From NCBI GenBank assembly GCA_025210805.1, contig JAOAQX010000023.1:124001-188000 (forward strand): a stretch of 64,000 bases of DNA. Direction: 5' to 3'. This document shows, piece by piece, positions 1 through 64,000 of the stretch. This stretch comes from Flavobacteriales bacterium (GTDB lineage Bacteria > Bacteroidota > Bacteroidia > Flavobacteriales > CAJXXR01). The notes beneath the pieces are model-generated. The model ran no database searches, had not been told where the DNA came from, and saw only the letters and a list, made by a program, of their open reading frames with translations. Every line of letters starts with the position of its first letter. The stretch's first letter is position 1. A program made the translations under genes and the position numbers.

Positions 1-464
1 GTATTTTCAATATCCAAATATCTACCTCCTCCATAAGTGGAAACTCCATTTGTAAGATCTTTGAAAGGCAAAAAGTAATGAGATTCATCTCCTAAAAATT
101 GATAGAGAACGAGCGTACATTTTGTTTGATCTAGTTCAAAATTCAACTGAGCAAATCGGATATATTTCCTTTCTTGATTACTCGATGTTTGCATTGTAAT
201 GGTGTCATTACCAGATATTTTAATCATTTCAGCCATGATTTTATATCTTTCATTTACAGGAAAATAACTTAGACCTAAAAAATCTCCTTTTTGTTTTTGG
301 TTTAAAGGACCTTTTTTAGATAAATAGAAATCGTGTAATTCGGTTCTGTGTTTTTCTATTTGTTGCTGATAAGCTGTTAAATTCTTATTAGAAGGACTGT
401 TTTCTGTTTGTGAACAAGACAGAGACATCAACATAAGCGTAGAGAGTATAATTTTCCTAAACAT
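1..464 (-). CDS. DUF1684 family lipoprotein (C-terminus cut by window edge)
   Basis: The ATG is at 464 and the frame is open to base 1, so the C-terminal part lies outside the window. The protein opens with a short hydrophobic stretch ending LMSLSC, a lipobox that predicts an outer-membrane or periplasmic lipoprotein with the cysteine near residue 17. The body contains KKGPLNQKQKGDFLGLSYFP, a region rich in T and Y, then FLPFKDLTNGVSTYGGGRYL; the PF.D.T.G..TYGGGRY signature is typical of DUF1684. The family has no firmly established activity. It starts 2 bp after the stop of the FAH-family gene and is probably the last gene of that minus-strand run. Confidence 0.8.
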   Translation of the reverse strand, partial: MFRKIILSTLMLMSLSCSQTENSPSNKNLTAYQQQIEKHRTELHDFYLSKKGPLNQKQKGDFLGLSYFPVNERYKIMAEMIKISGNDTITMQTSSNQERKYIRFAQLNFELDQTKCTLVLYQFLGDESHYFLPFKDLTNGVSTYGGGRYLDIEN

Positions 465-465
465 C

Positions 466-1074
466 TTATTTGATTTTTAAATCTAATAAAAGTTTACCAT
501 TTACATAGCCCTTATAATGATCGCCTATTGCTACTTTCCCCACTCCTGCTGGTGTTCCTGTAAAAATTAGATCTCCTTTTTTTAGGGTGATATATTGAGA
601 AACATATTCAATAAATTCATCTACTGAATAGAGCATTTTTTGAGGGTCACCTTTCTGAACAGATACCTCGTTTTTAAACAATTCGAAATTCAAAGAATCA
701 ATTGCATTTTCCTCAACAGGAATAAATGCACCTACAGGAGCAGCGCCGTCCCAAGATTTTGCTAATTCCCAAGGGAGTCCTTTTTCTTTACACTTTTCTT
801 GAATATCTCGTGCCGTAAGATCTAGCCCAATAGATAAACTGGAGTAATATTTATGAGCAAATTGCTTTTTTATATGCTTTCCTGCTTTATCTATTTTTAT
901 CACCAATTCTGCTTCATAGTGAATGTTTTCACTAAAACTAGGCAAATAAAGTTCATTTTTATTATTGAGCCAAGCATTGTCAGATTTTGTAAAAACTAAA
1001 GGAGCATCGGGTTTTTCATTTCCAAGCTCCTTGATATGTTCAACATAATTTCTTCCGATACAAACTATTTTCAT
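466..1074 (-). CDS. Fumarylacetoacetate hydrolase (FAH) family protein
   Basis: A 202-residue protein of the short FAH type. It starts MKIVCIGRNYVEHIKELGN, the usual N-terminus of the family. The metal-binding acidic residues fit E54 and E56 (HYEAELVIKI) and D85 (GLDLTARD), with K106 in AKSWDGAAP and the late motif LIFTGTPAGVG. Members cleave or decarboxylate beta-diketo acids, including acylpyruvate hydrolase and oxaloacetate decarboxylase types; the substrate cannot be read from sequence. It is probably cytoplasmic. It lies 2 bp after the glutathione peroxidase gene and 1 bp before the DUF1684 gene, so the genes are probably co-transcribed. Confidence 0.88.
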   Translation of the reverse strand: MKIVCIGRNYVEHIKELGNEKPDAPLVFTKSDNAWLNNKNELYLPSFSENIHYEAELVIKIDKAGKHIKKQFAHKYYSSLSIGLDLTARDIQEKCKEKGLPWELAKSWDGAAPVGAFIPVEENAIDSLNFELFKNEVSVQKGDPQKMLYSVDEFIEYVSQYITLKKGDLIFTGTPAGVGKVAIGDHYKGYVNGKLLLDLKIK

Positions 1075-1076
1075 AC

Positions 1077-1679
1077 TTAGTTTTTGTTTTCAATCCAGTG
1101 GATAATTTCTTCTGAAAAGGGTTCTACTTTTGGCGAAATTACTTTTTCTAAATTCCCCTCCTCTCCTATCAAATATTTCTGGAAATTCCATTTTACTTTG
1201 CTGTCCATCAATCCATTTTTAGATTTCTCTGTTAAGAACTGATAAATAGGATGTTTTTCTTTTCCTTTTACAGTTACTTTTGCCATTATTGGGAAAGTAA
1301 CACCATAATTTTCTTTACAAAATGTAGCGATTTCTTTATGTGTTCCTGGTTCTTGCCCCATAAAATCATTGGATGGAAATCCTATAATTTCTAATGAGTC
1401 TTGGTATTTTTTATACAAAGCTTCTAGATCTTCATATTGATAAGTAAGTCCGCACTTGGATGCAGTATTCACAATCAAGATTTTTTTTCCTTTTAGTTTT
1501 GAAAAATCAAAAAGTCCCTCCTGGATATTTGGAACAGCAGAAAACTGGTAAATGGTCTGATTATGACCCTCAAAATCATGAGTCATTTTGATTGCTTCTT
1601 GTTTGTTTTTACAAGAACCTAAGAATCCTAAAAACAAAATACCAATAAGGTATATCAAACTATTTCTTTTCTTTTTCAC
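1077..1679 (-). CDS. Glutathione peroxidase family lipoprotein (thioredoxin-dependent type)
   Basis: A 200-residue peroxidase of the GPx/BtuE family. A signal peptide of about 22 residues ends LGFLGSC, so C23 is predicted to be lipidated. The peroxidatic site is NTASKCGLT with Cys76 in place of selenocysteine; Q109 (FPSNDFMGQEP) and W164-N165 (KWNFQKYL) complete the catalytic tetrad. C121 in FCKENYGVTFP sits where Cys-type GPx enzymes carry their resolving cysteine, which suggests thioredoxin rather than glutathione as reductant. The role is reduction of hydroperoxides in the periplasm. The first 20 bp overlap the end of the PASTA gene, which indicates translational coupling. Confidence 0.9.
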   Translation of the reverse strand: MKKKRNSLIYLIGILFLGFLGSCKNKQEAIKMTHDFEGHNQTIYQFSAVPNIQEGLFDFSKLKGKKILIVNTASKCGLTYQYEDLEALYKKYQDSLEIIGFPSNDFMGQEPGTHKEIATFCKENYGVTFPIMAKVTVKGKEKHPIYQFLTEKSKNGLMDSKVKWNFQKYLIGEEGNLEKVISPKVEPFSEEIIHWIENKN

Positions 1680-2451
1680 CGCTTCCTTTTTTTCTTACCC
1701 AAAGACTTACCGCATGGCCTGGATTATAAATTTCACCTCTGGTTCTTCTAGGTGACTGTTTATAGATTTCTATTTCGTCTTCTTTTAAATTCTTGGCATT
1801 TTCATCATAACGTATTGCGCCAATATTGAGTCCCAAAGACCAAATTTTATCTTTTGCTTCACTTAAATTCAAATCAATAACACCTGGAATACTCGATCTT
1901 TTTCCACTTGTTTTTCCAAGTAGTACACTGATATTAGATTTTTTCCCAATTTTAGTTCCTACGGGGATAGATTTTCCGTTTTGTGTAATATCCAAGATGA
2001 CAAAATCGGCGATATCTGTTTTATATTCTATCGTTTCTATGTTTAACTGCGTTGCTCTAGCATGCCCTACTAATCTTCGGATATGTTTATCCTTAAAATT
2101 TTCAAAGACAACAAACCCTGGATTTGAAGGATTTATTGTGATATAAATCTTTCTGTTCTCTTTTACTTCTGAACCTGCTAGTGGGTTTTGATCAATAACA
2201 CCCGTAGCCTGAATTTTTGGGTTATAAGCTCCAGAATCTATGATTTCGTATCTTAAATTGAGTGCACTCAATTTTTCATTTAGTTCACTTTCCTTCATAT
2301 TCTTGAGATCAGGAACAAGGACATGGTCATTGTGTTTTGAATAAATATTCAAAAAAAGAAGACTGATAAACACGAGTCCAAAAAAAAGTGCAAGAGCGAG
2401 CCCAAGGTGTTTTCCTACTCGCTTAAAATTGATGTTTTGTAATATCGACAT
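1660..2451 (-). CDS. PASTA domain-containing membrane protein
   Basis: A 263-residue protein with a short cytoplasmic N-terminus, one transmembrane helix at about residues 15-37, then about three PASTA repeats (roughly 44-108, 110-180 and 185-254). The repeats are visible from recurring blocks of type VPDL...SEL..KL..LNL and V..QNP.AGSEV. PASTA domains are penicillin-binding-protein and kinase associated modules; free-standing membrane PASTA proteins are common next to D-alanine ligase or RluD genes in Bacteroidota. It is likely anchored in the inner membrane with the repeats in the periplasm. Its end overlaps the peroxidase start. The start lies 61 bp beyond the efp stop, after the efp terminator. 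Confidence 0.85.
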   Translation of the reverse strand: MSILQNINFKRVGKHLGLALALFFGLVFISLLFLNIYSKHNDHVLVPDLKNMKESELNEKLSALNLRYEIIDSGAYNPKIQATGVIDQNPLAGSEVKENRKIYITINPSNPGFVVFENFKDKHIRRLVGHARATQLNIETIEYKTDIADFVILDITQNGKSIPVGTKIGKKSNISVLLGKTSGKRSSIPGVIDLNLSEAKDKIWSLGLNIGAIRYDENAKNLKEDEIEIYKQSPRRTRGEIYNPGHAVSLWVRKKGSGEKEKK

Positions 2452-2463
2452 AATAGTTCAAAT

Positions 2464-2497
2464 GTAATAAAAAAACCCAACGATTTTCGTTAGGTTT
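2464..2497 (-). terminator. Intrinsic terminator of efp
   Basis: Read on the minus strand, an 11 bp stem (AAACCTAACGA paired with TCGTTGGGTTT, one G-U pair) closes an AAA loop and is followed by a run of T. It lies 16 bp after the efp stop and before the PASTA start, so it separates the lipid A/efp transcript from the PASTA run. Confidence 0.8.
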
Positions 2498-2512
2498 TTA
2501 TTTGGATCAGAA

Positions 2513-3079
2513 TTATGATTTTACCCTTTCGACGTAGTTTCTTGATGCTGTATCAACTTTTATGATATCCCCTTCATTAATAAAGAGTGGCACATTGATT
2601 CGTGCTCCTGTTTCTACTGTTGCTGGTTTTGTCGCGTTAGTGGCAGTGTTTCCTTTCACTCCTGGGTCAGATTGTGTTACTTCTACTGTAATAGATGCTG
2701 GTAAATCCACCGAAAGTGGTTCTCCATCCTCTGTGTTTATTTGAATTGTAACAATTTCACCTTCTTTCATCAAATCATAGTTTTCGATCATTGTGTTCGA
2801 AATTGCAATTTGATTATAGTCATCCGTATTCATAAAATTGAATAGTTCTCCTTCTGGGTATAAGTATTGAAATTTATGAGTTTCTACTCTCACTACATCA
2901 ATTTTATGACCTGCTGGGAATGTTTTCTCTAAGGTTTTCCCTGTTGTTACACTCTTTATTTTTGTTCTTACGAAAGCAGGACCTTTTCCTGGTTTTACGT
3001 GAAGGAATTCAACAATCTTGAAAATATCGTTGTTTGCACGGATACAAAGTCCGTTTCTAATGTCTGAAGTAGTTGCCAT
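2513..3079 (-). CDS. efp: Translation elongation factor P
   Basis: A 188-residue EF-P with the three-domain length typical of bacteria. It opens with MATTSDIRNGLCI and the domain I loop is VKPGKGPAF. Lys32 is at the loop tip, the position modified in several lineages. The C-terminus carries TDPGVKGNTA and the closing FINEGDIIKVDTASRNYVERVK. EF-P binds the ribosome and relieves stalling at polyproline stretches. It is the last gene of the cluster HD hydrolase - lpxD - lpxC - fabZ - lpxA - efp, 18 bp after lpxA, and is followed by a clear terminator. Confidence 0.97.
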   Translation of the reverse strand: MATTSDIRNGLCIRANNDIFKIVEFLHVKPGKGPAFVRTKIKSVTTGKTLEKTFPAGHKIDVVRVETHKFQYLYPEGELFNFMNTDDYNQIAISNTMIENYDLMKEGEIVTIQINTEDGEPLSVDLPASITVEVTQSDPGVKGNTATNATKPATVETGARINVPLFINEGDIIKVDTASRNYVERVKS

Positions 3080-3097
3080 GTTATTTTTTTTGTGAAA

Positions 3098-3877
3098 TTA
3101 CGAATTAAATCCTTTCATGATCCCTCTAGAGGAATTTCTTACAAAGGATAGAATATGATCTCTTTCTGATGATGCAGGTAAATTTGCTTCTACATATTCT
3201 GCTGCTTGTGCCACGTTCATATCTGACTGGAAAATAGCTCGGTAGATTTCTTGAATTTCTCCTATTTTTTTGGAGTCAAATCCTCTTCTTCGTAGTCCAA
3301 TACTATTAATACCAATAAATGACAATGGTTCTTTTGAAGCTTTTACAAATGGTGGAACATCTTTACGCACTAAGGATCCACCTCCAACCATGGAATGTTC
3401 TCCTATATAAACAAATTGATGAATGGCTGAAAGACCTCCAATAATGGCATAATCGCCGATATGAACATGCCCTCCAATAGCTACATTATTGACAATAATT
3501 ACATGATTTCCAATAGAGCAATCATGTGCAACGTGAGAATATGCCATAAGCAGACAATTTTCTCCTACAACCGTTTTACCTGTATCTTTTGTTCCTCTAT
3601 TTACCGTAACACATTCTCTAATGGTTGTGTTATCACCAATGATAACTTGTGAGTATTCCCCTCCAAATTTCAAATCTTGTGGAACTGCTGAAATTACTGC
3701 ACCAGGAAAAATTTTACAGTTTTTCCCAATTCTTGCACCAGACATTATGGTTACATTTGAACCTATCCAAGTGCCTTCACCTATTTCAACATCGTTAGAA
3801 ATGGTTGTAAAAGGATCTACAACAACATTATTTGCCAACTTTGCATCTGGGTGGATATAAGCCAAAGGTTGATGCAT
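3098..3877 (-). CDS. lpxA: Acyl-ACP--UDP-N-acetylglucosamine O-acyltransferase
   Basis: A 259-residue left-handed beta-helix protein made of many hexapeptide repeats, the expected length for LpxA. It carries out the first step of lipid A synthesis, transferring a 3-hydroxyacyl chain to the 3-OH of UDP-GlcNAc in the cytoplasm. The catalytic histidine fits H118 in YSHVAHDCSIGNH (E. coli H125). GGEYSQVIIGDNTTIRECVTVNRGT is the family block that binds the nucleotide sugar (first part residues 72-90). It follows the fabZ stop with a 2 bp gap, which suggests coupled translation. Confidence 0.97.
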   Translation of the reverse strand: MHQPLAYIHPDAKLANNVVVDPFTTISNDVEIGEGTWIGSNVTIMSGARIGKNCKIFPGAVISAVPQDLKFGGEYSQVIIGDNTTIRECVTVNRGTKDTGKTVVGENCLLMAYSHVAHDCSIGNHVIIVNNVAIGGHVHIGDYAIIGGLSAIHQFVYIGEHSMVGGGSLVRKDVPPFVKASKEPLSFIGINSIGLRRRGFDSKKIGEIQEIYRAIFQSDMNVAQAAEYVEANLPASSERDHILSFVRNSSRGIMKGFNS

Positions 3878-3879
3878 AC

Positions 3880-4344
3880 TTATTTTACTTTTTTTATTTG
3901 AGCCATAAGTTCAGCTTCCATAACTACTTTATCGTTAACAAAAGCTTGGCCTTTCATTTGGATTATTCCTCTTCTCACTGGAGCCGTTAGCACAAGTTCG
4001 AAAATAAGGGTATCTCCAGGTAACACCATTTTCTTAAATCGAACTTTATCAATTTTAAGGAAATAGGTTAAATAGTTTTCTGGGTCTTCCACTTGGCTTA
4101 ATACAAGAACGCCACCAGCTTGTGCCATCGCTTCTACTTGTAGTACTCCTGGCATTACAGGAGCGCCTGGGAAATGTCCGTTGAAGAAATCTTCATTCAT
4201 TGTTACATTTTTCAACCCAACAATTCTATCGTCTTCAAGTTCCAATATTTTATCAACCAACAAAAACGGTGGTCTGTGTGGTAATTTGTTCATTATTTCT
4301 ACCACATCCATTACGGGTTCTTTGGTTAGATCAAATTTTGACAT
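3880..4344 (-). CDS. fabZ: 3-hydroxyacyl-ACP dehydratase (FabZ half of a split LpxC/FabZ)
   Basis: A 154-residue hot-dog fold dehydratase with LPHRPPFLLVDKI and the catalytic pair H57 (NGHFPGAPVMPG) and E71 (LQVEAMAQ). It dehydrates 3-hydroxyacyl-ACP in fatty acid synthesis. In Bacteroidota FabZ is normally the C-terminal half of a single LpxC-FabZ polypeptide. Here its ATG (4344) lies inside the lpxC 3' end in another frame, with a 14 bp overlap. Residues 1-14 (MSKFDLTKEPVMDV) look like the inter-domain linker rather than a native N-terminus. Removing one A from the A6 run just upstream would fuse the two halves in frame. Confidence 0.93.
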   Translation of the reverse strand: MSKFDLTKEPVMDVVEIMNKLPHRPPFLLVDKILELEDDRIVGLKNVTMNEDFFNGHFPGAPVMPGVLQVEAMAQAGGVLVLSQVEDPENYLTYFLKIDKVRFKKMVLPGDTLIFELVLTAPVRRGIIQMKGQAFVNDKVVMEAELMAQIKKVK

Positions 4345-5263
4345 TTTTTCTGTCTTTTATTAGTTTTTGTAATTCTTTTGCAAATGCTGTGTTTGGTCCA
4401 TGACCAGGTTTATATGCGGTAATTTTTCCTTTGATAGGTTTTCCTACAAGGGCTAAATCTCCCACAATATCAAGTAATTTATGTCTTGCAGCTTCGTTTT
4501 CATAACGCAGCTCAAGATTATTTAATACTCCTTCTGGGCGTACTTCTACTTTCTCTTTTCCGAAATATTCTCCAAGACGATTCATCTCTTCCTCTTCTAA
4601 TGTTCTTTCCACAAACACAATTGCGTTATTGAGGTCTCCACCTTTTATCAAATTGTGTTGAACCAATAACTCTAGTTCATGTAAAAAACAAAAGGTTCTT
4701 GCTTGAGAAAAATTTTCAGCAAAATCTGAAATTTTCTCCATTTTTGCTGTTTGTTTATCCAAGACATTTGTTCCGTAATCAATTAAGCAATCTATGGCAT
4801 ATCCATCATGAGGTTCTATTTTCATAACAGCCCCACTTTTTTCATGCTTAAATTCAATTTCTTGATCAATTACCAGATATTTTCTTTCTTCATCTTGTTC
4901 TTCAGTTTCTGCTTCAGATAGCAAATTTATAAAATCTAAAGAACTTCCGTCTCGAATAGGTGGTTCAGGAGCCGTAAGTTCAATCAAGATATTATCAATT
5001 TCTAGCCCTATAACTGCGGCTAGCACGTGTTCTGTTGTATGGATACTAACATCTCCATACTGTAAAGAGGTACCTCTGTCAGTTTTGTTTACCCATTCTG
5101 CTGATGCAGGAATTTTAGGCTTTGATTCCAAATCTGATCTTAAAAACTGAATTCCTTCATCAGCTTTCGCAGGATGAAATGTCATGGTGCATTTTTCACC
5201 GGTATGTAATCCTGTTCCTTCAATAGAAACAGATTTTTTAATCGTCCTTTGCTTGTTACTCAT
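4331..5263 (-). CDS. lpxC: UDP-3-O-acyl-N-acetylglucosamine deacetylase (LpxC half)
   Basis: A 310-residue Zn-dependent deacetylase that commits UDP-GlcNAc to lipid A. The zinc and catalytic residues are all present: E78-H79 in HTTEHVLAAV, H261 and D265 in RHKLLDIVGD, and H288 in YKPGHGPNTA, with spacing as in E. coli (H79, H238, D242, H265). The last residues (KDRKNVKI) come from reading past the A6 run in the LpxC frame. The family member expected in this phylum continues into FabZ (about 460 residues), so this frame probably ends early because of a one-base difference. See the fabZ entry and the finding on the split. Confidence 0.94.
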   Translation of the reverse strand: MSNKQRTIKKSVSIEGTGLHTGEKCTMTFHPAKADEGIQFLRSDLESKPKIPASAEWVNKTDRGTSLQYGDVSIHTTEHVLAAVIGLEIDNILIELTAPEPPIRDGSSLDFINLLSEAETEEQDEERKYLVIDQEIEFKHEKSGAVMKIEPHDGYAIDCLIDYGTNVLDKQTAKMEKISDFAENFSQARTFCFLHELELLVQHNLIKGGDLNNAIVFVERTLEEEEMNRLGEYFGKEKVEVRPEGVLNNLELRYENEAARHKLLDIVGDLALVGKPIKGKITAYKPGHGPNTAFAKELQKLIKDRKNVKI

Positions 5264-6298
5264 TTATTGATCAAATAGGTTTTTTAGCTGCTTTTCAATG
5301 TTTCTTTGGTTCTTAAACAAACTAGGTAATTTTTTAAAGAGAATATAAGATCTTTGGAATTCTCTTCGTTCAAATGCAACAGGTCCCATGTGTATTTCAC
5401 CATCAGAAATGGATGAAGGTACACCACTTTTGGCGGCAATTTTCACTTCATTTCCTATTTCTATATGACCAGCTATTGCTACTTGTCCTCCAATCATACA
5501 ATTGTCTCCTACTTTCGTTGATCCTGCGATTCCTGTTTGAGCCGCAATAACATTGTTTTCTCCCAAAACTACATTATGTGCAATTTGGATGAGATTATCA
5601 AGCTTTGTGCCTTTTTTGATCACAGTACTTCCAAATGTAGCTCGATCAATGGTGGTATTCGCTCCTATTTCTACATAATCTTCGATAATAACGTTTCCTA
5701 TCTGAGGTACTTTATTATAATCCTGATCATTAGTTGGGGCAAATCCAAATCCATCGGCTCCAATAACGGCTCCTGCATGAATAGTACAATCTTTTCCTAT
5801 TTGTGTTTTATGATAGATTTTTACTCCTGCATAAACTATAGAATCATCGCCAATAGTTACATCGTCTCCAATATAAGTATGTGGATAAATTTGTACGTTA
5901 TCCCCAATCTTTACATTCTTTCCGATATAGCTAAAGGCTCCTAGATAAACATGCTCACCATATTGAGCAGTGTCGCTCATATAAACAGGTTGTTCTATTC
6001 CTACTTTAGGTTCTACCAAATCGGCAATGAATTTTAACAATTGGGCGAAAGCCATATAAGCATCCTCTACTCGGATAAGAGTATTGGGTACTTCTTTTTC
6101 AAGCTCTAAATCTTTATTAATGATTATTACGCTTGATTTCGTGTTGTATAAAAATTGGTTGTATTTTGGGTTCGACAGAAAGGAGAGCGCTTGCTCTTTC
6201 CCATCTTCTATGGATGCGACTGAATTTACTTCAACTAATGGGTCTCCTTCAACGACTCCTCCTAATACTTCCGCAATTTGTTTTGCTGATACTACCAT
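5264..6298 (-). CDS. lpxD: UDP-3-O-(3-hydroxyacyl)glucosamine N-acyltransferase
   Basis: A 344-residue LpxD. An N-terminal uridine-binding domain (about 1-100) is followed by a long hexapeptide beta-helix (about 100-320) and a short helical tail. The catalytic histidine fits H241 in [11 protein letters not shown]. Motif GADGFGFAP (residues 180-188) is typical. It adds the second 3-hydroxyacyl chain to the glucosamine nitrogen in lipid A synthesis. The stop of lpxD is immediately adjacent to the lpxC start (5264/5263), so the genes are tightly coupled. Confidence 0.97.
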
Positions 6299-6319
6299 AA
6301 CGCGACAAAATTAAATAAT

Positions 6320-7543
6320 TTAAAACAACTCAATAGCACAAACGTACTTTTTTGTCGTACTTGTGTTTAATATTTTCATATTAATATTCTCTGTTGTTTC
6401 TCCAAATGGAACAATACTTCCATCTTTTTGATACATACGAATAATCTCTTTCTCCTTATTATAAATACTTTGATTGATGTCTCCCTCCATAAAAAAGTAA
6501 TGTAAATCGGATTCTTCTATTTGGTATTTCTCAAGAATTCTTGACTTTGTTTTATCTAAATTTAAAGCGAGCTCTCCTGGAGAATAGTATCTTAATTTAA
6601 AAAGATTTCTCTGGATAATACTCTTACTCAGTGTCGATAAAATGGGATCAGAATGTCTAATCCATTCTTTTACGGCTCCTAATAAATCATATTCGTCGAG
6701 TTCACAAAATCTTTTAATAAAATCGGTGTCTTTTAAATTCTCTTTGGTGATTTTATTGTTTAAAAAGAAATCTAAATTTTTTGTTGCAAAAAGATGTTCG
6801 CCACGCAGAGATAATTCTTTTGCTCTTTGAAGTGTTTTAACGACCATCATTTCGGCAGCTACTACGGCTTTGTGTAAATATACTTGCCAATACATCAATC
6901 TTCGAGACAAGATGAATTTCTCTACAGAATAAATGGCTTTTTGTTCTACTACTAATTGATCATTAACAACATTGAGCATGGAGATAATTCTATCAGAATT
7001 TATAACTCCTTCAGAAACGCCTGTATAAAAACTGTCTCTTTTGAGATAGTCCAAACGATCTACATCAAGCTGTGAGGAAATGAGTTCCTGAAAAAACGGA
7101 CGGTGATAACTTTTTTGAAATATTTCCTTTGCCATGCTTAACTCCCCTGGATATTTTTTATCAAAATAATCCATGAGTTCCCAAGAAATCTCTTCATGGG
7201 ATATATGATCCACTAATGAATGCTCTAAAGCATGAGAAAAAGGTCCATGACCTATATCATGAAGAAGGATGGCTCTTCTTGCGGCATTTCTTTCTTCAAT
7301 GCTCATCTCAACGCCCTTATCTCTCAAGACTTTTAAAGAGTTTTTTAGCAAATGATACGCACCCAATGCATGGTGAAACCTTGTATGGTGCGCTCCTGGG
7401 TACACTAAATAAGTAAGTCCTAATTGACTAATTCTACGTAATCTTTGAAAAAATGGGTGCTCAATTATCTTAAAATCCAATTCATTTTCAATAGAAATAA
7501 ATCCATGAACGGGATCATTAAATAATTTATTTTTTTTGGTCAT
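6320..7543 (-). CDS. HD-domain phosphohydrolase (dGTPase/SAMHD1-like)
   Basis: An HD-superfamily hydrolase of about 407 residues. I prefer the ATG at 7543 (MTKKNKLFNDPVHGF), because the family usually begins a few residues before NDPVHGF; an in-frame ATG at 7579 adds 12 residues. In the numbering from 7579 the metal-binding residues are in HHTRFHHALG (residues 64-73), the H107-D108 doublet in LLHDIGHGPFSH, and a late D in QLDVDRLDYLKRD. Such proteins hydrolyse (d)NTPs or related phosphoesters; the substrate is not determined. It heads the lpxD-lpxC-fabZ-lpxA-efp run, a conserved arrangement in Flavobacteriia. Confidence 0.88.
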   Translation of the reverse strand: MTKKNKLFNDPVHGFISIENELDFKIIEHPFFQRLRRISQLGLTYLVYPGAHHTRFHHALGAYHLLKNSLKVLRDKGVEMSIEERNAARRAILLHDIGHGPFSHALEHSLVDHISHEEISWELMDYFDKKYPGELSMAKEIFQKSYHRPFFQELISSQLDVDRLDYLKRDSFYTGVSEGVINSDRIISMLNVVNDQLVVEQKAIYSVEKFILSRRLMYWQVYLHKAVVAAEMMVVKTLQRAKELSLRGEHLFATKNLDFFLNNKITKENLKDTDFIKRFCELDEYDLLGAVKEWIRHSDPILSTLSKSIIQRNLFKLRYYSPGELALNLDKTKSRILEKYQIEESDLHYFFMEGDINQSIYNKEKEIIRMYQKDGSIVPFGETTENINMKILNTSTTKKYVCAIELF

Positions 7544-7656
7544 ATTTTCTTTCAGGTTAATGGAATTTACTAATTCCAAGAATCCAATGTACGAATTTAA
7601 TTTAACAAGTTAGGCTGTAATTTTTTTCTATCGACAAAATCAATAAAACTTTCTAC

Positions 7657-7687
7657 TTGTTCAGAATTTTTGTTTCTCATACCTTTG
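7657..7687 (+). promoter_or_regulatory. Promoter of ispE (Bacteroidota type)
   Basis: TTG at 7657-7659, 20 bp spacer, TACCTTTG at 7680-7687, matching the TTG-N19/20-TAnnTTTG pattern of the Bacteroidota primary sigma factor. It ends 17 bp before the ispE ATG at 7705, which implies a very short leader. Confidence 0.75.
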
Positions 7688-7704
7688 GTAAAACTGAAAT
7701 TTAG

Positions 7705-8505
7705 ATGATTTATTACCCGAATGCCAAAATAAATATTGGGCTTAATGTGTTTAAAAAAAGAGCCGATGGTTATCATTTACTTAAAAGCCATTTTTACCCT
7801 GTTCCCCTAAAGGATATTTTAGAAATTGTACCTACTCAAGGTATTGGTGAGGTTTTTTTTACAAAAAGTGGGATTGAAATCGATGGAAATCAAAATTTAT
7901 GCGAACAAGCCTATCATCTCATTCATCAAGATTTCCCTTTGCCTTCGGTGAAAATTCATTTGCATAAACAAATTCCAATCGGTGCAGGTCTGGGAGGTGG
8001 CTCAGCAGATGCAAGTTTTACGTTAAAAGCACTTAATGAACTTTTTAATTTGGAAATTTCGAAAAATAAGCTCGAAGAATATGCTAAAAAACTGGGAGCC
8101 GATTGTCCTTTTTTTATAGAAAATACCCCAAAGTACGTTCAAGGTATAGGCGAAAAACTGTCGTCATCAAAACTTGATTTGAGCGGAAAATTTCTTGTTT
8201 TTGTTTTTCCAAAAATTCATATTTCTACCAAAATGGCTTATCAAAACCTTCAATTAGGTTTAGAAAAAGATTTTGAAAATGCCACCGTCAATAGCTTATT
8301 GGAACAACCTGAATTATTTTATAACGATTTTGAAAGTTCCATTTTTAGACAATTTCCAGAGCTTTCTCAAATAAAAAATAAACTGATAGACGCAAGTGCT
8401 TTTTATGCTTCTATGAGTGGTTCTGGTTCCACAATTTTTGGATTATTTGAAAATGAGCCAAAAAATCTTAACTTTCAAGAAGATTTTAAATTATTAAAAC
8501 TTTAG
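7705..8505 (+). CDS. ispE: 4-diphosphocytidyl-2-C-methyl-D-erythritol kinase
   Basis: A 266-residue GHMP kinase of the MEP isoprenoid pathway; it phosphorylates the 2-hydroxyl of CDP-methylerythritol. K8 in PNAKINIGL and D133 in LGADCPFF are the predicted catalytic pair, and PIGAGLGGGSADAS (91-104) is the ATP-binding glycine-rich loop. The late motif MSGSGSTIFGLF (about residues 238-249) closes the GHMP fold. It works upstream of IspH, encoded at 52.2-53.5 kb in this window. It leads a plus-strand group with its own promoter. Confidence 0.96.
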   Translation: MIYYPNAKINIGLNVFKKRADGYHLLKSHFYPVPLKDILEIVPTQGIGEVFFTKSGIEIDGNQNLCEQAYHLIHQDFPLPSVKIHLHKQIPIGAGLGGGSADASFTLKALNELFNLEISKNKLEEYAKKLGADCPFFIENTPKYVQGIGEKLSSSKLDLSGKFLVFVFPKIHISTKMAYQNLQLGLEKDFENATVNSLLEQPELFYNDFESSIFRQFPELSQIKNKLIDASAFYASMSGSGSTIFGLFENEPKNLNFQEDFKLLKL

Positions 8506-8509
8506 AATT

Positions 8510-9181
8510 ATGCCTTATTTTGATGAAGATTTCATTCTTTTTTTGAATGAACTGAAAGAAAACAATACTAGAGAGTGGTTTCATAGCCAAAAAAAACGCT
8601 ATGAGAAAAATGTTAAAGAACCTTTCAAACAATTTTGCCAAATAATGATTGATGAAGTATTGGGCGAAAAAGCTTTTGTAAAACAAATAGAACCAAAACA
8701 TTGTATCTTTAGAATCAACAGAGATATCCGTTTTAGTAAAGATAAATCTCCTTATAAGACACAATTAGGAATGGTTATTTCTGAAAACGGAAAAAAAGAC
8801 GCTACATTTCCAAGTATGTATTTGGAATTTAGCGGTAGCCATTTGCGTTTATATTCAGGCTCCTATATGCTTGATAAAAATCAATTACAAAGTTTAAGAG
8901 AGAAAATATTTGAAAACCCAAAAAGGTTTGAAAAACTACTGAATGAAAAGAAGTTTAAAGAAACGTTTGGAACGCTTCGTGGAGATAAAAACAAACGAAT
9001 TCCTAAGCCCTTCACAGAAATTCAAGAAACCTACCCTTTTATTTTAAATAAACAGTTTTACTATTTTAAAGAGTATCCTGCCGAGTTTATTCTAAATGAA
9101 AACTTAAAAGAAACACTAATGAACGATTTTTCTTTTGCTAAGCCACTTAATTCGTTTATTAATGAATCTCTAGGACAATAA
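8510..9181 (+). CDS. DUF2461 family protein
   Basis: A 223-residue protein of the DUF2461 (TIGR02453) family. The usual features are present: an opening of FLNELKENNTREWFHSQKKRYE, the central RINRDIRFSKDKSPYKTQ and a late KEYPAEFI region. The first of these is the family's N-terminal block at about residues 10-31. The function is unknown. It starts 4 bp after the ispE stop, so co-transcription is likely. Confidence 0.9.
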   Translation: MPYFDEDFILFLNELKENNTREWFHSQKKRYEKNVKEPFKQFCQIMIDEVLGEKAFVKQIEPKHCIFRINRDIRFSKDKSPYKTQLGMVISENGKKDATFPSMYLEFSGSHLRLYSGSYMLDKNQLQSLREKIFENPKRFEKLLNEKKFKETFGTLRGDKNKRIPKPFTEIQETYPFILNKQFYYFKEYPAEFILNENLKETLMNDFSFAKPLNSFINESLGQ

Positions 9182-9189
9182 AATATCTT

Positions 9190-9771
9190 ATGAGAAATTT
9201 CATAATACTTATTCTATTATTGATTTTTGAGATGAGTTTTTCTCAAACATTAGATAATCAAAAAACACTTTCAGATTGTGCCATATCACTTACGAATGAC
9301 GAAGTAATTTACGATCCTTCTTACTTTTCCATTCCCTACCCAAATGGAGACATCCCCAAAGGAAAAGGAGTTTGTACAGATGTTGTGATTCGAGCTGTTA
9401 GAAAAATGGGAATTGATCTTCAAAAAGAAGTTCATGAGGATATGAAAAAAAATTTTCATTTATATCCAAAAAATTGGGGACTCAAAAGAACTGATAAAAA
9501 TATAGATCATAGACGTGTTCCGAACTTAATGACCTATTTTGAAAGGCAAAATATGGCAAAAAAAATCACTCAAAATTCTCAAGATTATCTCCCAGGTGAT
9601 ATCGTTTGTTGGATGCTAGATGGTGGTCTAACGCATATCGGCATTGTAATAAATCAAAAATCTAATGACGGCAAAAGACCTTTAATTGTTCATAATATAG
9701 GAGCAGGTCAACGAATTCAAGATTGCCTTTTTAATTATAAAATCATAGGACATTATCGATTTAGATTTTGA
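9190..9771 (+). CDS. DUF1287 family secreted protein
   Basis: A 193-residue protein with a signal peptide (MRNFIILILLLIFEMSFSQ) and a DUF1287 body. The family blocks are GVCTDVVIRAVRKMGIDLQ, the DHRRVPNL segment, LPGDIVCWML..GLTHIGIV and VHNIGAG. A cysteine in GVCTDV and a histidine in THIGIV recall the NlpC/P60-like papain fold, so a periplasmic amidase or peptidase role is plausible, but this is an inference from conserved residues. It follows the DUF2461 gene by 8 bp. Confidence 0.87.
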   Translation: MRNFIILILLLIFEMSFSQTLDNQKTLSDCAISLTNDEVIYDPSYFSIPYPNGDIPKGKGVCTDVVIRAVRKMGIDLQKEVHEDMKKNFHLYPKNWGLKRTDKNIDHRRVPNLMTYFERQNMAKKITQNSQDYLPGDIVCWMLDGGLTHIGIVINQKSNDGKRPLIVHNIGAGQRIQDCLFNYKIIGHYRFRF

Positions 9772-9821
9772 TCTTTAAAAAGGAATATAAATGTTAACTC
9801 AAATTAAAACCTTATTTCAAT

Positions 9822-10277
9822 ATGAAAAAATTACTTACAATACTGATTAGCTGTTTCTTTCTGTTTGTTTCTTGTTCTAAAATAAAGCAAAAAACAAAAG
9901 AAACCATTAATAAAAGTGGAGAACATGTGGGGAAATCTGCAACCGAATTTATTGAAGGAATTACCGAAGGCGTTGACCAAGCACTTCAGTGCGAACTTCA
10001 TTTATCTAAGGATTTGATTGAAAAAGGTATTCAAACTGGTAAGTTTTCAATTGAAGATGGATTATATGAAGGAAAAAAGAACTTATTAGCATTATATCTT
10101 ATTTTTGAAAAGGATTTTAAAGGAAATATCAGTGTAAAAGCTTTTGATAAAAATGATCTTGAAATGGGACGCTCTTCTCAAAAAATTGAAGCTAAGGCTG
10201 GCGATGCCAGATTCTTTGAATTTCAATTTGATAATCGTACCCATATTTCTGTGAAAAGTAAAATTATGATTGAATAA
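9822..10277 (+). CDS. Small lipoprotein of unknown function
   Basis: A 151-residue protein with a lipoprotein signal (LFVSC, cysteine near residue 19), then a charged, probably helical segment (SKIKQKTKETINKSGEHVGK) and a beta-rich C-terminal half. I do not recognise a family. Its stop overlaps the next start (TAATGA at 10275-10280), so the two are translated together. Confidence 0.7.
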   Translation: MKKLLTILISCFFLFVSCSKIKQKTKETINKSGEHVGKSATEFIEGITEGVDQALQCELHLSKDLIEKGIQTGKFSIEDGLYEGKKNLLALYLIFEKDFKGNISVKAFDKNDLEMGRSSQKIEAKAGDARFFEFQFDNRTHISVKSKIMIE

Positions 10278-10876
10278 TGACAAATCAGCGTATGTTTAGA
10301 GTATTATTAGTCCTTTCTTTATTGAGTATTAATTTTGTTTATGCACAAAATTTTTCGGAACAATATATTAAGAAGTTATCACCTACTTGGGATTTTGAAA
10401 TCACCGATTCTCTCCAAAGAACAATTTCACCCGTTTTAGATAGCTTTTATATCAAAAGTTCTGGGGTAGGTTTTTGGGAAATTCAGAAAAAACTTCGAAA
10501 GAAAGAATGCTTTGAAGAATTAGAGCGATTCAATAAAGTATTGAATTATGAACAGGATTTTAATACATCAGAGTTTGACTTTGTATTATTAAAAATGGGA
10601 CTTTCTAACTTCGCTTTATACCAAAATCAGAAAATTCAATATTATCAAATACAGGGAAATAAAATCGAAGAATCGGATCTAAAAGAAAAGTATCGTTCAA
10701 ACAAAAAGTTTATTGCAATACTCAATATAATTAAAGAAGATCGTAAGGATGAGTTAGTCCGTTTAGCAAAAAAACAAAATGCCGATGCCCGTTTTATAGA
10801 AAAAAATTATTCCCTGCAATTGGATATTCTATTTTATAAAAATGGTAAACTAGATTTGATTTACTATCACATATAA
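10277..10876 (+). CDS. Secreted protein of unknown function
   Basis: A 199-residue protein with a cleavable signal peptide (LVLSLLSINFVYAQ) and no recognisable motif. The rest is rich in K, E and aromatic residues. It overlaps the preceding lipoprotein gene at its start and converges on priA, with only 13 bp between the stops. Confidence 0.65.
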   Translation: MTNQRMFRVLLVLSLLSINFVYAQNFSEQYIKKLSPTWDFEITDSLQRTISPVLDSFYIKSSGVGFWEIQKKLRKKECFEELERFNKVLNYEQDFNTSEFDFVLLKMGLSNFALYQNQKIQYYQIQGNKIEESDLKEKYRSNKKFIAILNIIKEDRKDELVRLAKKQNADARFIEKNYSLQLDILFYKNGKLDLIYYHI

Positions 10877-10889
10877 GTTGCACAAGGAG

Positions 10890-13325
10890 TTATAAATACT
10901 GAGGATCAACATCTACAGAAATCAAAATATTTCTATAATCTTTATGTTTACCAAAGCGTTCTATCACCTTTGAAATGAATCGTTTTGTCTTAACCAAATT
11001 TTTGTTTCTTGGTAGTTGAATAATCATTTGTTCTTGATAATAATTATTCAGTTTTTCAATATGTGCAGGAAAGGGTCCTATGAGATACTTTTGTGAAATC
11101 TTTGCCGAAAGTGTATCTTTAAATAAACGTGTTCCATCTTCCAAAATTTTTGGATGTTTATGGCGAAAAAGAATTCCGATCATTCTGGTGTATGGAGGAA
11201 GACTATATTTTTTTCTGTCTAAAAGAAATTTGTTGTGTAAAAAAGTGATTTCTTGATTTTCCTGGAGCATTTTATTCACAGGATGCTTGGGTTGATAAGT
11301 CTGTAAAATCATTAAAGAATCTGGTGATTGACTTTGCAACCTCTTCCCTACTGATTGAATAGTTTGAATAGCTCTTTCTTCCCCTCTAAAATCTGGATAG
11401 TGCAACATATCATCCATTGAAACAACAGCAAACAATGCGGTGTTTGATAAATCTACACCCTTGGAAATCATTTTAGTCCCAATCAAAATATCGATTTCGC
11501 CATTGTCATAACGATCAATAAATTGATTGAGTTTATTTTTTCCTTTTAAGGTGTCTTTATCAAGTCTAACAATAACCGATTTATCAAAAATCCCTTTAAG
11601 TTCCTCATAAATCCTTTCGGTACCATAGCCCTTAACCTGCATATCAGGTTTTTCACATTTTGCACAATAGAACGAAGGGCGGGTACTATAACCACACTGA
11701 TGACAACGAAGGCTGTATTCTCTTTTATGAAATGTGAGATGTACGCTACAGCGAACACAGCTAGGTGTATAGTCACAAGACTGGCATTCCATTTTACTGG
11801 CGTATCCTCGTCTATCTTTGTAAATAAGTACTTGTTTTTTGTTTACCAATGCTTCATCTATCTCATAAATTAGATTTTTTGAAAGGTGTTGCACCATTCC
11901 TTGGTGCTGTTTTTCATGATGTACATCTACCAATTTGATGTGAAGATTTGTTTGCTTTTTTTCAAATTTGAGGACTTCCACCATTTTTTTCTCAATAAGA
12001 TAGTAGGTTTCTACACTAGGAACAATGGCAGACATGAGCAACTGACAATCATACATTTTCATGAGAACAAACGCCATATCTTTAGCATTATAAAGCGGTT
12101 GATTGAGATGTTGTTTGTAAAGTAAATCTGATGAAGAATCCACGATAATTAGTCCCAAATTATCAAAAGGAAGCATAATCCCTTCTTTGGCAGATACAAT
12201 TACTTTGGCTTTTCTATTTTCATGATGATAAACCTTACGCCAAGTATCTACTCTTTCATGATCAGAAAGGCGGGCGTTATAAACCAATACTTGATCTTCA
12301 AAAAAATGTTGTAGAAAGGCATAATACTGTGGAAACAGTAGGATTTCGGGTATGAGTAAAAGAACATCTTTATCCTCTGCTAATTTTTTTTGAATGGCTT
12401 TTTTATAAATCGCTAATTTTTGATAGAAATCTTGCTCATAGTAAAATACGGCTTGATTTTTATCTTCCCAATCCCAATGATTGATTTTGTTTTCAGCTTC
12501 TTGATACTTATTTGCAAAATCCCTTTCAATAGTTTCAAAAAACACTTTTCTTTCAATTTTTTCTTCAAAAATCATTACAAAATGCTTTTTCTGCAAGGCT
12601 TTTGCCGAGAATTTTGACAATCCATTCTCTACAAAGATATCTTTGAATTCTGCGGTATAATCTGGACAAGTCTCTAGAAACTGTAACAATTCCATTTGCT
12701 TTTTTGCCCTTTTAATCGTTTGGTAGTGCTTTTCTTTTTCCCTTAAAAAAGTATCCGTAATTCTTATCTTTTTTATGGTTTTGTATCGATATTTTTCTTC
12801 AAAGAATTTCTCAAGAAGAATCATATCTTTTTTCACCATCCTACTCACCAAAGTATTGGGATTTTTTCGATGTGGTAAAATAGCCTTTACTTCTTGAATT
12901 TTAAGAGAATCTTGAAGCTCTAGAGCATCCAAAAGCAATAATTCATCATCCGAAATTTTGATATTTTCCTTAGAAAAATTCGGATTATAATAAAGCATTG
13001 TTTCACTCTTTAGGGCAAAAGCCTTTGGAAGCGCATAGCGCATGACCACTCCTGTGCTTACCATATAATAATCGGCCATCCATTTCCAAAAAGCAAACTG
13101 TTTGGGATAGATAATAGGATCGTTTTCAGGAATATCTACAATATCCTTTATTAGATCATAAGCAGGTATTTCTTCCAATATTTCTTCAACTATGGCAAAA
13201 GTAAGTTTGTTTTTAAACGGAATAGTTACCCGAATCCCAAACTGGATTTTCTCTCGAAATTCCTCAGGAACATGGTAGCTAAAAGCTGTTCCAAATATTT
13301 CTGGCAACCAAACATTTACATACAT
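10890..13325 (-). CDS. priA: PriA-like primosomal protein N' with degenerate ATPase motifs
   Basis: An 811-residue protein collinear with PriA: an N-terminal DNA-binding domain (about 1-100), a winged-helix region, helicase lobes and a C-terminal domain. The eight zinc cysteines are intact (C514, C517, C523, C526, C541, C544, C554, C557). The ATPase motifs are not. The Walker A region, GVTSSGKTE in relatives, reads YYEQDFYQKLAIY (295-307). The DEEH box reads DSSS (396-399). GSATPS reads SAIVPS (432-437). QVSGRAGR reads QSVGKRLQ (657-664). The frame is open for its whole length and domain order is kept, so it is a conserved protein rather than a decayed gene. It probably loads replication restart factors without unwinding DNA; helicase activity is not expected. 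Confidence 0.88.
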   Translation of the reverse strand: MYVNVWLPEIFGTAFSYHVPEEFREKIQFGIRVTIPFKNKLTFAIVEEILEEIPAYDLIKDIVDIPENDPIIYPKQFAFWKWMADYYMVSTGVVMRYALPKAFALKSETMLYYNPNFSKENIKISDDELLLLDALELQDSLKIQEVKAILPHRKNPNTLVSRMVKKDMILLEKFFEEKYRYKTIKKIRITDTFLREKEKHYQTIKRAKKQMELLQFLETCPDYTAEFKDIFVENGLSKFSAKALQKKHFVMIFEEKIERKVFFETIERDFANKYQEAENKINHWDWEDKNQAVFYYEQDFYQKLAIYKKAIQKKLAEDKDVLLLIPEILLFPQYYAFLQHFFEDQVLVYNARLSDHERVDTWRKVYHHENRKAKVIVSAKEGIMLPFDNLGLIIVDSSSDLLYKQHLNQPLYNAKDMAFVLMKMYDCQLLMSAIVPSVETYYLIEKKMVEVLKFEKKQTNLHIKLVDVHHEKQHQGMVQHLSKNLIYEIDEALVNKKQVLIYKDRRGYASKMECQSCDYTPSCVRCSVHLTFHKREYSLRCHQCGYSTRPSFYCAKCEKPDMQVKGYGTERIYEELKGIFDKSVIVRLDKDTLKGKNKLNQFIDRYDNGEIDILIGTKMISKGVDLSNTALFAVVSMDDMLHYPDFRGEERAIQTIQSVGKRLQSQSPDSLMILQTYQPKHPVNKMLQENQEITFLHNKFLLDRKKYSLPPYTRMIGILFRHKHPKILEDGTRLFKDTLSAKISQKYLIGPFPAHIEKLNNYYQEQMIIQLPRNKNLVKTKRFISKVIERFGKHKDYRNILISVDVDPQYL

Positions 13326-13443
13326 AGTTGTTTCTTTTTTATTTTAGTGCTGTTCTCGATACAATTTTTGATTCCATTGCATTTCATCAAAAACCACTCG
13401 AACTGACAAAATAAATACACTTTTATCAAACTGTCAGTTCAGT

Positions 13444-13460
13444 CCCGATTATCTCGGGAT
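13444..13460. repeat. CCCGA..TCGGG hairpin, copy 1
   Basis: TCCCGATTATCTCGGGA forms a 6 bp stem. Just upstream, AACTGACA (13401-13408) and TGTCAGTT (13431-13438) form a second inverted repeat. Together they fill the 157 bp between priA and the TnpR-like gene and may act as a transcription end. The same short CCCGA/TCGGG hairpin recurs many times in the cassette clusters. Confidence 0.5.
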
Positions 13461-13482
13461 AAACTCTGTTCTGAACCCCCAA

Positions 13483-13992
13483 TTAGAAAAAATCGGCAAT
13501 ATCTGGTGTATAATCATCATCTTCTTCCTCTTTTTCCTCTTGGTAACGTTCTTCTTTATACTTAGTACCCGTATTAGCTAGTAAAAAACTTTCGGGATCA
13601 TAAATATCAGAAGGTGCAGTATCAGGAAGCATCCCGTATTCTTCAACGATAGTAGGTTGCAAAAGTTTTTGTTCTACCTCATAAGCATTCAAAAATTCGA
13701 TCTGAAAATTCCATTCGGTATCTATATTTTCATATAAGGCTCTATCTCCATCTTTGTATATGAGTTCATTGATTTTCATATCAAGATAGGCATCTAAATC
13801 GTATTGTTCTACACGTTCCCAGTTTTCATTACAAAGCGAAAACACAACCTCTAAACTTCCTTCAATTCCAAATGCATTCAGGATGGTTTGGTGTACATCT
13901 TCTAAGGAAGTAAAAGGATCGAAAGCAATGTCTTTAAAAACATCAATATCCTCATTTTGATAAATAACTCTTAAAATATAAGCTTGTATCAT
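13483..13992 (-). CDS. IS1096-passenger TnpR / pRiA4b ORF-3 family protein
   Basis: A 169-residue protein of the PRiA4_ORF3 (PF07929) family, recognisable from MIQAYILRVIYQNEDIDVFK, FTSLEDVHQTILNAFG and the acidic C-terminus (EEKEEEDDD). The name comes from an insertion-sequence passenger gene, but in Bacteroidota this family is mostly chromosomal and of unknown function. There is no transposase nearby. The start overlaps the cca stop by 4 bp (ATGA), so it is translated with cca. Confidence 0.8.
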   Translation of the reverse strand: MIQAYILRVIYQNEDIDVFKDIAFDPFTSLEDVHQTILNAFGIEGSLEVVFSLCNENWERVEQYDLDAYLDMKINELIYKDGDRALYENIDTEWNFQIEFLNAYEVEQKLLQPTIVEEYGMLPDTAPSDIYDPESFLLANTGTKYKEERYQEEKEEEDDDYTPDIADFF

Positions 13993-15416
13993 GATTGTTG
14001 TTTTAATCCAAGTTCCACTCCTATCTTGAGCATTAAATTCTTTGCTTCTTGGTAGTCATTGGTAATATCTCCTTCCAAAATTGCCTCGCGAATCCTTGTT
14101 TTGATAATTCCTATTTCTCTACCTTGCCCTAAACCAAAGGTTTTCATAATCTCATGACCATCAATAGGTGGCTGCCAATTTCTAATTTGATCTCTTTCCT
14201 CTACATCTTTTAGTTTTTCTCTGATAAGGCGATAATTATCACGATATTTTTTGGATTTATACTCATTTTTTGTGGTAATATCCGCTTCACAAAGAATCAG
14301 TAAAGATTCAAGATCTTCTCCTGCGTCAAACAAAAGTCTTCGAATGGCTGAGTCTGTTACAACTTCTTGTGCCAAAACAATGGGACGAAGATGAAGTTTA
14401 ACTAATTTTTTCACCATTTTCATGGAGTCATTTAGTGGTAATTTTAATCTTCTAAATAGTTTTGGAACCATTTTAGAACCTAAAAATTCATGACCATGGA
14501 ACGTCCAGCCAACTTTTTTGTCAAATCTTTTGGTGGGAGGTTTTGCAATATCATGCATTATTGCAGCCCAACGCAACCATAAATCATCACTTTCTTTACA
14601 GACATTATCAAGAACCTCGAGCGTATGATAAAAATTGTCTTTATGTCCTCTTCCATCACGAATTTCAACACCTTTGAGTGCAATAAACTCTGGAAAAAAC
14701 TCTTTTAAAAGCCCCGTTTTTTCCATCAGTTTAAAACCTAAAGAAGCTCTATCAGATAAGATCATTTTGTTTACTTCTGTAATGACTCTTTCTTGGGAAA
14801 TAATGGGTAAACGATTGGCTACTTTCCCTATAGCTTGAAAACAAGAATCTTCTATTTGAAAACCAAGTTGACAGGCAAATCTAATAGCTCTCATCATCCT
14901 CAATGGATCATCAGAAAAAGTGATTTCGGGTTCTAAAGGTGTTCTTATGATCCCATTTTCAAGATCTTTTAGACCATCAAAGGGATCAACCAAAGTTCCG
15001 AAGTCTGATTCATTGAGTGAAATTGCCAATGCATTTATGGTGAAATCTCTACGTTTTTGATCGTCTTCTAAAGTCCCATCTTCTACAATGGGTTTACGAG
15101 AATCAGATCGGTATGATTCTTTTCTTGCTCCCACAAATTCATATTCCACATCGTGGTACTTAAACATCGCAGTACCGAAGTTCTTAAAATAGTTTACTTC
15201 TATTTTGGAATCCAAATTTTCGGCTACTTTTAAGGCAAGGTCAATCCCAGATCCTTTACAAACGATATCGATATCTTTTGGATTTTCTTTTCCTAAAAGT
15301 AAATCACGGACAAATCCGCCGATTACATAAGTGGGGTAACCGAGATTTTTTGCCGTATCTTTTATTTGCTCAAAAACACGCAAATTGAGTGCTTCTGCAT
15401 AGTTTTTTTTCATCAT
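13989..15416 (-). CDS. cca: CCA tRNA nucleotidyltransferase (poly(A) polymerase family, HD domain)
   Basis: A 475-residue class II nucleotidyltransferase with the catalytic head GGFVRDLLLGKENPKDIDIV (33-52), the RRDFTINALA motif and DPLRMMRAIRFACQLGF, followed by an HD domain (HTLEVLDN, WAAIMHDIAKP) and a C-terminal tail. It adds or repairs the 3' CCA end of tRNA; the HD domain is found in the long form. It is joined to the next gene by a 4 bp overlap and abuts the DUF493 gene upstream (15416/15417). Confidence 0.94.
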   Translation of the reverse strand: MMKKNYAEALNLRVFEQIKDTAKNLGYPTYVIGGFVRDLLLGKENPKDIDIVCKGSGIDLALKVAENLDSKIEVNYFKNFGTAMFKYHDVEYEFVGARKESYRSDSRKPIVEDGTLEDDQKRRDFTINALAISLNESDFGTLVDPFDGLKDLENGIIRTPLEPEITFSDDPLRMMRAIRFACQLGFQIEDSCFQAIGKVANRLPIISQERVITEVNKMILSDRASLGFKLMEKTGLLKEFFPEFIALKGVEIRDGRGHKDNFYHTLEVLDNVCKESDDLWLRWAAIMHDIAKPPTKRFDKKVGWTFHGHEFLGSKMVPKLFRRLKLPLNDSMKMVKKLVKLHLRPIVLAQEVVTDSAIRRLLFDAGEDLESLLILCEADITTKNEYKSKKYRDNYRLIREKLKDVEERDQIRNWQPPIDGHEIMKTFGLGQGREIGIIKTRIREAILEGDITNDYQEAKNLMLKIGVELGLKQQS

Positions 15417-15707
15417 TTATAGTGAAATCACGCCTTCAAGTTCGGCTACTTTCATATATTTTTCTATCACAGCTTCAGGAGAATACATTTTTTTCACTTT
15501 TATAGAAAGTGAGATATATTTTCCATTTTTTGACTGCTTTACAGAAGATTCGTATTTACTCCCATCAAAACAATCTTTTACTTTTTGTAATTTTCCTACA
15601 TCATCCTGTTTTACAATAAATTTAAACAAGTAAGATGCTGGCCATTTTTGTTCTTTAAGCTTGGCTTTTAAGCCTTGAAATAGTTCTTCTTTTGGATCTT
15701 GACTCAT
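15417..15707 (-). CDS. DUF493 (YbeD-like) family protein
   Basis: A 96-residue protein of the DUF493 family, an ACT-like small fold, seen in YLFKFIVKQDDVGKLQKVKD, the SKNGKYISLSIKVKK block and a final ELEGVISL. E. coli YbeD is a relative; the role is unknown, possibly regulatory. It abuts cca with no gap. Confidence 0.85.
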   Translation of the reverse strand: MSQDPKEELFQGLKAKLKEQKWPASYLFKFIVKQDDVGKLQKVKDCFDGSKYESSVKQSKNGKYISLSIKVKKMYSPEAVIEKYMKVAELEGVISL

Positions 15708-15717
15708 AAAAGGGGGA

Positions 15718-16827
15718 TTAGTTCATTCTTGTGGCATCTTGGTGAAAAGTAACGGCAATTGTATTGAGCATAAAATAGGCTTTTGAAACAAATAAATATC
15801 CTTCAAAACCTTCTTTTCCACGCTTGGTTCCCCAAGAATTTTTCACTACGAAATATTTATTTCCTTTTTGATCCGTTGCCATTCCTGTAATGTGCATCAA
15901 GTGATCATCTGTAACTACATGTCTATCGAACTCCTTTTGACGCAATTCTTGAGAAATTTCTAATTCTTTTGCAGGTTCTTTAAGTTCTTTCCAACTAAAG
16001 TTGTCTTCTTTTGGGGCAATTGCAATTCCTTTTTTAGAATTGAAACCTTTGTTAGAAACATCTGCATCCCATACAACTGTAAAACCATTCAAAATAGCCA
16101 TTTCAGTCATTTCGAACATCATATTCATAGGCATATTTTCAAAAGAACCACGAGACCAGTTGTCTGGTAATTGTAAAACAACAGGCTTCTCTCCCATTGG
16201 CAAATGAGTAAATGAAGTGATATGCCTATATTTTTTTGGTTCAATTTTTAAGTTCTTTTTAAAACTTTCAGGATTATAAGTTTTACCTTTATATTCAAAG
16301 TTTTCTTTATCAGCACCGAAATAGGCATCTAAAACTGCCTGATATCCCATTTTCCATTTCCCTGTAAGATTTCCTGAAGTCGCAAAAGTATTTGCCATAG
16401 ATTTTAAAACAGAAAATAGTTCTTTATGATTGTGTTTTTTATCAATATGAATTTCAGGATAAAAAGCTTCATTGGGCATTAAGCCATATTTTTCCACGGC
16501 ATTAAGGTAATCATGAGCTAAAGAACCTTGTCCAAAATTGGTTTTCCCATGATAACGTACATAGTTTTCGACCTTTTCTTTATAGATATTTTTCACAATA
16601 AACATTTCGGATAAATCAATCTTTCCTTTTCCCATCCTCATAAGTTCAGACTCTAGAAATGAAGCGGTTGCAAAAGACCAGCAAGTTCCGGTTTTCCCTT
16701 GGGAACACACAGGAAGTGCATCGTTCTGTTTTGTGATCTGAAATTGATATACTTCAGTTTTTTTATCTTCTTGTGCAAAAACATTCAGTGACAAAGCCGT
16801 AAAAGCGTAAAAAATATATTTTTTCAT
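15718..16827 (-). CDS. C1 (papain/bleomycin hydrolase-like) family peptidase, secreted
   Basis: A 369-residue cysteine peptidase with a signal peptide (MKKYIFYAFTALSLNVFAQ). The catalytic triad is visible: C49 in QGKTGTCWSFA, H312 in HLMHITGMA and N330 in VVKNSWG; Q43 is the oxyanion residue. This is the C1B type, common in Bacteroidota, and it probably cleaves peptides outside the cytoplasm. It lies 10 bp before the DUF493 gene start and may be co-transcribed with DUF493 and cca. Confidence 0.9.
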   Translation of the reverse strand: MKKYIFYAFTALSLNVFAQEDKKTEVYQFQITKQNDALPVCSQGKTGTCWSFATASFLESELMRMGKGKIDLSEMFIVKNIYKEKVENYVRYHGKTNFGQGSLAHDYLNAVEKYGLMPNEAFYPEIHIDKKHNHKELFSVLKSMANTFATSGNLTGKWKMGYQAVLDAYFGADKENFEYKGKTYNPESFKKNLKIEPKKYRHITSFTHLPMGEKPVVLQLPDNWSRGSFENMPMNMMFEMTEMAILNGFTVVWDADVSNKGFNSKKGIAIAPKEDNFSWKELKEPAKELEISQELRQKEFDRHVVTDDHLMHITGMATDQKGNKYFVVKNSWGTKRGKEGFEGYLFVSKAYFMLNTIAVTFHQDATRMN

Positions 16828-17008
16828 AAAGTTCTTTTAGTTTCTCCAAAATTATACAAAATAGTCGGTTCTATTTCTTGTTCTTCTTTAGTTTCAATTT
16901 TAGCTATTTCCATGAATCTATAGAGTTTTTAGCAGAAAAATGGTGTCATTTGTAATGATATTTTTTATACCTTTATTTTTAAGAGCAATTCTTTTGGAAA
17001 ACTCTTAA

Positions 17009-17401
17009 ATGAATCATAAAATGGCGAAAAAGATGAAGGTTACATCCAAAAAAAATGAACAGATTGCAAATCTGATTTTTGCAAAGATTTACCCATTATA
17101 CCTAGATAAAATAGAAAAAAAAGGTAGGGATAAAAAGGAGTTAGATCAAGTGATTCATTGGCTCACAGGATTTGGAGAAGAAGATATCCAAAAGTTAATT
17201 GTAGAAGAGGCGACCTTTAGAGATTTCTTTAATCAAGCAAGTTTAAATCCGAAAGCGCATTTAATAAAAGGAGTAATCTGTGGTTATAGAATTGAAGAGA
17301 TCGAGGATGAATTCGAAATTTATAGAAAATGTAGGTATCTAGACAAGCTAGTTGATGAATTGGCTAAAGGAAGAAAAATGGAGAAAATTTTGCGTTCCTA
17401 A
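17009..17401 (+). CDS. DUF2200 family protein
   Basis: A 130-residue cytoplasmic protein of the DUF2200 family. The signature is visible in ANLIFAKIYPLYLDKIEKKG, LDQVIHWLTGFGEEDIQKL and the terminal YLDKLVDELAKGRKMEKILR. An alternative start three codons later (MAKKMKVT) is possible. The function is unknown. It is followed by a bidirectional terminator shared with the convergent nitroreductase gene. Confidence 0.85.
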   Translation: MNHKMAKKMKVTSKKNEQIANLIFAKIYPLYLDKIEKKGRDKKELDQVIHWLTGFGEEDIQKLIVEEATFRDFFNQASLNPKAHLIKGVICGYRIEEIEDEFEIYRKCRYLDKLVDELAKGRKMEKILRS

Positions 17402-17439
17402 ATCTTTAATACCGCTTACGGTGTTAATATAAAATCAAT

Positions 17440-17473
17440 AAAAAAGCCTTTGCTGAAAACAAAGGCCTTTTTA
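17440..17473. terminator. Bidirectional terminator between DUF2200 and nitroreductase genes
   Basis: GCCTTTG (17446-17452) pairs with CAAAGGC (17460-17466), loop CTGAAAA. A-rich on the left and T-rich on the right, so it can end transcription of both convergent genes. Confidence 0.8.
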
Positions 17474-17503
17474 GTATAAAATGAATTAATGATTACAAAA
17501 TCA

Positions 17504-18136
17504 TTATAGTTCTACAACAATATCTTCAATTTTTGCTCTCACTTTAGGTAATGAAGCGTATTTATCTTCTTCTGATCGATATCCAATAGGAATTATTAAA
17601 GATGCTGTTAAATTATGATTTCCTAAACCAAGAATTTCATCATACTTTTCTGGAGTAAATCCTTCCATAGGGCAACTATCAATTTTCTCTGATGCCAAAT
17701 ATGCAAGGAGATTACCCATACAAATATAACTTTGAGATTTAGCCCATAGATTAAGATTATCAGCTCCAGCTTGAGCAAAATAACCTTGCATCATTCCTTC
17801 AAAAGCATTTAAGCTTTCTCGTTCTACTCCTCTTACTTCTGCAGTTCTGTCTACATAAGATGCGATCAGATTATTATCTAAATCTGTTCTTGTAGCCAAA
17901 ACCAATAAGTGTGAGGCATCTGCTACTTGCTGTTGATTCCAAGAATGTTCTACAAGTTGTTCTCTAATTGCTCTATTTTTAACTACAACTAATTTAAAAG
18001 GTTGTAATCCAAATGAACTAGCGGTTAGGTTATAATTTTCTTTAATCCCAGAAATTTGCTCATCAGATAATTCTTTTGTTGCATCAAATGCTTTGCACGC
18101 ATATCGCCACTTAAGGCTTTCGTTTAAATTGTTCAT
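17504..18136 (-). CDS. Nitroreductase-family NAD(P)H-dependent oxidoreductase
   Basis: A 210-residue FMN-dependent nitroreductase of the NfsB-like group, with RYACKAFDATKELSDEQI (10-27), TASSFGLQPFKLVVVKN and DSCPMEGFTPEKYDEILGL. It probably reduces quinones, nitro groups or flavins using NAD(P)H; the natural substrate is unknown. It is transcribed alone from a strong promoter that overlaps a perfect palindrome, which suggests a dedicated repressor or activator. Confidence 0.88.
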   Translation of the reverse strand: MNNLNESLKWRYACKAFDATKELSDEQISGIKENYNLTASSFGLQPFKLVVVKNRAIREQLVEHSWNQQQVADASHLLVLATRTDLDNNLIASYVDRTAEVRGVERESLNAFEGMMQGYFAQAGADNLNLWAKSQSYICMGNLLAYLASEKIDSCPMEGFTPEKYDEILGLGNHNLTASLIIPIGYRSEEDKYASLPKVRAKIEDIVVEL

Positions 18137-18154
18137 GGTTGGGTAATGTTTTTT

Positions 18155-18170
18155 ATTTGTTGCAACAAAT
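18155..18170. promoter_or_regulatory. 16 bp perfect palindrome at the nitroreductase promoter
   Basis: ATTTGTTGCAACAAAT reads the same on both strands and overlaps the -7 element and the likely transcription start. This is a typical position for a repressor operator. No candidate regulator gene is adjacent. Confidence 0.55.
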
Positions 18171-18195
18171 ATAAGTTAATGTAGGAAAAATACAA
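18166..18195 (-). promoter_or_regulatory. Promoter of the nitroreductase gene
   Basis: On the minus strand TTG (18195-18193), 19 bp spacer, TATATTTG (18173-18166). It fits the Bacteroidota TTG-N19/20-TAnnTTTG pattern exactly and lies 30 bp upstream of the ATG at 18136. Confidence 0.75.
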
Positions 18196-18222
18196 GCTTT
18201 TTCAAAAAAATTAACATAAAAA

Positions 18223-18253
18223 AAAGATAGCCCCTATTATTGAGGCTATCTTT
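18223..18253 (-). terminator. Terminator of sucD
   Basis: AAAGATAGCC (18223-18232) pairs perfectly with GGCTATCTTT (18244-18253), an 11-base loop between. On the minus strand the stem is followed by a T run, 29 bp after the sucD stop. Confidence 0.82.
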
Positions 18254-18281
18254 TTTATCTTTGATTCGTTTTAGGTAAAAT

Positions 18282-19151
18282 TTATCCTAAAAGTTCTTTC
18301 ATTTTAGATCCAAGATCAGCTGGAGAATCTACAACGTGAATTCCACATTCTCTCATGATTGCTTTTTTGGCTTGAGCAGTATCTTCTGTTCCACCAACAA
18401 TGGCACCAGCATGTCCCATAGTACGTCCTGCAGGCGCTGTTTCTCCGGCAATAAAACCAACAACTGGTTTTGTTCCGTTTTCTTTAATCCATTGAGCAGC
18501 TTCTGCTTCCATAGATCCACCTATTTCACCTATCATGATGATTCCTTTAGTTTCAGGGTCATTCATCAATAGTTCAACGGCCTCTTTAGTAGTTGTTCCA
18601 ATAATTGGATCTCCACCAATTCCTATAGCGGTTGTTTGTCCTAAACCTGCTTTTGTAATTTGATCTACGGCTTCATAAGTAAGTGTACCAGATTTTGAAA
18701 CGATTCCTACAGAACCTTTTTCAAATATAAATCCAGGCATAATTCCTACTTTAGCTTCACCTGCTGTCATTACTCCAGGACAGTTTGGTCCTATAAGCGT
18801 ACAATCTTTGTCTGCCAAGTATTCTTTTACCATTACCATATCTTTGGTAGGAATTCCTTCAGTAATACAAATGATTACTTTAATCCCTGCTTCAGCAGCT
18901 TCCATAATTGCATCTCCTGCAAATGCAGGTGGTACAAAAATAATTGAAGTATCAGCTTTTGCTGCTTTTACCGCATCATCTACAGTATTAAATACTGGTC
19001 TATCAAGGTGAGTTTGTCCACCTTTTCCTGGGGTAACTCCTCCTACAACGTTCGTTCCATACTCAATCATTTGAGATGCATGAAAAGTACCTTCTTTTCC
19101 TGTGAAACCTTGAACGATAATATTTGAATCTTTGTTTACTAAAACACTCAT
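18282..19151 (-). CDS. sucD: Succinate--CoA ligase, alpha subunit
   Basis: A 289-residue alpha subunit, full family length. An N-terminal CoA-binding Rossmann domain (TGKEGTFH, residues 17-24) precedes the ligase domain with H247 in [11 protein letters not shown], the histidine phosphorylated during catalysis. It converts succinyl-CoA to succinate with ATP or GTP formation in the TCA cycle. The beta subunit gene (sucC) is not in the window, so the pair is split here, which is usual in Bacteroidota. It has its own promoter and terminator. Confidence 0.97.
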
Positions 19152-19187
19152 TGTTTTGTTTTTTAATCTATTTTAAAAAAGATAAGC

Positions 19188-19218
19188 CAAAAGTAAGTTT
19201 TTCCCTCCTAAATTCCAA
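19188..19218 (-). promoter_or_regulatory. Promoter of sucD
   Basis: On the minus strand TTG (19218-19216), 20 bp spacer, TACTTTTG (19195-19188); the ATG is 37 bp downstream at 19151. It is a full match to the Bacteroidota promoter pattern. Confidence 0.75.
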
Positions 19219-19576
19219 TTTTTTTAACAATCTTCTCTTCAATCAAAATGACTTTAAAAAGTTTTGAACCTAAAATTTGTTTTAAGGGTATAGAATCACT
19301 TTAAAATCAATACAAGCTCTCTTTAAGACTTCTATCAAAAAAATGAATGCTTCAGTAATCTCCTTTTAATGTCAATCTAAACGACCTCAATTTTTGTTTT
19401 TAAATATCTACAAGACAATAAATATAACTCAGTTTTAAGACCGCTTTTATTGCTGATTTTTATTAAATTGAGTTGTTTAGAAAATAATTATTGACCAGTC
19501 CCTTCATTACAAAGATGAATCAGATTGTATACTATTTTTAGTACATTGTAGAATCTATTAATTATTATACCATCTA
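19219..19576. other. AT-rich intergenic region without recognised features
   Basis: A 358 bp stretch between the sucD promoter and the 110-residue gene. I see no open frame with coding character, no RNA gene, no strong hairpin and no copy of the window's repeats. Confidence 0.5.
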
Positions 19577-19909
19577 ATGTTTGATCAAAAAAAAGAATTA
19601 AAGAGAATCCTCTCTAATTTATCGAAAAACAAAGAAGAACAAATGGAATATCTTAATTGGCTTTTTAAGGGAGGACTTCATAATGTTGATGAACTACTCT
19701 TAGAATTTGAAAACAGTCAGTATTTATGGAATATTTACGGAAAGAAAGTATTCAAGCTATTATCTATCGATTTGGATGAGAAGTTAAATAAAATTAACGA
19801 ATCTGGTCTTCATGATCTGAATGATTTATCTCATCCTATTTGGAATGAAGTTAGAATTACTGCAAAAAACGTACTTAATGAAATCGCACTTGTTGAAGAA
19901 ACGAAATAA
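19577..19909 (+). CDS. Small cytoplasmic protein of unknown function
   Basis: A 110-residue, highly charged, probably all-helical protein with no signal or membrane segment. It has an opening of DQKKELKRILSNLSKNKEEQ and a C-terminal WNEVRITAKNVLNEIALVEE. I do not recognise the family. It stands alone between two non-coding stretches, 130 bp before the InsA-like gene. Confidence 0.55.
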   Translation: MFDQKKELKRILSNLSKNKEEQMEYLNWLFKGGLHNVDELLLEFENSQYLWNIYGKKVFKLLSIDLDEKLNKINESGLHDLNDLSHPIWNEVRITAKNVLNEIALVEETK

Positions 19910-20039
19910 AATTTGAAAACACAATATACTATTTTAGATAATAGATCTTGATATTTCATCTGCAATTGCAAATGAAAAAATGAACATAATTCTTTCGTAT
20001 TTATTGCTAATTTGATATATTTATGCTAAAATAATATAT

Positions 20040-20459
20040 ATGAAAGAAAAAGTATGTCCAAATTGTCAATCTAAGCATCACACTAAAAGTGGAATAGTAA
20101 ATAAAAGGCAACGCTATAAGTGTAAGGATTGCGGATACAATTTTACGGTAAATAAAATAGGGAAACAAATAGATACTTACTATGTAAATAAAGCTTTACA
20201 GCTCTATTTAGAGGGCTTAACTTACAGAGAAATTGAACGAATTCTAGGAGTTTCTCACGTAAGCGTAATGAATTGGGTAAAAAAATATGGTATTAAAAGG
20301 CCCTACAATCTCAATTATCACCCTACGTATAAGATTTTGAATGCAAAAGAACTTCAAAATTACTTTTCAGATCCAGAGAATATAAAAGGTGCAGGAACAT
20401 TAGTTACTGAACTAGGAGACAAATATATGCTCATAAAATGGGAACGTTTTAAGGATTAA
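20040..20459 (+). CDS. IS1 InsA-like zinc-ribbon/HTH protein, without InsB partner
   Basis: A 139-residue protein with an InsA-like zinc ribbon (C6, C9, C28, C31 in CPNC and CKDC) and a helix-turn-helix at residues 60-84 (LTYREIERILGVSHVSVMNW). In IS1 elements InsA is followed by the DDE catalytic part, InsB. Here no InsB frame and no terminal inverted repeats are visible. The last 45 residues (ELQNYFSDPENIKGAGTLV and following) are not part of the insertion-sequence fold. This looks like a domesticated DNA-binding protein, and it may regulate a neighbour such as the acetate operon beginning 268 bp downstream; that link is only positional. Confidence 0.72.
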   Translation: MKEKVCPNCQSKHHTKSGIVNKRQRYKCKDCGYNFTVNKIGKQIDTYYVNKALQLYLEGLTYREIERILGVSHVSVMNWVKKYGIKRPYNLNYHPTYKILNAKELQNYFSDPENIKGAGTLVTELGDKYMLIKWERFKD

Positions 20460-20530
20460 AAACTATATTAATTACCATTTTACTATATTATTTTTGCATT
20501 TCAGTTTCCTTTTTTCCATATTTGTTATGT

Positions 20531-20697
20531 CGCTAAAGGAAACCAACGCTTTTTAAAAGCATATTCTTAATGGGTGTATAACTAAAAGTACAACAAAGTT
20601 TTAAAACCCAAGAAAGAGCCACTCATCCTGCTTTTCTTTACTTAAGAATTCCTAACATATAACTATTCACTTGCTTTTATTAAGCTTTCCTTTAGCG
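20531..20697. repeat. 12 bp inverted repeat upstream of the porin operon
   Basis: CGCTAAAGGAAA (20531-20542) and TTTCCTTTAGCG (20686-20697) are perfect inverted copies 143 bp apart, the second ending 29 bp before the porin ATG. They could be paired binding sites for a looping regulator. Confidence 0.45.
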
Positions 20698-20726
20698 TTT
20701 TTTTTTCTTAACCTAACCTATATTCT

Positions 20727-21968
20727 ATGAAAAAAAAATCACTATTAATTACCTTGGGAAGTTTCCTTTTTATGAATGCTTTTGCTCAAGTTTCTCCAGA
20801 TTATTCAGGAGGAATTAAAGTAAAATTTGATGAAGAAGGTAAAAAATATCTAAGGATTATTTCCTGGGTACAAGGACAAGCATCCTACAATTTAGACAAT
20901 GAATCTAGCGATCCGTCTAGCCCTGTTGGACTCAATGTACGCCGAGCAAGGGTATTGATGTTTTCCAAAATCAATGACAAATTCATGGTTCTTACCCATT
21001 TTGGTTTAAACAGTCTCAATTCTAATAGCCTCAGTCCTACTGGGAAGGGAAATGGATCTCAATTATTTTTTCACGATGCTTGGGCTGAATACAAACTTCA
21101 TGAAGACCATAGCATGGGAATGGGATTACATTATTTCAATGGAATCTCCAGAGCATCGAATCAATCAACGCTCAATATGCTGACTTTAGATAACAATCGT
21201 CAGTCTTGGGCAACTCTGGGAATGACGGATCAATTTGCTCGTCACGTTGGTGTATTTTTTAAGGGGAAATTTGGAAAACTGCAATACCGATTAGCCATAA
21301 ATGATGCTCTGACCAACACATTAGAAACAAATTCTGTAAACAGTCTAGATGATTTATCTATTGGACAAACAGCCTATGTAGGAAAAAAATTATTGGGCTC
21401 AAAAGAAGCAGGATTTGCCTATGCAGGATATTTTGAATATCAATTATGGGATCAAGAATCCAATTTTGTACCTTTTAAAGTAGGTACTTATTTAGGAAAA
21501 AAGAAAATTCTAAATATTGGTGCAGGATTCTTTTTACACCCAAATGGAAGTGTAAATCGTGTAGATAGCAACACCTTTGAAGGTCAAAATGTGAGCCTTT
21601 TAGCTGCCGATATTTTCATGGAAACTCCCATTGGAGAAAACGGTGCGGCACTTACTGCTTATGCGGTACTTCAGACCAATAATTATGGTAAAAATTATAT
21701 GCTAGGAACTACCTACGGAACAGGAACAATGATTTACACACATGTGGGTTATTTACTTCCTGGTGATATGAACAAAGGCAGGTGGCAACCTTATATTTCT
21801 TTTCAAAATCATTCTTATGATGCTCATGGAGATAATCAAAATAGATTGGGTATAGGAACCAACTATTATATCTCTGGAAATAATGCCAAACTTTCTATAG
21901 AATATACTAACAGAAGTGGAATCAGTGAAGGTAATATGCTTACGCTTCAAGCCATGATCTACCTCTAA
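20727..21968 (+). CDS. Porin-like outer membrane protein
   Basis: A 413-residue protein with a signal peptide (MKKKSLLITLGSFLFMNAFA) and a beta-barrel pattern of alternating aromatic residues. It contains VRRARVLMFSKINDKFMVLT, and FARHVGVFFKGKFGKLQYRL. It resembles the phosphate-selective porin O/P group and the outer-membrane proteins that precede DUF4212/symporter pairs in Bacteroidota. It probably lets the carboxylate substrate cross the outer membrane. It is the first gene of the module, and the DUF4212 gene follows after 12 bp. Confidence 0.78.
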   Translation: MKKKSLLITLGSFLFMNAFAQVSPDYSGGIKVKFDEEGKKYLRIISWVQGQASYNLDNESSDPSSPVGLNVRRARVLMFSKINDKFMVLTHFGLNSLNSNSLSPTGKGNGSQLFFHDAWAEYKLHEDHSMGMGLHYFNGISRASNQSTLNMLTLDNNRQSWATLGMTDQFARHVGVFFKGKFGKLQYRLAINDALTNTLETNSVNSLDDLSIGQTAYVGKKLLGSKEAGFAYAGYFEYQLWDQESNFVPFKVGTYLGKKKILNIGAGFFLHPNGSVNRVDSNTFEGQNVSLLAADIFMETPIGENGAALTAYAVLQTNNYGKNYMLGTTYGTGTMIYTHVGYLLPGDMNKGRWQPYISFQNHSYDAHGDNQNRLGIGTNYYISGNNAKLSIEYTNRSGISEGNMLTLQAMIYL

Positions 21969-21980
21969 AAAACTAACATT

Positions 21981-22229
21981 ATGACAAATGCTCAAAAATA
22001 CTGGAAAGAAAACCTAAAATACCTTTTTATTTTATTAGTTATTTGGTTTTTAAGCTCCTATGTAGCTGGAATTCTCTTAGTGGATCAGCTCGACAAAATC
22101 AAAATAGGTGGGTTTAAGCTCGGATTTTGGTTTGCTCAACAAGGCTCTATGTATGTATTCGTTATCCTCATTTTTGTTTATGTAAGAATTATGAACAAAC
22201 TGGATAAAAAATACGGATTCGACGAATAG
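21981..22229 (+). CDS. DUF4212 small membrane subunit of the symporter
   Basis: An 82-residue protein with two membrane helices (about 14-34 and 51-69) and the YWKENLKYLFILLVIWFLSS opening typical of DUF4212. It is almost always encoded directly upstream of a VC_2705-type sodium:solute symporter, as here. It probably acts as an accessory subunit; the exact role is unknown. Confidence 0.88.
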   Translation: MTNAQKYWKENLKYLFILLVIWFLSSYVAGILLVDQLDKIKIGGFKLGFWFAQQGSMYVFVILIFVYVRIMNKLDKKYGFDE

Positions 22230-22260
22230 AGTCATTCATTAACTACTAAAATATAACATT

Positions 22261-24030
22261 ATGTCTGTACAAACTTGGACTTATATACTCGTAGGAATCA
22301 CTTTTGCCATTTATTTCGGTATTGCTATTTGGGCAAGAGCGGGATCTACAAAAGAATTCTACGTAGCTGGTGGAGGCGTTTCTCCCTTGGCAAACGGTAT
22401 GGCTACTGCCGCCGATTGGATGTCTGCCGCATCTTTTATTTCTCTGGCAGGAATTATCTCTTTTGTAGGGTATGACGGATCTGTTTACCTCATGGGATGG
22501 ACAGGTGGTTACGTCCTCCTAGCTTTGATGCTTGCACCCTATTTAAGAAAATTCGGAAAATTTACTGTTCCCGATTTTATTGGGGATCGTTACTACTCTA
22601 ATATTGCTAGAACAGTTGCCGTTATCTGTGCGCTTATTGTTTCTTTTACATACGTAGCAGGACAAATGCGTGGAGTAGGAATTGTATTCTCTCAATTCCT
22701 TCAGGTTGATATCAATCTAGGTGTTGGAATTGGTATGGCAGTAGTACTTATTTTTGCCTTTTTAGGAGGAATGAAGGGAATTACTTACACACAAGTAGCA
22801 CAATATTGTATTCTAATTTTTGCCTTTATGGTTCCTGCCATTTTTATTTCTATCGAAATGACAGGAAACCCAGTTCCACAATTCGGAATGGGTGATACAC
22901 TTACAGGTACCAATACCTATTTACTAGATAAACTTGATGCATTACATACTCAACTAGGTTTTAAAGAATATACCGAAGGATCAAAAACAACCACCGATGT
23001 TTTTGCCATTACACTCGCACTAATGGCAGGAACTGCAGGTCTTCCTCATGTAATTGTTCGATTTTTTACTGTAAAAAAAGTAAAAGACGCTCGAAAATCA
23101 GCAGGATTAGCTCTTCTTTTTATCGCTATTCTATACACCACAGCTCCTGCGGTATCGGTTTTTGCTCGAACAAACCTCATTGAAACAGTAAGTAACAAAA
23201 GCTATTCTGAAATGCCTGCTTGGTTTAAAAACTGGGAAAACACGGGACTGATCGCTTGGGCGGATAAAAACAATGATGGAAAAATCCAATATATAAGCGG
23301 ATCTGCTTTGGCAGATAAAAAGCCAGACTTCAGTGAGCAAAGAGGGCAATTTGGAGAAAGAACGGTGAAAAATCCTTCTTCGACTTCTAACGAACTCTAT
23401 GTAGATCGAGATATTATGGTACTCGCCAACCCCGAAATTGCGAATCTTCCTGCTTGGGTAGTTGCTTTAGTGGCAGCTGGTGGACTTGCCGCCGCACTTT
23501 CTACAGCTGCTGGTTTACTTTTGGTGATTTCTACCTCTATTTCTCACGATTTGATCAAAAAACAAATAGCCCCCAATATTTCTGAAAAAGGAGAATTAGC
23601 TTGGGCAAGAGTTAGTATTGTTTTTGCGATTATTATTGCAGGATATTTCGGAATTAACCCACCCGGTTTTGTCGCCGCCGTTGTGGCACTAGCCTTTGGT
23701 TTGGCTGCTGCTTCTTTCTTTCCCGCTATTGTCTTAGGAATTTTTGATAAACGGATGAATAAAGAAGGAGCCATTGCAGGAATGGTTATCGGGATGGTTT
23801 TAATGCTCTTTTATATGATGAAATTCAAACTAGGAATGTTTGGCGGTGGAGGAGAAACCGATTGGTGGTTTGGAATCTCTCCCGAAGGTTTTGGAACCGT
23901 TGCAATGATCATCAATTTTGTGATTTCCATGGTTATTTCTAGAGTCACTCCTGCCCCACCATCAGAGGTACAAGATATTGTAGAAGATATCAGAATCCCT
24001 AGTGGTGCTGGAGAAGCTCATGCTCATTAA
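22261..24030 (+). CDS. Sodium:solute symporter, VC_2705 (ActP-like) subfamily
   Basis: A 589-residue integral membrane protein of the SSS family with about 13 helices. Typical blocks are FYVAGGGVSPLANGMATAAD (residues 34-53), SYVAGQMRGVGIVFSQFL-type text, LPHVIVRFFTVK and GGLAAALSTAAGLLLVISTS. It most resembles acetate/propionate permeases of the ActP relatives. The insert after helix 8 contains DKNNDGKIQYISGSAL, as in relatives that pair with DUF4212. It imports small carboxylates with sodium. Its neighbours (porin, sensor kinase and the double acyl-CoA synthetase) support acetate or propionate as substrate. Confidence 0.9.
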   Translation: MSVQTWTYILVGITFAIYFGIAIWARAGSTKEFYVAGGGVSPLANGMATAADWMSAASFISLAGIISFVGYDGSVYLMGWTGGYVLLALMLAPYLRKFGKFTVPDFIGDRYYSNIARTVAVICALIVSFTYVAGQMRGVGIVFSQFLQVDINLGVGIGMAVVLIFAFLGGMKGITYTQVAQYCILIFAFMVPAIFISIEMTGNPVPQFGMGDTLTGTNTYLLDKLDALHTQLGFKEYTEGSKTTTDVFAITLALMAGTAGLPHVIVRFFTVKKVKDARKSAGLALLFIAILYTTAPAVSVFARTNLIETVSNKSYSEMPAWFKNWENTGLIAWADKNNDGKIQYISGSALADKKPDFSEQRGQFGERTVKNPSSTSNELYVDRDIMVLANPEIANLPAWVVALVAAGGLAAALSTAAGLLLVISTSISHDLIKKQIAPNISEKGELAWARVSIVFAIIIAGYFGINPPGFVAAVVALAFGLAAASFFPAIVLGIFDKRMNKEGAIAGMVIGMVLMLFYMMKFKLGMFGGGGETDWWFGISPEGFGTVAMIINFVISMVISRVTPAPPSEVQDIVEDIRIPSGAGEAHAH

Positions 24031-24049
24031 TTATCTGAAAAACGTTTTT

Positions 24050-24082
24050 TTAAGGCTTGAAAAATAAAATTTCAAGCCTTAA
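24050..24082 (+). terminator. 13 bp perfect hairpin after the symporter gene
   Basis: TTAAGGCTTGAAA (24050-24062) pairs with TTTCAAGCCTTAA (24070-24082), 7-base loop, 20 bp after the symporter stop. There is no T tail on the plus strand, so it may be an RNA processing or stabilising hairpin that partly separates the transport genes from the sensor genes rather than a strong terminator. Confidence 0.55.
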
Positions 24083-24147
24083 TACAGATAATAAATTGTT
24101 TACCATAAGTGGTATTATAGGTAGCTAAAACATAAAAAAGAAAGAAC

Positions 24148-24342
24148 ATGAAAGTAAGACATCAACAAAAGCTCATTCTCTTGAGTATTGGTTTATTTAT
24201 CGGCTTGAATATCCCTATTCTACTGATATTCAATAAACCTTTTTTTGTTTTTGGATTACCCCTACTCTATTTATATATTTTTTTCCTTTGGATTATTAGC
24301 ATACTAATCACCTTTACAGTCCTAAAAAGATTCCATGAGTAG
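24148..24342 (+). CDS. Small two-helix membrane protein
   Basis: A 64-residue protein with two hydrophobic segments (about 8-27 and 33-55). It overlaps the start of the kinase gene by 8 bp. Small membrane proteins of this size are often seen between an SSS symporter and its CbrA-like kinase; the role is unknown. Confidence 0.6.
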   Translation: MKVRHQQKLILLSIGLFIGLNIPILLIFNKPFFVFGLPLLYLYIFFLWIISILITFTVLKRFHE

Positions 24343-27025
24343 CACTACGGTCATATTGATTATTTTGGCATATTTGGCTTTTACGTTTTTTATTGCTTTT
24401 TGGGCAGAAAAAAACAAAAAATCCCGATGGGTAAATCATCCATATACCTATGCTATTTCCTTAGCGGTTTATTGTACTGCTTGGACTTATTATGGATCTG
24501 TAGGAATGGCAAAAAACTCTGGAATTTCCTTTCTCACCATCTATATCGGCCCTATCATCATCATTCCTGCATGGATCATGATTATGAAAAAAGTGATCCG
24601 TATTTCCAAAGGAAACAAAGTGGCTTCTTTGGCAGATTTTATTTCCATACGCTATGGAAACAATCGGTTTTTAGGTGCTTTGGTAACCATCATTTGCCTC
24701 TTAGCCATTGTCCCTTATATTGCTTTACAGCTTAAAGCCATTTCAGAATCATTTTCGGTGATTACGGAACAGAGTTTAAGTAAAAATCTCTTGTCGGACA
24801 CCACTTTCTATATTGCACTAATCTTAGGTGTTTTTGCAGCCATTTTCAGCACCCGAAATACCGATGCCAGTGAAAAACATCCAGGAATAATAGCCACTAT
24901 TGCCGTAGAAGCTATTATAAAATTAGTGGTCTTTTTGTTACTCGGTTTTTATATCATTTACGGAGTTTTTGATCATCCAGTTGATCTCATTAATCAAGCA
25001 AAGGAAATAGACGGGTTCGAAAAAACTATAACCCTCTCAGATCCCAAACAATATTTTGATTGGCTATTGCTCTCCATGCTTTCTATGTTTGCCATTTTTC
25101 TACTTCCAAGACAATTTCAGACAACGGTAGTAGAAAATGAAAGAATTAAACATCTCAATAAGGCACTTTGGATTTTTCCTTTGTATTTGTTATTATTTAA
25201 TTTATTTGTGGCTTTTATCGCTTGGGGAGGTTCGGTATTATTTGAAAACACCGATGCCAATCCCGATGTGTATTCCCTGATGATTCCTATGCTTTTCAAT
25301 AATGATATCATGGCAATTTTGGTTTTTGTGGGTGGTTTTTCGGCTGCAATTTCTATGATTCTCATTTCTAGCTTATCCCTTTCTACCATGTTGAGTAACA
25401 ATTTGATTATTCCTTATGGTTTTTTGAAAACATTTGTAAAAGGAGAATCCGAAACTAATGAAATTTACATCAAAAATATTCGTAGAATTTCTATTTTTAG
25501 CCTCATTCTTCTAGCCTTTTTCTTCTACCACGGTTTTGCTATGGAAAAATCTCTATATTCACTTGGGCTTATAGCCTTTGTGATGATTGCACAATTGGCA
25601 CCCGCATTTTTTGGGGGATTGTATTGGAAAAGAGGACTTTCTATTGGGGCAACTTCAGGAATTATTGTTGGGTTTTTCTTCACCCTTATTCTGCTCATCA
25701 TCCCTTATAGCTTAACACAAAATACAGAAAACACCAGTCTCATTGCTCAGGGTTATTTTGGAATCACATGGCTCAAACCCTATCAGTTTTTGGGCTTAGA
25801 TTATTTAAGTCCTGTTCCTCAAGCATTTTTCTGGAGTATATTTTTTAATCTAGGAACTTATTTGGTGGTTTCAGTTTCTACTAAAGGAACGTATCGTGAA
25901 CGAAATTACGCCGAAATATTTGTGGACTCCAATACTTTTTTACAAATGCATGAAACGGCTTTTGTCTGGAAAGGTGAAGCCTATGTAAAAGATTTAAAGA
26001 GTGTTCTAAATCGTTTTTTAGGATCAGCAAGAACCGAAAGAGCATTGAATCTATTCTATTTAAAATATAATTTTCCAAAGAACGAAAAAATAGCAGATGC
26101 CCGGTTAATCAATTTCTCAGAAAGACTATTGACAGGATCTATTGGTTCGGCTTCCGCCCGAATATTGATTTCTTCGGTAATAAAAGAAGATAAAATAAGC
26201 CTTCCTGAAGTTTTGGAAGTCTTAGAGGACATCAAAGAAGCAAAAGCCAGTAATAAAGCCTTAGAAATACAATCTAAAGAGCTCAAAAAACTCGCCAATA
26301 AAGTGCGAAATAACAATATAGAACTTCGTGAAAAAGACAAACAAAAAGATGAGTTTTTAGATACGGTTTCCCATGAGCTCAAAACGCCTATTACCTCTAT
26401 AAAAGCATTATCAGAAATACTGATAGACAACCAAGAAATTGATCAAGAAACACGTATAAAATTTATTCAAAGTATTGCCATTGAGAGTGATCGAGTTGCC
26501 AAACTAGTTAATCATCTTTTAGATATTGAGAAACTTACTAATGGAAGAGAAATATTGGCATTCCAATTAATTTCTTTATCGCAAGTAATAAAAGATGCCA
26601 TTCAAACTGTGTCTCATTTATCAAAAAAGAAAAATATTGCCATCCACTTTATGGATTCAAATACCCATTATATCAAACTAGATATGGATCGAATTCATCA
26701 AGTTTTTGTGAATATTTTATCCAATGCGCTAAAATTTTGCCCAGAAAATAACGGAAAAATCACCATATCTATTCAAGATATAAATAATGCCTATCTCCTT
26801 TCTTTTACGGATAATGGAAAAGGAGTAGAAGAAACTGAGTTGACAAAAATATTTGAGAAATTCTATCAATCAGAAAATCAAAATAGACTCAAACCCACGG
26901 GCTCTGGTCTTGGATTAGCCATTTCTAAACAAATTATAGAAAGTCACCAAGGAAGTATTTGGGCAGAAAACAACAAGCACCAAGGTCTAACAATTTTTAT
27001 AAAACTCTATAAAGCCAAAATATGA
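24335..27025 (+). CDS. Sensor histidine kinase with sodium:solute symporter-like sensor domain (CbrA type)
   Basis: An 896-residue kinase. Residues about 1-490 form a second SSS-like transporter domain with about 13 helices, followed by a helical linker (about 600-670). HisKA has the phosphorylated histidine H680 in VSHELKTPITSIKALSE. The HATPase domain has N (NILSNALKFC), DNGKG and GSGLGLAI. The design matches CbrA/CrbS kinases, which sense or transport a nutrient while signalling; CrbS-type kinases control acetate metabolism. The gene overlaps the upstream small gene by 8 bp and the response regulator by 4 bp, so the set is translated as a unit. Confidence 0.9.
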   Translation: MSSTTVILIILAYLAFTFFIAFWAEKNKKSRWVNHPYTYAISLAVYCTAWTYYGSVGMAKNSGISFLTIYIGPIIIIPAWIMIMKKVIRISKGNKVASLADFISIRYGNNRFLGALVTIICLLAIVPYIALQLKAISESFSVITEQSLSKNLLSDTTFYIALILGVFAAIFSTRNTDASEKHPGIIATIAVEAIIKLVVFLLLGFYIIYGVFDHPVDLINQAKEIDGFEKTITLSDPKQYFDWLLLSMLSMFAIFLLPRQFQTTVVENERIKHLNKALWIFPLYLLLFNLFVAFIAWGGSVLFENTDANPDVYSLMIPMLFNNDIMAILVFVGGFSAAISMILISSLSLSTMLSNNLIIPYGFLKTFVKGESETNEIYIKNIRRISIFSLILLAFFFYHGFAMEKSLYSLGLIAFVMIAQLAPAFFGGLYWKRGLSIGATSGIIVGFFFTLILLIIPYSLTQNTENTSLIAQGYFGITWLKPYQFLGLDYLSPVPQAFFWSIFFNLGTYLVVSVSTKGTYRERNYAEIFVDSNTFLQMHETAFVWKGEAYVKDLKSVLNRFLGSARTERALNLFYLKYNFPKNEKIADARLINFSERLLTGSIGSASARILISSVIKEDKISLPEVLEVLEDIKEAKASNKALEIQSKELKKLANKVRNNNIELREKDKQKDEFLDTVSHELKTPITSIKALSEILIDNQEIDQETRIKFIQSIAIESDRVAKLVNHLLDIEKLTNGREILAFQLISLSQVIKDAIQTVSHLSKKKNIAIHFMDSNTHYIKLDMDRIHQVFVNILSNALKFCPENNGKITISIQDINNAYLLSFTDNGKGVEETELTKIFEKFYQSENQNRLKPTGSGLGLAISKQIIESHQGSIWAENNKHQGLTIFIKLYKAKI

Positions 27026-27387
27026 AAAATAGTATCCTAATAGTAGACGATGAACCCAGTATTGTAATGTCTTTAGACTTCTTGCTTCGCAAAGAAAATT
27101 ATGAGGTATTTATTGCCAGAGACGGACAAGAAGCATTGGATTTAATTGAAGAAAATATTCCCGATTTAATTCTTCTTGATATCATGATGCCCAAAGTGGA
27201 TGGATATCAAGTAATCGAACAATTAAAATCATCTCAAAAACACCAACATATAAAAATCATTTTCCTTACGGCAAAAACCAAAGAAAATGATATAAAAAGA
27301 GGGCTCGAACTAGGAGCAGATCTTTATATTCCTAAACCCTTCTCTACCAAAAAACTGGTATCAGAAGTTAATAAACTATTGGCATGA
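27022..27387 (+). CDS. Single-domain response regulator (CheY-like)
   Basis: A 121-residue receiver with the acidic pair (DDEP, residues 9-12), phospho-acceptor D53 or nearby in LILLDIMMPKVDG, T/S in FLTAK and K in YIPKPFS. There is no DNA-binding or enzymatic output domain. It either passes the phosphate to another protein or acts by protein binding. It overlaps the kinase by 4 bp and the next gene by 4 bp. Confidence 0.9.
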   Translation: MKNSILIVDDEPSIVMSLDFLLRKENYEVFIARDGQEALDLIEENIPDLILLDIMMPKVDGYQVIEQLKSSQKHQHIKIIFLTAKTKENDIKRGLELGADLYIPKPFSTKKLVSEVNKLLA

Positions 27388-27602
27388 AAAAATGGTATCA
27401 ATTGAGTCCCTTAGCCTCCGATATTTTTATCAGTCTATACATTATCGGAACCTTATTATTTCGGTTTCAGATAGAAGCCCATTTTCGAGGATTTTTCATA
27501 CTCTCTATCGCTTTTGGTGCTTTTGCCCTACTCTTTATTTGGGCATTGATAAAAGTGAAAATTCTCAACCCAAATTGGTTTGGATTACTCCATAAATCCT
27601 AA
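27384..27602 (+). CDS. Small membrane protein in the acetate module
   Basis: A 72-residue protein with two membrane segments (about 9-27 and 36-56). Its start overlaps the response regulator stop. I do not recognise a family. The tight coupling suggests it works with the transporter or kinase. Confidence 0.6.
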   Translation: MKKWYQLSPLASDIFISLYIIGTLLFRFQIEAHFRGFFILSIAFGAFALLFIWALIKVKILNPNWFGLLHKS

Positions 27603-27637
27603 TCACACCCTTATTTCGAACCTAAAAAACACACATT

Positions 27638-30600
27638 ATGAGCTATCAATCCTATTATGACAAGAGTATCCAAAAACCAGAAGAATTTTGGAAAGAAGAA
27701 AGTAAAAATATACATTGGTTCACAGAACCCAATAATATCCTAAGCCAAAACGAAGAGGGTTTATATAGATGGTTTGCTGATGGAGAAACTAATTTATGTT
27801 ATCTAGCACTAGACAAGCATATTGAAGATGGTTTTGGAGAACAAACAGCCATCATTTATGATTCTCCTGTTACCCAACAACAAATAAAATACACCTATGC
27901 TGAAGTTCTTGACCAAGTGGCAAGACTTGCTGGTGGACTCCAAGAAATGGGTGTAAACAAGGGCGATACCGTGGTTATTTATATGCCCATGATTCCTCAT
28001 GCTGCTTTTGCCATGCTCGCCTGTGCACGTTTAGGAGCAATTCATTCAGTTGTTTTTGGAGGCTTTGCGCCCAATGAACTTGCCATACGTATAGACGACT
28101 GTAAACCAAAAGCCATTATTACAGCCACTTCGGGAATAGAAGTAAATAAAATAATTGCCTACAAACCACTGGTAGATAAAGCAATTGATCTTGCCCAACA
28201 CAAACCCGAAAAAGTCATCGTTTACCAACGTTCTTTAGGAGCAATAATGACAAAAACAGAACGCTTTGTGGATTATGAAACCTTGGTAAACAATGCAAAA
28301 CCCGTAGCCTGTACTCCCGTAGAATCTACACACCCATCCTATGTGTTATATACATCGGGGACTACAGGGAAACCCAAAGGAATTTTGAGAGACACAGGTG
28401 GTTATGCTACTGCCTTAAAGTTTTCTATGAAAAAAATCTATAATATTCAAGAAGGAGAAGTTTTTTGGGCTGCCTCAGATGTAGGATGGGTTGTTGGACA
28501 TAGTTTTATTGTATATGGACCACTTATCAATAGAAATACCACCCTAATTTTTGAAGGAAAACCGATCAAAACACCCGACGCAAGTACTTTTTGGCGAATC
28601 ATTAGCGAACATAAAGTAAAAGCCCTTTTTACGGCTCCAACAGCCATTAGAGCCATCAAAAAAGAAGATCCAAAAGGAACATTTATCAAAGATTATGACC
28701 TCAGTCATTTTCAAGCGCTTTTCTTAGCAGGAGAACGTTGTGATTCAGCTACGCTACATTGGTCAGAAGAAAAACTTGGTGTTCCTGTTATTGATCATTG
28801 GTGGCAAACAGAATCAGGATGGCCCATGATTGCCAATATGATGGGTGTAGAAGCACTAACTGTAAAAGCAGGTTCGGCAGCCAAAGCTGTTTGTGGATAC
28901 GATATTCAAATTCTTGATAGAGAAGGAAATCCACTTGCAGCAGGTGAAGAAGGATATGTTGCCGTAAAAACCCCCTTACCACCAGGGACTTTATTGGATA
29001 TTTGGCAAAATACCCAACGCTACAAAGACGGATATCTCAGTCAGTTTGAAGGATTTTATGCCTCTGGAGACGGCGGATATAAAGATGAAGATGGATATGT
29101 TTATATCACAGGGCGTGTAGATGACGTAATTAATGTAGCAGGACACCGTCTTTCTACTGCCGACATGGAAGAAGTAGTAGCCTCTTTCCCATCGGTAGCC
29201 GAATGTGCTGTTTTTGGAATAAAAGACGAACTAAAAGGACAAATTCCTTTGGCTTTGGTAGTCTTAAAAGCAGGTGAAGTTATTCAGCACTTTGAGCTTC
29301 AACACCATATTGTACAATTAGTAAGAAAAGAAATAGGCGCCGTAGCATCCTTAAAAAAAGTACTTATTGTCAATCGTTTACCCAAAACACGATCAGGAAA
29401 AATATTGCGTAAGCTCCTAAGGAATATTGCCGACGGTGTAGATTATAAAATACCATCTACCATAGATGATCCTGCCATTATTGACGAAATTAGCCACAGC
29501 TATCAATTAAACAAAATAGGGATTTATAAGGATATTCAGATAGAAGATATTAGAACACTAGAAGACGTAAAAGTCGATTCTTTTATCAAATACTATCAAG
29601 ATTATCAAAAAAGCATTCATCAACCCGAAGCTTTTTGGGAAGAAATTGCCGAAACTTTTACTTGGCGTAAAAAATGGGATACGGTCTTAGAATACAACTG
29701 GGAAGAACCCAAATTTGAATGGTTTAAAGGAGCAAAACTCAACATTACCGAAAACTGCTTAGATCGTCACCTCAAAACAAGAGGAAACCAAAGAGCCATT
29801 ATCTGGGAACCCAATAATCCTGAAGAGGAAATTAGAGAATTCACCTATAAACAACTACATAGTGAAGTCTGCCGATTTGCCAATGTGCTCAAAAGAAACG
29901 GAATATCAAAAGGAGATCGTGTGTGTATCTATATGCCCATGATACCAGAATTGGCAATAGCCACTTTAGCCTGTGCTAGAATTGGAGCGGTACACTCGGT
30001 GGTATTTGCCGGTTTTTCTGCCGCTGCGTTATCTTCTAGAATAAACGATGCATCCTGTAAGATGCTTCTCACTACCGATGGCGTAAACCGTGGAGCCAAA
30101 GCCGTTGATCTAAAATCTATAGCCGATGAAGCCTTAGAAACTTGCCCAAGCATAGAAACTTCCATAGTCTATAACAGAATAAATGCCTCAGTAACCATGA
30201 AAGAAGGGCGAGATATTTGGTGGCACGAAGAACTTACCCAAGTAAATGATGTGTGCGAAGCCGTAGAAATGGATGCCGAAGATATGCTCTTTATTCTCTA
30301 TACATCGGGTTCTACAGGACAACCAAAGGGAATGGTTCATACTTGCGGAGGATATATGGTTTATACCGCCTATTCTTTCCAAAATGTTTTCCAATACCAA
30401 AAAGGTGATATCTATTTCTGTACCGCCGACATTGGCTGGATTACAGGACATTCCTATATTGTTTACGGACCTCTTGGAGCAGGAGCCACTTCTGTGATGT
30501 TTGAAGGTGTCCCTAGTTATCCAGACTACGGAAGATTTTGGCAAATAGTAGAAAAGCACCAAGTAAGTCAGTTTTACACTGCCCCTACTGCCATTAGAGC

Positions 30601-31456
30601 CTTATCTGCACAAGATATTTCTTTTGTAGAAAAATATGATCTATCCTCCATAAAAGTACTGGGAACCGTAGGAGAACCCATAAACGAAGAAGCTTGGCAT
30701 TGGTACAATGAAAAAATAGGGAAACAAAAAGCCCCAATAGTTGATACTTGGTGGCAAACCGAAACAGGTGGAATAATGATTTCCCCTTTGGCAAATATTA
30801 CCCCTACAAAACCCACTTTTGCTACCCGACCTTTACCAGGAATTCAACCTTGTTTGGTAGAAAATGATGGATCGGAAATTAATTCAAACCCAGCAGAAGG
30901 AAATCTATGCGTAAAACACCCCTGGCCTTCTATGGCAAGAACCATCTACGGAAATCACCAACGCTATAAAGAAACCTATTTCTCAGCCTATCCCGGGAAA
31001 TACTTCACGGGCGATGGTGCTTTTAGAGACCTAGAAGGAAACTACCGCATCACAGGACGTGTAGATGATGTAGTGATTGTCTCTGGGCATAATCTAGGAA
31101 CGGCACCTATAGAAAATGTAATCAACGAACATTCCAATGTTGTAGAATCTGCCATTGTAGGATTCCCACACGACTTAAAAGGAAATGCCCTCTATGCCTA
31201 CGTGATTCTCTACGAAGAAACCAACGACCAAGAGGCACTACGCAAGGAAATAAATGGCTTAGTAAGACGCTCTATAGGACCCATTGCCAAGCTCGATAAA
31301 ATCCAATTTGTAGTAGGACTACCAAAAACCCGATCTGGAAAAATCATGCGTAGAATTCTAAGAAAAATAGCCGCACATGACACTTCCAATCTGGGAGATA
31401 TCTCCACCCTCCTTAATCCCGATGTGGTGGAATCAATTAAAAAAGGGGCTTTATAA
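27638..31456 (+). CDS. Tandem acyl-CoA synthetase: PrpE-like domain fused to Acs-like domain
   Basis: A 1272-residue protein made of two complete AMP-forming synthetases in one uninterrupted frame. Residues 1 to about 640: ACAS_N (EEFWKEESKNIHWF), A3 loop Y238-TSGTTGKPKG, the HWWQTESGWP block, and catalytic K588 in PKTRSGKILRK; it is most like propionyl-CoA synthetase (PrpE/ACSS3). Residues about 645 to 1272: a second ACAS_N, Y888-TSGSTGQPKG, DTWWQTETGG and K1235 in PKTRSGKIMRR; it is most like acetyl-CoA synthetase. Both active-site lysines are present, so both halves should be active and open to acetylation control. Single-domain enzymes are about 630-650 residues; the double length is very unusual. 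It ends the acetate operon and is followed by a terminator. Confidence 0.93.
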   Translation: MSYQSYYDKSIQKPEEFWKEESKNIHWFTEPNNILSQNEEGLYRWFADGETNLCYLALDKHIEDGFGEQTAIIYDSPVTQQQIKYTYAEVLDQVARLAGGLQEMGVNKGDTVVIYMPMIPHAAFAMLACARLGAIHSVVFGGFAPNELAIRIDDCKPKAIITATSGIEVNKIIAYKPLVDKAIDLAQHKPEKVIVYQRSLGAIMTKTERFVDYETLVNNAKPVACTPVESTHPSYVLYTSGTTGKPKGILRDTGGYATALKFSMKKIYNIQEGEVFWAASDVGWVVGHSFIVYGPLINRNTTLIFEGKPIKTPDASTFWRIISEHKVKALFTAPTAIRAIKKEDPKGTFIKDYDLSHFQALFLAGERCDSATLHWSEEKLGVPVIDHWWQTESGWPMIANMMGVEALTVKAGSAAKAVCGYDIQILDREGNPLAAGEEGYVAVKTPLPPGTLLDIWQNTQRYKDGYLSQFEGFYASGDGGYKDEDGYVYITGRVDDVINVAGHRLSTADMEEVVASFPSVAECAVFGIKDELKGQIPLALVVLKAGEVIQHFELQHHIVQLVRKEIGAVASLKKVLIVNRLPKTRSGKILRKLLRNIADGVDYKIPSTIDDPAIIDEISHSYQLNKIGIYKDIQIEDIRTLEDVKVDSFIKYYQDYQKSIHQPEAFWEEIAETFTWRKKWDTVLEYNWEEPKFEWFKGAKLNITENCLDRHLKTRGNQRAIIWEPNNPEEEIREFTYKQLHSEVCRFANVLKRNGISKGDRVCIYMPMIPELAIATLACARIGAVHSVVFAGFSAAALSSRINDASCKMLLTTDGVNRGAKAVDLKSIADEALETCPSIETSIVYNRINASVTMKEGRDIWWHEELTQVNDVCEAVEMDAEDMLFILYTSGSTGQPKGMVHTCGGYMVYTAYSFQNVFQYQKGDIYFCTADIGWITGHSYIVYGPLGAGATSVMFEGVPSYPDYGRFWQIVEKHQVSQFYTAPTAIRALSAQDISFVEKYDLSSIKVLGTVGEPINEEAWHWYNEKIGKQKAPIVDTWWQTETGGIMISPLANITPTKPTFATRPLPGIQPCLVENDGSEINSNPAEGNLCVKHPWPSMARTIYGNHQRYKETYFSAYPGKYFTGDGAFRDLEGNYRITGRVDDVVIVSGHNLGTAPIENVINEHSNVVESAIVGFPHDLKGNALYAYVILYEETNDQEALRKEINGLVRRSIGPIAKLDKIQFVVGLPKTRSGKIMRRILRKIAAHDTSNLGDISTLLNPDVVESIKKGAL

Positions 31457-31481
31457 TTTTTTATTGCTAATTTTTGAACTC

Positions 31482-31521
31482 AATACCATTCTTTCTCCCT
31501 TGAAAGGATGGTATTTTTTTT
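31482..31521 (+). terminator. Terminator of the tandem acyl-CoA synthetase gene
   Basis: AATACCATTCTTT (31482-31494) pairs with AAAGGATGGTATT (31503-31515), one G-U pair, followed directly by a T8 run. It lies 26 bp after the stop and marks the end of the core operon. Confidence 0.85.
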
Positions 31522-31598
31522 AGGAGCTATTTCCCGCTTTCGGCTTTATCTTTTGTTTTTCTTCAAAAAACAAAAGGATACCGCCTCTATCGGGGCTA
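31522..31598 (+). repeat. Repeat E, copy 1 (GGAGCTATTTCCCGC ... GCCTCTATCGGGGCT)
   Basis: A 77 bp element with a central hairpin (CTTTTGTTTTT / AAAAAACAAAAG) framed by CCCGCTTTCGGCTTTATC and GGATACCGCCTCTATCGGGG. An inverted, diverged copy lies at 48109-48176. The two copies sit exactly at the outer edges of the left cassette cluster. I have the impression that related intergenic repeats are common in Flavobacteriia; I could not check this. Confidence 0.65.
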
Positions 31599-31640
31599 AA
31601 AAATATTGTACAGAGAAATAAAAATCCAACAAAAACCAAA

Positions 31641-31864
31641 AACAATAGTCGCATATTATTCGTTTATTCTTTCTTCATAAAATTGTTTTTTTGTACCTTA
31701 GTCTCATGATATTCAAAAATATAAATAGTACCTCTAGATTCATTTCTAAAACTTGTATTTACTGGGCTTTTTGTGTTTTTGATAATGACAGAAAAAGTAT
31801 AAATGTATAATGACTTATGAATGTGCCTTTGTTATACAAAGGTGTGTTCATTCTGTTGTTAGTC
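31641..31864 (+). repeat. Repeat A copy 1 with attC-like 3' palindrome (cassette 31898)
   Basis: About 225 bp: a conserved AT-rich stretch (AATAGTCGCATATTATT, TTGTACCTTAGTCTCATGAT, TACTGGGCTTTTTGTG) ending in an imperfect palindrome (31801-31860) whose right end is GTTGTTAGTC. The next gene begins 34 bp later. This copy has no MITE, so it is the empty site for the insertions at 42.99 and 47.87 kb. Confidence 0.75.
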
Positions 31865-31897
31865 ACAAATAGAAAAAACCGTACTGAAAATAATAAT

Positions 31898-33337
31898 ATG
31901 AGCTCAACGAAAAGAATAGAAAACTATAAAAACTTTGATAAGCAATTAGAGATAATTAGAAAAATCGCTAGTTGGGATAAAACTGATATAATTTTAAGTA
32001 AAGAAAATGAGTTCTCTACCAGTGGTAAGATTACAAAACTGGGAAAGAAAATAAACATTGAAATTAAAGACATAAGCCTTCCTCATTTCGGAGATTTTGA
32101 AAAAATTAATGGTATAGAAGCAAAAGTTGAAGGATTTGAATATTTAATTGATTCGTTTCATATAAATTCTACAAATACGAAAATAAATGAAACTATTGAA
32201 CGGACAAATATTTGTGAATTAAACATCATCAAAGACAAAAACTTTAAAACAGACAAATCAAAATATCAATGCTTCATTTCAACTGAAGTTTCCAAGCTGA
32301 ATACTTTTCACTATCAATTTGAAACAGTTACATATCAGGATAAAGAAGCAGAACATTATTATGACTGTCTAAGAATTGACTTGAATGATGTTTTATTTGA
32401 TATTGTTCAGCTTAAAAATGGAGACAAGGGATTTTACATAATTGACAGTTTGCAAGAAATTGAATTAGAGAGTTTTCAAGATTACTGTTTTTCAATAAAA
32501 CAAGCACTAGGATTTGTTACAACACATATGCCTGGTGGAGAAGAACTTATTTTCACAGAAGAACATGCTTTCTATTATTGCAATTACTTAAGACCAGAAA
32601 TAGATTCAATGTATTCCCCTCTTAATTGGAATCCGTACAGTATACTTTATGACAAAAAGAAAATCGCTGAAAGTTATGTAAATAAGTTAACAAGATTGAA
32701 ACTTAAAGAGTTCGCAACCTTGGTTTCTATGATTCATAACAATCAAGAATTATCTGCTTCAATTATTCTGTTAATGGAAGCGTCAAGCGTACGTTCTTTT
32801 CTTATTATCCCAAGTGTATTCTCAATAGTAGTGGAATCATTATCTAAAATTATTTCGCAAAATGAAACAGGAAAAGAATATCCGATTAGTCACAACACCA
32901 CTGCTGATTCATTAAAAAAAGATTTGACTAAAGTAGTTGATTCATACAATGATAAAATCAGCAATGATGGTATTTTAAAGATAAAAAGAAGGATTAATGA
33001 AATTAACAGACCAATTGTAAAGGAACACCTTACAAATAATCAAAAATTGGCTCTTCCATTTGAGCAAATGAGAGTAGAATTAACCATTGACGACATTAAA
33101 GCTATAGAACATCGAAATGACTTGCTTCATGGTAATATATTAATGACAGGCAAAAAGCTAAAAACGGAATCAGATATAAATAACTACTTGGGCTATATTT
33201 CTGGGAAACTATTCACGTTAATTAGTGCATTGATTTTTAAATATGTTGGATACAAAGGATATATTATAAACCATGCGAAATTTTATGAAGATTTGTGTGA
33301 AATTGATACGAATGAAGAATATTTTAGATTAATATAA
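31898..33337 (+). CDS. HEPN-like domain protein of unknown function (ApeA-like layout)
   Basis: A 479-residue protein from the ATG at 31898 (MSSTKRIENYKNF). An in-frame ATG at 31817 lies inside the repeat and is unlikely. The C-terminal region contains the Rx4H motif of HEPN ribonuclease folds (R406-NDLLH in EHRNDLLHGN), and the long N-terminal part is beta-rich. An N-terminal sensor-like half with a terminal HEPN is the layout of ApeA-type phage-defence proteins, but the assignment rests on one motif. It is the first gene of the left cassette cluster, followed by a downstream B element (33353-33420). Confidence 0.6.
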   Translation: MSSTKRIENYKNFDKQLEIIRKIASWDKTDIILSKENEFSTSGKITKLGKKINIEIKDISLPHFGDFEKINGIEAKVEGFEYLIDSFHINSTNTKINETIERTNICELNIIKDKNFKTDKSKYQCFISTEVSKLNTFHYQFETVTYQDKEAEHYYDCLRIDLNDVLFDIVQLKNGDKGFYIIDSLQEIELESFQDYCFSIKQALGFVTTHMPGGEELIFTEEHAFYYCNYLRPEIDSMYSPLNWNPYSILYDKKKIAESYVNKLTRLKLKEFATLVSMIHNNQELSASIILLMEASSVRSFLIIPSVFSIVVESLSKIISQNETGKEYPISHNTTADSLKKDLTKVVDSYNDKISNDGILKIKRRINEINRPIVKEHLTNNQKLALPFEQMRVELTIDDIKAIEHRNDLLHGNILMTGKKLKTESDINNYLGYISGKLFTLISALIFKYVGYKGYIINHAKFYEDLCEIDTNEEYFRLI

Positions 33338-33719
33338 AACATCAGTACCTAAAACAACTAAGAGTTCAGATTACTCGCAGAGCAAAACCTGAACTAGGTA
33401 GTCTGCCCCAAAACATCTGGGTTGACTAAATCCCACAGCCTTGTACCGATTACTTACACTTCAGAAAACATCTCAAGCTTTCCGACAAATTTTTCATGAA
33501 ATTCAAGCTCATTTTCTTTACATAATTTGCTTGATAAATTCCCAAAAAACCAACCGAATTCATACGCATATAACAAAAAATCAACTCATTGATTTGATAA
33601 ATCCTTTGGATTCATTAGATTTGGGTAAACAAAATATATAGGGCGTATAAACACACACCTATGTTATACAAAGGTGTGTTTATACGGTTGTTAGCTTTAA
33701 TTTAAAAAAACTAAACAAA
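33338..33719 (+). repeat. Spacer: B element plus attC-like palindrome A2 (cassette 33720)
   Basis: This 382 bp spacer holds a B element (33359-33400, GAGTTCAGATTACTCGCAGAGC and its closing arm, a hairpin), a degenerate arm of hairpin D near 33443, and a strong palindrome at 33642-33692 (CGTATAAACACACACCT / AGGTGTGTTTATACG). The palindrome runs into GTTGTTAGCTTTA (33687-33699), whose complement follows the gene at 35045. The long upstream part of repeat A is absent. Confidence 0.7.
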
Positions 33720-35042
33720 ATGAAAATAAAAACTTTACTACTATTTCTTTTGCTTTTTCACCTAAAAAGTATATCACAAGAAAACCCTATTTCAAAAAAT
33801 GACATTCAAAATGTTTATAAGAATTTAGCTAAAGAATCTATAACTAGAAGTAACTCTCTTTCTATAAATTTAAGTGATCTTGCTTTTAAAGTACCTACAA
33901 ATGACAACTATCTCCCTCATTTAAAAGTTATCTTTAAACAAAACTCGGGAAGTTTATCTAAAACAATAAATGAATATAGGTTTTTATTCGATTTTTCAAA
34001 CACGTTTGGTTATAAAAAAGGAGACCTATATAACAGAAAAATTAATTACAAAAATTTAATCCAAAATCAAGATTTAAAAAATGTCACACACATAGAAATT
34101 AGTCTAGAATTAATTAAATCTCGAAACGCTAGTGATGATTTAAAGAATCTCATTTCTTCTGTATTAGGAATTTCAATAAACTCAGAAAATTCTCCTTTTG
34201 GAGTTAGTCTAATTGATAAAATAATTTCTTCTTCAAAAAAAGATGGTTTAACAAATTTACTTTTTCAAAACGAATTTGAAATTCCTAGTAATTTTGATGA
34301 ATATAATAATTTAAAAAAATCAGACAGGAATACACCATATATTAGTTCAAATGATAAAATAGGAATTATTCTAGATTCATCAATCGAAGATAACTCAGGA
34401 ACTTTAATTGGAGGCATAAGTAATATTATAAATAGTTTATCAAAATTCACTTATGGAAAAAAAATCATTGAAAAACCGATTGTGGATTTTAATGGCGTAT
34501 TATCATTGAGTTTCACAAAAAACAGATCAAAAGTTCTTCCTAAAGTTGTAAAAGAAAAAATAAGGAATTTAGTAGAAAAAATTGACAATCTAGATCCTTC
34601 TCAAATCCCAACAACTAAAGAAGGAATTAATGATTATATCTCTAGAAATTACACATCACTTGAAGAAAAATTAAATTTACTTAGAGAGGCAGATGGTATA
34701 ACAGAAACTCAAAACAAACATTTAGGATTAATTGTAAATTTAGCTAAAGTATATTTTAGAAAATTTGTATATAACAATGCTAAAAGTCCTTCAGTTATTA
34801 CAAGCGCTCATTTCTTTAATTCTTATAATTTATTCAAAAAAAAATGCAGAAGAACAACAAACTATACACAAGTTAAATATATAAATGACATATATACTAA
34901 AGAAAATAGTTCAATGAACAAACAAAAAAATGATGAAATTTTGTCTGAACTATTTTTATTCCCGTCTTTAAGTGATGAAATTAATCAAGCTTCAATGGAC
35001 TGGCAGATATACTTAGATGAATATATTAACTCCAAATTATAA
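33720..35042 (+). CDS. Secreted protein of unknown function (cassette gene)
   Basis: A 440-residue protein with a signal peptide (MKIKTLLLFLLLFHLKSISQ) and a hydrophilic, Asn/Ser/Lys-rich body without a family I know. Base composition is more AT-rich than the core genes. It carries the best cassette signature in the window: GTTGTTAGCTTTA before the gene and TAAAGCTAATAAC just after it (35045-35057), inverted complements with one mismatch. Confidence 0.65.
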   Translation: MKIKTLLLFLLLFHLKSISQENPISKNDIQNVYKNLAKESITRSNSLSINLSDLAFKVPTNDNYLPHLKVIFKQNSGSLSKTINEYRFLFDFSNTFGYKKGDLYNRKINYKNLIQNQDLKNVTHIEISLELIKSRNASDDLKNLISSVLGISINSENSPFGVSLIDKIISSSKKDGLTNLLFQNEFEIPSNFDEYNNLKKSDRNTPYISSNDKIGIILDSSIEDNSGTLIGGISNIINSLSKFTYGKKIIEKPIVDFNGVLSLSFTKNRSKVLPKVVKEKIRNLVEKIDNLDPSQIPTTKEGINDYISRNYTSLEEKLNLLREADGITETQNKHLGLIVNLAKVYFRKFVYNNAKSPSVITSAHFFNSYNLFKKKCRRTTNYTQVKYINDIYTKENSSMNKQKNDEILSELFLFPSLSDEINQASMDWQIYLDEYINSKL

Positions 35043-35353
35043 ACTAAAGCTAATAACTAAGTCTTCGGATTGCTCGCAGAGCAAAATCTGAACTAGGTAA
35101 CATCGATATTAACAAGCTTCTAGATAAGGTATTGTGAAAACATCAAAAGACTTTTGAGCCATCAAAGGTCTTTTTTGGTGATCTTTAAATTTCTTAAAAT
35201 TAGAGAATTTTGTAGTTTTATGTACTTTTGAGAAAAGCTAGCCGTGAAACGGGTTTAGTTCAACAATGTACAAGCTTCGTTGACTGCCGCAGGCGAACAC
35301 AGAAAGCGAGACATACACAAACCATTGAAATTCATTAAGACAAAACAATAAAT
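35043..35353 (+). repeat. Spacer: B element, partial long-spacer copy and small palindrome (cassette 35354)
   Basis: Holds TAATAACTAAG and the B hairpin (35058-35095: CTTCGGATTGCTCGCAGAGC ... ATCTGAAC). Then comes a partial copy of the long spacer (35144-35272, ending CGTGAAACGGGTTTAGTTC), which also occurs at 45.3 and 62.2 kb. It ends in a diverged 65 bp palindromic stretch (35263-35330) before the next ATG. Confidence 0.65.
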
Positions 35354-36322
35354 ATGAAGATTAAATTATTAACTACAATAATTGGACTTTTGCTGTTCAA
35401 TTTAACTTTTGGACAAAATCTGGAAAAATATACTGAATTTAAGAAAGAAGCTGAAAAATTTTATGATGCAAAAGAATATCAAAAATCAGCAGATAAATAC
35501 AAAGAAGCTTTTGACCAAATAGAAGGAAAAGCATATCCTAATGACAGATATAATGCTGCTTGTTCATACGCATTAGCTAAAGATATTAAAACCGCATTTT
35601 ACCATCTATTTCGACTTGCAAATGATTCTGATTATAAAAATTATGGACACATAACTACGGACTCAGATTTAGACCTCTTACATAAAGATAAACGTTGGAA
35701 TGAACTTATTGCAATAGTAAAATCAAATAAAGAAGAATCTGAAAAAGATTTAGATAGACCTTTAATAGCAATTCTTGACTCAATATATATTGAAGATCAA
35801 AAATATCGACTTCAAATTGATGAAATTAAAAAGAAATATGGTTGGGATTCTGAGGAAATGAAAGTTCATTGGAGAATTATTAATAAAAAAGACTCAATAA
35901 ATCTAATTAAAATCAAGAAAATTCTTGACGAAAGAGGTTGGTTAGGCGCAAACATAATTGGCGAACAAGGAAACAGCACATTGTTTTTAGTTATTCAACA
36001 TTCTGATATTGAAACTCAACTGAAATATTTACCTATGATGAGAAAGGCTGTAAAAATAGGAAATGCACGAGCAAGTAGTTTAGCCCTTTTAGAAGATAGA
36101 GTTGCGTTAAGACAAGGAAAAAGACAAATATATGGAAGCCAAATACACAGTGACAAAAACGGAGAAAAATTCGTTGCACCATTGATTGACCCTGAAAATG
36201 TAGACAAAAGACGAGCAAAAGTTGGACTAGGACCTCTTGCCGATTATATAAGATTTTGGGATTTAACTTGGGATATTGACAAACATAAGGCACGAACTAA
36301 AAAGATTGAATCAGAAAAATAA
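35354..36322 (+). CDS. DUF6624 domain protein, secreted (cassette gene)
   Basis: A 322-residue protein with a signal peptide (ending LTFGQ), a short TPR-like N-terminal region (AEKFYDAKEYQKSADKYKEA) and a C-terminal DUF6624 block. The block is seen in ILDERGWLGANIIGEQGN, FLVIQHSD, ALLEDRVALRQGKRQIYGSQ and RRAKVGLGPLADYI. The function is unknown. DUF6624 proteins are common accessory genes in Bacteroidota. It is followed by a B element shared with the convergent gene at 36415. Confidence 0.75.
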   Translation: MKIKLLTTIIGLLLFNLTFGQNLEKYTEFKKEAEKFYDAKEYQKSADKYKEAFDQIEGKAYPNDRYNAACSYALAKDIKTAFYHLFRLANDSDYKNYGHITTDSDLDLLHKDKRWNELIAIVKSNKEESEKDLDRPLIAILDSIYIEDQKYRLQIDEIKKKYGWDSEEMKVHWRIINKKDSINLIKIKKILDERGWLGANIIGEQGNSTLFLVIQHSDIETQLKYLPMMRKAVKIGNARASSLALLEDRVALRQGKRQIYGSQIHSDKNGEKFVAPLIDPENVDKRRAKVGLGPLADYIRFWDLTWDIDKHKARTKKIESEK

Positions 36323-36327
36323 CGAAA

Positions 36328-36400
36328 TGCCATTACTAAATCTTCGGATTGCTCGCAGAGCAAAATCTGAAGATCCCGAAACATCGGGATTGACTGAATA
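36328..36400. repeat. B element between convergent genes, with CCCGA/TCGGG hairpin
   Basis: ATTACTAAATCTTCGGATTG and CTCGCAGAGC form the B hairpin with ATCTGAAG, followed by GATCCCGAAACATCGGGAT, a 6-7 bp stem (36373-36391). It lies between two convergent cassette genes. Confidence 0.6.
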
Positions 36401-36414
36401 CCCCATAACGTATT

Positions 36415-37029
36415 CTACTTCTCAGATATCCACTTATCAGTTCTTTTTTGTTGATCATTGTAGGTTAAATAATGTACCGCAATTACTAACTGAATATTTG
36501 GATTGTCTAAATTAAATTTGGATGGATTCTTGTAAATCCTTAGTTGAAATGAATTTATTGGTTCAAAATCACCAGAGTCAATAAGATCTTCAGTATATTT
36601 TTTAATTTCAGTATTGTTTTTTCCGAGCTCAACTAAGTATTTTTGGTATTTTCCGTTATATCTTGAAGTTATCGTCTTTAATTCCAAACCTGTGCTATAA
36701 TACTTTGCTTTTCGAAACTCCCAGATCCCTTCAAAAGTAGACTTAGAAATGGAATGATATAATTCTTTTTGTTTTTCGAAATCCACATTATCTAAAACCG
36801 ATTGCCCATCATCTTCCAATAAATCTGGGAAAACTTTATGAAAACAACTCCTTAAATCTGAGTTTTCGTCTTCACATATTTGGTTATTAAAATACTCTGT
36901 TATTCTCTGTAAGTCGGCTATCTCTTCTTTTGAAAAATTATTACGCAATTCAGATGTCGAGAAACCCGTAGAACAAGATTTTAACACAAGAACACTGATG
37001 ATAAGTAAGATTCTAATTTGTGTTTTCAT
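36415..37029 (-). CDS. Lipoprotein of unknown function (cassette gene)
   Basis: About 204 residues from the ATG at 37029 (MKTQIRILL); an ATG three codons upstream is also possible. A lipobox VLKSC predicts a lipoprotein. The body is mostly charged and helical with the closing NIQLVIAVHYLTYNDQQKRT. I do not recognise the family. It converges on the DUF6624 gene. Confidence 0.6.
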   Translation of the reverse strand: MKTQIRILLIISVLVLKSCSTGFSTSELRNNFSKEEIADLQRITEYFNNQICEDENSDLRSCFHKVFPDLLEDDGQSVLDNVDFEKQKELYHSISKSTFEGIWEFRKAKYYSTGLELKTITSRYNGKYQKYLVELGKNNTEIKKYTEDLIDSGDFEPINSFQLRIYKNPSKFNLDNPNIQLVIAVHYLTYNDQQKRTDKWISEK

Positions 37030-37247
37030 ATTAAGCAATCTAAAAGTTTATAATTAGCCTTTTCAAATAATTGTCAAGGTCAATTTTTGAAAATTTCCTT
37101 TGTAATCAACAATACCCGTCATGAAAAATTGAAAAGATATCTCGTGTATTATTTCGTATTGCATTCATGTTTAAACATCTATAGCGGCAATAAAACCTAG
37201 TCTGATGTTCTGAATCATCAAACTGTGCTCTGGGAGTATTACAGTAT

Positions 37248-38225
37248 TTATCGTATTCCATTTCCATTTAATTCCATATTTGGCAATGATTCCTCATTTT
37301 TGAGAAATCTTTTAAACCAGTTCATTACTTCATAGTCTACTTCATCTCTAAATGCTCTCAATCCGTGATCTCCACCTTCATAAATTTTTAATTTATATGG
37401 AATCTTATATTTTTTTAACTCCTTTGCCAGTTTTAGTGAGTTGGATGCTTTTACTTTCCTATCCGAATTTCCATGTAGAATTAATAATGGCACATCTTTA
37501 GGAAATTTGTAAGCAAAGTAGTAGGCTGACCTTTTTTTTAGTTCTATTTCTTTATTTTTCCAATATTTTGGAATTAATTCAGCATAGACTTTTGTCTCCA
37601 TTATTGGTCTATCAATAACTGTTTTGTCAGATGGTGCTCCTCCAACAACTGCAGCTTTTATTTGATTTGTTTTCGGTAAAGTAAGATATGTCATCATACC
37701 TCCCCTACTCCAGCCATACATTCCAATTTTTGTTTCATCAGCTTCTGGGAATTCTTTAACAACTTCAATTAAGTTTAACACATCGTTTACATCTTTTCCA
37801 CCAAATTCATCTTTTCCTTCACTTTCTCCACATCCACGATAATTACAACCTATTACCACATAACCTTCATTTGCCATTTTTGAAAAATTATAAGCCACTG
37901 GATATTTTGCTTTTCCTTCAAACAATTGTAATGCTCCAAAATCTCGATTTCCTCCTCTATTGTAAAGTATCACTGGATATTTTCCTGCTTTCTTAGGAAT
38001 TGCAGCAAAGGCCTGAATTTTCAATCCATCGCTCAAATATGTTATTTCAAACATATTAACATTCTCCAAAAAGTGAAATTTCTTCGAAAATTTCTTATCA
38101 TCAAAGTTTTCATACAAATTTTTATAGTTCTCCCAATTGATTTTCTGCTTCTCTACAATTAGTGCATCTTGAGTTGAACATGAGAAATTCAAAAGAGTTA
38201 GCAGAATTAATATCGTTTGTTTCAT
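37248..38225 (-). CDS. Alpha/beta hydrolase lipoprotein, S9/prolyl oligopeptidase-like
   Basis: A 325-residue hydrolase with a lipobox (LLNFSC, C16). The catalytic triad fits S173 in GWSRGG, D255 in LHGNSDRKV and H287 in GGDHGLRAF. The N-terminal third (EITYLSDGLKIQAFAAIPKK) matches the short dipeptidyl-peptidase-like or acyl-peptidase-like hydrolases. The substrate is not known. It lies in the left cassette cluster on the minus strand; the 3' spacer ends just outside (37039-37247 has no gene). Confidence 0.8.
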   Translation of the reverse strand: MKQTILILLTLLNFSCSTQDALIVEKQKINWENYKNLYENFDDKKFSKKFHFLENVNMFEITYLSDGLKIQAFAAIPKKAGKYPVILYNRGGNRDFGALQLFEGKAKYPVAYNFSKMANEGYVVIGCNYRGCGESEGKDEFGGKDVNDVLNLIEVVKEFPEADETKIGMYGWSRGGMMTYLTLPKTNQIKAAVVGGAPSDKTVIDRPIMETKVYAELIPKYWKNKEIELKKRSAYYFAYKFPKDVPLLILHGNSDRKVKASNSLKLAKELKKYKIPYKLKIYEGGDHGLRAFRDEVDYEVMNWFKRFLKNEESLPNMELNGNGIR

Positions 38226-38346
38226 TTTTTCTATTTATGAGTGAAAAGAACAAGTCTAAAGACATATCTTACTCAAAAAAGCACATTTAAATACCTTAAT
38301 AAGGTGATTTCTACATAAAAACTATACTTCGACGCCATCGCTTTGA

Positions 38347-38457
38347 TCCCGAAAAGTCGGGACAGGTCTTTCTTTATTTTATTCAGTTGTTTTTTAAAAA
38401 AGTGTTCATCTGTTCGCTTCGCTCGGGTGACATAAAGAAAGAGCCCTTTCTTATGTC
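38347..38457. repeat. Hairpins between the two hydrolase genes
   Basis: CCCGAAAAGTCGGG (38347-38360 region) repeats the small stem seen elsewhere. GACATAAAGAAAG (38429-38441) pairs with CTTTCTTATGTC (38446-38457), overlapping the stop of the esterase gene, a possible transcription end or 3' stabiliser for it. Confidence 0.45.
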
Positions 38458-39355
38458 ATTTTCTCAATCCATTAATATCATATCGTGATACAAAATTCCA
38501 GATCAATTCGGCGGTACTTTGACCTTGATAAGTAGCGCTGAACCACACATGGTTACCTCCAATGTATTTGTAATGCTCAACAGAAACTAAATTATCACCT
38601 TGATCATGGATATAATGTTCAATTGTCATTCCTCCACCATTGTCTGTGCTTATAGTTGGGCTTGTGGTTGTATTATTGAAATCAATCCAATGATCTAAGA
38701 CACTCTGAGTAGAATTATAATAGCTGTTTCCATGATAAGGAAGAACCGCATCAGATGTCCCGTGAAGATGTATCACAGGTATGGGATGACTGGTAGGTCC
38801 TGTGCAATCTAACATAGTTCCTGAAACAGATCCTACAGCCGCTATTAATTCGCTTTTATAATTTGCAAGTCCATAAGCCATCATTCCTCCATTAGAAAAC
38901 CCAACCGCGTAAATCCTTTTTGAGTCAACACTATAGTCATAGGAGATATCATTTATCATCGCTTCAACAAATCCAAAGTCATCAACATTACTTTTATTGT
39001 CTCCACCTGTTGGACAAGGATTCCAATGTGAAGAACCATCAGCACAACTACCTTGTGGATATGCCAAAATAAAAGTGTCGGATTCCGCCACTGTACGCAT
39101 ATCAGCATAGTTCATATATTCACTTGCACTACTTCCAAAACCATGAAAATTTAATACTAGTGGAACAGGAGATTTCCCATCATAAGAACTGGGTATATAC
39201 AATACATATTTTCTATCGATACCATCATGAATAATTGATTGAGAATTTGTATTTGAATAACATGATTCCTCATTTTTATCATTATCCTGACCTTTATTAC
39301 AGCTGTACATCAGTAACAAAATAACAAGGATAAAAAATGATCTGCTTTTATTCAT
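38456..39355 (-). CDS. PHB depolymerase/feruloyl esterase-like lipoprotein (CE1-like)
   Basis: A 299-residue alpha/beta hydrolase with a lipobox (LLMYSC, C19). The triad fits S154 (GFSNGG), D202 (HGTSDAVLP) and H269 (GGNHVW); VPLVLNFHGFG supplies the oxyanion hole. Two to four cysteines (SSHWNPCPTGG, MLDCTG) may form disulfides. This is the LpqC/CE1 esterase group, acting on polyesters or feruloyl sugar esters outside the cytoplasm. It is a minus-strand gene of the left cluster. Confidence 0.83.
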   Translation of the reverse strand: MNKSRSFFILVILLLMYSCNKGQDNDKNEESCYSNTNSQSIIHDGIDRKYVLYIPSSYDGKSPVPLVLNFHGFGSSASEYMNYADMRTVAESDTFILAYPQGSCADGSSHWNPCPTGGDNKSNVDDFGFVEAMINDISYDYSVDSKRIYAVGFSNGGMMAYGLANYKSELIAAVGSVSGTMLDCTGPTSHPIPVIHLHGTSDAVLPYHGNSYYNSTQSVLDHWIDFNNTTTSPTISTDNGGGMTIEHYIHDQGDNLVSVEHYKYIGGNHVWFSATYQGQSTAELIWNFVSRYDINGLRK

Positions 39356-39673
39356 GATCTTTTAGTTGAATTACGTATATGTTTGATTATATGAAATATA
39401 GTCTACTTATATCCGACTATGATTTCATTTTTTTAAACTAAAACCCTTACCCGTGGTTTTAATCAAAAATACATTAAAATAACTAGTGTTAAGAAAGATA
39501 AAATTAGAAATAAAAAAATAGACCTATGGTATTTTTAAAAATCGTCTTGTTCCTAGGCTTGAATCCAACGATAAATTTGCCGCAAGCTTGATTTTTTTTC
39601 GAAACGAAGGCAGACCTTTTTGTTTTAGCTTATTCCGATGCTTTCGGGGAAGGCTAACTAGTTCAGATTTTGC
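39356..39673. other. Spacer with a B-element remnant (minus strand)
   Basis: Mostly AT-rich and featureless. At 39634-39673 there is a degenerate B element (minus orientation; TTCCGATGCTTTCGGGGAA and GTTCAGATTTTGC), which merges directly with the stop of the next gene. No frame looks coding. Confidence 0.5.
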
Positions 39674-40444
39674 TTATTTTTTATATCCTGTTGTGAATAA
39701 ATTTCTTGCTCCTCTAATCCCGCACTTTTGATATTTATTATAAACTTGTGCTGCTCGTTCATCTATTTGTTTTCCATTTTCATTATTAATCCAACCATCA
39801 ATTGCAGCTTTTAATATATATGCTTCTGGAGCCATTAAATGAGTTGTCCATAGAATTGGCGTCGCATTAGCTTTTCTAATTTCAGGAGTAAAATACTTTC
39901 TACTATAACAAGCCAAAATCATAACATCTCTTTTCTTTTTTTCTATTTCTTTATATGTAATATTCACATCAAATTCCATTAATCCGTCATGTCCTATATA
40001 AGCTAACAAATCAGAATCTCCTCCAAAATTTAGTTCAATATTATTCTCTTTAATTTTAATTGGATTTTGAGTATTTGATGCTTTTAAAAAATCTTCAATA
40101 CAAAGTTTAATTTGTTCTCCATCATAAGCATCTGCTAACAAATAAACATCTTTTTTTGAATGTTTAAAAAGTAATCTATCTAAAATATATGGATTAGATG
40201 ATTGTAATTTCTTAACTAAAACCCAATCTTTTGTTCTTCGTTTCAAAAATGATTTCACTCCATAACCTGCTCCCCAATAAAGATTTAAATTAGGATCTTT
40301 TCCATTTCCAATTTGTTCTGGCACTGGAACTATACCTTGAAATTCATTATCACATAATGCAACAAAAACGTGTATTGTCTTTGATTGAGAATAACTTTTT
40401 ATTGAAAAAATCAATAATATTAAAATCAATAAGTTTCTTTTCAT
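39674..40444 (-). CDS. Secreted protein with caspase-like His/Cys motif (cassette gene)
   Basis: A 256-residue protein with a signal peptide (LIFSIKSYSQ). Two motifs stand out: Y-I-G-H152-D-G (LLAYIGHDGLMEF) after a beta strand, and L-A-C179-Y-S (DVMILACYSRKYF) about 25 residues later. A His-Gly followed by ACxS is the layout of clan CD cysteine peptidases (caspase, CHAT, gingipain). I do not recognise a named family, so peptidase activity is an inference. The 3' end merges with a B-element remnant. Confidence 0.62.
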   Translation of the reverse strand: MKRNLLILILLIFSIKSYSQSKTIHVFVALCDNEFQGIVPVPEQIGNGKDPNLNLYWGAGYGVKSFLKRRTKDWVLVKKLQSSNPYILDRLLFKHSKKDVYLLADAYDGEQIKLCIEDFLKASNTQNPIKIKENNIELNFGGDSDLLAYIGHDGLMEFDVNITYKEIEKKKRDVMILACYSRKYFTPEIRKANATPILWTTHLMAPEAYILKAAIDGWINNENGKQIDERAAQVYNKYQKCGIRGARNLFTTGYKK

Positions 40445-40726
40445 TTTGTTCTTTTTTTAAAAAAAATAGCACAGAGAATGATATCCTCCAAATCCATTTA
40501 CCAATAATAAAATCCACATTTCCTGACTTCTTCAAGCTACCCAATTAGTAGAGTTTGACATAAGATGTTCTGAGAATCGAACTAATGTTCTTTCAGTCAC
40601 TCGATCAGTTTGTTGGATTTTTTTCTCTTTTAATTAAAATTACCCAAGTTTTCCCAGATATCAATGAGCTATTTTTTAAGTTTTGTTTTGTGAGTATTTG
40701 AAGGTTTATTTATTAGATTTGATTTT
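40445..40726. other. Non-coding spacer
   Basis: A 282 bp AT-rich stretch between the caspase-like gene and the nonsense-mutated membrane protein gene. I see no hairpin repeat or coding frame in it. Confidence 0.45.
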
Positions 40727-41287
40727 TCATATAAATATTTCCTTGTCAACACCATCAATTTTGTGTTTTACCTTCTGTCCCATACTAGCTGAAACATAAC
40801 CTGCTACTGTTTCTTCTTTTCTTTGCCCACTTGATAGGTAGTCAATATATATTGAGCAATCACCCGTTATTTCCACCCAAACAGTTTTACTCTCTCCAAC
40901 TTCGAGTTTATCAATATGTCAGCCTCCACATCCAACAATATTAACATCCGTAATTGTAGTGTTTGTTTCATTAGTGAAATTAATTCTCATTGTCCCTAGT
41001 AGATTTATAGCCACCAGACAATAAGCAATCATAATTGGAATATTCAGAAACATTAGTACCGAAGTGTTCTGTAGTCTTTTTCTATTCGTTTTTGCATTTT
41101 GAATCTTTATTAAAATGGCGATTAATATAACAATGTTTATCAGTCCATTTAATGCAATAAATCCATAACCAACTAAAAGAATTTCAAAGGCAGAAGTCAA
41201 ATAGTAAAGACTGAATATTATTGTTCCTATAATAAAGGTAAATAATGCTGTTAATCGTCCAGTTTTTATGTACTGCTCAGTTGTCAT
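40727..41287 (-). pseudogene. Membrane protein gene interrupted by an in-frame TGA
   Basis: The frame from 41287 encodes 122 residues with three or four membrane helices and stops at a TGA (40919-40921) after NIVGCGG. The same frame continues for 63 more codons (HIDKLEVGESKTVWVEITGD and on to KIDGVDKEIFI) before a second stop at 40727. Together this makes one about 186-residue protein, so a single base change (GGA to TGA) is the likely cause. I recall full-length relatives with GCGG joined to HIDKLE. Its function is unknown. It shows decay of a cassette gene. Confidence 0.78.
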
Positions 41288-41391
41288 ATTTATCTGTTTG
41301 AAAAAAAACTCTTTTTGTTTCTATTTTTTGGTAATGATTTATCTGTTTGCGAATAGAACACCTATCATGGGTAGCTTTTTCTCAAAAAGGC

Positions 41392-41473
41392 AGGCTATCA
41401 AGATATTTTCGGACAGACTATTGAGTTCATATTTTACTCTGCGAGTAATCTGAAGATTTAGTTGTTTAGCACT
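41392..41473 (-). repeat. B element (cassette 41477, 3' side)
   Basis: On the minus strand CTAAACAACTAAATCTTCAG then ATTACTCGCAGAG and the closing arm, directly after the stop of the gene at 41477. It is part of the recurring downstream spacer. Confidence 0.6.
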
Positions 41474-41476
41474 AGT

Positions 41477-42229
41477 TTATATGTTTAAATTGTCAGCTCC
41501 ATATTCTTCATACCATTTGATTATTGATTTTCTTAATGAGGCTACATCTTTATTAAAGTCAGAAGGAGTTCTATAAAATTCATATGTCCAACCAGCTGTA
41601 ATATCATCAGAGTCCATTTTTTTATCGTGGTATAATAAAACGTAACTTTTAGTTTTTAAATCCTCTTTATTTATAGAAAAAAAATATTGTAGTGGTCTAT
41701 AAAGTTTTTTGAGTTCATCAGAAATAGTTTTAGGTAAAAGAGGGTGGTTTTTGAATTTTAAAAAAGGGAAAGTGTTTTCTATATTATTTCCTCTCACACA
41801 AATAATGTCAAATTTAGAGTAATTAAATCCCAATGCAATTTCAAAAAAACTAAATGTATATCCTGTTATTATTTGATGTTCTTTGCCAGAAGAATCAGGA
41901 GTCATTTTATACATCATATTAGATATTTCCATTGAGCTAATAGAAGTTGCTAATTCTGAAACAATTTCTAGCTGTTTATTATGAAATTGTTTTTTTACAT
42001 CAAAATTTTTAAATGCTTTGTAAGCTAAAACAACTAAAATAACATTAATTATTAAACTCCAAAAAGCGATAACTACCCCCTGAAATGAAGCAAATTCAGA
42101 CAGAATAGTTGAATTTATTGGTGATTCTATACTTATAAAATAATCTTTAATCCAAAATAATAGTGGGACAATCAGACTCAAACCAATCAGAGAACAGCCA
42201 ATAATTAGAGTTAGTTTTATTTTTTTCAT
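41477..42229 (-). CDS. Two-helix membrane protein of unknown function (cassette gene)
   Basis: A 250-residue protein with two N-terminal membrane helices (about 7-28 and 48-70) and a cytoplasmic region of about 175 residues with ITAGWTYEFYRTPSDF. I do not recognise the family. Such two-helix proteins with a soluble domain occur among phage-defence and stress genes, but nothing here proves that. It is AT-rich and followed by a B element. Confidence 0.62.
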   Translation of the reverse strand: MKKIKLTLIIGCSLIGLSLIVPLLFWIKDYFISIESPINSTILSEFASFQGVVIAFWSLIINVILVVLAYKAFKNFDVKKQFHNKQLEIVSELATSISSMEISNMMYKMTPDSSGKEHQIITGYTFSFFEIALGFNYSKFDIICVRGNNIENTFPFLKFKNHPLLPKTISDELKKLYRPLQYFFSINKEDLKTKSYVLLYHDKKMDSDDITAGWTYEFYRTPSDFNKDVASLRKSIIKWYEEYGADNLNI

Positions 42230-42421
42230 AATTGTAGTTAAGGTTTAAAGCAAACGGAAGTTTTAATTTCGTTTTCTGTTGTAAAGCTTTTGTTTTATAA
42301 GGTTTAAATCGATTGCCTTTTCTAAATATCCGACAATTCTAAAAAATACTTGTTATGACTTAAAATGAAAAACCAAGTCCATTTGCTTTAGCAATTTCAA
42401 TTGGAGCTTTAAGTGGAACTG

Positions 42422-42760
42422 TTATCGCTTATTTAAAGCAATAATAGACACGACTAAGGATATAATACTAATTATTATAGGGAGATGTTTTGAGTATAAC
42501 TCTATTATTTTCAATTTAACGAAACCTCCTTTTTTTAAGAAATTTTCGGTATTATGATTAGGTTTTATTGAAGCACCCTTGATGTATTCTATTATCTCTA
42601 CTGATTCGTTATTTACTTTTATTATTTTTTTATAAAGTCTTTTAAACTCCGTTTCAGATATGTTCATTAGTTTAGAATACGTTTCCACTTGACTTTTACT
42701 GTCGTGCTTTAATTTTACAGATAGCTTTAGAATGTTATTCATTTGTATCTCATCTTTCAT
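42422..42760 (-). CDS. Small helical protein with C-terminal membrane anchor (cassette gene)
   Basis: About 112 residues from the ATG at 42760 (MKDEIQMNNILKL); an upstream in-frame ATG at 42793 falls inside the cassette boundary palindrome and is unlikely. The body is helical and charged, and the last 20 residues (HLPIIISIISLVVSIIALNK) form a membrane tail. It has no family I recognise. The GTTGTTGGTGAG boundary lies 21 bp upstream. Confidence 0.6.
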   Translation of the reverse strand: MKDEIQMNNILKLSVKLKHDSKSQVETYSKLMNISETEFKRLYKKIIKVNNESVEIIEYIKGASIKPNHNTENFLKKGGFVKLKIIELYSKHLPIIISIISLVVSIIALNKR

Positions 42761-42780
42761 ATTTAGTTCTGTTAAATACT

Positions 42781-42987
42781 CACCAACAACCATATAAACA
42801 CACCCTCAAATAACAAAGGCACATTCATAAGTCATTATACGTTTATACTTTTTTGTCATAATAAAAAACACAAAAAGCCCAATAAACACAGGTTTTGGAG
42901 GTGAATTTAGAGGTACTATTTATATTTTTGAATATCATAAGACTAAGGTACGAAAAACAATTTTATGAAGGAAGGATAAACGAATAA
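42781..42987 (-). repeat. Repeat A copy 6 (minus) with attC-like palindrome
   Basis: Minus-strand copy of repeat A. The palindrome (42785-42843) ends in GTTGTTGGTG before the gene at 42760. The repeat body continues to 42987 and is then interrupted by the MITE-like element. Confidence 0.72.
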
Positions 42988-42988
42988 T

Positions 42989-43152
42989 ACCAATTACGGT
43001 GTTCATTTACCCATTGATTTTAGTCTCTTTTTCGGAGAAATTCGTTGTCGAACATCCCCCTTTCCCTCCCGATAAATCGGGACAAGCTATTCGAAGAGGG
43101 CTTATACCAACCTGTAAATCAACACCGTAATTGGTATAATTAACCGAATATT
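42989..43152. mobile_element. MITE-like element, copy 1 (164 bp)
   Basis: It has a 24 bp near-perfect terminal inverted repeat (ACCAATTACGGTGTTCATTTAC and its complement ending near 43137) around a short core with no gene. It is flanked by CGAATAAT (42981-42988) and CGAATGAT (43153-43160), an 8 bp target duplication with one change. Repeat A copies 1, 3, 4 and 5 lack it and show the uninterrupted site. The core contains CCCGATAAATCGGG. Confidence 0.72.
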
Positions 43153-43435
43153 CGAATGATATACGGCTATTGTTTTTAGATTTAGTTGGACTTATCTTTC
43201 CCTGCTCGATCTCCCTAGCCCCGCTCCCGCCAACAAAAACACACAGTGATTTACTCCTGACAATTTTTAATTGGTAGCCGTACTGAGAATAAAGAACCAC
43301 AAAGCATACAACAAAACCCATTAAGGTTTTTTTTTCTTGTAAAAAAGTTGATTTGGCTTGATTATCTGTGTCCACACACCTTGTCCCGAGTATCGGGGAA
43401 TTAGAATTGGCGGAGCGGGGGAAGTATTACATTCA
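43153..43435. other. Remainder of repeat A copy and degenerate spacer
   Basis: 43153-43219 repeats the outer part of repeat A (ATACGGCTATTGTTTTTAG, GATCTCCCTAGCCCCG). Two overlapping frames in 43007-43375 are made of repeat sequence and are not genes. Another CCCGA/TCGGG pair lies at 43380-43400. Confidence 0.5.
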
Positions 43436-43824
43436 TTAGTCTTTTATATTATGCCATTCATGATCGCACCCATTTCTACATTCTGTTTCACGTCTAAAAG
43501 TATCAGCTGTCTTGAAAATACTCAACATGATTATAAAAGATTTTCGTAATTCAGAATCAGGTAAGTCTACAGTTTTATTAGTTGCTATCTTAAAAGCATG
43601 TGTTTTGAAAAGAACTACTGGTGTCATTGTTTCTTTAATCGGTGCAATTTTTATTGCAGTCAAAATTAACTCGTCAGTTGGATGTGATTGTTGATGAACA
43701 TAATTAAATTATCTCGAATCCCCTTTTGAGCAGACAAATCAAACTGGTCAAACCAATCCATTATCTCAGAGTCAGACAGTTTATCTTGAGCGTATTTGTT
43801 AATATTTACTTCTATCTCTGTCAT
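43436..43824 (-). pseudogene. DUF5958-like gene broken by a one-base deletion
   Basis: From the ATG at 43824, MTEIEVNINKYAQDKLSDSE continues to MFI and then runs off into NNHIQLTS and a stop. In the next frame the protein continues QQSHPTDELILTAIKIAPIK to GCDHEWHNIKD with its stop at 43436. Joining the frames at about 43694 by one added base (ATT CAA) restores MFIQQSHPTDEL, as expected for the family. Total length is about 129 residues, usual for this family. I assign DUF5958 from memory of its N-terminus and the QQSHPT and CDHEWHN motifs. Function unknown. Confidence 0.72.
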
Positions 43825-44062
43825 TATTTTTGAAATGTTCTTCGAAACGTAAGCAAACCATTTCTCTGTATATTTTAAGAAAGGTGTAATGCCGATACAT
43901 TACTAAAAGTCAATCGTGAACATGGTGAATTAATTGTGTATTCAGTAAGTAATCAGTACAACAGCTTGGTTTTTTCTCAATCCCGATGTTTCGGGACAGA
44001 CTATTGAGTTCATATTTTGCTCTGCGAGTAATCTAAAGATTTAGTTGTTACCCACAGTTATC
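43825..44062 (-). repeat. Downstream spacer with hairpin D and B element (cassette 44066)
   Basis: Reading on the minus strand from the 44066 gene: B element (about 44058-43978), a CCCGA..TCGGG stem, the 65 bp hairpin D (43956-43892) and the conserved block around CGTTTCGAAGAAC (43830-43860). The pseudogene ATG follows directly. Confidence 0.65.
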
Positions 44063-44065
44063 ATT

Positions 44066-45079
44066 TTAAATATCCCAATTCTCTCCGAAATACAGTATTG
44101 ACTTTGCTAATCTTTCATTCTCCTCTACCCATAAATCATCAATAAATAGAAAATAGTTGTAAAATATTTCGATCGAGTTAACTGATATTTCTGCAGAATG
44201 CTCATTTACAATAATTTTGCTTTTTTCAGGAAGATTACTTAATTCCATTTCCTTAATTTCAGATAAAGATTTTTCTTGTATTTCTATATCTTCAAGTTCC
44301 GTAATTGGATAGTTTGCAAATGTTTCTAATACTTTTTTTAAATTATTGCTTTTTAGTTGGTTTTCAATATGTTTTATGTAGTTTAATTCATTTATAGAAT
44401 ATAAAACATCTTCAATCTCATTAATTTCGTTATTTACCAAAAAGTCAAGAAGATTATTTAATCTAACACCTTCTATTTTTATGACTGTCATATCCTCAAG
44501 ATTTGAACCGTCATAAATTGGTGAGGACAAGAAATATGTATAACCTTCATTCTTTCCCTTTACATTTAATGTTGGAATGTCTTCGTTAATTTTAATTCCG
44601 TTTATTCCAAATGAAGTCGGTAAAATATCATTAAACCAGATTTCTGTTTTTTCTTTGTTTTGTTTTTTATACTCTTCTGTGAAAATAAACCAACCTAATT
44701 CAATTTCATCATCATCAGTAGCAACTTTTATACAGTTTTCATCTCCAGTGATTTCATTTATATATAAGCCTTCTTCTAATAATTCAAGTAAGTTTTGGAA
44801 ATTTTCAGGTTTTTTAGGTTTTGATTCATCTTTATTTCCCTTATGTCCTTTTTTTTCAAATAGTTTACTAAAAAGAGATTGTTTTTTTTCTTTTACTTCT
44901 TCTGTTTTAATGTCAATGGGAAAACCATAAACGTCTATTCCTAACAAATCAGAATATTTGTCTGAATTTAAAGTTTCCCAATTTTCAATAAACCAATCAT
45001 ATATAGAGTTTGATTCAAATTCTTTAATGTGTCTTAGGTTTGATTTATATGCTGTTCTATATGCAAAATATATTTTCAT
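44066..45079 (-). CDS. Protein of unknown function (cassette gene)
   Basis: A 337-residue soluble protein without signal peptide. It starts MKIYFAYRTAYKSNLRHIKE, has a lysine-rich linker (EKKQSLFSKLFEKKGHKGNK) and an acidic remainder. I do not recognise a family. The cassette signature is clear: the start side has GTTACTCACA (45104-45095) and the end side TGTGGGTAAC (44056-44047), complementary over ten bases with one mismatch. Confidence 0.65.
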   Translation of the reverse strand: MKIYFAYRTAYKSNLRHIKEFESNSIYDWFIENWETLNSDKYSDLLGIDVYGFPIDIKTEEVKEKKQSLFSKLFEKKGHKGNKDESKPKKPENFQNLLELLEEGLYINEITGDENCIKVATDDDEIELGWFIFTEEYKKQNKEKTEIWFNDILPTSFGINGIKINEDIPTLNVKGKNEGYTYFLSSPIYDGSNLEDMTVIKIEGVRLNNLLDFLVNNEINEIEDVLYSINELNYIKHIENQLKSNNLKKVLETFANYPITELEDIEIQEKSLSEIKEMELSNLPEKSKIIVNEHSAEISVNSIEIFYNYFLFIDDLWVEENERLAKSILYFGENWDI

Positions 45080-45826
45080 TTGTATTTTTTTAATTGTGAG
45101 TAACGTCCTCGGCTATGCGTAGTGCGGGTTTTAAAAGCTGAACTTATGGTTTAGCACAGACCCAAGCGATCCTTTTGTTTATTGGTTAAATTTCTGTTTA
45201 CTAATATACAAATTGTGAGCGGTTTTCTTGTAATGACCTTTCGGTTTTTCCTATCAGCCCGCATTACGTATGAGCCATTGTTGAACTAAACCCGTTTCAC
45301 GGGTAGTTTTTTCCCGAAATTACTTAAAACTACAAAATTCTCTAATTTTAAGAAAGTCAAAATTACATATTATGAAAAAAAAGAGAACTTTTAGTAGACA
45401 AAACCTAAGGTAAAAAAAACGAAACGCTAAGACGTAATGAGATCGCTATGTCTTGTAGTGAGGTTCTACCAAAAAACGAACAACAAACCGATATTCTCCT
45501 ACCAAAAAAAGACCTTTGATTGCTCAAAAGTCTTCTCTTTATCTTCTTAAAGTCCTGAAAAATGGATTTGTATAGCCTAAACTTATTTGTCGCAAAACCC
45601 ATAGTGTCTTGAAATGTTTTTCGAAACGTAAGTAAACCATTTCTCTGTGTAATTTAAGAAAAGTGTAATGCCGATACATTACTAAAAGTCAATTATGAAC
45701 AAAGTGAACTAATTGAATATTTTTGTAAGTAATCGGTACAACAGTGTGGGTTTTAGTCAATCCCGATGTTTCGGGATCTTCAGATTTTGCTCTGTGCGTG
45801 ATTTGAAGATTTAGTTATTGTACGTA
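45080..45826 (-). repeat. Long intercassette spacer, copy 1 (palindromes, hairpin D, B element)
   Basis: This 747 bp region has no gene. 45095-45290 is a palindrome unique to this cassette (GGCTCATACGTAATGCGGG near 45262-45280 faces CCCGCACTACGCATAGCC near 45105-45125). 45270-45826 is an inverted copy of 61719-62277, including hairpin D (45672-45736), a CCCGA/TCGGG stem and the B element (45757-45826). Confidence 0.7.
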
Positions 45827-45827
45827 G

Positions 45828-46514
45828 TTATTTTTTCTTGCGATATTCAATTTCGTGTTTATCTAAATACTCATAAAGTGTTCCTGATTCAATTGTGTCA
45901 AAAGCTGATTCTTTAGCTAACTCCAATGATTCATATTTAACTTTGCTTTTAAGCTTATGGATAGTTAGTTGAAAGTTAGTTTTTTTAATTTCCTCGATTT
46001 CCACTTCAAATAAATTTTGCTTTATCAGGTACTTTCCTTCGTTGTACTTCCATCTTTTTGACTTTATGAATCGCATTTTTCTACTCCTGTATCGATTCAT
46101 AGTTTCTCTTTTATTTGAAGCGATTTGTGAGTCAGTCAAATTATCACAGCAAACTGTGCCAACTTCAAGAAAACCCCAATTTGGGTGAGAAATCAAATAT
46201 TTATGTCTGATTGTTGCTCCACAACCACTATTTTCACAATCACTACTAAATTCACCCGAATCCTCTTGACCTAGAAATTCCCAACCTATTTTTGGTTGAA
46301 TAATTCCGTGTTCAGCTGCGTGACAACCTTTACATAAAGTTTCACAATTTACAGTTCCATATTCCCAGGGTAACTTTCCTTTCAAATAAATTTTATGGTG
46401 CACTTGTAAAATAACCTCATTTTTTGAACGCCCACATCTCACGCAATTATATCCGTCAGATTCAATTACGTTTTCTCTAAATTCTATCCATTCTTTTCTG
46501 TTGTATAGAGACAT
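45828..46514 (-). CDS. HNH endonuclease-like protein (cassette gene)
   Basis: A 228-residue protein with a zinc-bound HNH motif: C24-xx-C27, H39-H40 (LQVHHKIYL), C61-xx-C64-H65 (CKGCHAAEH). A second cysteine-rich part (DCENSGCGATI, GTVCCDNLT) and a basic region follow. It is probably a nuclease that cuts or binds DNA; the role is unknown. Start-side GTTGTGCATAAT (46531-46543, minus) and end-side ACTACGTACAATAAC (45828-45814) form the cassette pair. Confidence 0.78.
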   Translation of the reverse strand: MSLYNRKEWIEFRENVIESDGYNCVRCGRSKNEVILQVHHKIYLKGKLPWEYGTVNCETLCKGCHAAEHGIIQPKIGWEFLGQEDSGEFSSDCENSGCGATIRHKYLISHPNWGFLEVGTVCCDNLTDSQIASNKRETMNRYRSRKMRFIKSKRWKYNEGKYLIKQNLFEVEIEEIKKTNFQLTIHKLKSKVKYESLELAKESAFDTIESGTLYEYLDKHEIEYRKKK

Positions 46515-46674
46515 TTCAATATGAGGTTCTAATTATGCACAACGGTTTGAATATGGTGCGTTTGACATTTCAACGCTCTAAACTTTCGTTTTACCAACAT
46601 CTTTCTTAATTGCTATCATCTTTATTATTAATACTATCTGCCAAATGCACTGTGTTTTTTGTTACAGTGCGTAA
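46515..46674 (-). repeat. attC-like intercassette site between 46675 and HNH genes
   Basis: This is the cleanest and shortest spacer in the window. It begins at the 46675 gene stop with GCACTGTAACAA and ends before the HNH gene with GTTGTGCATAATT. Inside are GTGCATTTGGC and GTCAAACGCAC, complementary arms. The span from 46531 to 46670 is 140 bp, within the size range of integron attC sites (about 57-141 bp). Confidence 0.68.
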
Positions 46675-47637
46675 TTAATTCATATTCTCTATCAAATAAT
46701 CGATTAAAGGTAATATCCTTAAGTAATCAACACTTATTTCAAACTCATCATCGACTCCCATTTTTTCTAGTTTAATTATTCCATTCTTTAAGTTCTCAAA
46801 GTTTTGATTTTCACTTACAATTATTTCTGTATTTGAATTTTCTTCTATATGTTCTTTTAGTCCTGTTTGAATTTGATAATAAATATTCTGGATTATTCTG
46901 ATTATCTCTGTATTTACTCTTGAAAATGTTTGGAGTTTTGTGCTTGTATAGTACTTGTCATTTATTATGAATGAAACATTTAAACCAGAAACCCACATCT
47001 TTCTAACATCATCTATTGAATAATTTGGATTCTCCCCAAAAGGCATGTCAGGCATTGAAGCAATCCCTAATACAGGCAATAAAAAATCAAATTCATGAAT
47101 AAGTATTTTCAGATTTCGGTCCGTATACAGATCATTATGACCTCCAATACTTAAAAAGTACATTACATCATTTACCGTCACATAATAAAGCAAACTATCT
47201 TCTCTTGTATTGTGATTGTCTAAATGAAAATGTCTAATTCCAAATATTTGGTTTGTGAAATCAACTCTATATCTCCACTTTTCATTATCTCCTTCAAAAG
47301 TATCAAAGTATCTCTTCGATGATTTTGGAATAAACCCTAATGAATTTGAATTCACATTAATATCCCCTTCTTCTAGATGAGTAATTAAACTTTCATAATT
47401 TTCTTTCGATTTTTTAGAAAGCCCCTCGGTTTTTAATTGAGAAGATTTGATTATTTTCCACTTGATTGGCAAAACCTTAGTTTGTAAATACCGTTCTGTA
47501 ACAAACACTAAGTCTGTTAATGCTCTATATGAACTATATATTCCAGAAACGTCTGGCATATATTGAATTTCTCTTTCAGGTAGAATTCGCTTTACTCTTT
47601 CTAATATCTGATGGAAAATATATTCAACAACATTCAT
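46675..47637 (-). CDS. Protein of unknown function (cassette gene)
   Basis: About 320 residues from the ATG at 47637 (MNVVEYIFHQILERV); an in-frame ATG at 47706 lies inside the boundary palindrome. The middle contains WRYRVDFTNQIFGIRHFHLD and VMYFLSIGGHNDLY, which recalls toxin-like RelE/abortive proteins but is not diagnostic. The cassette ends are GTTACAGGGC before and GCACTGTAAC after (47669-47660, 46670-46661). Confidence 0.62.
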   Translation of the reverse strand: MNVVEYIFHQILERVKRILPEREIQYMPDVSGIYSSYRALTDLVFVTERYLQTKVLPIKWKIIKSSQLKTEGLSKKSKENYESLITHLEEGDINVNSNSLGFIPKSSKRYFDTFEGDNEKWRYRVDFTNQIFGIRHFHLDNHNTREDSLLYYVTVNDVMYFLSIGGHNDLYTDRNLKILIHEFDFLLPVLGIASMPDMPFGENPNYSIDDVRKMWVSGLNVSFIINDKYYTSTKLQTFSRVNTEIIRIIQNIYYQIQTGLKEHIEENSNTEIIVSENQNFENLKNGIIKLEKMGVDDEFEISVDYLRILPLIDYLIENMN

Positions 47638-47659
47638 TTTTGTACTGTTTTGCTTTTGT

Positions 47660-47867
47660 GCCCTGTAACAACCGAATAAACACACCCTAGCATAACACAA
47701 GTGCATTTACAAGCCTTATAACGTTAATACTTTTTTGTCATAATCAAAAACACAAAAAGCCCAGTAAATACAGGTTTTGGAAGTGAATCTAGAGGTTCTA
47801 TTTATATTTTTGAATATCATAAGACTAAGATACAAAAAACAATTTTACGAAGGAAGGATAAACGAAT
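47660..47867 (-). repeat. Repeat A copy 7 (minus) with attC-like palindrome
   Basis: Palindrome at 47667-47725, ending in GTTGTTACAG (minus) before the 46675 gene. The outer A body continues to 47867, then the second MITE-like element. Confidence 0.72.
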
Positions 47868-47870
47868 AAT

Positions 47871-48034
47871 ACCAATTACGGTGTTCATTTACCCATAGAT
47901 TTTAGTCTCTTTTTCGGAGAAATTCGTTGTCGAACATCCCCCTTTCCCTCCCGATAAATCGGGACAAGCTATTCGAAGGGGGCTTATGCTAATGTGTAAA
48001 TTAACACCGTAATTGGTATAATTAACCGAATATT
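47871..48034. mobile_element. MITE-like element, copy 2 (164 bp)
   Basis: Same 164 bp length and terminal repeats as copy 1. It is flanked by exact 8 bp direct repeats CGAATAAT (47863-47870 and 48035-48042). The two copies occupy the same site in two repeat A copies, so the insertion predates the duplication of that repeat. Confidence 0.74.
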
Positions 48035-48108
48035 CGAATAATATACGGCTATTGTTTTTAGATTTTGTTGGACTTATCTTTCCCTGCATGATCTCCCTAG
48101 CCCCGATA

Positions 48109-48176
48109 GAGGCGGTATCCTTTTTCTTTTTCCTTAGAAAAAGAAAAAGATTGAGCCGAAAGCGGGTTTCCGCTCC
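48109..48176 (-). repeat. Repeat E, copy 2 (inverted)
   Basis: Inverted, diverged copy of the element at 31522-31598, with AGCCCCGATAGAGGCGGTAT at one end and AAGCGGGTTTCCGCTCC at the other, around a hairpin of T-rich and A-rich arms. It marks the right-hand end of the left cassette cluster. Confidence 0.65.
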
Positions 48177-48216
48177 AAAAAAAAAGACTCATCAAAAGGT
48201 ATTGACGAGTCTTTTT
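48177..48216 (-). terminator. Terminator of valS
   Basis: On the minus strand AAAAAGACTC pairs with GAGTCTTTTT (48207-48216 and 48181-48190), followed by T-rich sequence. It lies 23 bp after the valS stop. Confidence 0.8.
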
Positions 48217-48238
48217 GTTTAGAAACATAAAGATATTT

Positions 48239-50875
48239 TTAGCTCAGTCCTGCAATTTGTTCTTGTAGTGCTTGGATTTTGGTTTCCATATCCGATTTTT
48301 TCTTTTTCTCTAGGATAACGACCTTTTCGGGTGCGTTTGCCATAAATCTTTCGTTGGAAAGTTTTTTGAGTACTCCGTTGAGAGATCCTTGGGTTCTTTT
48401 GAGTTCGTCCTGCAATTTTTTGAGTTCTTCCTCTACATTGATATTTTCGTTGGCGGGAATAAAATATTCCGAACCGTCTATACGGAAAGAAAATGCTTGC
48501 TGGGGTTTCTCTGCATCAAAATGGATTTGTGAAACATTGGCTAGTTTTTGAACCAAAGCGGCGTAAGGTTTTACAAAATCGGCATGGGTGGCAAAAACTT
48601 CCATAGATTCTCTTGGGGAAATTCCTTTGGAGGCTCTCATGGCTCTTACTTGGGTATTGATCTGGAAAATATGCTCTAGGTCTTTGATGTTTTGTTCATC
48701 AAATTCTTGATGGTCTGCCCAAGCTTCTTCCATGATGGTTTTTCCTTCTTTCTGGCTTCCTAGTTTATGCCAAATTTCTTCTGAGATAAAAGGCATAAAT
48801 GGATGAAGAAGTTTCATGAGTTCTTCAAAAAAGTAGGTGGTTTTGTCCAGTGTGGCTTGGTCAATGCTGTCTCCATAGGCTGGTTTTATAGCCTCTAGAT
48901 ATTGTGAGCAGAAGTCGTTCCAGATTAGTTTATAGAGCGATTTTAGGGCATCGGAAACTCGGTAATTATCAAAGTTTTTGTTTACAAAAGCGGTAATTTC
49001 TGCCAGTTTGTTTCCAAACCATTGGATCGCTATTTCGTTTGAAGCAGGTGTTTCTTTTTCTTCGCTTTCCCACATTTTTGTTAGGCGGAGGGCATTCCAA
49101 AGTTTGTTGTTGAAATTTCTTCCTTGTTCACAAAGTGGGTAATCTACACTTCCGTCTTTGTTATCTACCGATTCGAATTTTAGGTCGTTTCCAGCGGCAG
49201 AAGTAAGGAGTAATCCTGCACGAACTCCATCGGCACCGTATCGTTCTATGAGTCCAAGGGCATCTGGTGAATTTCCGAGTGATTTACTCATTTTTCTTCC
49301 CAACCCGTCACGGATAAGTCCTGTGAAATATACGTTTTTGAAGGGTTTTTCGTCCTTGTATTCATAACCTGCCATAATCATTCTGGCAATCCAGAAAAAG
49401 ATAATATCGGGTCCTGTTACAATAGTTTCCCCTGGGTAATAGTAGTCTAATTCTTCTTTTGAGAAAACACCCATTGGCCACAGCCAAGAAGAGAACCAAG
49501 TGTCTAATGCGTCTTCATCTTGTTTTAGATCTGCGGTGGTGAGTGCCGTGTTTCCTGTTTTTTCTTGTGCCAATGGAAGGGCTTCTTCTATCGTTTTTGC
49601 AACTACAAAGTCGTTTTCTCCTTCTCCGTAATAGAATGCAGGAATCTGATGTCCCCACCAAAGCTGACGTGAAATACACCAATCTTTGATGTTTTCCATC
49701 CAATGACGATAGGTGTTTTTGGTATTTTCTGGGTGGAATTTTATGGTGTCGTCTAGCACGTTTTTGAGTGCAGGCTCTGCCATTTCTTTCATGGAGCAAA
49801 ACCACTGCATAGAAAGTCTAGGTTCTACCACAGCGTTGGATCTTTCGGATCTTCCTACTTTGTTTTGGTAATCTTCTGCTTTTAGCAGGATTCCTTGATT
49901 TTCGAGCTCTTTGGCAATGCTTTTTCGGGCTTCAAAACGATCTTGTCCTACAAAAAGTTGGGCATTTTTGTTGAGTTTTCCATCTTCTGTAAGGATATTG
50001 ATGGTCTCGAGTTGGTGTTTTTTACCTAAGTCATAATCATTGAGATCATGTGCTGGGGTAACTTTCAAACATCCTGTACCGAATTCCATATCCACATATT
50101 CGTCTTCTATAATAGGAATTACACGGTTTACGAGGGGTACAATGGCCTTTTTTCCTTTTAGGTGCTGGTATCTTTCATCATTAGGATTGATACAGATAGC
50201 GGTATCACCCAAAAGAGTTTCAGGTCTTGTGGTGGCTATTGTTAAGAATTCTTCGCTTCCTTCTATGGCGTATTTGATATGATAAAGCTTGGAGTTTTCT
50301 TCAGAATAGATTACTTCTTCGTCAGAAAGTGCTGTGAGTGCTTTGGGATCCCAGTTTACCATTCGGGTTCCTCTATAGATTTTTCCTTTGTTGTAAAGAT
50401 CTATAAAGGCATGGATTACATGCTCAGAATAGTCTTCGTCCATCGTAAAGGTAGTTCTACTCCAGTCACAAGAAGCTCCTAGTTTTTTGAGTTGTTCTAA
50501 GATAATTCCTCCGTGTTTGTCTTTCCATTCGAAAGCGTGTTTGAGGAATTCTTCTCTTGTCAAGTCTTTTTTATCGATTCCTTCACTTGCCAGTTTTGCC
50601 ACGACTTTTGATTCTGTAGCAATAGAAGCATGATCGGTTCCAGGAACCCAGCAGGCATTTTTTCCCATCATTCGGGCTCTACGAATCAATACATCTTGAA
50701 TGGTATTGTTGAGCATGTGTCCCATGTGCAATACTCCCGTAACGTTTGGCGGGGGAATTACGATGGTAAAGGCTTCTCTGTGGTCTGGTTTAGATTCAAA
50801 AATTTTTTGATCCATCCAGAATGCATACCATTTGTTTTCAATCTCGTTTGGACTGTATTTACTGGCTAATTCCAT
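48239..50875 (-). CDS. valS: Valyl-tRNA synthetase
   Basis: An 878-residue class I synthetase of normal length. It carries the HIGH-type motif HMGH (50-53, PPPNVTGVLHMGHMLNN), the editing domain, and the KMSKS loop (528-532, GRKMSKSLGNSPD), with the anticodon domain and a C-terminal coiled coil (KKLQDELKRTQGSLNGVLKK). It charges tRNA-Val. It lies between the cassette clusters as part of the core block. Confidence 0.98.
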   Translation of the reverse strand: MELASKYSPNEIENKWYAFWMDQKIFESKPDHREAFTIVIPPPNVTGVLHMGHMLNNTIQDVLIRRARMMGKNACWVPGTDHASIATESKVVAKLASEGIDKKDLTREEFLKHAFEWKDKHGGIILEQLKKLGASCDWSRTTFTMDEDYSEHVIHAFIDLYNKGKIYRGTRMVNWDPKALTALSDEEVIYSEENSKLYHIKYAIEGSEEFLTIATTRPETLLGDTAICINPNDERYQHLKGKKAIVPLVNRVIPIIEDEYVDMEFGTGCLKVTPAHDLNDYDLGKKHQLETINILTEDGKLNKNAQLFVGQDRFEARKSIAKELENQGILLKAEDYQNKVGRSERSNAVVEPRLSMQWFCSMKEMAEPALKNVLDDTIKFHPENTKNTYRHWMENIKDWCISRQLWWGHQIPAFYYGEGENDFVVAKTIEEALPLAQEKTGNTALTTADLKQDEDALDTWFSSWLWPMGVFSKEELDYYYPGETIVTGPDIIFFWIARMIMAGYEYKDEKPFKNVYFTGLIRDGLGRKMSKSLGNSPDALGLIERYGADGVRAGLLLTSAAGNDLKFESVDNKDGSVDYPLCEQGRNFNNKLWNALRLTKMWESEEKETPASNEIAIQWFGNKLAEITAFVNKNFDNYRVSDALKSLYKLIWNDFCSQYLEAIKPAYGDSIDQATLDKTTYFFEELMKLLHPFMPFISEEIWHKLGSQKEGKTIMEEAWADHQEFDEQNIKDLEHIFQINTQVRAMRASKGISPRESMEVFATHADFVKPYAALVQKLANVSQIHFDAEKPQQAFSFRIDGSEYFIPANENINVEEELKKLQDELKRTQGSLNGVLKKLSNERFMANAPEKVVILEKKKKSDMETKIQALQEQIAGLS

Positions 50876-50989
50876 GAAAATAAATCGTTTTTTTAATAAG
50901 CAAATACAAAAATAGTAAATGCCAAGTGAATATGGGTATAAGTAGGTTTATTATTTGGTGCAAACCTCTTTCTAGTGCTTGGTTTATTT

Positions 50990-52240
50990 TTACTCTTCAA
51001 AGATTCTCCCGTTGACATACACAGTATCTATGCTTGAAGCGCCAAAATTATAAGGAATAAAAGCAAGTGATGGAATTTCTTTTGTAATCATAAAATTCGC
51101 TTTTTTACCTTTGGTAATACTTCCTAAAATTTCTTCAGATTCCATAGCAAAAGCGGCATTTAAGGTAAGTGCATTCAGTGCTTGTTCTGGCGTAAGTTTT
51201 TGTTTGATACAGGCTAAGGAGAAAACAAAAGATAGATTTCCCGAAGGCGTAGATCCTGGATTAAAATCACTAGCCAATGCAAGGGCTACATTATTTTTAA
51301 TCATTGTTTTTACTGGAGCATACGGAATACTTAGGAAAAAAGAACATGAAGGTAAGGCGGTAGCAATCGTTTTTGCTTGTGCTAATGTTTCAAAATCTTC
51401 CGTATTCATTTCTTCTAGATGATCTACAGAAATGGCATCAAATTCTACTCCTTTTTGAACGCCTCCAAAGGCATTGAACTGGTTTACATGGATTTTTGGC
51501 TTTAAGCCAATGTTTTTTCCAGCTTCCAAAATTTTGTGTGTATCCTGAAGGTCAAAATATCCTTTTTCGCAGAAGATGTCGATATAATCTGCCAATTGTT
51601 CTTTTTCTATAACAGGTAATACTTCTTGGATCAGCATATTTAAATAAGCTTCTTTATCTTCTTTGTAGGCTTTTGGCAATGCATGAGCTCCAAGAAAAGT
51701 AGCTTTTATGGGAATCCAATTTAAGTTTTTAAGCTTCTTAATCACTCGAAGCATTTTTAGCTCGGCTTCGGCACTCAAACCATATCCCGATTTTATTTCG
51801 ATAGCACCTGTTCCCATCTTTATCAATTCTTTGAGGCGCGCTTTTGCTTCTTCAAAGAGTTGTTCTTCTGGTTTGTTTGCTAGTTTTTGTGCAGAATTGA
51901 GGATTCCCCCACCCCTTTCGGCAATTTCTTCATAACTCAAACCATGAATTCTATCCTGAAATTCTCCATCTCTTGGTGCTGCAAACACAAGATGTGTGTG
52001 TGAATCTACATAGGTTGGTAAAATCATTTTACCAGTAATATCAACTATTTCTGGACAAGAAAGATATTTTTTTGGCAAATCTGCCATTGTCCCAAAATCG
52101 GCAATAATTCCTTCTTTTATATAAAGAAATGCATTGGAAAGAGCAGGACATGTATTCATGGCTTCTCCTCTTAATGCTTGATGAGTTGCTTCTCTTACTT
52201 GATACAGTGATTTTATGTTGACAAAAAGTGTTTCAGACAT
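50990..52240 (-). CDS. hutI: Imidazolonepropionase
   Basis: A 416-residue amidohydrolase. The N-terminal metal ligands are in DSHTHLVFA, and IHGLSYEEIAERGGGILN, ASDFNPGSTPSGN and the closing VYVNGR are typical of HutI. It converts imidazolone-5-propionate to formiminoglutamate in histidine breakdown. The other hut genes are not in this window. The start lies 5 bp after the ispH stop. Confidence 0.93.
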   Translation of the reverse strand: MSETLFVNIKSLYQVREATHQALRGEAMNTCPALSNAFLYIKEGIIADFGTMADLPKKYLSCPEIVDITGKMILPTYVDSHTHLVFAAPRDGEFQDRIHGLSYEEIAERGGGILNSAQKLANKPEEQLFEEAKARLKELIKMGTGAIEIKSGYGLSAEAELKMLRVIKKLKNLNWIPIKATFLGAHALPKAYKEDKEAYLNMLIQEVLPVIEKEQLADYIDIFCEKGYFDLQDTHKILEAGKNIGLKPKIHVNQFNAFGGVQKGVEFDAISVDHLEEMNTEDFETLAQAKTIATALPSCSFFLSIPYAPVKTMIKNNVALALASDFNPGSTPSGNLSFVFSLACIKQKLTPEQALNALTLNAAFAMESEEILGSITKGKKANFMITKEIPSLAFIPYNFGASSIDTVYVNGRIFEE

Positions 52241-52245
52241 ATTTT

Positions 52246-53472
52246 TTAGTCGAGTATTTTAATGTTTTCTATGGCTTCTTTGTGGCTTAGAGCCTTGGGA
52301 TAAAAGCTCAATATTTTGTTTAGAACTTCTTCCAAAATGGTATCTGGACAACTCGCTCCACTGGTTAGCATAATTCTAGGCACTTTATTTTTGGGTAAAA
52401 AATGAGGCGTAGAATCCATTTGTTTTTCTCTAAAATGAAAATAATTAACCGTTTGATTTTCTTTTATTTCAGAAGTATTACAGATATAATAGGTTGCCAA
52501 TTTTTCTTCGCAAAGTTCTACCAAGTGAGAAGTATTTGAAGAATTATATCCTCCAACTACAATTGCCAAATCTGCTTTTTGATCTAGCATAGAAATCGTG
52601 GCATCTTGGTTTTCATTGGTGGCATAACACAGTGTGTCTCTAGTATTGGCAAAATGTGCTCTAAAATCGTCTCCGAAGCGTTCTTTGTAGGCGTTTTCAA
52701 GAAAATCTGAAATTTCAGCAGTTTCTGTTGCCAGCATAGTTGTCTGGTTAATTACCCCTACATTCAATAAATGCTTAGACGGGATAAATCCATCAGACAT
52801 TTTTCCTTCCAGTTTATTGCAAAGTTCTTCCTCCGTAATTTTTTGTGTGATAAAATCGGCAATGATCTGTGCTTCATTCATGTTTTTTATCACTATTGCT
52901 TCGGCATTTTGAAGACTATGAGAAAAAGTGGCACGCGTTTCTTCGTGCTCATATTTTCCATGAATGATAAGGTTATAATCTTTTTTTCCCAATTGTTCTG
53001 CTCTTTTCCACACTCTTGTTACAAAAGGGCAAGTGGTGTCATAAGGAAGAAATTCAACACCTTTTTCTTTAAGAATTTCTTTGGTTTCAATACTGGTCCC
53101 AAAGGCAGGAATAATGACAATATCATCACTTGTTATTTCATCCCAAGAAATAAGTTGATTTCCCTTTGTATCCATAATAAAACGCATTCCTTGTCTTAGC
53201 AAATCATCATTTACATCGGGGTTATGGATCATTTGCGAAAGCAAATAAATATTTTTCCCAGGATTCTCTGTGATAGCCCGATAAGAGCGTTCTATGGCGT
53301 TTTCTACTCCATAACAGAATCCAAAAGAACGAGATAAAATAAACTCGACACTTCCATAAGATAAAAGTGTAGGTCTAAAGTCTTTTTTTCTAGGATCTTG
53401 TTGGTTTCTGTAGTTCTGAACCTCTTTAATGGTAGAGGAAACATACTGCTCTGGCAGATCAAATTTTTTCAT
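52246..53472 (-). CDS. ispH: 4-hydroxy-3-methylbut-2-enyl diphosphate reductase (long form)
   Basis: A 408-residue IspH, longer than the about 310-residue E. coli enzyme because of an N-terminal extension, as in Bacteroidota, cyanobacteria and plants. The three Fe-S cysteines are C53 (SFGFCYGVENAI), C148 (YDTTCPFVTRVW) and C375 (SGASCPDTILEE). It makes IPP and DMAPP, the last step of the MEP pathway that also uses IspE. It sits just upstream of hutI. Confidence 0.95.
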   Translation of the reverse strand: MKKFDLPEQYVSSTIKEVQNYRNQQDPRKKDFRPTLLSYGSVEFILSRSFGFCYGVENAIERSYRAITENPGKNIYLLSQMIHNPDVNDDLLRQGMRFIMDTKGNQLISWDEITSDDIVIIPAFGTSIETKEILKEKGVEFLPYDTTCPFVTRVWKRAEQLGKKDYNLIIHGKYEHEETRATFSHSLQNAEAIVIKNMNEAQIIADFITQKITEEELCNKLEGKMSDGFIPSKHLLNVGVINQTTMLATETAEISDFLENAYKERFGDDFRAHFANTRDTLCYATNENQDATISMLDQKADLAIVVGGYNSSNTSHLVELCEEKLATYYICNTSEIKENQTVNYFHFREKQMDSTPHFLPKNKVPRIMLTSGASCPDTILEEVLNKILSFYPKALSHKEAIENIKILD

Positions 53473-53492
53473 AGGTGGCTGTTAGCACTTGG

Positions 53493-54542
53493 CTATTTTA
53501 TGTCTTTTGCAGATACTTTTTTACCGTTTTTCATTCCCACAATAAAAGCACCTTTATATCCTGCTTTTCTAGCTTCTTTTTGAAGATTAACTGCATCTTG
53601 ATATTTTATGGCGTGACCATAAAGGTATTTATACAATCCTTTTTCTTGATAAGCTTCTACAGGATCCAATCCTTTGAATGATTGAAGTTTTTTTGACGAA
53701 GCCATTAGCTGAACACAAAAGTAAGTTCCTGTAAGCGGCGGTGGCGAATAAGTCTCTGTACTGGCATTCCAAATCGATTCTTGTTCTTTTTTGTACTGCT
53801 TGATGGCCGTTGCAATGGCTCTTGCAGAGTTGTACTTTCCTTTATTAGAATTGAGATAATCTTCTTCTTTATGATTGGTTAAAAAACCTAATTCTACCAG
53901 TACCGATGGCATAGAAACGGCTCTCATTAAATACAATGCTTGGTGTTTTACACCTCTATTTTTTCTTTTACTTTTTGTGATCAGTTGATTTTGGATTTTA
54001 TCACCAAGAGAGATACTTTGGTTCAAAAACATATCTTGATACAAGATGCTTCCATAAAAAGAATCTTGATGTTTTTTCATGAAGGCTTTTGTTTCTTTTT
54101 CTCCGTCGTGTTTTAGGAAAAAACCATTTTCTTGAATGGCAATTCTACTTTTTTCTTTATGATTTTGACCAAGAACAAGGCAAGAACTTCCGTTTACATG
54201 TTTTTTATGAAATGCATCGCAGTGAATAGAAACAAAAAGGTCTCCCTTATTTTTATTTGCAAAATTGGCTCTTTGGGGCAATTTTGGATATACATCTTTC
54301 GTTCTTGTATATAATATCTTCACATTAGGAAGCTCTTTTTTTAAGATTTTCCCGAGTCTCAAAGCAACATCTAGTACAATGTCCTTTTCTTTGGTTTTGT
54401 ATCTTGAAGTTCCTTTGTTTCCTGCATCTATACCACCATGACCAGGATCTATGATGATTGTCTCAATGGCTTTAGATTTTACTTGTGAAGTAGAAGTAAA
54501 AGCGAATATCAAGAAAAAGCTGAGTAAAAGTTTTGGGTTCAT
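53493..54542 (-). CDS. N-acetylmuramoyl-L-alanine amidase (Amidase_3) with SPOR-like C-terminus
   Basis: A 349-residue protein with a signal peptide (LLSFFLIFAFTSTSQ), a zinc amidase domain (IDPGHGGIDAGNKG, VSIHCDAF, LVELGFLTNHKEEDYL; residues about 27-240) and a C-terminal SPOR-like peptidoglycan-binding region (VQLMASSKKLQSFKG and later, about 268-345). It splits the amide bond between MurNAc and the stem peptide during division. It is divergent from lptD, with 27 bp between, the usual neighbour in Flavobacteriia. Confidence 0.93.
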   Translation of the reverse strand: MNPKLLLSFFLIFAFTSTSQVKSKAIETIIIDPGHGGIDAGNKGTSRYKTKEKDIVLDVALRLGKILKKELPNVKILYTRTKDVYPKLPQRANFANKNKGDLFVSIHCDAFHKKHVNGSSCLVLGQNHKEKSRIAIQENGFFLKHDGEKETKAFMKKHQDSFYGSILYQDMFLNQSISLGDKIQNQLITKSKRKNRGVKHQALYLMRAVSMPSVLVELGFLTNHKEEDYLNSNKGKYNSARAIATAIKQYKKEQESIWNASTETYSPPPLTGTYFCVQLMASSKKLQSFKGLDPVEAYQEKGLYKYLYGHAIKYQDAVNLQKEARKAGYKGAFIVGMKNGKKVSAKDIK

Positions 54543-54569
54543 ATTATAAAATCTATAATTTGTTTAGTT

Positions 54570-57185
54570 TTGAACATCGTTTCAACAAAAATAAGAGAAT
54601 ATACTTTGGTATCAAAAAGAAGAAGCCGATCTTGGCTCATTATTTTGCATTTTTTTGCCTTTTTGGGTGCTTTCTTACCAGTTTTTGGTCAGAACGATTC
54701 ACTCCAAACAAAAATAGACTACGGATTTAACCCCAATATCACAGAAACCATCACTTATTCTGCAAAGGATACGGCAAAAGCCATGATGCAAGATGATATC
54801 ATAGAACTCAAAAATCAAGCAAAAGTTAATTATGGTGATTTCCAGCTAGAAGCAGGTTATATCCGTGTAGATATGAAGGCTAAAATGGTGTATGCCACAG
54901 GAATTTTGGATTCTAATGAACAAATTATTCAAAAACCTATTTTTACGCAAGGAAATAAAATATATGAAGTAGATACGGTGCGCTTTAACCTAGAGTCTAA
55001 AAAGGGAAAAATAAAAACCCTACATACGCAAGAGGGAGAAGGTTATGTAAAAGGAATCGATATCAAAAGAATGCCCGATGAATCTTTTAATCTAAAACAA
55101 GGGATTTATACGACATGTAATCATCCTGAGCCTCATTATTATATTCGTGCAAAAAGGATGAAATTCACCAAAGACAAAAAAATATTTACTGGACCTGCAA
55201 GACTGGTAATCGGTGGTGTAGAAACACCGTTGCTTTTGCCTTTTGCCTATTTTCCGCTCTCAGAGAAAAAAACTTTTGGAATTCTCATGCCTTCTTATAA
55301 TTTTTCGAGAACTAGGGGTTTTAGTTTAAACGGACTAGGTATTTACCTTGGACTAAGTGAGTATTGGGATAATAAAATGGAATTTGATATTTTCTCTTCA
55401 GGAGGATATAATATCAGAAATTTTACTCGCTATAAAAAAAGATATGGTTTTTATGGAGATGTCCAACTCTCTTTATCTCATGTAAAAAATATTGAAGGGG
55501 TTTTAGGAGCTACAAAAAATCATTATAAATTAATCTGGAATCATCGTCAAGATGCAAAGGCAAATCCTTATGGAAGGTTTTCTGCAAATGTAAATATCCA
55601 AGATGCTAATTATAATTTGGTCAATAATGTAAACCTAAATAATAAAGTGACCAATGAATTTCAATCTACCATTACTTATGATAGAAATATCTTTAATAAT
55701 GCATTAAATATTTCGCTTACAGGAACACATCATCTTTCAAATTCTGAGAACAAACCTGTGGATATCACACTTCCTGAGTTGAACATAAGAACAAACGGGA
55801 ATATCTATCCTTTCAAAAAGCTTTTTTCTTCAGACTCAAAAAACTTTTTGAAAAAACTAAGCATCAACCCTTCTCTTCAGAGTAAGTATATGGTAAACAC
55901 CTATGATTCGCTCATGTTTACGGATAAAATGTTTCAAGATGACCAAATTGGTGCTTATTATAATGTTCCTATTAATATACAACTAAAGGCAACTTCAGCC
56001 TTGAGTTTTACACCTACAATGGGTTATAGAGGATATTTGTATAGAGACCGTTTTTCTTACTCTTATAATGATGCACTACAAAAAGTAGATACCTCAAGAA
56101 ATAGAGGATTGCATCATGCCTACGATTTTAATGCAGGATTGGGGGTGAATTTTAGCCCAAAGATTATCGGAATATTCAACTTTGGAAAGGATAAGAAAAT
56201 TACTGCCATGCGCCATATCATCTCTCCTTCTTTAAGTTATTCTTATGGTTTTAATTTTTTAGACAGAAATAGATATCATACCTATATTAACGAAACTCAA
56301 GAATGGTATAACCACTTTGATGAAGCCGTTTATTCTGTGCCCACTTCCCCTTCTTTGAAAAACCAAAATAGTCTCGGGTCTATTAATCTTCGTTTAGCAA
56401 ATGATTTGGATGTAAAAATTAGATCGAATGAAAAAGATACCACAAATGGAGGTTTCAAAACAATAAAAAGACCGCTATTTTCCGCATTTGATTTTAATAC
56501 TTCCTACAGTCTAGATGCCGATAGTTTTGCACTGAGCGATATTCAATTCAATTATAATTTTGGACTTATAAAAGGACTCAATTTGATAGGTGGAGCAGAT
56601 TTTAACCCTTATCAAGTAAGGGATGGAAAAAGCATCGATAAGTACTTTTTTCAAAAAGGTGGTGGTTTTGCCGAAGTAAAAACAGCAAGAGCAGGTTTGA
56701 GTTATACTTTTAACTCTAAAAGTAAAACAGGGAACTCTACCATGGAAAAAATTGCCGCTCGTAGAGCCGAAGGGAATTTAACACCTTTTGAAGAACAACA
56801 ACTAGATGAAATAGAACGTTTCTCTAGCCGATATGTAGATTTTGATGTCCCTTATAGTTTAACGACTTCTTATAGCTTTAGATACACAAAAAAATATGAC
56901 ACAGAATCTGAAAAATCGCATATTCTCAATTTTGATGGAAATGTCAGTCTAACCAATAGTCTAAAAGTTAATTTTGCAACAGGTTATGATATCTTAAAAG
57001 GAGAATTTTCTCATTCGAGTTTTGGTTTAATAAAAGATCTTCATTGCTGGAGAATGTCTTTTAATTGGATCCCAACAGGGATTCACGAAAGTTTTACTTT
57101 TGAAATAGCAGTAAAGGCCTCTGTACTGCAAGATTTGAAACTTACCAAAAATGGAAACTCTTTTGATAATAACTCTTTCTTCTAA
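54570..57185 (+). CDS. lptD: LPS-assembly protein LptD-like outer membrane protein
   Basis: An 871-residue protein starting at TTG (54570); no good ATG lies near, so the exact start is uncertain. After a signal-like segment (LIILHFFAFLGAFLPVFGQ) comes an OstA/LptA-like beta-jellyroll (DDIIELKNQAKVNYGDFQLE), then the barrel, with YYIRAKRMKFTKDKK and PFAYFPLSEKKTFGILMP. It inserts LPS into the outer leaflet. With LpxA, LpxC and LpxD also present, the window covers much of the LPS pathway. It is divergent from the amidase gene. Confidence 0.9.
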   Translation: MNIVSTKIREYTLVSKRRSRSWLIILHFFAFLGAFLPVFGQNDSLQTKIDYGFNPNITETITYSAKDTAKAMMQDDIIELKNQAKVNYGDFQLEAGYIRVDMKAKMVYATGILDSNEQIIQKPIFTQGNKIYEVDTVRFNLESKKGKIKTLHTQEGEGYVKGIDIKRMPDESFNLKQGIYTTCNHPEPHYYIRAKRMKFTKDKKIFTGPARLVIGGVETPLLLPFAYFPLSEKKTFGILMPSYNFSRTRGFSLNGLGIYLGLSEYWDNKMEFDIFSSGGYNIRNFTRYKKRYGFYGDVQLSLSHVKNIEGVLGATKNHYKLIWNHRQDAKANPYGRFSANVNIQDANYNLVNNVNLNNKVTNEFQSTITYDRNIFNNALNISLTGTHHLSNSENKPVDITLPELNIRTNGNIYPFKKLFSSDSKNFLKKLSINPSLQSKYMVNTYDSLMFTDKMFQDDQIGAYYNVPINIQLKATSALSFTPTMGYRGYLYRDRFSYSYNDALQKVDTSRNRGLHHAYDFNAGLGVNFSPKIIGIFNFGKDKKITAMRHIISPSLSYSYGFNFLDRNRYHTYINETQEWYNHFDEAVYSVPTSPSLKNQNSLGSINLRLANDLDVKIRSNEKDTTNGGFKTIKRPLFSAFDFNTSYSLDADSFALSDIQFNYNFGLIKGLNLIGGADFNPYQVRDGKSIDKYFFQKGGGFAEVKTARAGLSYTFNSKSKTGNSTMEKIAARRAEGNLTPFEEQQLDEIERFSSRYVDFDVPYSLTTSYSFRYTKKYDTESEKSHILNFDGNVSLTNSLKVNFATGYDILKGEFSHSSFGLIKDLHCWRMSFNWIPTGIHESFTFEIAVKASVLQDLKLTKNGNSFDNNSFF

Positions 57186-57243
57186 CAAAAAAGACTCTAT
57201 AAACTCTAGTATTTTTTTTAACACTAAAATAGCTCCTCAAATT

Positions 57244-57273
57244 TTGATTTCAAAGAATTGATGACTACATTTG
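57244..57273 (+). promoter_or_regulatory. Promoter of the GH3-family gene
   Basis: TTG (57244-57246), 19 bp spacer, TACATTTG (57266-57273), 27 bp before the ATG at 57300. It is a full match to the Bacteroidota promoter pattern. Confidence 0.75.
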
Positions 57274-57299
57274 AGAGACTGAATGGATAGGAAAACATC

Positions 57300-58835
57300 A
57301 TGCTATTAAATTTTTCTGGAAAAATAGTTTCATTGATTCTCAAGCACCGTATGAATTCTATTGAAAAATCTGTGGCTTCACCACAAGAGGTTCAATGGGA
57401 AACATGGCGATCTTTGATAGAAGCTGGATATGAAACGCAATTTGGAAAAGATCATAATTTTGAGAAAATTTCCTCTATTTCAGATTATCAAAAACTGGTT
57501 CCTATTCACGATTATGTGGGACTCCTACCCTATTTAAACAAAACCAGAAAAGGCGAAAGTAATGTCCTTTGGCCTGGGAAAATAGAATGGTTTGCAAAAT
57601 CATCTGGAACAACAGATGCCAAGAGTAAATTTATCCCTATTTCCCAAGAAAACCTTCTCGATTGTCACTTCAAGTGTGGAAAAGATTTACTTTCTATTTA
57701 TCTAAACAGATTTGACAAAGAAGCGGAAATTTTTTCTGGTAAAAGCTTAGTTTTAGGTGGAGCTCACGCCATAAGCGAACACGATTTCGGGATATTAGAA
57801 GGGGATCTTTCTGCCATCATTATCGAGAATTTACCCATTTGGGTAAGTTGGAGACGCTCTCCCTCAAAAGAAGTTGCCTTAATGGAAGAGTGGGAAGAAA
57901 AACTAGACAGAATGGCTGACGAATCTATAAAAGAGGATATCAGAACAATTGCAGGTGTTCCAAGTTGGACAACCGTACTGCTTAGAAAAGTACTAGAAAA
58001 AACAGGAAAAAATCATATCTTAGAAGTTTGGCCAAACTTAGAATTGTTTATGCACGGAGGAGTTAGTTTTGTGCCTTATAAAAAAGATTTTGAAACACTT
58101 ATAGGAGGACGAATCAATTACCTTGAAATTTATAATGCTTCCGAAGGTTTTTTTGCAATTCAAGATATTCCAGAACGTGACGATCTATTGCTCACTCTTG
58201 ATTCGGGAATTTTTTATGAATTTGTTCCGATAGAATTTATGCACCAAGAAAACCCAAAAGCATATAGTCTAAAGAAAGTAAAGAAAAACCAAGTGTATGC
58301 CATGATTATTAGTACCAATTCTGGTTTGTGGCGTTATAATATTGGGGATACTATAGAGTTTACTTCCATAAACCCTTACCGAATAAAAATTAAAGGAAGA
58401 ACCAAACATTATATCAATACCTTTGGGGAAGAACTCATGGTAGAAAATGCCGAAATTGCCCTAACAGAAGTATGTGATGAACTGGATTTAAGGTTTATCA
58501 ATTTCACAGCAGGGCCTAGAATTATTTCCAACGGTGCTTGCGGTTATCATGAATGGCTGGTAGAGTTTGAAGAAAATCATCATAAAATTGACCCCAAAGA
58601 AGTTGCCCAAAAACTTGATATTAGATTACAAAGTTTAAACTCAGATTATCAAGCCAAAAGATATAAAAATATGGTGCTCCAACCGCTCAAAATTAATATT
58701 GCCCAAAGAGGCTTGTTTTATCATTGGATGAAAAAATCAGGTAAACTTGGCGGTCAACATAAAGTGCCAAGATTATCGAATGATCCAGAGATTTTAGATA
58801 ATTTATTAAAGGAAAATTCCAAAATCCATAGTTAA
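57300..58835 (+). CDS. GH3 auxin-responsive promoter family protein
   Basis: A 511-residue member of the GH3 fold, an acyl-adenylate or amino-acid amide-forming ligase superfamily. The ATP-binding motif is FAKSSGTTDAKSKFIP (98-113). LFMHGGVSFVPY and EIYNASEGFFAIQD are also typical. Bacterial homologues have no proven substrate. It has its own promoter and is the last core gene before the right cassette cluster. Confidence 0.9.
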   Translation: MLLNFSGKIVSLILKHRMNSIEKSVASPQEVQWETWRSLIEAGYETQFGKDHNFEKISSISDYQKLVPIHDYVGLLPYLNKTRKGESNVLWPGKIEWFAKSSGTTDAKSKFIPISQENLLDCHFKCGKDLLSIYLNRFDKEAEIFSGKSLVLGGAHAISEHDFGILEGDLSAIIIENLPIWVSWRRSPSKEVALMEEWEEKLDRMADESIKEDIRTIAGVPSWTTVLLRKVLEKTGKNHILEVWPNLELFMHGGVSFVPYKKDFETLIGGRINYLEIYNASEGFFAIQDIPERDDLLLTLDSGIFYEFVPIEFMHQENPKAYSLKKVKKNQVYAMIISTNSGLWRYNIGDTIEFTSINPYRIKIKGRTKHYINTFGEELMVENAEIALTEVCDELDLRFINFTAGPRIISNGACGYHEWLVEFEENHHKIDPKEVAQKLDIRLQSLNSDYQAKRYKNMVLQPLKINIAQRGLFYHWMKKSGKLGGQHKVPRLSNDPEILDNLLKENSKIHS

Positions 58836-59126
58836 GTTTCTTTTATTAAATCTAGAGCATTTGATGTTCACACTTGTCTCCCCTTAATATTGATTACTTG
58901 TTATACCGCTAATTATTCGTTTATCCTCCTTCATAAAATTGTTTTTTTGTACCTTAGTCTCATGATATTCAAAAATATAAATAGTACCTCTAGATTCACT
59001 TCCAAAACTTGTATTTACTGGGCTTTTTGTGTTTTTGATTATGACAGAGAAATTATAAATGTATAATGACTTATGAATGTGCCTTTTTTTTACGGGTTTA
59101 TATGGTTGTTGGGAGCAATTTAAAAA
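58836..59126 (+). repeat. Repeat A copy 3 with attC-like palindrome (cassette 59127)
   Basis: After the GH3 stop there is a short transition, then repeat A from about 58899 to 59114. Its palindrome ends GTTGTTGGGAGC (59104-59115). The gene starts 12 bp later. Confidence 0.7.
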
Positions 59127-59588
59127 ATGAATTTAATTCAAGAAAACACAAAAGATGTTGCATGGTTCACAAGCTTACGTGAAGTCGAAAAGTGGATGGG
59201 AATTGATCTTGAAAATTTTGATTGGCATTTTTCTGATGTTGAGGGCGGATGGACTACTTTGGAAGATCCAAAATGGGTGACAGGGCCAGAATTGAAATCA
59301 AAAATTAATGAATTTGATCACCAATTTATTTGGGGAGTAATTTCAGCATTTCCTTCAGGTACACAGCCTAGATTAAGTGAAAAGCCTTATGCAGATGGAA
59401 ATCCTAATTTTTGGAAAGGAATTCCTGAAAAACAGCTGAAGGATTCTCTTTTTGAAATAGTTTGTTGGGATAGTAGTGCTACCCTTTGGATTGGTTTGCC
59501 AGACGAAATTGGTATGAAGGTTTTAAAAAATGCCCCAGGAATCACGAATTTAGATGAATTAAATAAAAAAGCAGCTATAAATAACTAA
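59127..59588 (+). CDS. Conserved protein of unknown function (cassette gene)
   Basis: A 153-residue cytoplasmic protein rich in W and D, with FPSGTQPRLSEKPYADGNP and DEIGMKVLKNAPG. It looks like an accessory or immunity-type gene but I cannot name the family. A B element follows directly (GCAGCTATAAATAAC at 59571-59585), and the boundary pair with GTTGTTGGGAGC is weaker than in other cassettes. Confidence 0.6.
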   Translation: MNLIQENTKDVAWFTSLREVEKWMGIDLENFDWHFSDVEGGWTTLEDPKWVTGPELKSKINEFDHQFIWGVISAFPSGTQPRLSEKPYADGNPNFWKGIPEKQLKDSLFEIVCWDSSATLWIGLPDEIGMKVLKNAPGITNLDELNKKAAINN

Positions 59589-60088
59589 GAGTTCAGACAA
59601 TCATAAAGTAAAATCTGAACTCAATAGGCTATCCAAAAAAACATCGAAATTAACTAAAGACCACAGCGCTATACCGATACTTATCAAATATTCAATTAGT
59701 TCACCGTATTCATAATTGGCTTTTCACAATGAATCGGCATTATTTCTATATAATTATCTATACATAAAATGGAATAATCTTCTGTCTTTTTCTAAGGAAA
59801 AAGAATACAGACTCAATAGTGAAGTAGCAAAAAGAACAAAAAAAAAGATAATAGTCGCATATTATTATTAGTCTATCCTTCCTTCATAAAATTGTTTTTT
59901 TGTACCTTAGTCTCATGATATTCAAAAATATAAATAGTACCTCTAAATTCACTTCCAAAACTTGTATTTACTGGGCTTTTTGTGTTTTTGATTATGACAG
60001 AGAAAGTATAAACGTATAAGGCGTACAAATACACCTGTGTTATGCTAGGGTGTGTTATATGAGTGTTAGCCACTTGAGAAAAAACCAT
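59589..60088 (+). repeat. Spacer: B element, hairpin D, repeat A copy 4
   Basis: 500 bp with no gene: B element (GAGTTCAGA ... TCTGAACTC, 59588-59620), hairpin D (59674-59737), a short hairpin near 59783-59808, then repeat A copy 4 (59847-60069). The palindrome at 60011-60067 is 57 bp long, from AACGTATAAGG to GTTAGCC, and has the size and shape of an attC site. Confidence 0.72.
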
Positions 60089-60874
60089 ATGAACAAAATA
60101 TTGACAGTAATATTACTAGGACTTCTAATTGTAAGTTGTTCAGATAACAAGATTGAAAAGAAAGGCTTTCAAGTAAGTGAAATATCAGAAGATGAAAGCG
60201 GAAAAAAAATTGTTGGACTTAAAATAGACACATTAAAACTCGAAACACGACCACGGAATGTACTCTTGACTTTTAATCCTGAACATAGATTAACACCAAT
60301 CTATAAAGTGAATTACGACAAGAAAACTAAAGAGCCGTTTACTGGTTCAAATACTTATCACATAAACTGGAATGACGATTACGAAGAGGGGAATAATTGG
60401 AATCGCAACTTTATGCCTGGATTTGAAGCACTTAATGGATATAATTTAGTGAATGTTTCGCATTACAACAACATAACGAAAACAGAAAACAAACTTTTCA
60501 AAAATCCAGTTTTAATCAAAACTCTTTACTATCCGGCCTTTTCAAAAGATACATTAAATTATGAGCCAGTAAAAAGAGATTTTTATATGATTTCTGTTTA
60601 TGACGAAGACTCAAATAAAGACGGTTTTATTAATGTAAAAGATTTGAGAAGATTATATCATTTCGACATAAATGGACGGAATAAAAAAGAACTAATTCCC
60701 AAAGGATACTCTGTTTTGAGTTCGGAATACGATTCTGCAAATGACTTTATGTACATATTTGCGAGAAAAGACACGAATCAAAACGGACAAATGGAATCGG
60801 ATGAACCAATGGACATTTTTTGGATTGATTTAAAGGATCCTGAAAATGTTGGAAAACAATATAAAAGCGAATAA
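60089..60874 (+). CDS. EF-hand-like lipoprotein (cassette gene)
   Basis: About 261 residues from the ATG at 60089 (MNKILTVILLGLLIVSC, lipobox). Two calcium-binding EF-hand loops are readable: D-S-N-K-D-G-F-I-N-V-K-D and D-T-N-Q-N-G-Q-M-E-S-D-E, close to the C-terminus. The rest is a beta-rich region of unknown fold. It is probably a calcium-binding surface or periplasmic protein. A B element overlaps the 3' end. Confidence 0.72.
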   Translation: MNKILTVILLGLLIVSCSDNKIEKKGFQVSEISEDESGKKIVGLKIDTLKLETRPRNVLLTFNPEHRLTPIYKVNYDKKTKEPFTGSNTYHINWNDDYEEGNNWNRNFMPGFEALNGYNLVNVSHYNNITKTENKLFKNPVLIKTLYYPAFSKDTLNYEPVKRDFYMISVYDEDSNKDGFINVKDLRRLYHFDINGRNKKELIPKGYSVLSSEYDSANDFMYIFARKDTNQNGQMESDEPMDIFWIDLKDPENVGKQYKSE

Positions 60875-61170
60875 AAAACGGCTGAGAATATCTAAGTCTT
60901 CGGATTGCTCGCAGAGCAAAAAAAAAGATAATAGTCGCATATTATTATTAGTCTATCCTCACTTCATAAAATTGTTTTTTTGTACCTTAGTCTCATGATA
61001 TTCAAAAATATAAATAGTACCTCTAAATTCACTTCCAAAACTTGTATTTACTGGGCTTTTTGTGTTTTTGATTATGACAGAGAAAGTATAAACGTTTAAT
61101 GACTTATGAATGTGCCTTTTTTTGTGGGGGTTTGTTTATATGGTTGTTGTGTATAATTTATAAGAAATAA
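60875..61170 (+). repeat. Spacer: truncated B element joined to repeat A copy 5
   Basis: A shortened B element (60888-60919, ending GCTCGCAGAGCAAA) runs without any gap into repeat A copy 5 (60917-61147), which shows that the parts can recombine. The palindrome is at 61091-61148, ending GTTGTTGTGTATA. Confidence 0.7.
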
Positions 61171-61713
61171 ATGAAAGGAATCTCAAAAAAATTTTTTAAT
61201 GCCAATAGGGCATTAGAAGAAAATGATTTAGAAACCGCCATTTCATGTTTGTATCCAATTGTGGACTCATTTTCAAAACACCACTTCCCAAATAGAGGTG
61301 TAGGAAATAGATTTAAGAACTATATTGATTCTAATGAAAGTGATTTGTTGTATTTCTTTTCAAATGGAACCAACATTAATTTGAGTGGATTCTGGGATGA
61401 AACCCAACAAAAAAACATGAGAATAAGCGAGTTATTTTATAAATATAGAAATTCTGATGTTCACGATCCTAGTGAAACCGAGACTATTTTAAATTTTGAA
61501 AAATCGAATATAATAGGTACAAAACAAATTAGTCATCGAATGATATTTGGACTTTTTCTAATTCTTTGGACTGACACAATTTGTAAAGATCAAATAGAAA
61601 AGAGTTTGCTTCAGGAATTTAAAAAGTTTCGGATTAAAAATATTGATAAAATATTTGATTTGGTGAGTATTTTAAGTAATCGTGATCTAGCTAAAAAGTA
61701 CTTTAAGAATTAA
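61171..61713 (+). CDS. HEPN-like protein (cassette gene)
   Basis: A 180-residue helical protein with the Rx4H motif typical of HEPN RNases (R93-NSDVH98 in KYRNSDVHDP). No signal or membrane segment. HEPN proteins are common toxins and abortive-infection effectors; an antitoxin partner is not evident here. The cassette pair is excellent: GTTGTTGTGTATA (61143-61155) and TATGCACAATAAC (61719-61731). Confidence 0.65.
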   Translation: MKGISKKFFNANRALEENDLETAISCLYPIVDSFSKHHFPNRGVGNRFKNYIDSNESDLLYFFSNGTNINLSGFWDETQQKNMRISELFYKYRNSDVHDPSETETILNFEKSNIIGTKQISHRMIFGLFLILWTDTICKDQIEKSLLQEFKKFRIKNIDKIFDLVSILSNRDLAKKYFKN

Positions 61714-62337
61714 AAAACTATGCACAATAACTAAGTCTTCGGATTGCTCGTAGAGCAAAATCTGAAGATCCCGAAAACATCGGTATTGACTAAAAACCAC
61801 GCTGTTGTACCGATTACTTACTAAATATTCAATTAGTTCACCGTGTTCATAATTGACTTTTAGTAATGTATCGGCATTACACCTTTCTTAAAATATACAG
61901 AGAATTGGTTTACTTGCGTTTCGAAAAACATTTCAAAACACTATGGGTTTTGCAACAAATAAAGTTTAGGCTATACAAATCCATTTTTCAGGACTTTAAG
62001 AAGATAAAGAGAAGACTTTTTGAGCAATCAAAGGTCTTTTTTGGTGGGAAAATATCGGTTTATTGTTCGTTTTTTGGAAAAACCTCACTACAAGACATAG
62101 CGATCCCATTACGTCTTAGCGTTTCGTTTTTTTTACCTGCAGGCTTTATCTACTAAAAGTTCTCTTTTTTTTCATAATCCGTAATTTTAACTTTCTTAAA
62201 ATTAGAGAATTTTGTAGTTTTAGGTACTATTGAGAAAAAGCTACCCGTGAAACGGGTTTAGTTCAACATTGCATCCAACGTCCATGTCTCCCAAAAGATC
62301 ATCACGGCGTAGATGCAGAATCGTTACCCATAATTCA
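61714..62337 (+). repeat. Long intercassette spacer, copy 2 (with hairpin D)
   Basis: A 624 bp spacer: B element (61717-61790), hairpin D (61810-61874), conserved blocks (CGTTTCGAAAAAC, GACATAGCGATCCC, GTGAAACGGGTTTAGTTCAAC) and a short 68 bp palindrome (AACATTGCATCC ... GATGCAGAATCGTT) just before the next gene. It is an inverted match to 45270-45826. Confidence 0.72.
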
Positions 62338-62928
62338 ATGAAACTCTACTTTATACTATATACTGACATCATTCAAGAGGGATTATCAGAGACCGATTCT
62401 TATAGGATTGCAATTGATAATAACGCTTTAATTAAGGTTGATGAATTCAATAATGAACTTCTAATTTCGAAACTTTCAGACGAACTAATAGAGAAAATTT
62501 TAAAATCACATATTAGTGACACAGAATCGACTGATTACGAAGATGATTTAACGCCACTCGATGGAGGATTAAGGATTGAGTTTGATAAAATGACAATTGA
62601 TCATCAATGTTGTAGTGAATTAAATGACTATAAAAATTGGGAAAAGATCATTGATGCACAAACTAAAGAGTGGAATGAGATTTGGATTGGGCATCCTTCG
62701 ATTTATTATAGATTCGATAATGACGTAATAGAAATTTCTGATTATTATGATTCTAATCCAAAACAAGAAGATATAAAAACGAGACTAAGATTAGATAAAG
62801 GTGAGTTCCTAAGCAAATTAGAAAAATCAATTGTAGAACTTAATGATTTTAAAAGAAACCTATATAGGGTTGTCGATATTGGCGACTTTAAAAACAAAAA
62901 TATTTTGAAAGGAATTTTATTAAAATAA
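62338..62928 (+). CDS. Protein of unknown function, immunity-like (cassette gene)
   Basis: About 196 residues from the ATG at 62338 (MKLYFILYTDIIQEG); the longer frame from 62269 would start inside the palindrome. The protein is acidic, with WIGHPSIYYRFDNDVIEISD and DYYDSNPKQ. Small acidic cassette proteins of this kind are often immunity proteins, but I cannot name a family. It is followed by a B element (62930-62990). Confidence 0.6.
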   Translation: MKLYFILYTDIIQEGLSETDSYRIAIDNNALIKVDEFNNELLISKLSDELIEKILKSHISDTESTDYEDDLTPLDGGLRIEFDKMTIDHQCCSELNDYKNWEKIIDAQTKEWNEIWIGHPSIYYRFDNDVIEISDYYDSNPKQEDIKTRLRLDKGEFLSKLEKSIVELNDFKRNLYRVVDIGDFKNKNILKGILLK

Positions 62929-62929
62929 A

Positions 62930-63069
62930 GAACTAATAACTAATCTTCAAATTGCTCACAGAGCAAAACCTAAACTCAACAGCCAGCCCAAAAATATCAT
63001 AACTCACTAAAAACAACCTATTTACTTGTTGTTCAAAAAACATTTCAACAACTTACCCCATTTAACTTG
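62930..63069 (+). repeat. Degenerate B element at the right cluster end
   Basis: AACTAATAACTAATCTTCAA and TTGCTCACAGAGC with an eroded closing arm. No repeat A copy follows, so this may be the last cassette boundary before the core gene at 63070. Confidence 0.5.
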
Positions 63070-64000
63070 TTATTTTTTGATCAATACCCCATCTTCAGTA
63101 AAATGTTCTTCCATTTTCTCCGAAAGATTTTTTGGATTCCTGTATTTTCTCCTTTTAATCTTCCCATTTGTATGATACCAGATCGTTTCTTTGGTCTGAG
63201 AATTTGAATAAAATATTGGAATATTTTCCAAACTCAAATCCATCCTAAATACTTCCTTTCCTTCGGTACTAAAATGCGTATGTCTGATTTTTGAATCCTT
63301 ATGTTTTCTAGTATAAACGGGATTTCCCATTTGATATCTACTATTTACTAGGGTATCGCCTTTTTCATTTAAAATGAAATGCATTCCATGGCTCACCCCA
63401 TTTTTTACTCCCGAAAACACTCGCAATTTTCCATTGGGATAAAACCATTGGATACTTTCATCAAATAATCCATTTTTTCTTTTAGCGATCATCAAAGGAA
63501 ATCCACTTTTTGAAAATAAAGTGTCTGTACTCTCAATGACATTTAGTTTGAAATTGTATTTTTTCTCAAATGAAACCAGCATTTCTTGAATCGGAAATCC
63601 ATCTTTAACCTCCACATTATTTGTAGGAATTGGCGTTTCTGTAGAATCGAAACGTATTGTTTCATCTTTTTTATAATTGAGATAATCATAAGATTGAAGA
63701 GTACTTATTTTTTGATTCTTTGAAATGGTGTATTCGCTCAACCAAGCATCAAACACAGCAAAAGTTGCTTTTTTAGCACCACCGTTTTTATGATATCTTA
63801 TTTCGATATCCATCTGCCCTACTCGTGTTTTAAATAATTTTGGTTGCTCATTTCTATAGAACGAAATTTCTACCATAGGTGTTGCCCAATCAGCGCGTGG
63901 ATAGTATTTTAGTTTTTCTATTTTTTTCTCTGTATCTACAAGCTGATAAGTACTGTCCCAACCTATTTTCGAAAATGTGTCTTCTTCAAAGTCCTTGTCA
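63070..64000 (-). CDS. MORN-repeat-like protein (YwqK-type), N-terminus cut by window edge
   Basis: The frame is open from 64000 to the stop at 63070, so the N-terminus lies outside; an internal ATG at 63876 is not the true start because upstream codons read through (DSTYQLVDTEKKIEKLKYY). Repeats such as WFYPNGKLRVFSG, GMHFILNEKGDTLV and WYHTNGKIKRRKY are the MORN-2/YwqK-type pattern of Bacteroidota. The role is unknown. Confidence 0.75.
   Translation of the reverse strand, partial: DKDFEEDTFSKIGWDSTYQLVDTEKKIEKLKYYPRADWATPMVEISFYRNEQPKLFKTRVGQMDIEIRYHKNGGAKKATFAVFDAWLSEYTISKNQKISTLQSYDYLNYKKDETIRFDSTETPIPTNNVEVKDGFPIQEMLVSFEKKYNFKLNVIESTDTLFSKSGFPLMIAKRKNGLFDESIQWFYPNGKLRVFSGVKNGVSHGMHFILNEKGDTLVNSRYQMGNPVYTRKHKDSKIRHTHFSTEGKEVFRMDLSLENIPIFYSNSQTKETIWYHTNGKIKRRKYRNPKNLSEKMEEHFTEDGVLIKK

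Follow-up and report, generated by a model that had tools for sequence, protein, structure and literature searches.

The stretch of DNA analysed here (64 000 nucleotides; the window) carries a priA gene whose product is best read as the true PriA of its genome turned pseudohelicase, that is, an ATP-independent fork-binding platform that would help to reload DnaB by protein contacts (probability about 0.77). The case bears on the question of why nearly all bacteria keep the PriA helicase though E. coli restarts replication without it.

Identification and domain composition

The open reading frame starts with ATG and encodes 811 amino acids without internal stops. It was identified as PriA by a full-length match to TIGR00595 (406.7 bits against a cut-off of 230.35), and solved PriA sequences were matched with an E value of 5.7e-68. 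Pfam placed the 3'-DNA-binding domain (PF17764), the zinc ribbon (PF18319) and the C-terminal domain (PF18074) above cut-off; DEAD, ResIII and Helicase_C gave no Pfam match in the window protein, whereas all three were detected in three of three intact Bacteroidia PriAs. The protein thus has the family-model match, both terminal domains and the eight-cysteine region that mark a PriA and lacks superfamily 2 motifs I, II, III and VI; it is classed from these features as a PriA orthologue by descent and not a PriA helicase. With degenerate Walker A and B sequences in an otherwise complete PriA, it also shares a feature of the Deinococcus radiodurans type of pseudohelicase. An AlphaFold model built from a seven-row alignment had a mean pLDDT of 64, too weak for active-site geometry; with this low-confidence model as the query, Foldseek ranked PriA structures first. 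The features are as follows.

10890–13325, minus strand: priA, predicted to be ATPase-dead, sole PriA of the genome (open reading frame, family model, Pfam, alignment)
13014–13325, minus strand: 3'-DNA-binding domain, residues 1–104, kept (PF17764, E value 5.8e-19; 17 of 22 conserved positions)
12540–13013, minus strand: winged-helix/linker region, residues 105–262, approximate boundaries (six of seven conserved positions kept)
12411–12446, minus strand: former motif I (Walker A), residues 294–305, FYYEQDFYQKLA replacing LLHGVTSSGKTE (alignment)
12129–12143, minus strand: former motif II (Walker B), residues 395–399, VDSSS replacing VDEEH (alignment)
12015–12032, minus strand: former motif III, residues 432–437, SAIVPS replacing GSATPS (alignment)
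11655–11786, minus strand: cysteine-rich zinc region, residues 514–557, eight of eight cysteines kept (PF18319, E value 3.6e-9; alignment)
11331–11354, minus strand: former motif VI (arginine finger), residues 658–665, SVGKRLQS replacing QVAGRAGR (alignment)
10902–11195, minus strand: PriA C-terminal domain, residues 711–808, kept (PF18074, E value 3.3e-14; ten of 12 conserved positions)

None of the neighbours of priA in the window was common to the priA flanks of 20 relatives. Next to the gene lies a small pRiA4b ORF-3-like protein (PF07929, just under cut-off) with a frame that runs into the end of cca (window positions 13483–15416, minus strand), an arrangement that was not seen near priA in these 20 relatives.

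State of the ATP site

The window protein was compared by alignment with 29 PriAs from its own order and then with 40 relatives; the motifs were intact in all 40 relatives first aligned. Motif I has changed from GVTSSGKT to EQDFYQKL (residues 297–304) and motif II from DEEH to DSSS (residues 396–399), motifs III and VI are replaced as listed, motif IV reads DRRG against NRRG and motif V reads GTKM..KGVDL against GTQM..KGLDF. The P-loop has lost all of its glycines and its threonine, DEEH has lost both glutamates, the arginine finger is likewise missing, and the ATP site is destroyed. Both alignments bear out the original prediction that Walker A, Walker B, the TPS motif and the arginine-finger motif are changed; its wider statement that all ATPase motifs are lost holds for motifs I, II, III and VI but not for every residue in them, as the motif I lysine (K303), the first aspartate of motif II (D396) and the first arginine of motif VI (R662) survive. 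Displacement of the motifs, or their concealment by a frameshift, was ruled out: the motif I segment aligns in register and no intact motif I was found in any of the three coding-strand frames. The alignment against PriAs of the order, which had been proposed as a check, thus showed motifs that are replaced rather than shifted.

Retention was scored at positions conserved in at least 90% of the 40 relatives. In the window protein the 3'-DNA-binding domain keeps 77% of these, the winged-helix/linker region 86% (only seven positions), the zinc region 81% and the C-terminal domain 83%. The figure falls to 44% for helicase lobe 1 and 61% for lobe 2, and is 50% for the segment immediately preceding the zinc region. 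The relatives keep 83–100% overall when tested in the same way, and because most of them keep 93–100% in lobe 1 (lowest 78%) the loss there is not attributable to chance; by this measure the relaxation is aimed at the motor. All eight zinc cysteines (514, 517, 523, 526, 541, 544, 554 and 557) are kept, and the prediction that they and the N- and C-terminal domains are intact in an uninterrupted frame was confirmed by the alignment, Pfam and the 811-residue frame.

RecG of the same genome served as a control. Its motor is intact (GDVGSGKT, DEQH) and it is mostly 48–59% identical to the RecGs of relatives (44–46% against reduced 0.6-Mb genomes), whereas the window PriA is 28–34% identical to the PriAs of the same relatives, which have a median identity of 45% among themselves. 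As judged from this comparison, the acceleration is specific to PriA. Fast evolution of the whole genome was ruled out, RecG being normal.

Copy number and partners

The genome is 99.91% complete and contains one PriA. A second, normal PriA was ruled out by a genome-wide search with TIGR00595, which gave only three other matches, all weak, partial and to other helicases (RecG on contig C7, UvrB on C18 and a 1124-residue frame on C1 that is probably Mfd). To look for a complete second copy had been proposed as a check, and the single-PriA reading stands. DciA is encoded in the genome, as is a single SSB. PriA, RecG and others usually dock on the tip of an acidic SSB tail that ends in PF; the sole SSB here (L072:1459–1884, contig C25) ends in ...YKESDESPL and has no such tail.

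Motor-dead PriAs elsewhere in the class

TIGR00595 was searched against 396 genomes from the order and 296 class-wide genomes that are at least 95% complete, two sets with a slight overlap; the lowest-scoring hits and the genomes that gave none were inspected. Many of the low scores came from genes cut by contig ends or from intact but divergent PriAs. Three further motor-dead lineages were found outside the order of the window, namely G437 with G581 (genus g150, family f58), G411 (f32) and G448 (f61), the codes f32, f58 and f61 not saying whether these groups belong to one order. Together with the window this gives four lineages and five genomes in Bacteroidia, a minimum because a high-scoring variant, such as a single change of the lysine, would escape the survey. 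In the f58 PriAs motif I reads DL-GNNRI or DL-GMKRI, motif VI QLIYDFDL or HIIYELDI and motif V KLLH, while the DEE of motif II stays; in G411 and G448 nearly every motif is lost. The eight zinc cysteines are kept in all of these proteins, and no other PriA was seen in the four genomes. A natural PriA without its motifs, which the original prediction had called striking, is not a singular case: the D. radiodurans pseudohelicase has been known since 2015, and the class holds three more lineages.

Two further genes were observed in the survey. Genome G310 carries a divergent PriA (contig C5, L084) with altered yet recognisable motifs (AVPGAGKT, DESH, GSATTR, GRLGR), which may represent a less advanced step of such relaxation. 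In the one-contig genome G465 a priA with intact motifs I and II (C1:796636–798085; L090, L093) is split into two overlapping frames by either a frameshift or a sequencing error.

In the gene tree, which has long branches, the f58 pair clusters with an intact PriA of f17 (SH-aLRT 96), apart from the window protein; a forced grouping of the window protein with f58 was not rejected (p-AU 0.276). Identity of the window PriA is 28% with the f58 pair and reaches 33% with intact PriAs. Since each dead lineage is closer in sequence to intact PriAs than to other dead ones, f58 stands beside the intact f17 sequence and the replacement residues differ between lineages, a single origin of the dead PriAs is disfavoured and separate losses of the motor are likely. 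The closest sequences found to the window PriA are Bacteroidia PriAs, which suggests that its loss was also separate from that in Deinococcus-Thermus. Even odds are given to the broader proposition that the motor was lost repeatedly and independently, at least four times in Bacteroidia besides Deinococcus-Thermus, the fork-binding and zinc parts being retained in each case; the ATP-free platform would then be the part of restart that selection maintains universally, with the helicase as an accessory. Because the same kind of loss is seen in three other branches of the class, the motor seems to be the half that PriA can do without.

The f58 pair, two congeneric species, allowed selection on a dead motor to be measured. 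Their PriAs are 66% identical (dN 0.24, dS 1.55), giving a dN/dS of about 0.16, which is approximate as dS is near saturation; pN/pS is lowest for the zinc region, at 0.11, against 0.30–0.35 elsewhere. Motor-dead PriA in f58 is held by purifying selection that is strongest at the zinc site. A relative of the window species close enough for dN/dS on the window gene was not found, and purifying selection on this gene is inferred by analogy with the f58 pair.

Functional interpretation

Abandoned forks and D-loops would be recognised by the 3'-DNA-binding domain, the winged helix and the C-terminal domain, with the dead lobes as a frame in contact with the DNA. DnaB would then be recruited through the zinc region, conceivably with DciA as its partner, without unwinding of the lagging arm. 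Where that arm is duplex, a different remodeller would have to act, for example the intact RecG. In E. coli, restart by PriA–PriB in vivo is independent of the ATPase, ATPase-inactive PriA loads DnaB in vitro, and the zinc region docks PriB and is needed for reloading of DnaB (PMC10175261), in agreement with the earlier statement that E. coli ATPase mutants retain restart. Loss of the motor may even remove a hazard, since in cells that lack RecG and RuvAB joint molecules can be destroyed through unwinding by PriA. With no second PriA and no shifted motifs, the evidence best supports the original proposal that an ATPase-dead PriA acts through protein contacts; loading of the replication machinery is the predicted outcome.

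It is unlikely that the window gene is instead a restart gene on its way out, in which loss of the motor came first, slow decay of the remainder follows and the lineage will eventually be left without PriA. Such a course would fit the high overall divergence of the protein (28–34% identity) and the distribution of PriA in related genomes. The sister-genus genome G001 (83% complete) yielded no PriA; synteny with the window breaks before priA, and the gene may have been lost there or may lie in the unassembled part. Nine genomes of family f7 in the same order (G007, G020, G031, G040, G049, G057, G065, G072 and G080; 0.8–1.5 Mb) yielded none with either the family model or the 3'-DNA-binding domain, and RecG was found in all six of them that were searched for it; PriA has probably been truly lost in these nine, while one further genome of the family (G088, 5% contamination) has a normal PriA. 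Yet cca, a neighbour of priA in the window, was likewise not found in G001, so that PriA may be merely unassembled there, the dead PriA of f58 is under clear purifying selection, and the window gene keeps its 811 codons open and 77–86% of conserved positions outside the lobes. Simulated unconstrained drift of 0.02 substitutions per site gave a mean of 3.4 stops and left 1.7% of frames open.

Less probable still is a repurposed protein that no longer loads DnaB and whose fork binding serves fork protection or the retention of SSB or repair proteins. The fast divergence could be read in this way, and the SSB terminus described above means that partner contacts may have changed; but the zinc region is among the best-kept parts of the window PriA and is under the tightest constraint in the f58 pair, and a replacement restart factor was not identified. 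Least probable is a nucleotide-sensing PriA in which K303 and D396 bind ATP without hydrolysis and binding switches the conformation: these two residues are kept amid changed neighbours, as are K404, Q405, P410, Y412, D416 and A418 in the aromatic-rich loop region, and with R662 they may allow residual nucleotide binding, but the remainder of the site described above is gone and lone survivors are expected by chance at 44% retention in lobe 1.

Natural motor-dead PriAs, each the sole PriA found in its genome, amount to a comparative experiment on what selection keeps, above all the zinc region, and offer proteins for studying ATP-free loading of DnaB in DciA-using bacteria.

Comparison with known systems

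Canonical Bacteroidota PriAs, with about 28–34% identity, have the domain order and zinc site in common with the window PriA; unlike it, they have intact motifs and detectable DEAD and Helicase_C domains. The PRK14873 models of actinobacterial PriA, which are annotated as lacking recognisable helicase domains, were weakly matched by the window protein and are a possible lead. The E. coli ATPase mutants (K230R, which is priA300, and K230A) likewise have a dead motor and retain restart and DnaB loading, but they are laboratory point changes in an otherwise intact motor with PriB, DnaT and DnaC as partners, whereas the window PriA represents a natural, long-diverged loss in a genome with DciA.

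In the literature searched no PriA pseudohelicase was described outside Deinococcus; the kind is already known from there, and its occurrence in Bacteroidota, the more complete loss and the recurrence appear to be unreported. PriA of D. radiodurans has no ATPase and does not unwind, binds forks with near-normal affinity (Kd near 100 nM) and contacts DnaB, and motifs I and II of the Deinococcus-Thermus PriAs conform poorly to the consensus (PMC4504706). The window PriA resembles this pseudohelicase in being a natural PriA with a degenerate ATP site, the comparison being between a protein known from sequence alone and the published description of an assayed protein from another phylum. The two differ in the manner of the loss: in Deinococcus-Thermus the lysine of GKT has become arginine (PMC4504706), whereas in the window PriA that lysine is kept although motifs I, II, III and VI as such have given way to other sequences.

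What the first reader, a model, noticed from the sequence alone, without database searches (positions are those of the whole stretch)
46515..46674. 140 bp complete attC-like site
Between the genes at 46675 and 45828 the spacer is minimal: CTGTAAC on one side, GTTGTGC on the other, with GTGCATTTGGC and GTCAAACGCAC as inner complementary arms. Size and layout match attC, whereas other spacers are longer and contain added repeats. It is the best site to test for recombination.
Basis: partly seen in the sequence, partly recalled or inferred. Interest (0 to 1): 0.62.

Follow-up and report, generated by a model that had tools for sequence, protein, structure and literature searches.

The report
Cassette site of Bacteroidota integron relative

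Summary
The site is real: a 137-nt attC-like site (46534-46670, minus strand) that closes the cassette of gene 46675-47706. The decisive evidence is not its fold, which is weak (z -1.5 and -1.9), but its ends. R'' (GCACTGTAAC) is complementary to the 5' end of its own cassette (GTTACAGGGC, 47669), not to the next cassette's GTTGTGC. Over 29 cassettes of this genome, own-end complementarity beats 20,000 of 20,000 permutations.

Following this out of the window showed a Bacteroidota system. A roughly 380-aa tyrosine recombinase precedes arrays of cassettes with attC sites mostly 131-141 nt long. In an independent set of 20 genomes, 49 signature end pairs lie downstream of the recombinase on its strand, 0 on the other strand; upstream 0 and 1. 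The recombinase lacks the insertion that defines integron integrases (IntI). Cassette ends pair over about 13 bp around a near-invariant A.C mismatch (G.T on the bottom strand). tet(X) is such a cassette: one 1,327-nt unit in different contexts in five genomes.

This genome keeps only remnants of the recombinase, so its array is probably a relic. Recombination itself is untested here. Prior art: an attC-like 140-bp 3' UTR noted in Riemerella (PMC13148043).

The parts
46534..46670 (-). attC-like site of the cassette that holds gene 46675-47706 (R'' to end of R'), 137 nt
   Evidence: size matches 18 of 20 sites in other genomes
46661..46671 (-). R'' end: C + GCACTGT + AAC, complementary (9 of 10) to the 5' end of its own cassette
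   Evidence: (score 10, rank 1 of 29)
46639..46650 (-). left inner arm L'' GTGCATTTGGCA
   Evidence: arm complementarity p = 0.065
46556..46567 (-). right inner arm L' TGTCAAACGCAC
46533..46543 (-). R' and 5' end of the next cassette: GTT GTGCATA A
46543..47668 (-). whole cassette of the finding (1,126 nt, from TT of its R' to the G of the next R')
   Evidence: boundaries inferred from the G^TT rule
47659..47669 (-). 5' end of the finding's own cassette: GTT ACAGGGC A
46675..47637 (-). cassette gene, start moved to the ATG inside the cassette (MNVVEY...); weak match to defence protein PD-T4-7
   Evidence: PADLOC PDLC04066 E 9.5e-9, 32.7 bits
45828..46514 (-). gene of the next cassette, HNH endonuclease domain
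   Evidence: Pfam PF01844 E 1.2e-5
45817..45827 (-). R'' of the HNH cassette: C TACGTAC AAT (n7 5 of 7 with its own 5' end; A/C at position 10)
45284..45816 (-). repeat element AACTAAATC...GGGTTTAGTT inserted in the next attC after R''
45094..45276 (-). right half of the next attC: GGCTCATACGTAATGCGGG (45258-45276) / CCCGCACTACGCATAGCC (45111-45128), then GTTACTCACAA (45094-45104)
44066..45079 (-). cassette gene of unknown function; 5' GTTACTCACAATTA and 3' TAACTGTGGGTAAC match at 12 of 14
44047..44057 (-). R'' of that cassette: C TGTGGGT AAC
33555..33641 (+). remnant of the C-terminal end of the cognate integrase (...LIDLINPLDSLDLGKQNI*)
   Evidence: second remnant on contig C34
33690..35061 (+). 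plus-strand cassette: GTTAGCTTTAATTT ... AACTAAAGCTAAT, exact n7 complement
61146..61735 (+). plus-strand cassette: GTTGTGTATAATTT ... AACTATGCACAAT, one mismatch in n7

Best explanation
46534-46670 is the attC-like recombination site of one cassette in a decayed array of a Bacteroidota-specific integron-like system. How it most likely works: a tyrosine recombinase of about 380 aa sits just upstream of an attI-like site and of the array, in the same orientation. It cuts G^TT in the R' of a cassette site folded from the bottom strand. The fold has (i) an R''/R' helix of about 13-16 bp made of a cassette-specific 7-mer, AAC/GTT and outer bases; (ii) a fixed A.C position that is a mismatch on the top strand but a G.T wobble on the bottom strand; (iii) a bulge of 2-6 nt on the R' side only. 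After excision the two ends of one cassette form the full R''/R' pair, which is why each cassette's 5' end complements its own 3' end and no other. Shown here by sequence: own-end complementarity, its covariation, the A.C rule, the position and polarity relative to the recombinase, bottom-strand stability, and one cassette (tet(X2)) in different contexts with breaks at G^TT. Inferred: that this recombinase does the work, that the bottom strand is the substrate, and that the fixed wobble and the bulge set strand choice. In the window's genome the recombinase is broken, so the finding's site is probably inert or nearly so.
For: Own genome: mean own-end score 7.52 against 6.26 (sd 0.21) for permutations, 0 of 20,000 as high; 9 of 29 cassettes rank first, the finding's among them. 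Relatives, first set: in 31 Bacteroidota recombinase loci, exact end pairs with the A/C signature are 19 downstream on the same strand, 0 upstream, 1 on the other strand; 0 in 49 control loci of other recombinases (805,698 b); whole-locus shuffles 0-3. Independent set of 20 genomes: 49 downstream same strand (14 of 20 genomes), 0 opposite, 0 and 1 upstream, shuffles 0-2; A/C in 49 of 55 exact pairs and in 43 of 48 in the first set. Positions 11-13, not used for selection, pair in 42, 41 and 36 of 42 rows, permuted means 38.1, 23.5 and 17.2; covariation score 0.657 against 0.138 shuffled and at most 0.106 slid. Bottom strand more stable than top in 20 of 21 reconstituted sites. tet(X2) cassette: 1,328 of 1,328 compared bases identical in four genomes whose right 60-nt flanks share 22-31 of 60; attC 139 nt, bottom z -8.4. 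Integrase remnants in the own genome. Outside experiment: homology-free integration of a gene with its 27-bp 5' UTR and 140-bp 3' UTR in Riemerella (PMC13148043, section 11).
Against: The finding's own site folds poorly (z -1.3 to -1.9; R''/R' not paired in the best fold) and its inner arms are at p = 0.065. Only 9 of 29 own-genome cassettes rank first, and the strict-end detector found 6 pairs in 236,509 b of this genome, within its shuffles (0-6). Of 14 Bacteroidota recombinase loci with at least 5 kb downstream, 8 had no signature pair; in the second set 3 of 17 had none. One of the five tet(X2) genomes (G191) has only Xer-like matches, and in the other four the nearest family member is 2-4 kb away in the opposite orientation to tet(X2). 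The 55%-identical HNH homologue in G006 shows no cassette ends. No recombination event was observed here.
Confidence: 0.85

Rival explanations
1. A canonical IntI integron array without its integrase (ordinary CALIN): classical attC sites left by a standard IntI.
For: Cassette layout, one gene per site, same orientation; integrons are on record in Bacteroidetes (passages of PMC9024848, and PMC2426708).
Against: No TIGR02249 match over cut-off in 40 genomes incl. own. The associated recombinases lack the insertion (62-64 residues between two catalytic-domain anchors in most, against 105 in eight of nine IntI rows and about 70 in XerC/D). R boxes miss the consensus. Nine IntI loci show no A/C signature.
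Confidence: 0.05
2. The spacers are terminators or REP-like repeats shared by chance or gene conversion, with no recombination role.
For: The AACTAAG element is a dispersed, hairpin-forming repeat; the finding's own fold is weak.
Against: A terminator does not predict that each gene's 5' flank complements its own 3' flank with a different 7-mer per gene, nor one 1,327-nt unit with exact G^TT borders in different contexts.
Confidence: 0.04
3. Xer-driven modules (XerC/XerD on dif-like or pdif sites) rather than a dedicated recombinase.
For: XerC and XerD are intact in this genome while the dedicated recombinase is not; tet(X2)-carrying G191 has only Xer-like matches.
Against: The first cassette border lies 45-105 b after the stop of the dedicated recombinase in 8 of 20 genomes of the second set, and arrays sit downstream of it only. 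pdif sites (28 bp, recalled) do not resemble 131-141-nt foldable sites.
Confidence: 0.04
4. The system is real but this one spacer resembles its sites by chance.
For: Weak fold and arms; n7 6 of 7, and the base pair just outside the A.C position does not form.
Against: R'' is the best match to its own cassette's 5' end among 29; A/C at position 10 is kept; the length fits; it lies exactly between two cassette genes.
Confidence: 0.05

Closest known systems
Integrons with IntI integrase, attI and attC (class 1, Vibrio and other chromosomal integrons)
   Same: Tandem one-gene cassettes in one orientation; site folds as an imperfect hairpin that is more stable on the bottom strand; G^TT border; first cassette next to the recombinase; best PDB sequence match of the recombinase is IntI4 (2a3v, E 8.9e-37).
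   Different: Recombinase lacks the IntI insertion and has about 70-117 extra N-terminal residues; ends are a cassette-specific 7-mer with a near-invariant A.C position instead of RYYYAAC/GTTRRRY; array lies 3' of the recombinase in the same orientation.
Treponema 'atypical' chromosomal integrons
   Same: Integrase and cassettes in the same orientation (passages of PMC3607928).
   Different: Those have an intI gene; the family here lacks its insertion.
CALIN (clusters of attC lacking an integron integrase)
   Same: The window's array has sites but no intact integrase.
   Different: Sites are of the non-canonical type and many carry an inserted element.
attC-like 140-bp 3' UTR of aph(3')-IVb in Riemerella anatipestifer (PMC13148043, section 11 read in full)
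   Same: 27-bp 5' UTR and 140-bp 3' UTR integrate with the gene without homology; the authors note an attC-like fold. Sizes fit the cassettes here.
   Different: That section names no recombinase, no end-pairing rule and no wider system; I did not examine that sequence.
'integron-like' subgroup of tyrosine recombinases (PMC8138268, passages)
   Same: [quoted passage not shown] NCBIfam NF040815 is named 'tyrosine recombinase/integron integrase'.
   Different: No cassette arrays for insertion-less members are described in the passages seen.
xerD-tet(X3)-res-ISVsa3 unit of Acinetobacter (PMC7494873, passages)
   Same: The 'xerD'/TnpF gene is a truncated member of this recombinase family (54% identity over residues 143-376) and tet(X3) begins with the same 5' end as the tet(X2) cassette.
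   Different: Known as a transposition context (ISCR2); the paper returns 0 occurrences of integron, integrase or attC.

Membership tests
Integron sensu stricto | IntI-type tyrosine recombinase with the I2 / additional-domain insertion | tested here: not met
   19 against 62 residues between the two matched stretches; 62-64 against 105; TIGR02249 202.7 bits, cut-off 265, for member 1; own genome: remnants only
Integron sensu stricto | attC with R'' RYYYAAC and R' GTTRRRY (consensus recalled) | tested here: not met
   CTGTAAC and GTTGTGC at the finding's site; cassette-specific 7-mers elsewhere
Integron sensu stricto | attC folds as an imperfect hairpin, bottom strand favoured | tested here: inconclusive
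   family: met (20 of 21 bottom more stable); finding's site: z -1.3 to -1.9, R''/R' unpaired
Integron sensu stricto | array of mostly one-gene cassettes in one orientation | tested here: met
Integron sensu stricto | attI beside the integrase | tested here: met
   relatives only: first cassette border 45-105 b after the recombinase stop in 8 of 20 genomes, with a pre-GTT sequence unlike attC; no attI identified in the window
Integron sensu stricto | recombinase-dependent excision and integration through single-stranded attC | not testable with these tools
   no experiment; comparative support from tet(X2)
CALIN | several attC sites without an integrase nearby | tested here: met
   several cassette ends in the window, no intact family recombinase in the genome
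CALIN | sites recognised by the published attC covariance model | not tested
   IntegronFinder and its model were not available
Xer/dif or pdif modules | 28-bp XerC/XerD site at module borders (recalled) | not tested
   no dif-motif scan was run; the borders seen are G^TT at 131-141-nt sites
HARP/XPB-DRD-like DNA-recognition domain (N-terminus of the recombinase) | sequence or fold match | tested here: inconclusive
   Pfam HARP in 2 of 20 members, best E 0.0013; VIA-align best Z 6.3, rmsd 2.0, 56 aligned, XPB 5tnu; HARP 4o66 Z 3.8; Foldseek nothing at E <= 0.001

The most novel reading that the evidence does not exclude
Bacteroidota carry their own integron class, found by profile in 115 of 395 genomes of the phylum sampled, whose recombinase uses folded single-stranded cassette sites without the I2 helix thought to be needed for that. 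It would choose the strand by a fixed A.C/G.T position inside a long cassette-specific R helix and by a one-sided bulge, perhaps helped by a HARP/XPB-DRD-like N-terminal domain. This class captured tet(X) and delivered it, with its integrase ('xerD'), to Acinetobacter plasmids.
Probability: 0.6. Interest if true: 0.93.

Novelty: new variant of a known kind. Interest (0 to 1): 0.85.

Why it matters
[quoted passage not shown] A large natural family that serves attC-like hairpins without I2 would make that question directly testable. It would also explain homology-free gene uptake in Riemerella, the conserved xerD-tet(X3) unit, and why integrons look rare in Bacteroidetes: PMC9024848 reports only In0 elements earlier and one complete integron in Salinibacter (passages). 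The 7-mer + A/C rule gives a simple detector for cassettes that carry defence genes (Septu PtuA/PtuB) and resistance genes.

Tried and rejected
Fold of the single site as proof: weak. Sequence copies of the site: none. Inner-arm motif genome-wide: control level. R'-end motif GTTGTGCRTAATTA in 40 genomes: 80 matches against 79 in the backwards control by my sum of the table. Homologues of the HNH cassette protein as evidence of mobility: only own genome and G006 of 395, and G006 has no cassette ends. Rfam: nothing at the site; Flavo-1 RNA at 48095-48173. PDB sequence search with the N-terminal domain: best E 0.098. tet(X4) and tet(X5/X6) plasmid loci L334 and L335: tet(X2) cassette ends not found (2 of 5 plasmid loci lack them). 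tet(X3) 3' end: 7-mer only 4 of 7 with its 5' end by my reading, though A/C and AAAAA/TTTTT are kept. A covariance model was not built, since the end-pairing test was stronger.

Selection and dropped rows. The 11 loci were chosen because they had shown hits. The 21 folded sites include one site twice (L159 14949), paired with two possible 5' ends. One search used 42 of 43 printed rows (one low-complexity pair, L155 17620, left out). One search counts end pairs, not cassettes: one genome (G094) gives 10 pairs with repeated starts. Three of its 20 genomes had under 700 b of contig downstream. The tree used 80 rows of 250-420 aa; its Bacteroidota grouping is supported at 81/89 only and the root is arbitrary.

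Papers: literature claims rest on searches (CC-licensed PMC only). I saw PMC13148043 section 11 in full plus passages; passages only of PMC9024848, PMC8618304, PMC9668308, PMC2426708, PMC8138268, PMC3607928, PMC7494873; abstract and passages of PMC7790495. IntI consensus boxes, pdif size and what HARP does are recalled.

Full report
What was claimed and what is there. The motifs are all present at the stated place on the minus strand and the site measures 137 nt from R'' to the end of R'. There is no second copy in the genome, its inner motif is at control level, and its inner arms reach only p = 0.065 against shuffled arms.

What decides the case. In an integron a cassette circle carries one complete attC, so the 5' end of an integrated cassette must complement the R'' at its own 3' end. 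The called ORF 46675-47706 starts too far upstream: the cassette border lies inside it, at 47669 (GTTACAGGGCA), and the gene more likely starts at 47637. R'' of the finding's site, GCACTGTAAC, is complementary to that 5' end at 9 of 10 positions. I compared 29 gene 3' ends of this genome with all 29 5' zones: own pairs score 7.52 on average, permutations 6.26 (sd 0.21), and 0 of 20,000 permutations reach the observed mean. Nine of 29 rank first, including the finding's. Twenty of 29 do not rank first, and a strict-end detector gave 6 pairs in 236,509 b of this genome, within its shuffle range of 0-6. So the array here is worn. Most of its sites also carry an inserted repeat element (AACTAAG...TTTAGTT) just after R''.

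From site to system. The genome holds two remnants of a recombinase C-terminus inside such arrays (window 33555-33641; contig C34). The C34 remnant is 64% identical to the end of a recombinase of about 380 aa in a relative. No intact copy was found in the own genome. Flanks of that recombinase in relatives contain clear cassettes. A scan of genome contigs gave 80 loci, 31 of them taken as Bacteroidota members of the family. Requiring an exact 7-mer complement plus A at position 10 of the 5' end and C at the matching 3' place, they show 19 pairs downstream of the recombinase on its strand, 0 upstream and 1 on the other strand. Forty-nine control loci of other recombinases (805,698 b) show none, and shuffles of the 31 loci show 0-3. 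Eight of 31 loci have hits; of the 14 with at least 5 kb downstream, 6 do.

Independent check. I then took 20 genomes from the top of a phylum-wide profile search (115 of 395 genomes positive at E <= 1e-60; 113 of 371 good-quality ones) and fetched 12 kb on either side where the contig allowed. The signature pairs are 49 downstream on the same strand, in 14 of 20 genomes; 0 on the opposite strand; 0 and 1 upstream; shuffles 0-2. Position 10 is A/C in 49 of 55 exact pairs, and 18 of 20 measured sites are 131-141 nt long, the other two 59 and 203. The first border lies 45-105 b after the recombinase stop in 8 of these genomes, and the sequence before that GTT differs from attC, as for an attI.

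Anatomy. In the first set, with no demand on position 10, A/C holds in 43 of 48 pairs. Positions 11-13, outside the selected 7-mer, still pair in 42, 41 and 36 of 42 rows, against permuted means of 38.1, 23.5 and 17.2. The covariation score of the end helix is 0.657, against 0.138 for shuffles and at most 0.106 for slid versions; the 7-mer itself was selected to match, so positions 11-13 are the fairer evidence. An A.C mismatch on the top strand is a G.T wobble on the bottom strand. Folding 21 sites joined to their own 5' ends, the bottom strand is the more stable in 20 of 21 (means -30.2 and -26.0 kcal/mol), with bottom z from -2.35 to -9.84. Just inside the 11-17-bp end helix a bulge of 2-4 nt lies on the R' side only in 13 of 21. 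The finding's own site forms no end helix in its best fold.

The recombinase. It matches IntI4 best in the PDB by sequence (E 8.9e-37), but in two stretches: 19 residues separate them in the query against 62 in IntI4. In an alignment of 80 recombinases the distance between two catalytic-domain anchors is 62-64 residues in most of the Bacteroidota family, about 70 in XerC/D types and 105 in eight of the nine rows of the IntI clade. The family has about 70-117 extra N-terminal residues in most full-length members. That domain is predicted with fair confidence (pLDDT 79). It resembles the damage-recognition domain of XPB (Z 6.3) and less closely the HARP domain (Z 3.8), with Pfam HARP hits in 2 of 20 members (best E 0.0013). 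By the tool's own note a Z under 8 may mean only a common arrangement, so this is a lead.

tet(X). Searching plasmids with the recombinase turned up the 'xerD/TnpF' gene beside tet(X3) in Acinetobacter plasmids and in pHH1107 (54% identity over residues 143-376). The tet(X3) gene begins with GTTATGTGCCATTTTTGAATGACA. In five Flavobacteriales genomes a tet(X2)-like gene (86-87% protein identity to Tet(X3)) has the same 5' end and the 3' end AAAACGGCACATAAC, an exact partner with A/C at position 10. The 1,327-nt cassette is identical over all 1,328 compared bases in four of these genomes, and 1,282 of 1,328 to the fifth. The right-hand 60 nt share only 22-31 positions in any pair, there are three left contexts, and the break is at C|GTT. 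Its attC is 139 nt, bottom -41.7 kcal/mol (z -8.4), top -33.5. An Empedobacter plasmid carries the same ends. Against a simple story: G191 has no clear family recombinase, and the nearest one in the other four genomes lies in the opposite orientation to tet(X2); tet(X4) and tet(X5/X6) plasmid loci lack these ends.

What the cassettes carry. The finding's gene weakly matches the phage-defence protein PD-T4-7 (E 9.5e-9), and another cassette of this genome is a Septu pair, PtuA E 4.3e-170 and PtuB E 2.4e-71. The next gene has an HNH domain.

Known or new. The closest printed observation found is in Riemerella anatipestifer: the gene aph(3')-IVb integrated without homology together with its 27-bp 5' UTR and 140-bp 3' UTR, and the authors noted an attC-like fold and a mechanism 'yet to be fully elucidated' (PMC13148043, section 11). 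IntegronFinder 2.0 reports few Bacteroidetes integrons (passages). My ten literature searches (CC-licensed PMC only) found no description of this system. By the IntI test it is not an integron in the strict sense; by what it appears to do it works like one. I file it as a new variant of a known kind.

Verdict. The finding is a real but worn member of a Bacteroidota integron-like system. Recombination has not been shown here, and this strain is a poor place to test it. The system itself is of high interest.

Noticed in passing
L313-L317, L309, L310, L333: tet(X2) is a cassette of this system with exact G^TT borders in different contexts; tet(X3) in Acinetobacter shares its 5' end and sits beside a truncated family recombinase.
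   Followed up: partly
window 45284-45816 and about 25 similar places in the own genome: An AACTAAG...TTTAGTT element with an internal hairpin sits at one fixed point (just after R'') of most attC-like sites of this genome.
   Followed up: partly
window 42785-43084 and 47667-47966: A 300-nt repeat (91% identical) forms the right half of another site type; its end resembles the stretch that follows the integrase remnants and may derive from attI.
   Followed up: no
L099 7828-9763 (own genome, contig C34): A two-gene Septu (PtuA/PtuB) defence cassette with matching ends.
   Followed up: partly
L102 2250-2395 and L107 2206-2284 (own genome): Short attC-like sites of about 60 nt, without the inserted element.
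   Followed up: no
window 48095-48173 (+): Flavo-1 RNA (Rfam RF01705, 58.4 bits).
   Followed up: no
own genome C21:11901-13755: Two adjacent tyrosine recombinase genes of 339 and 303 aa, role unknown.
   Followed up: no
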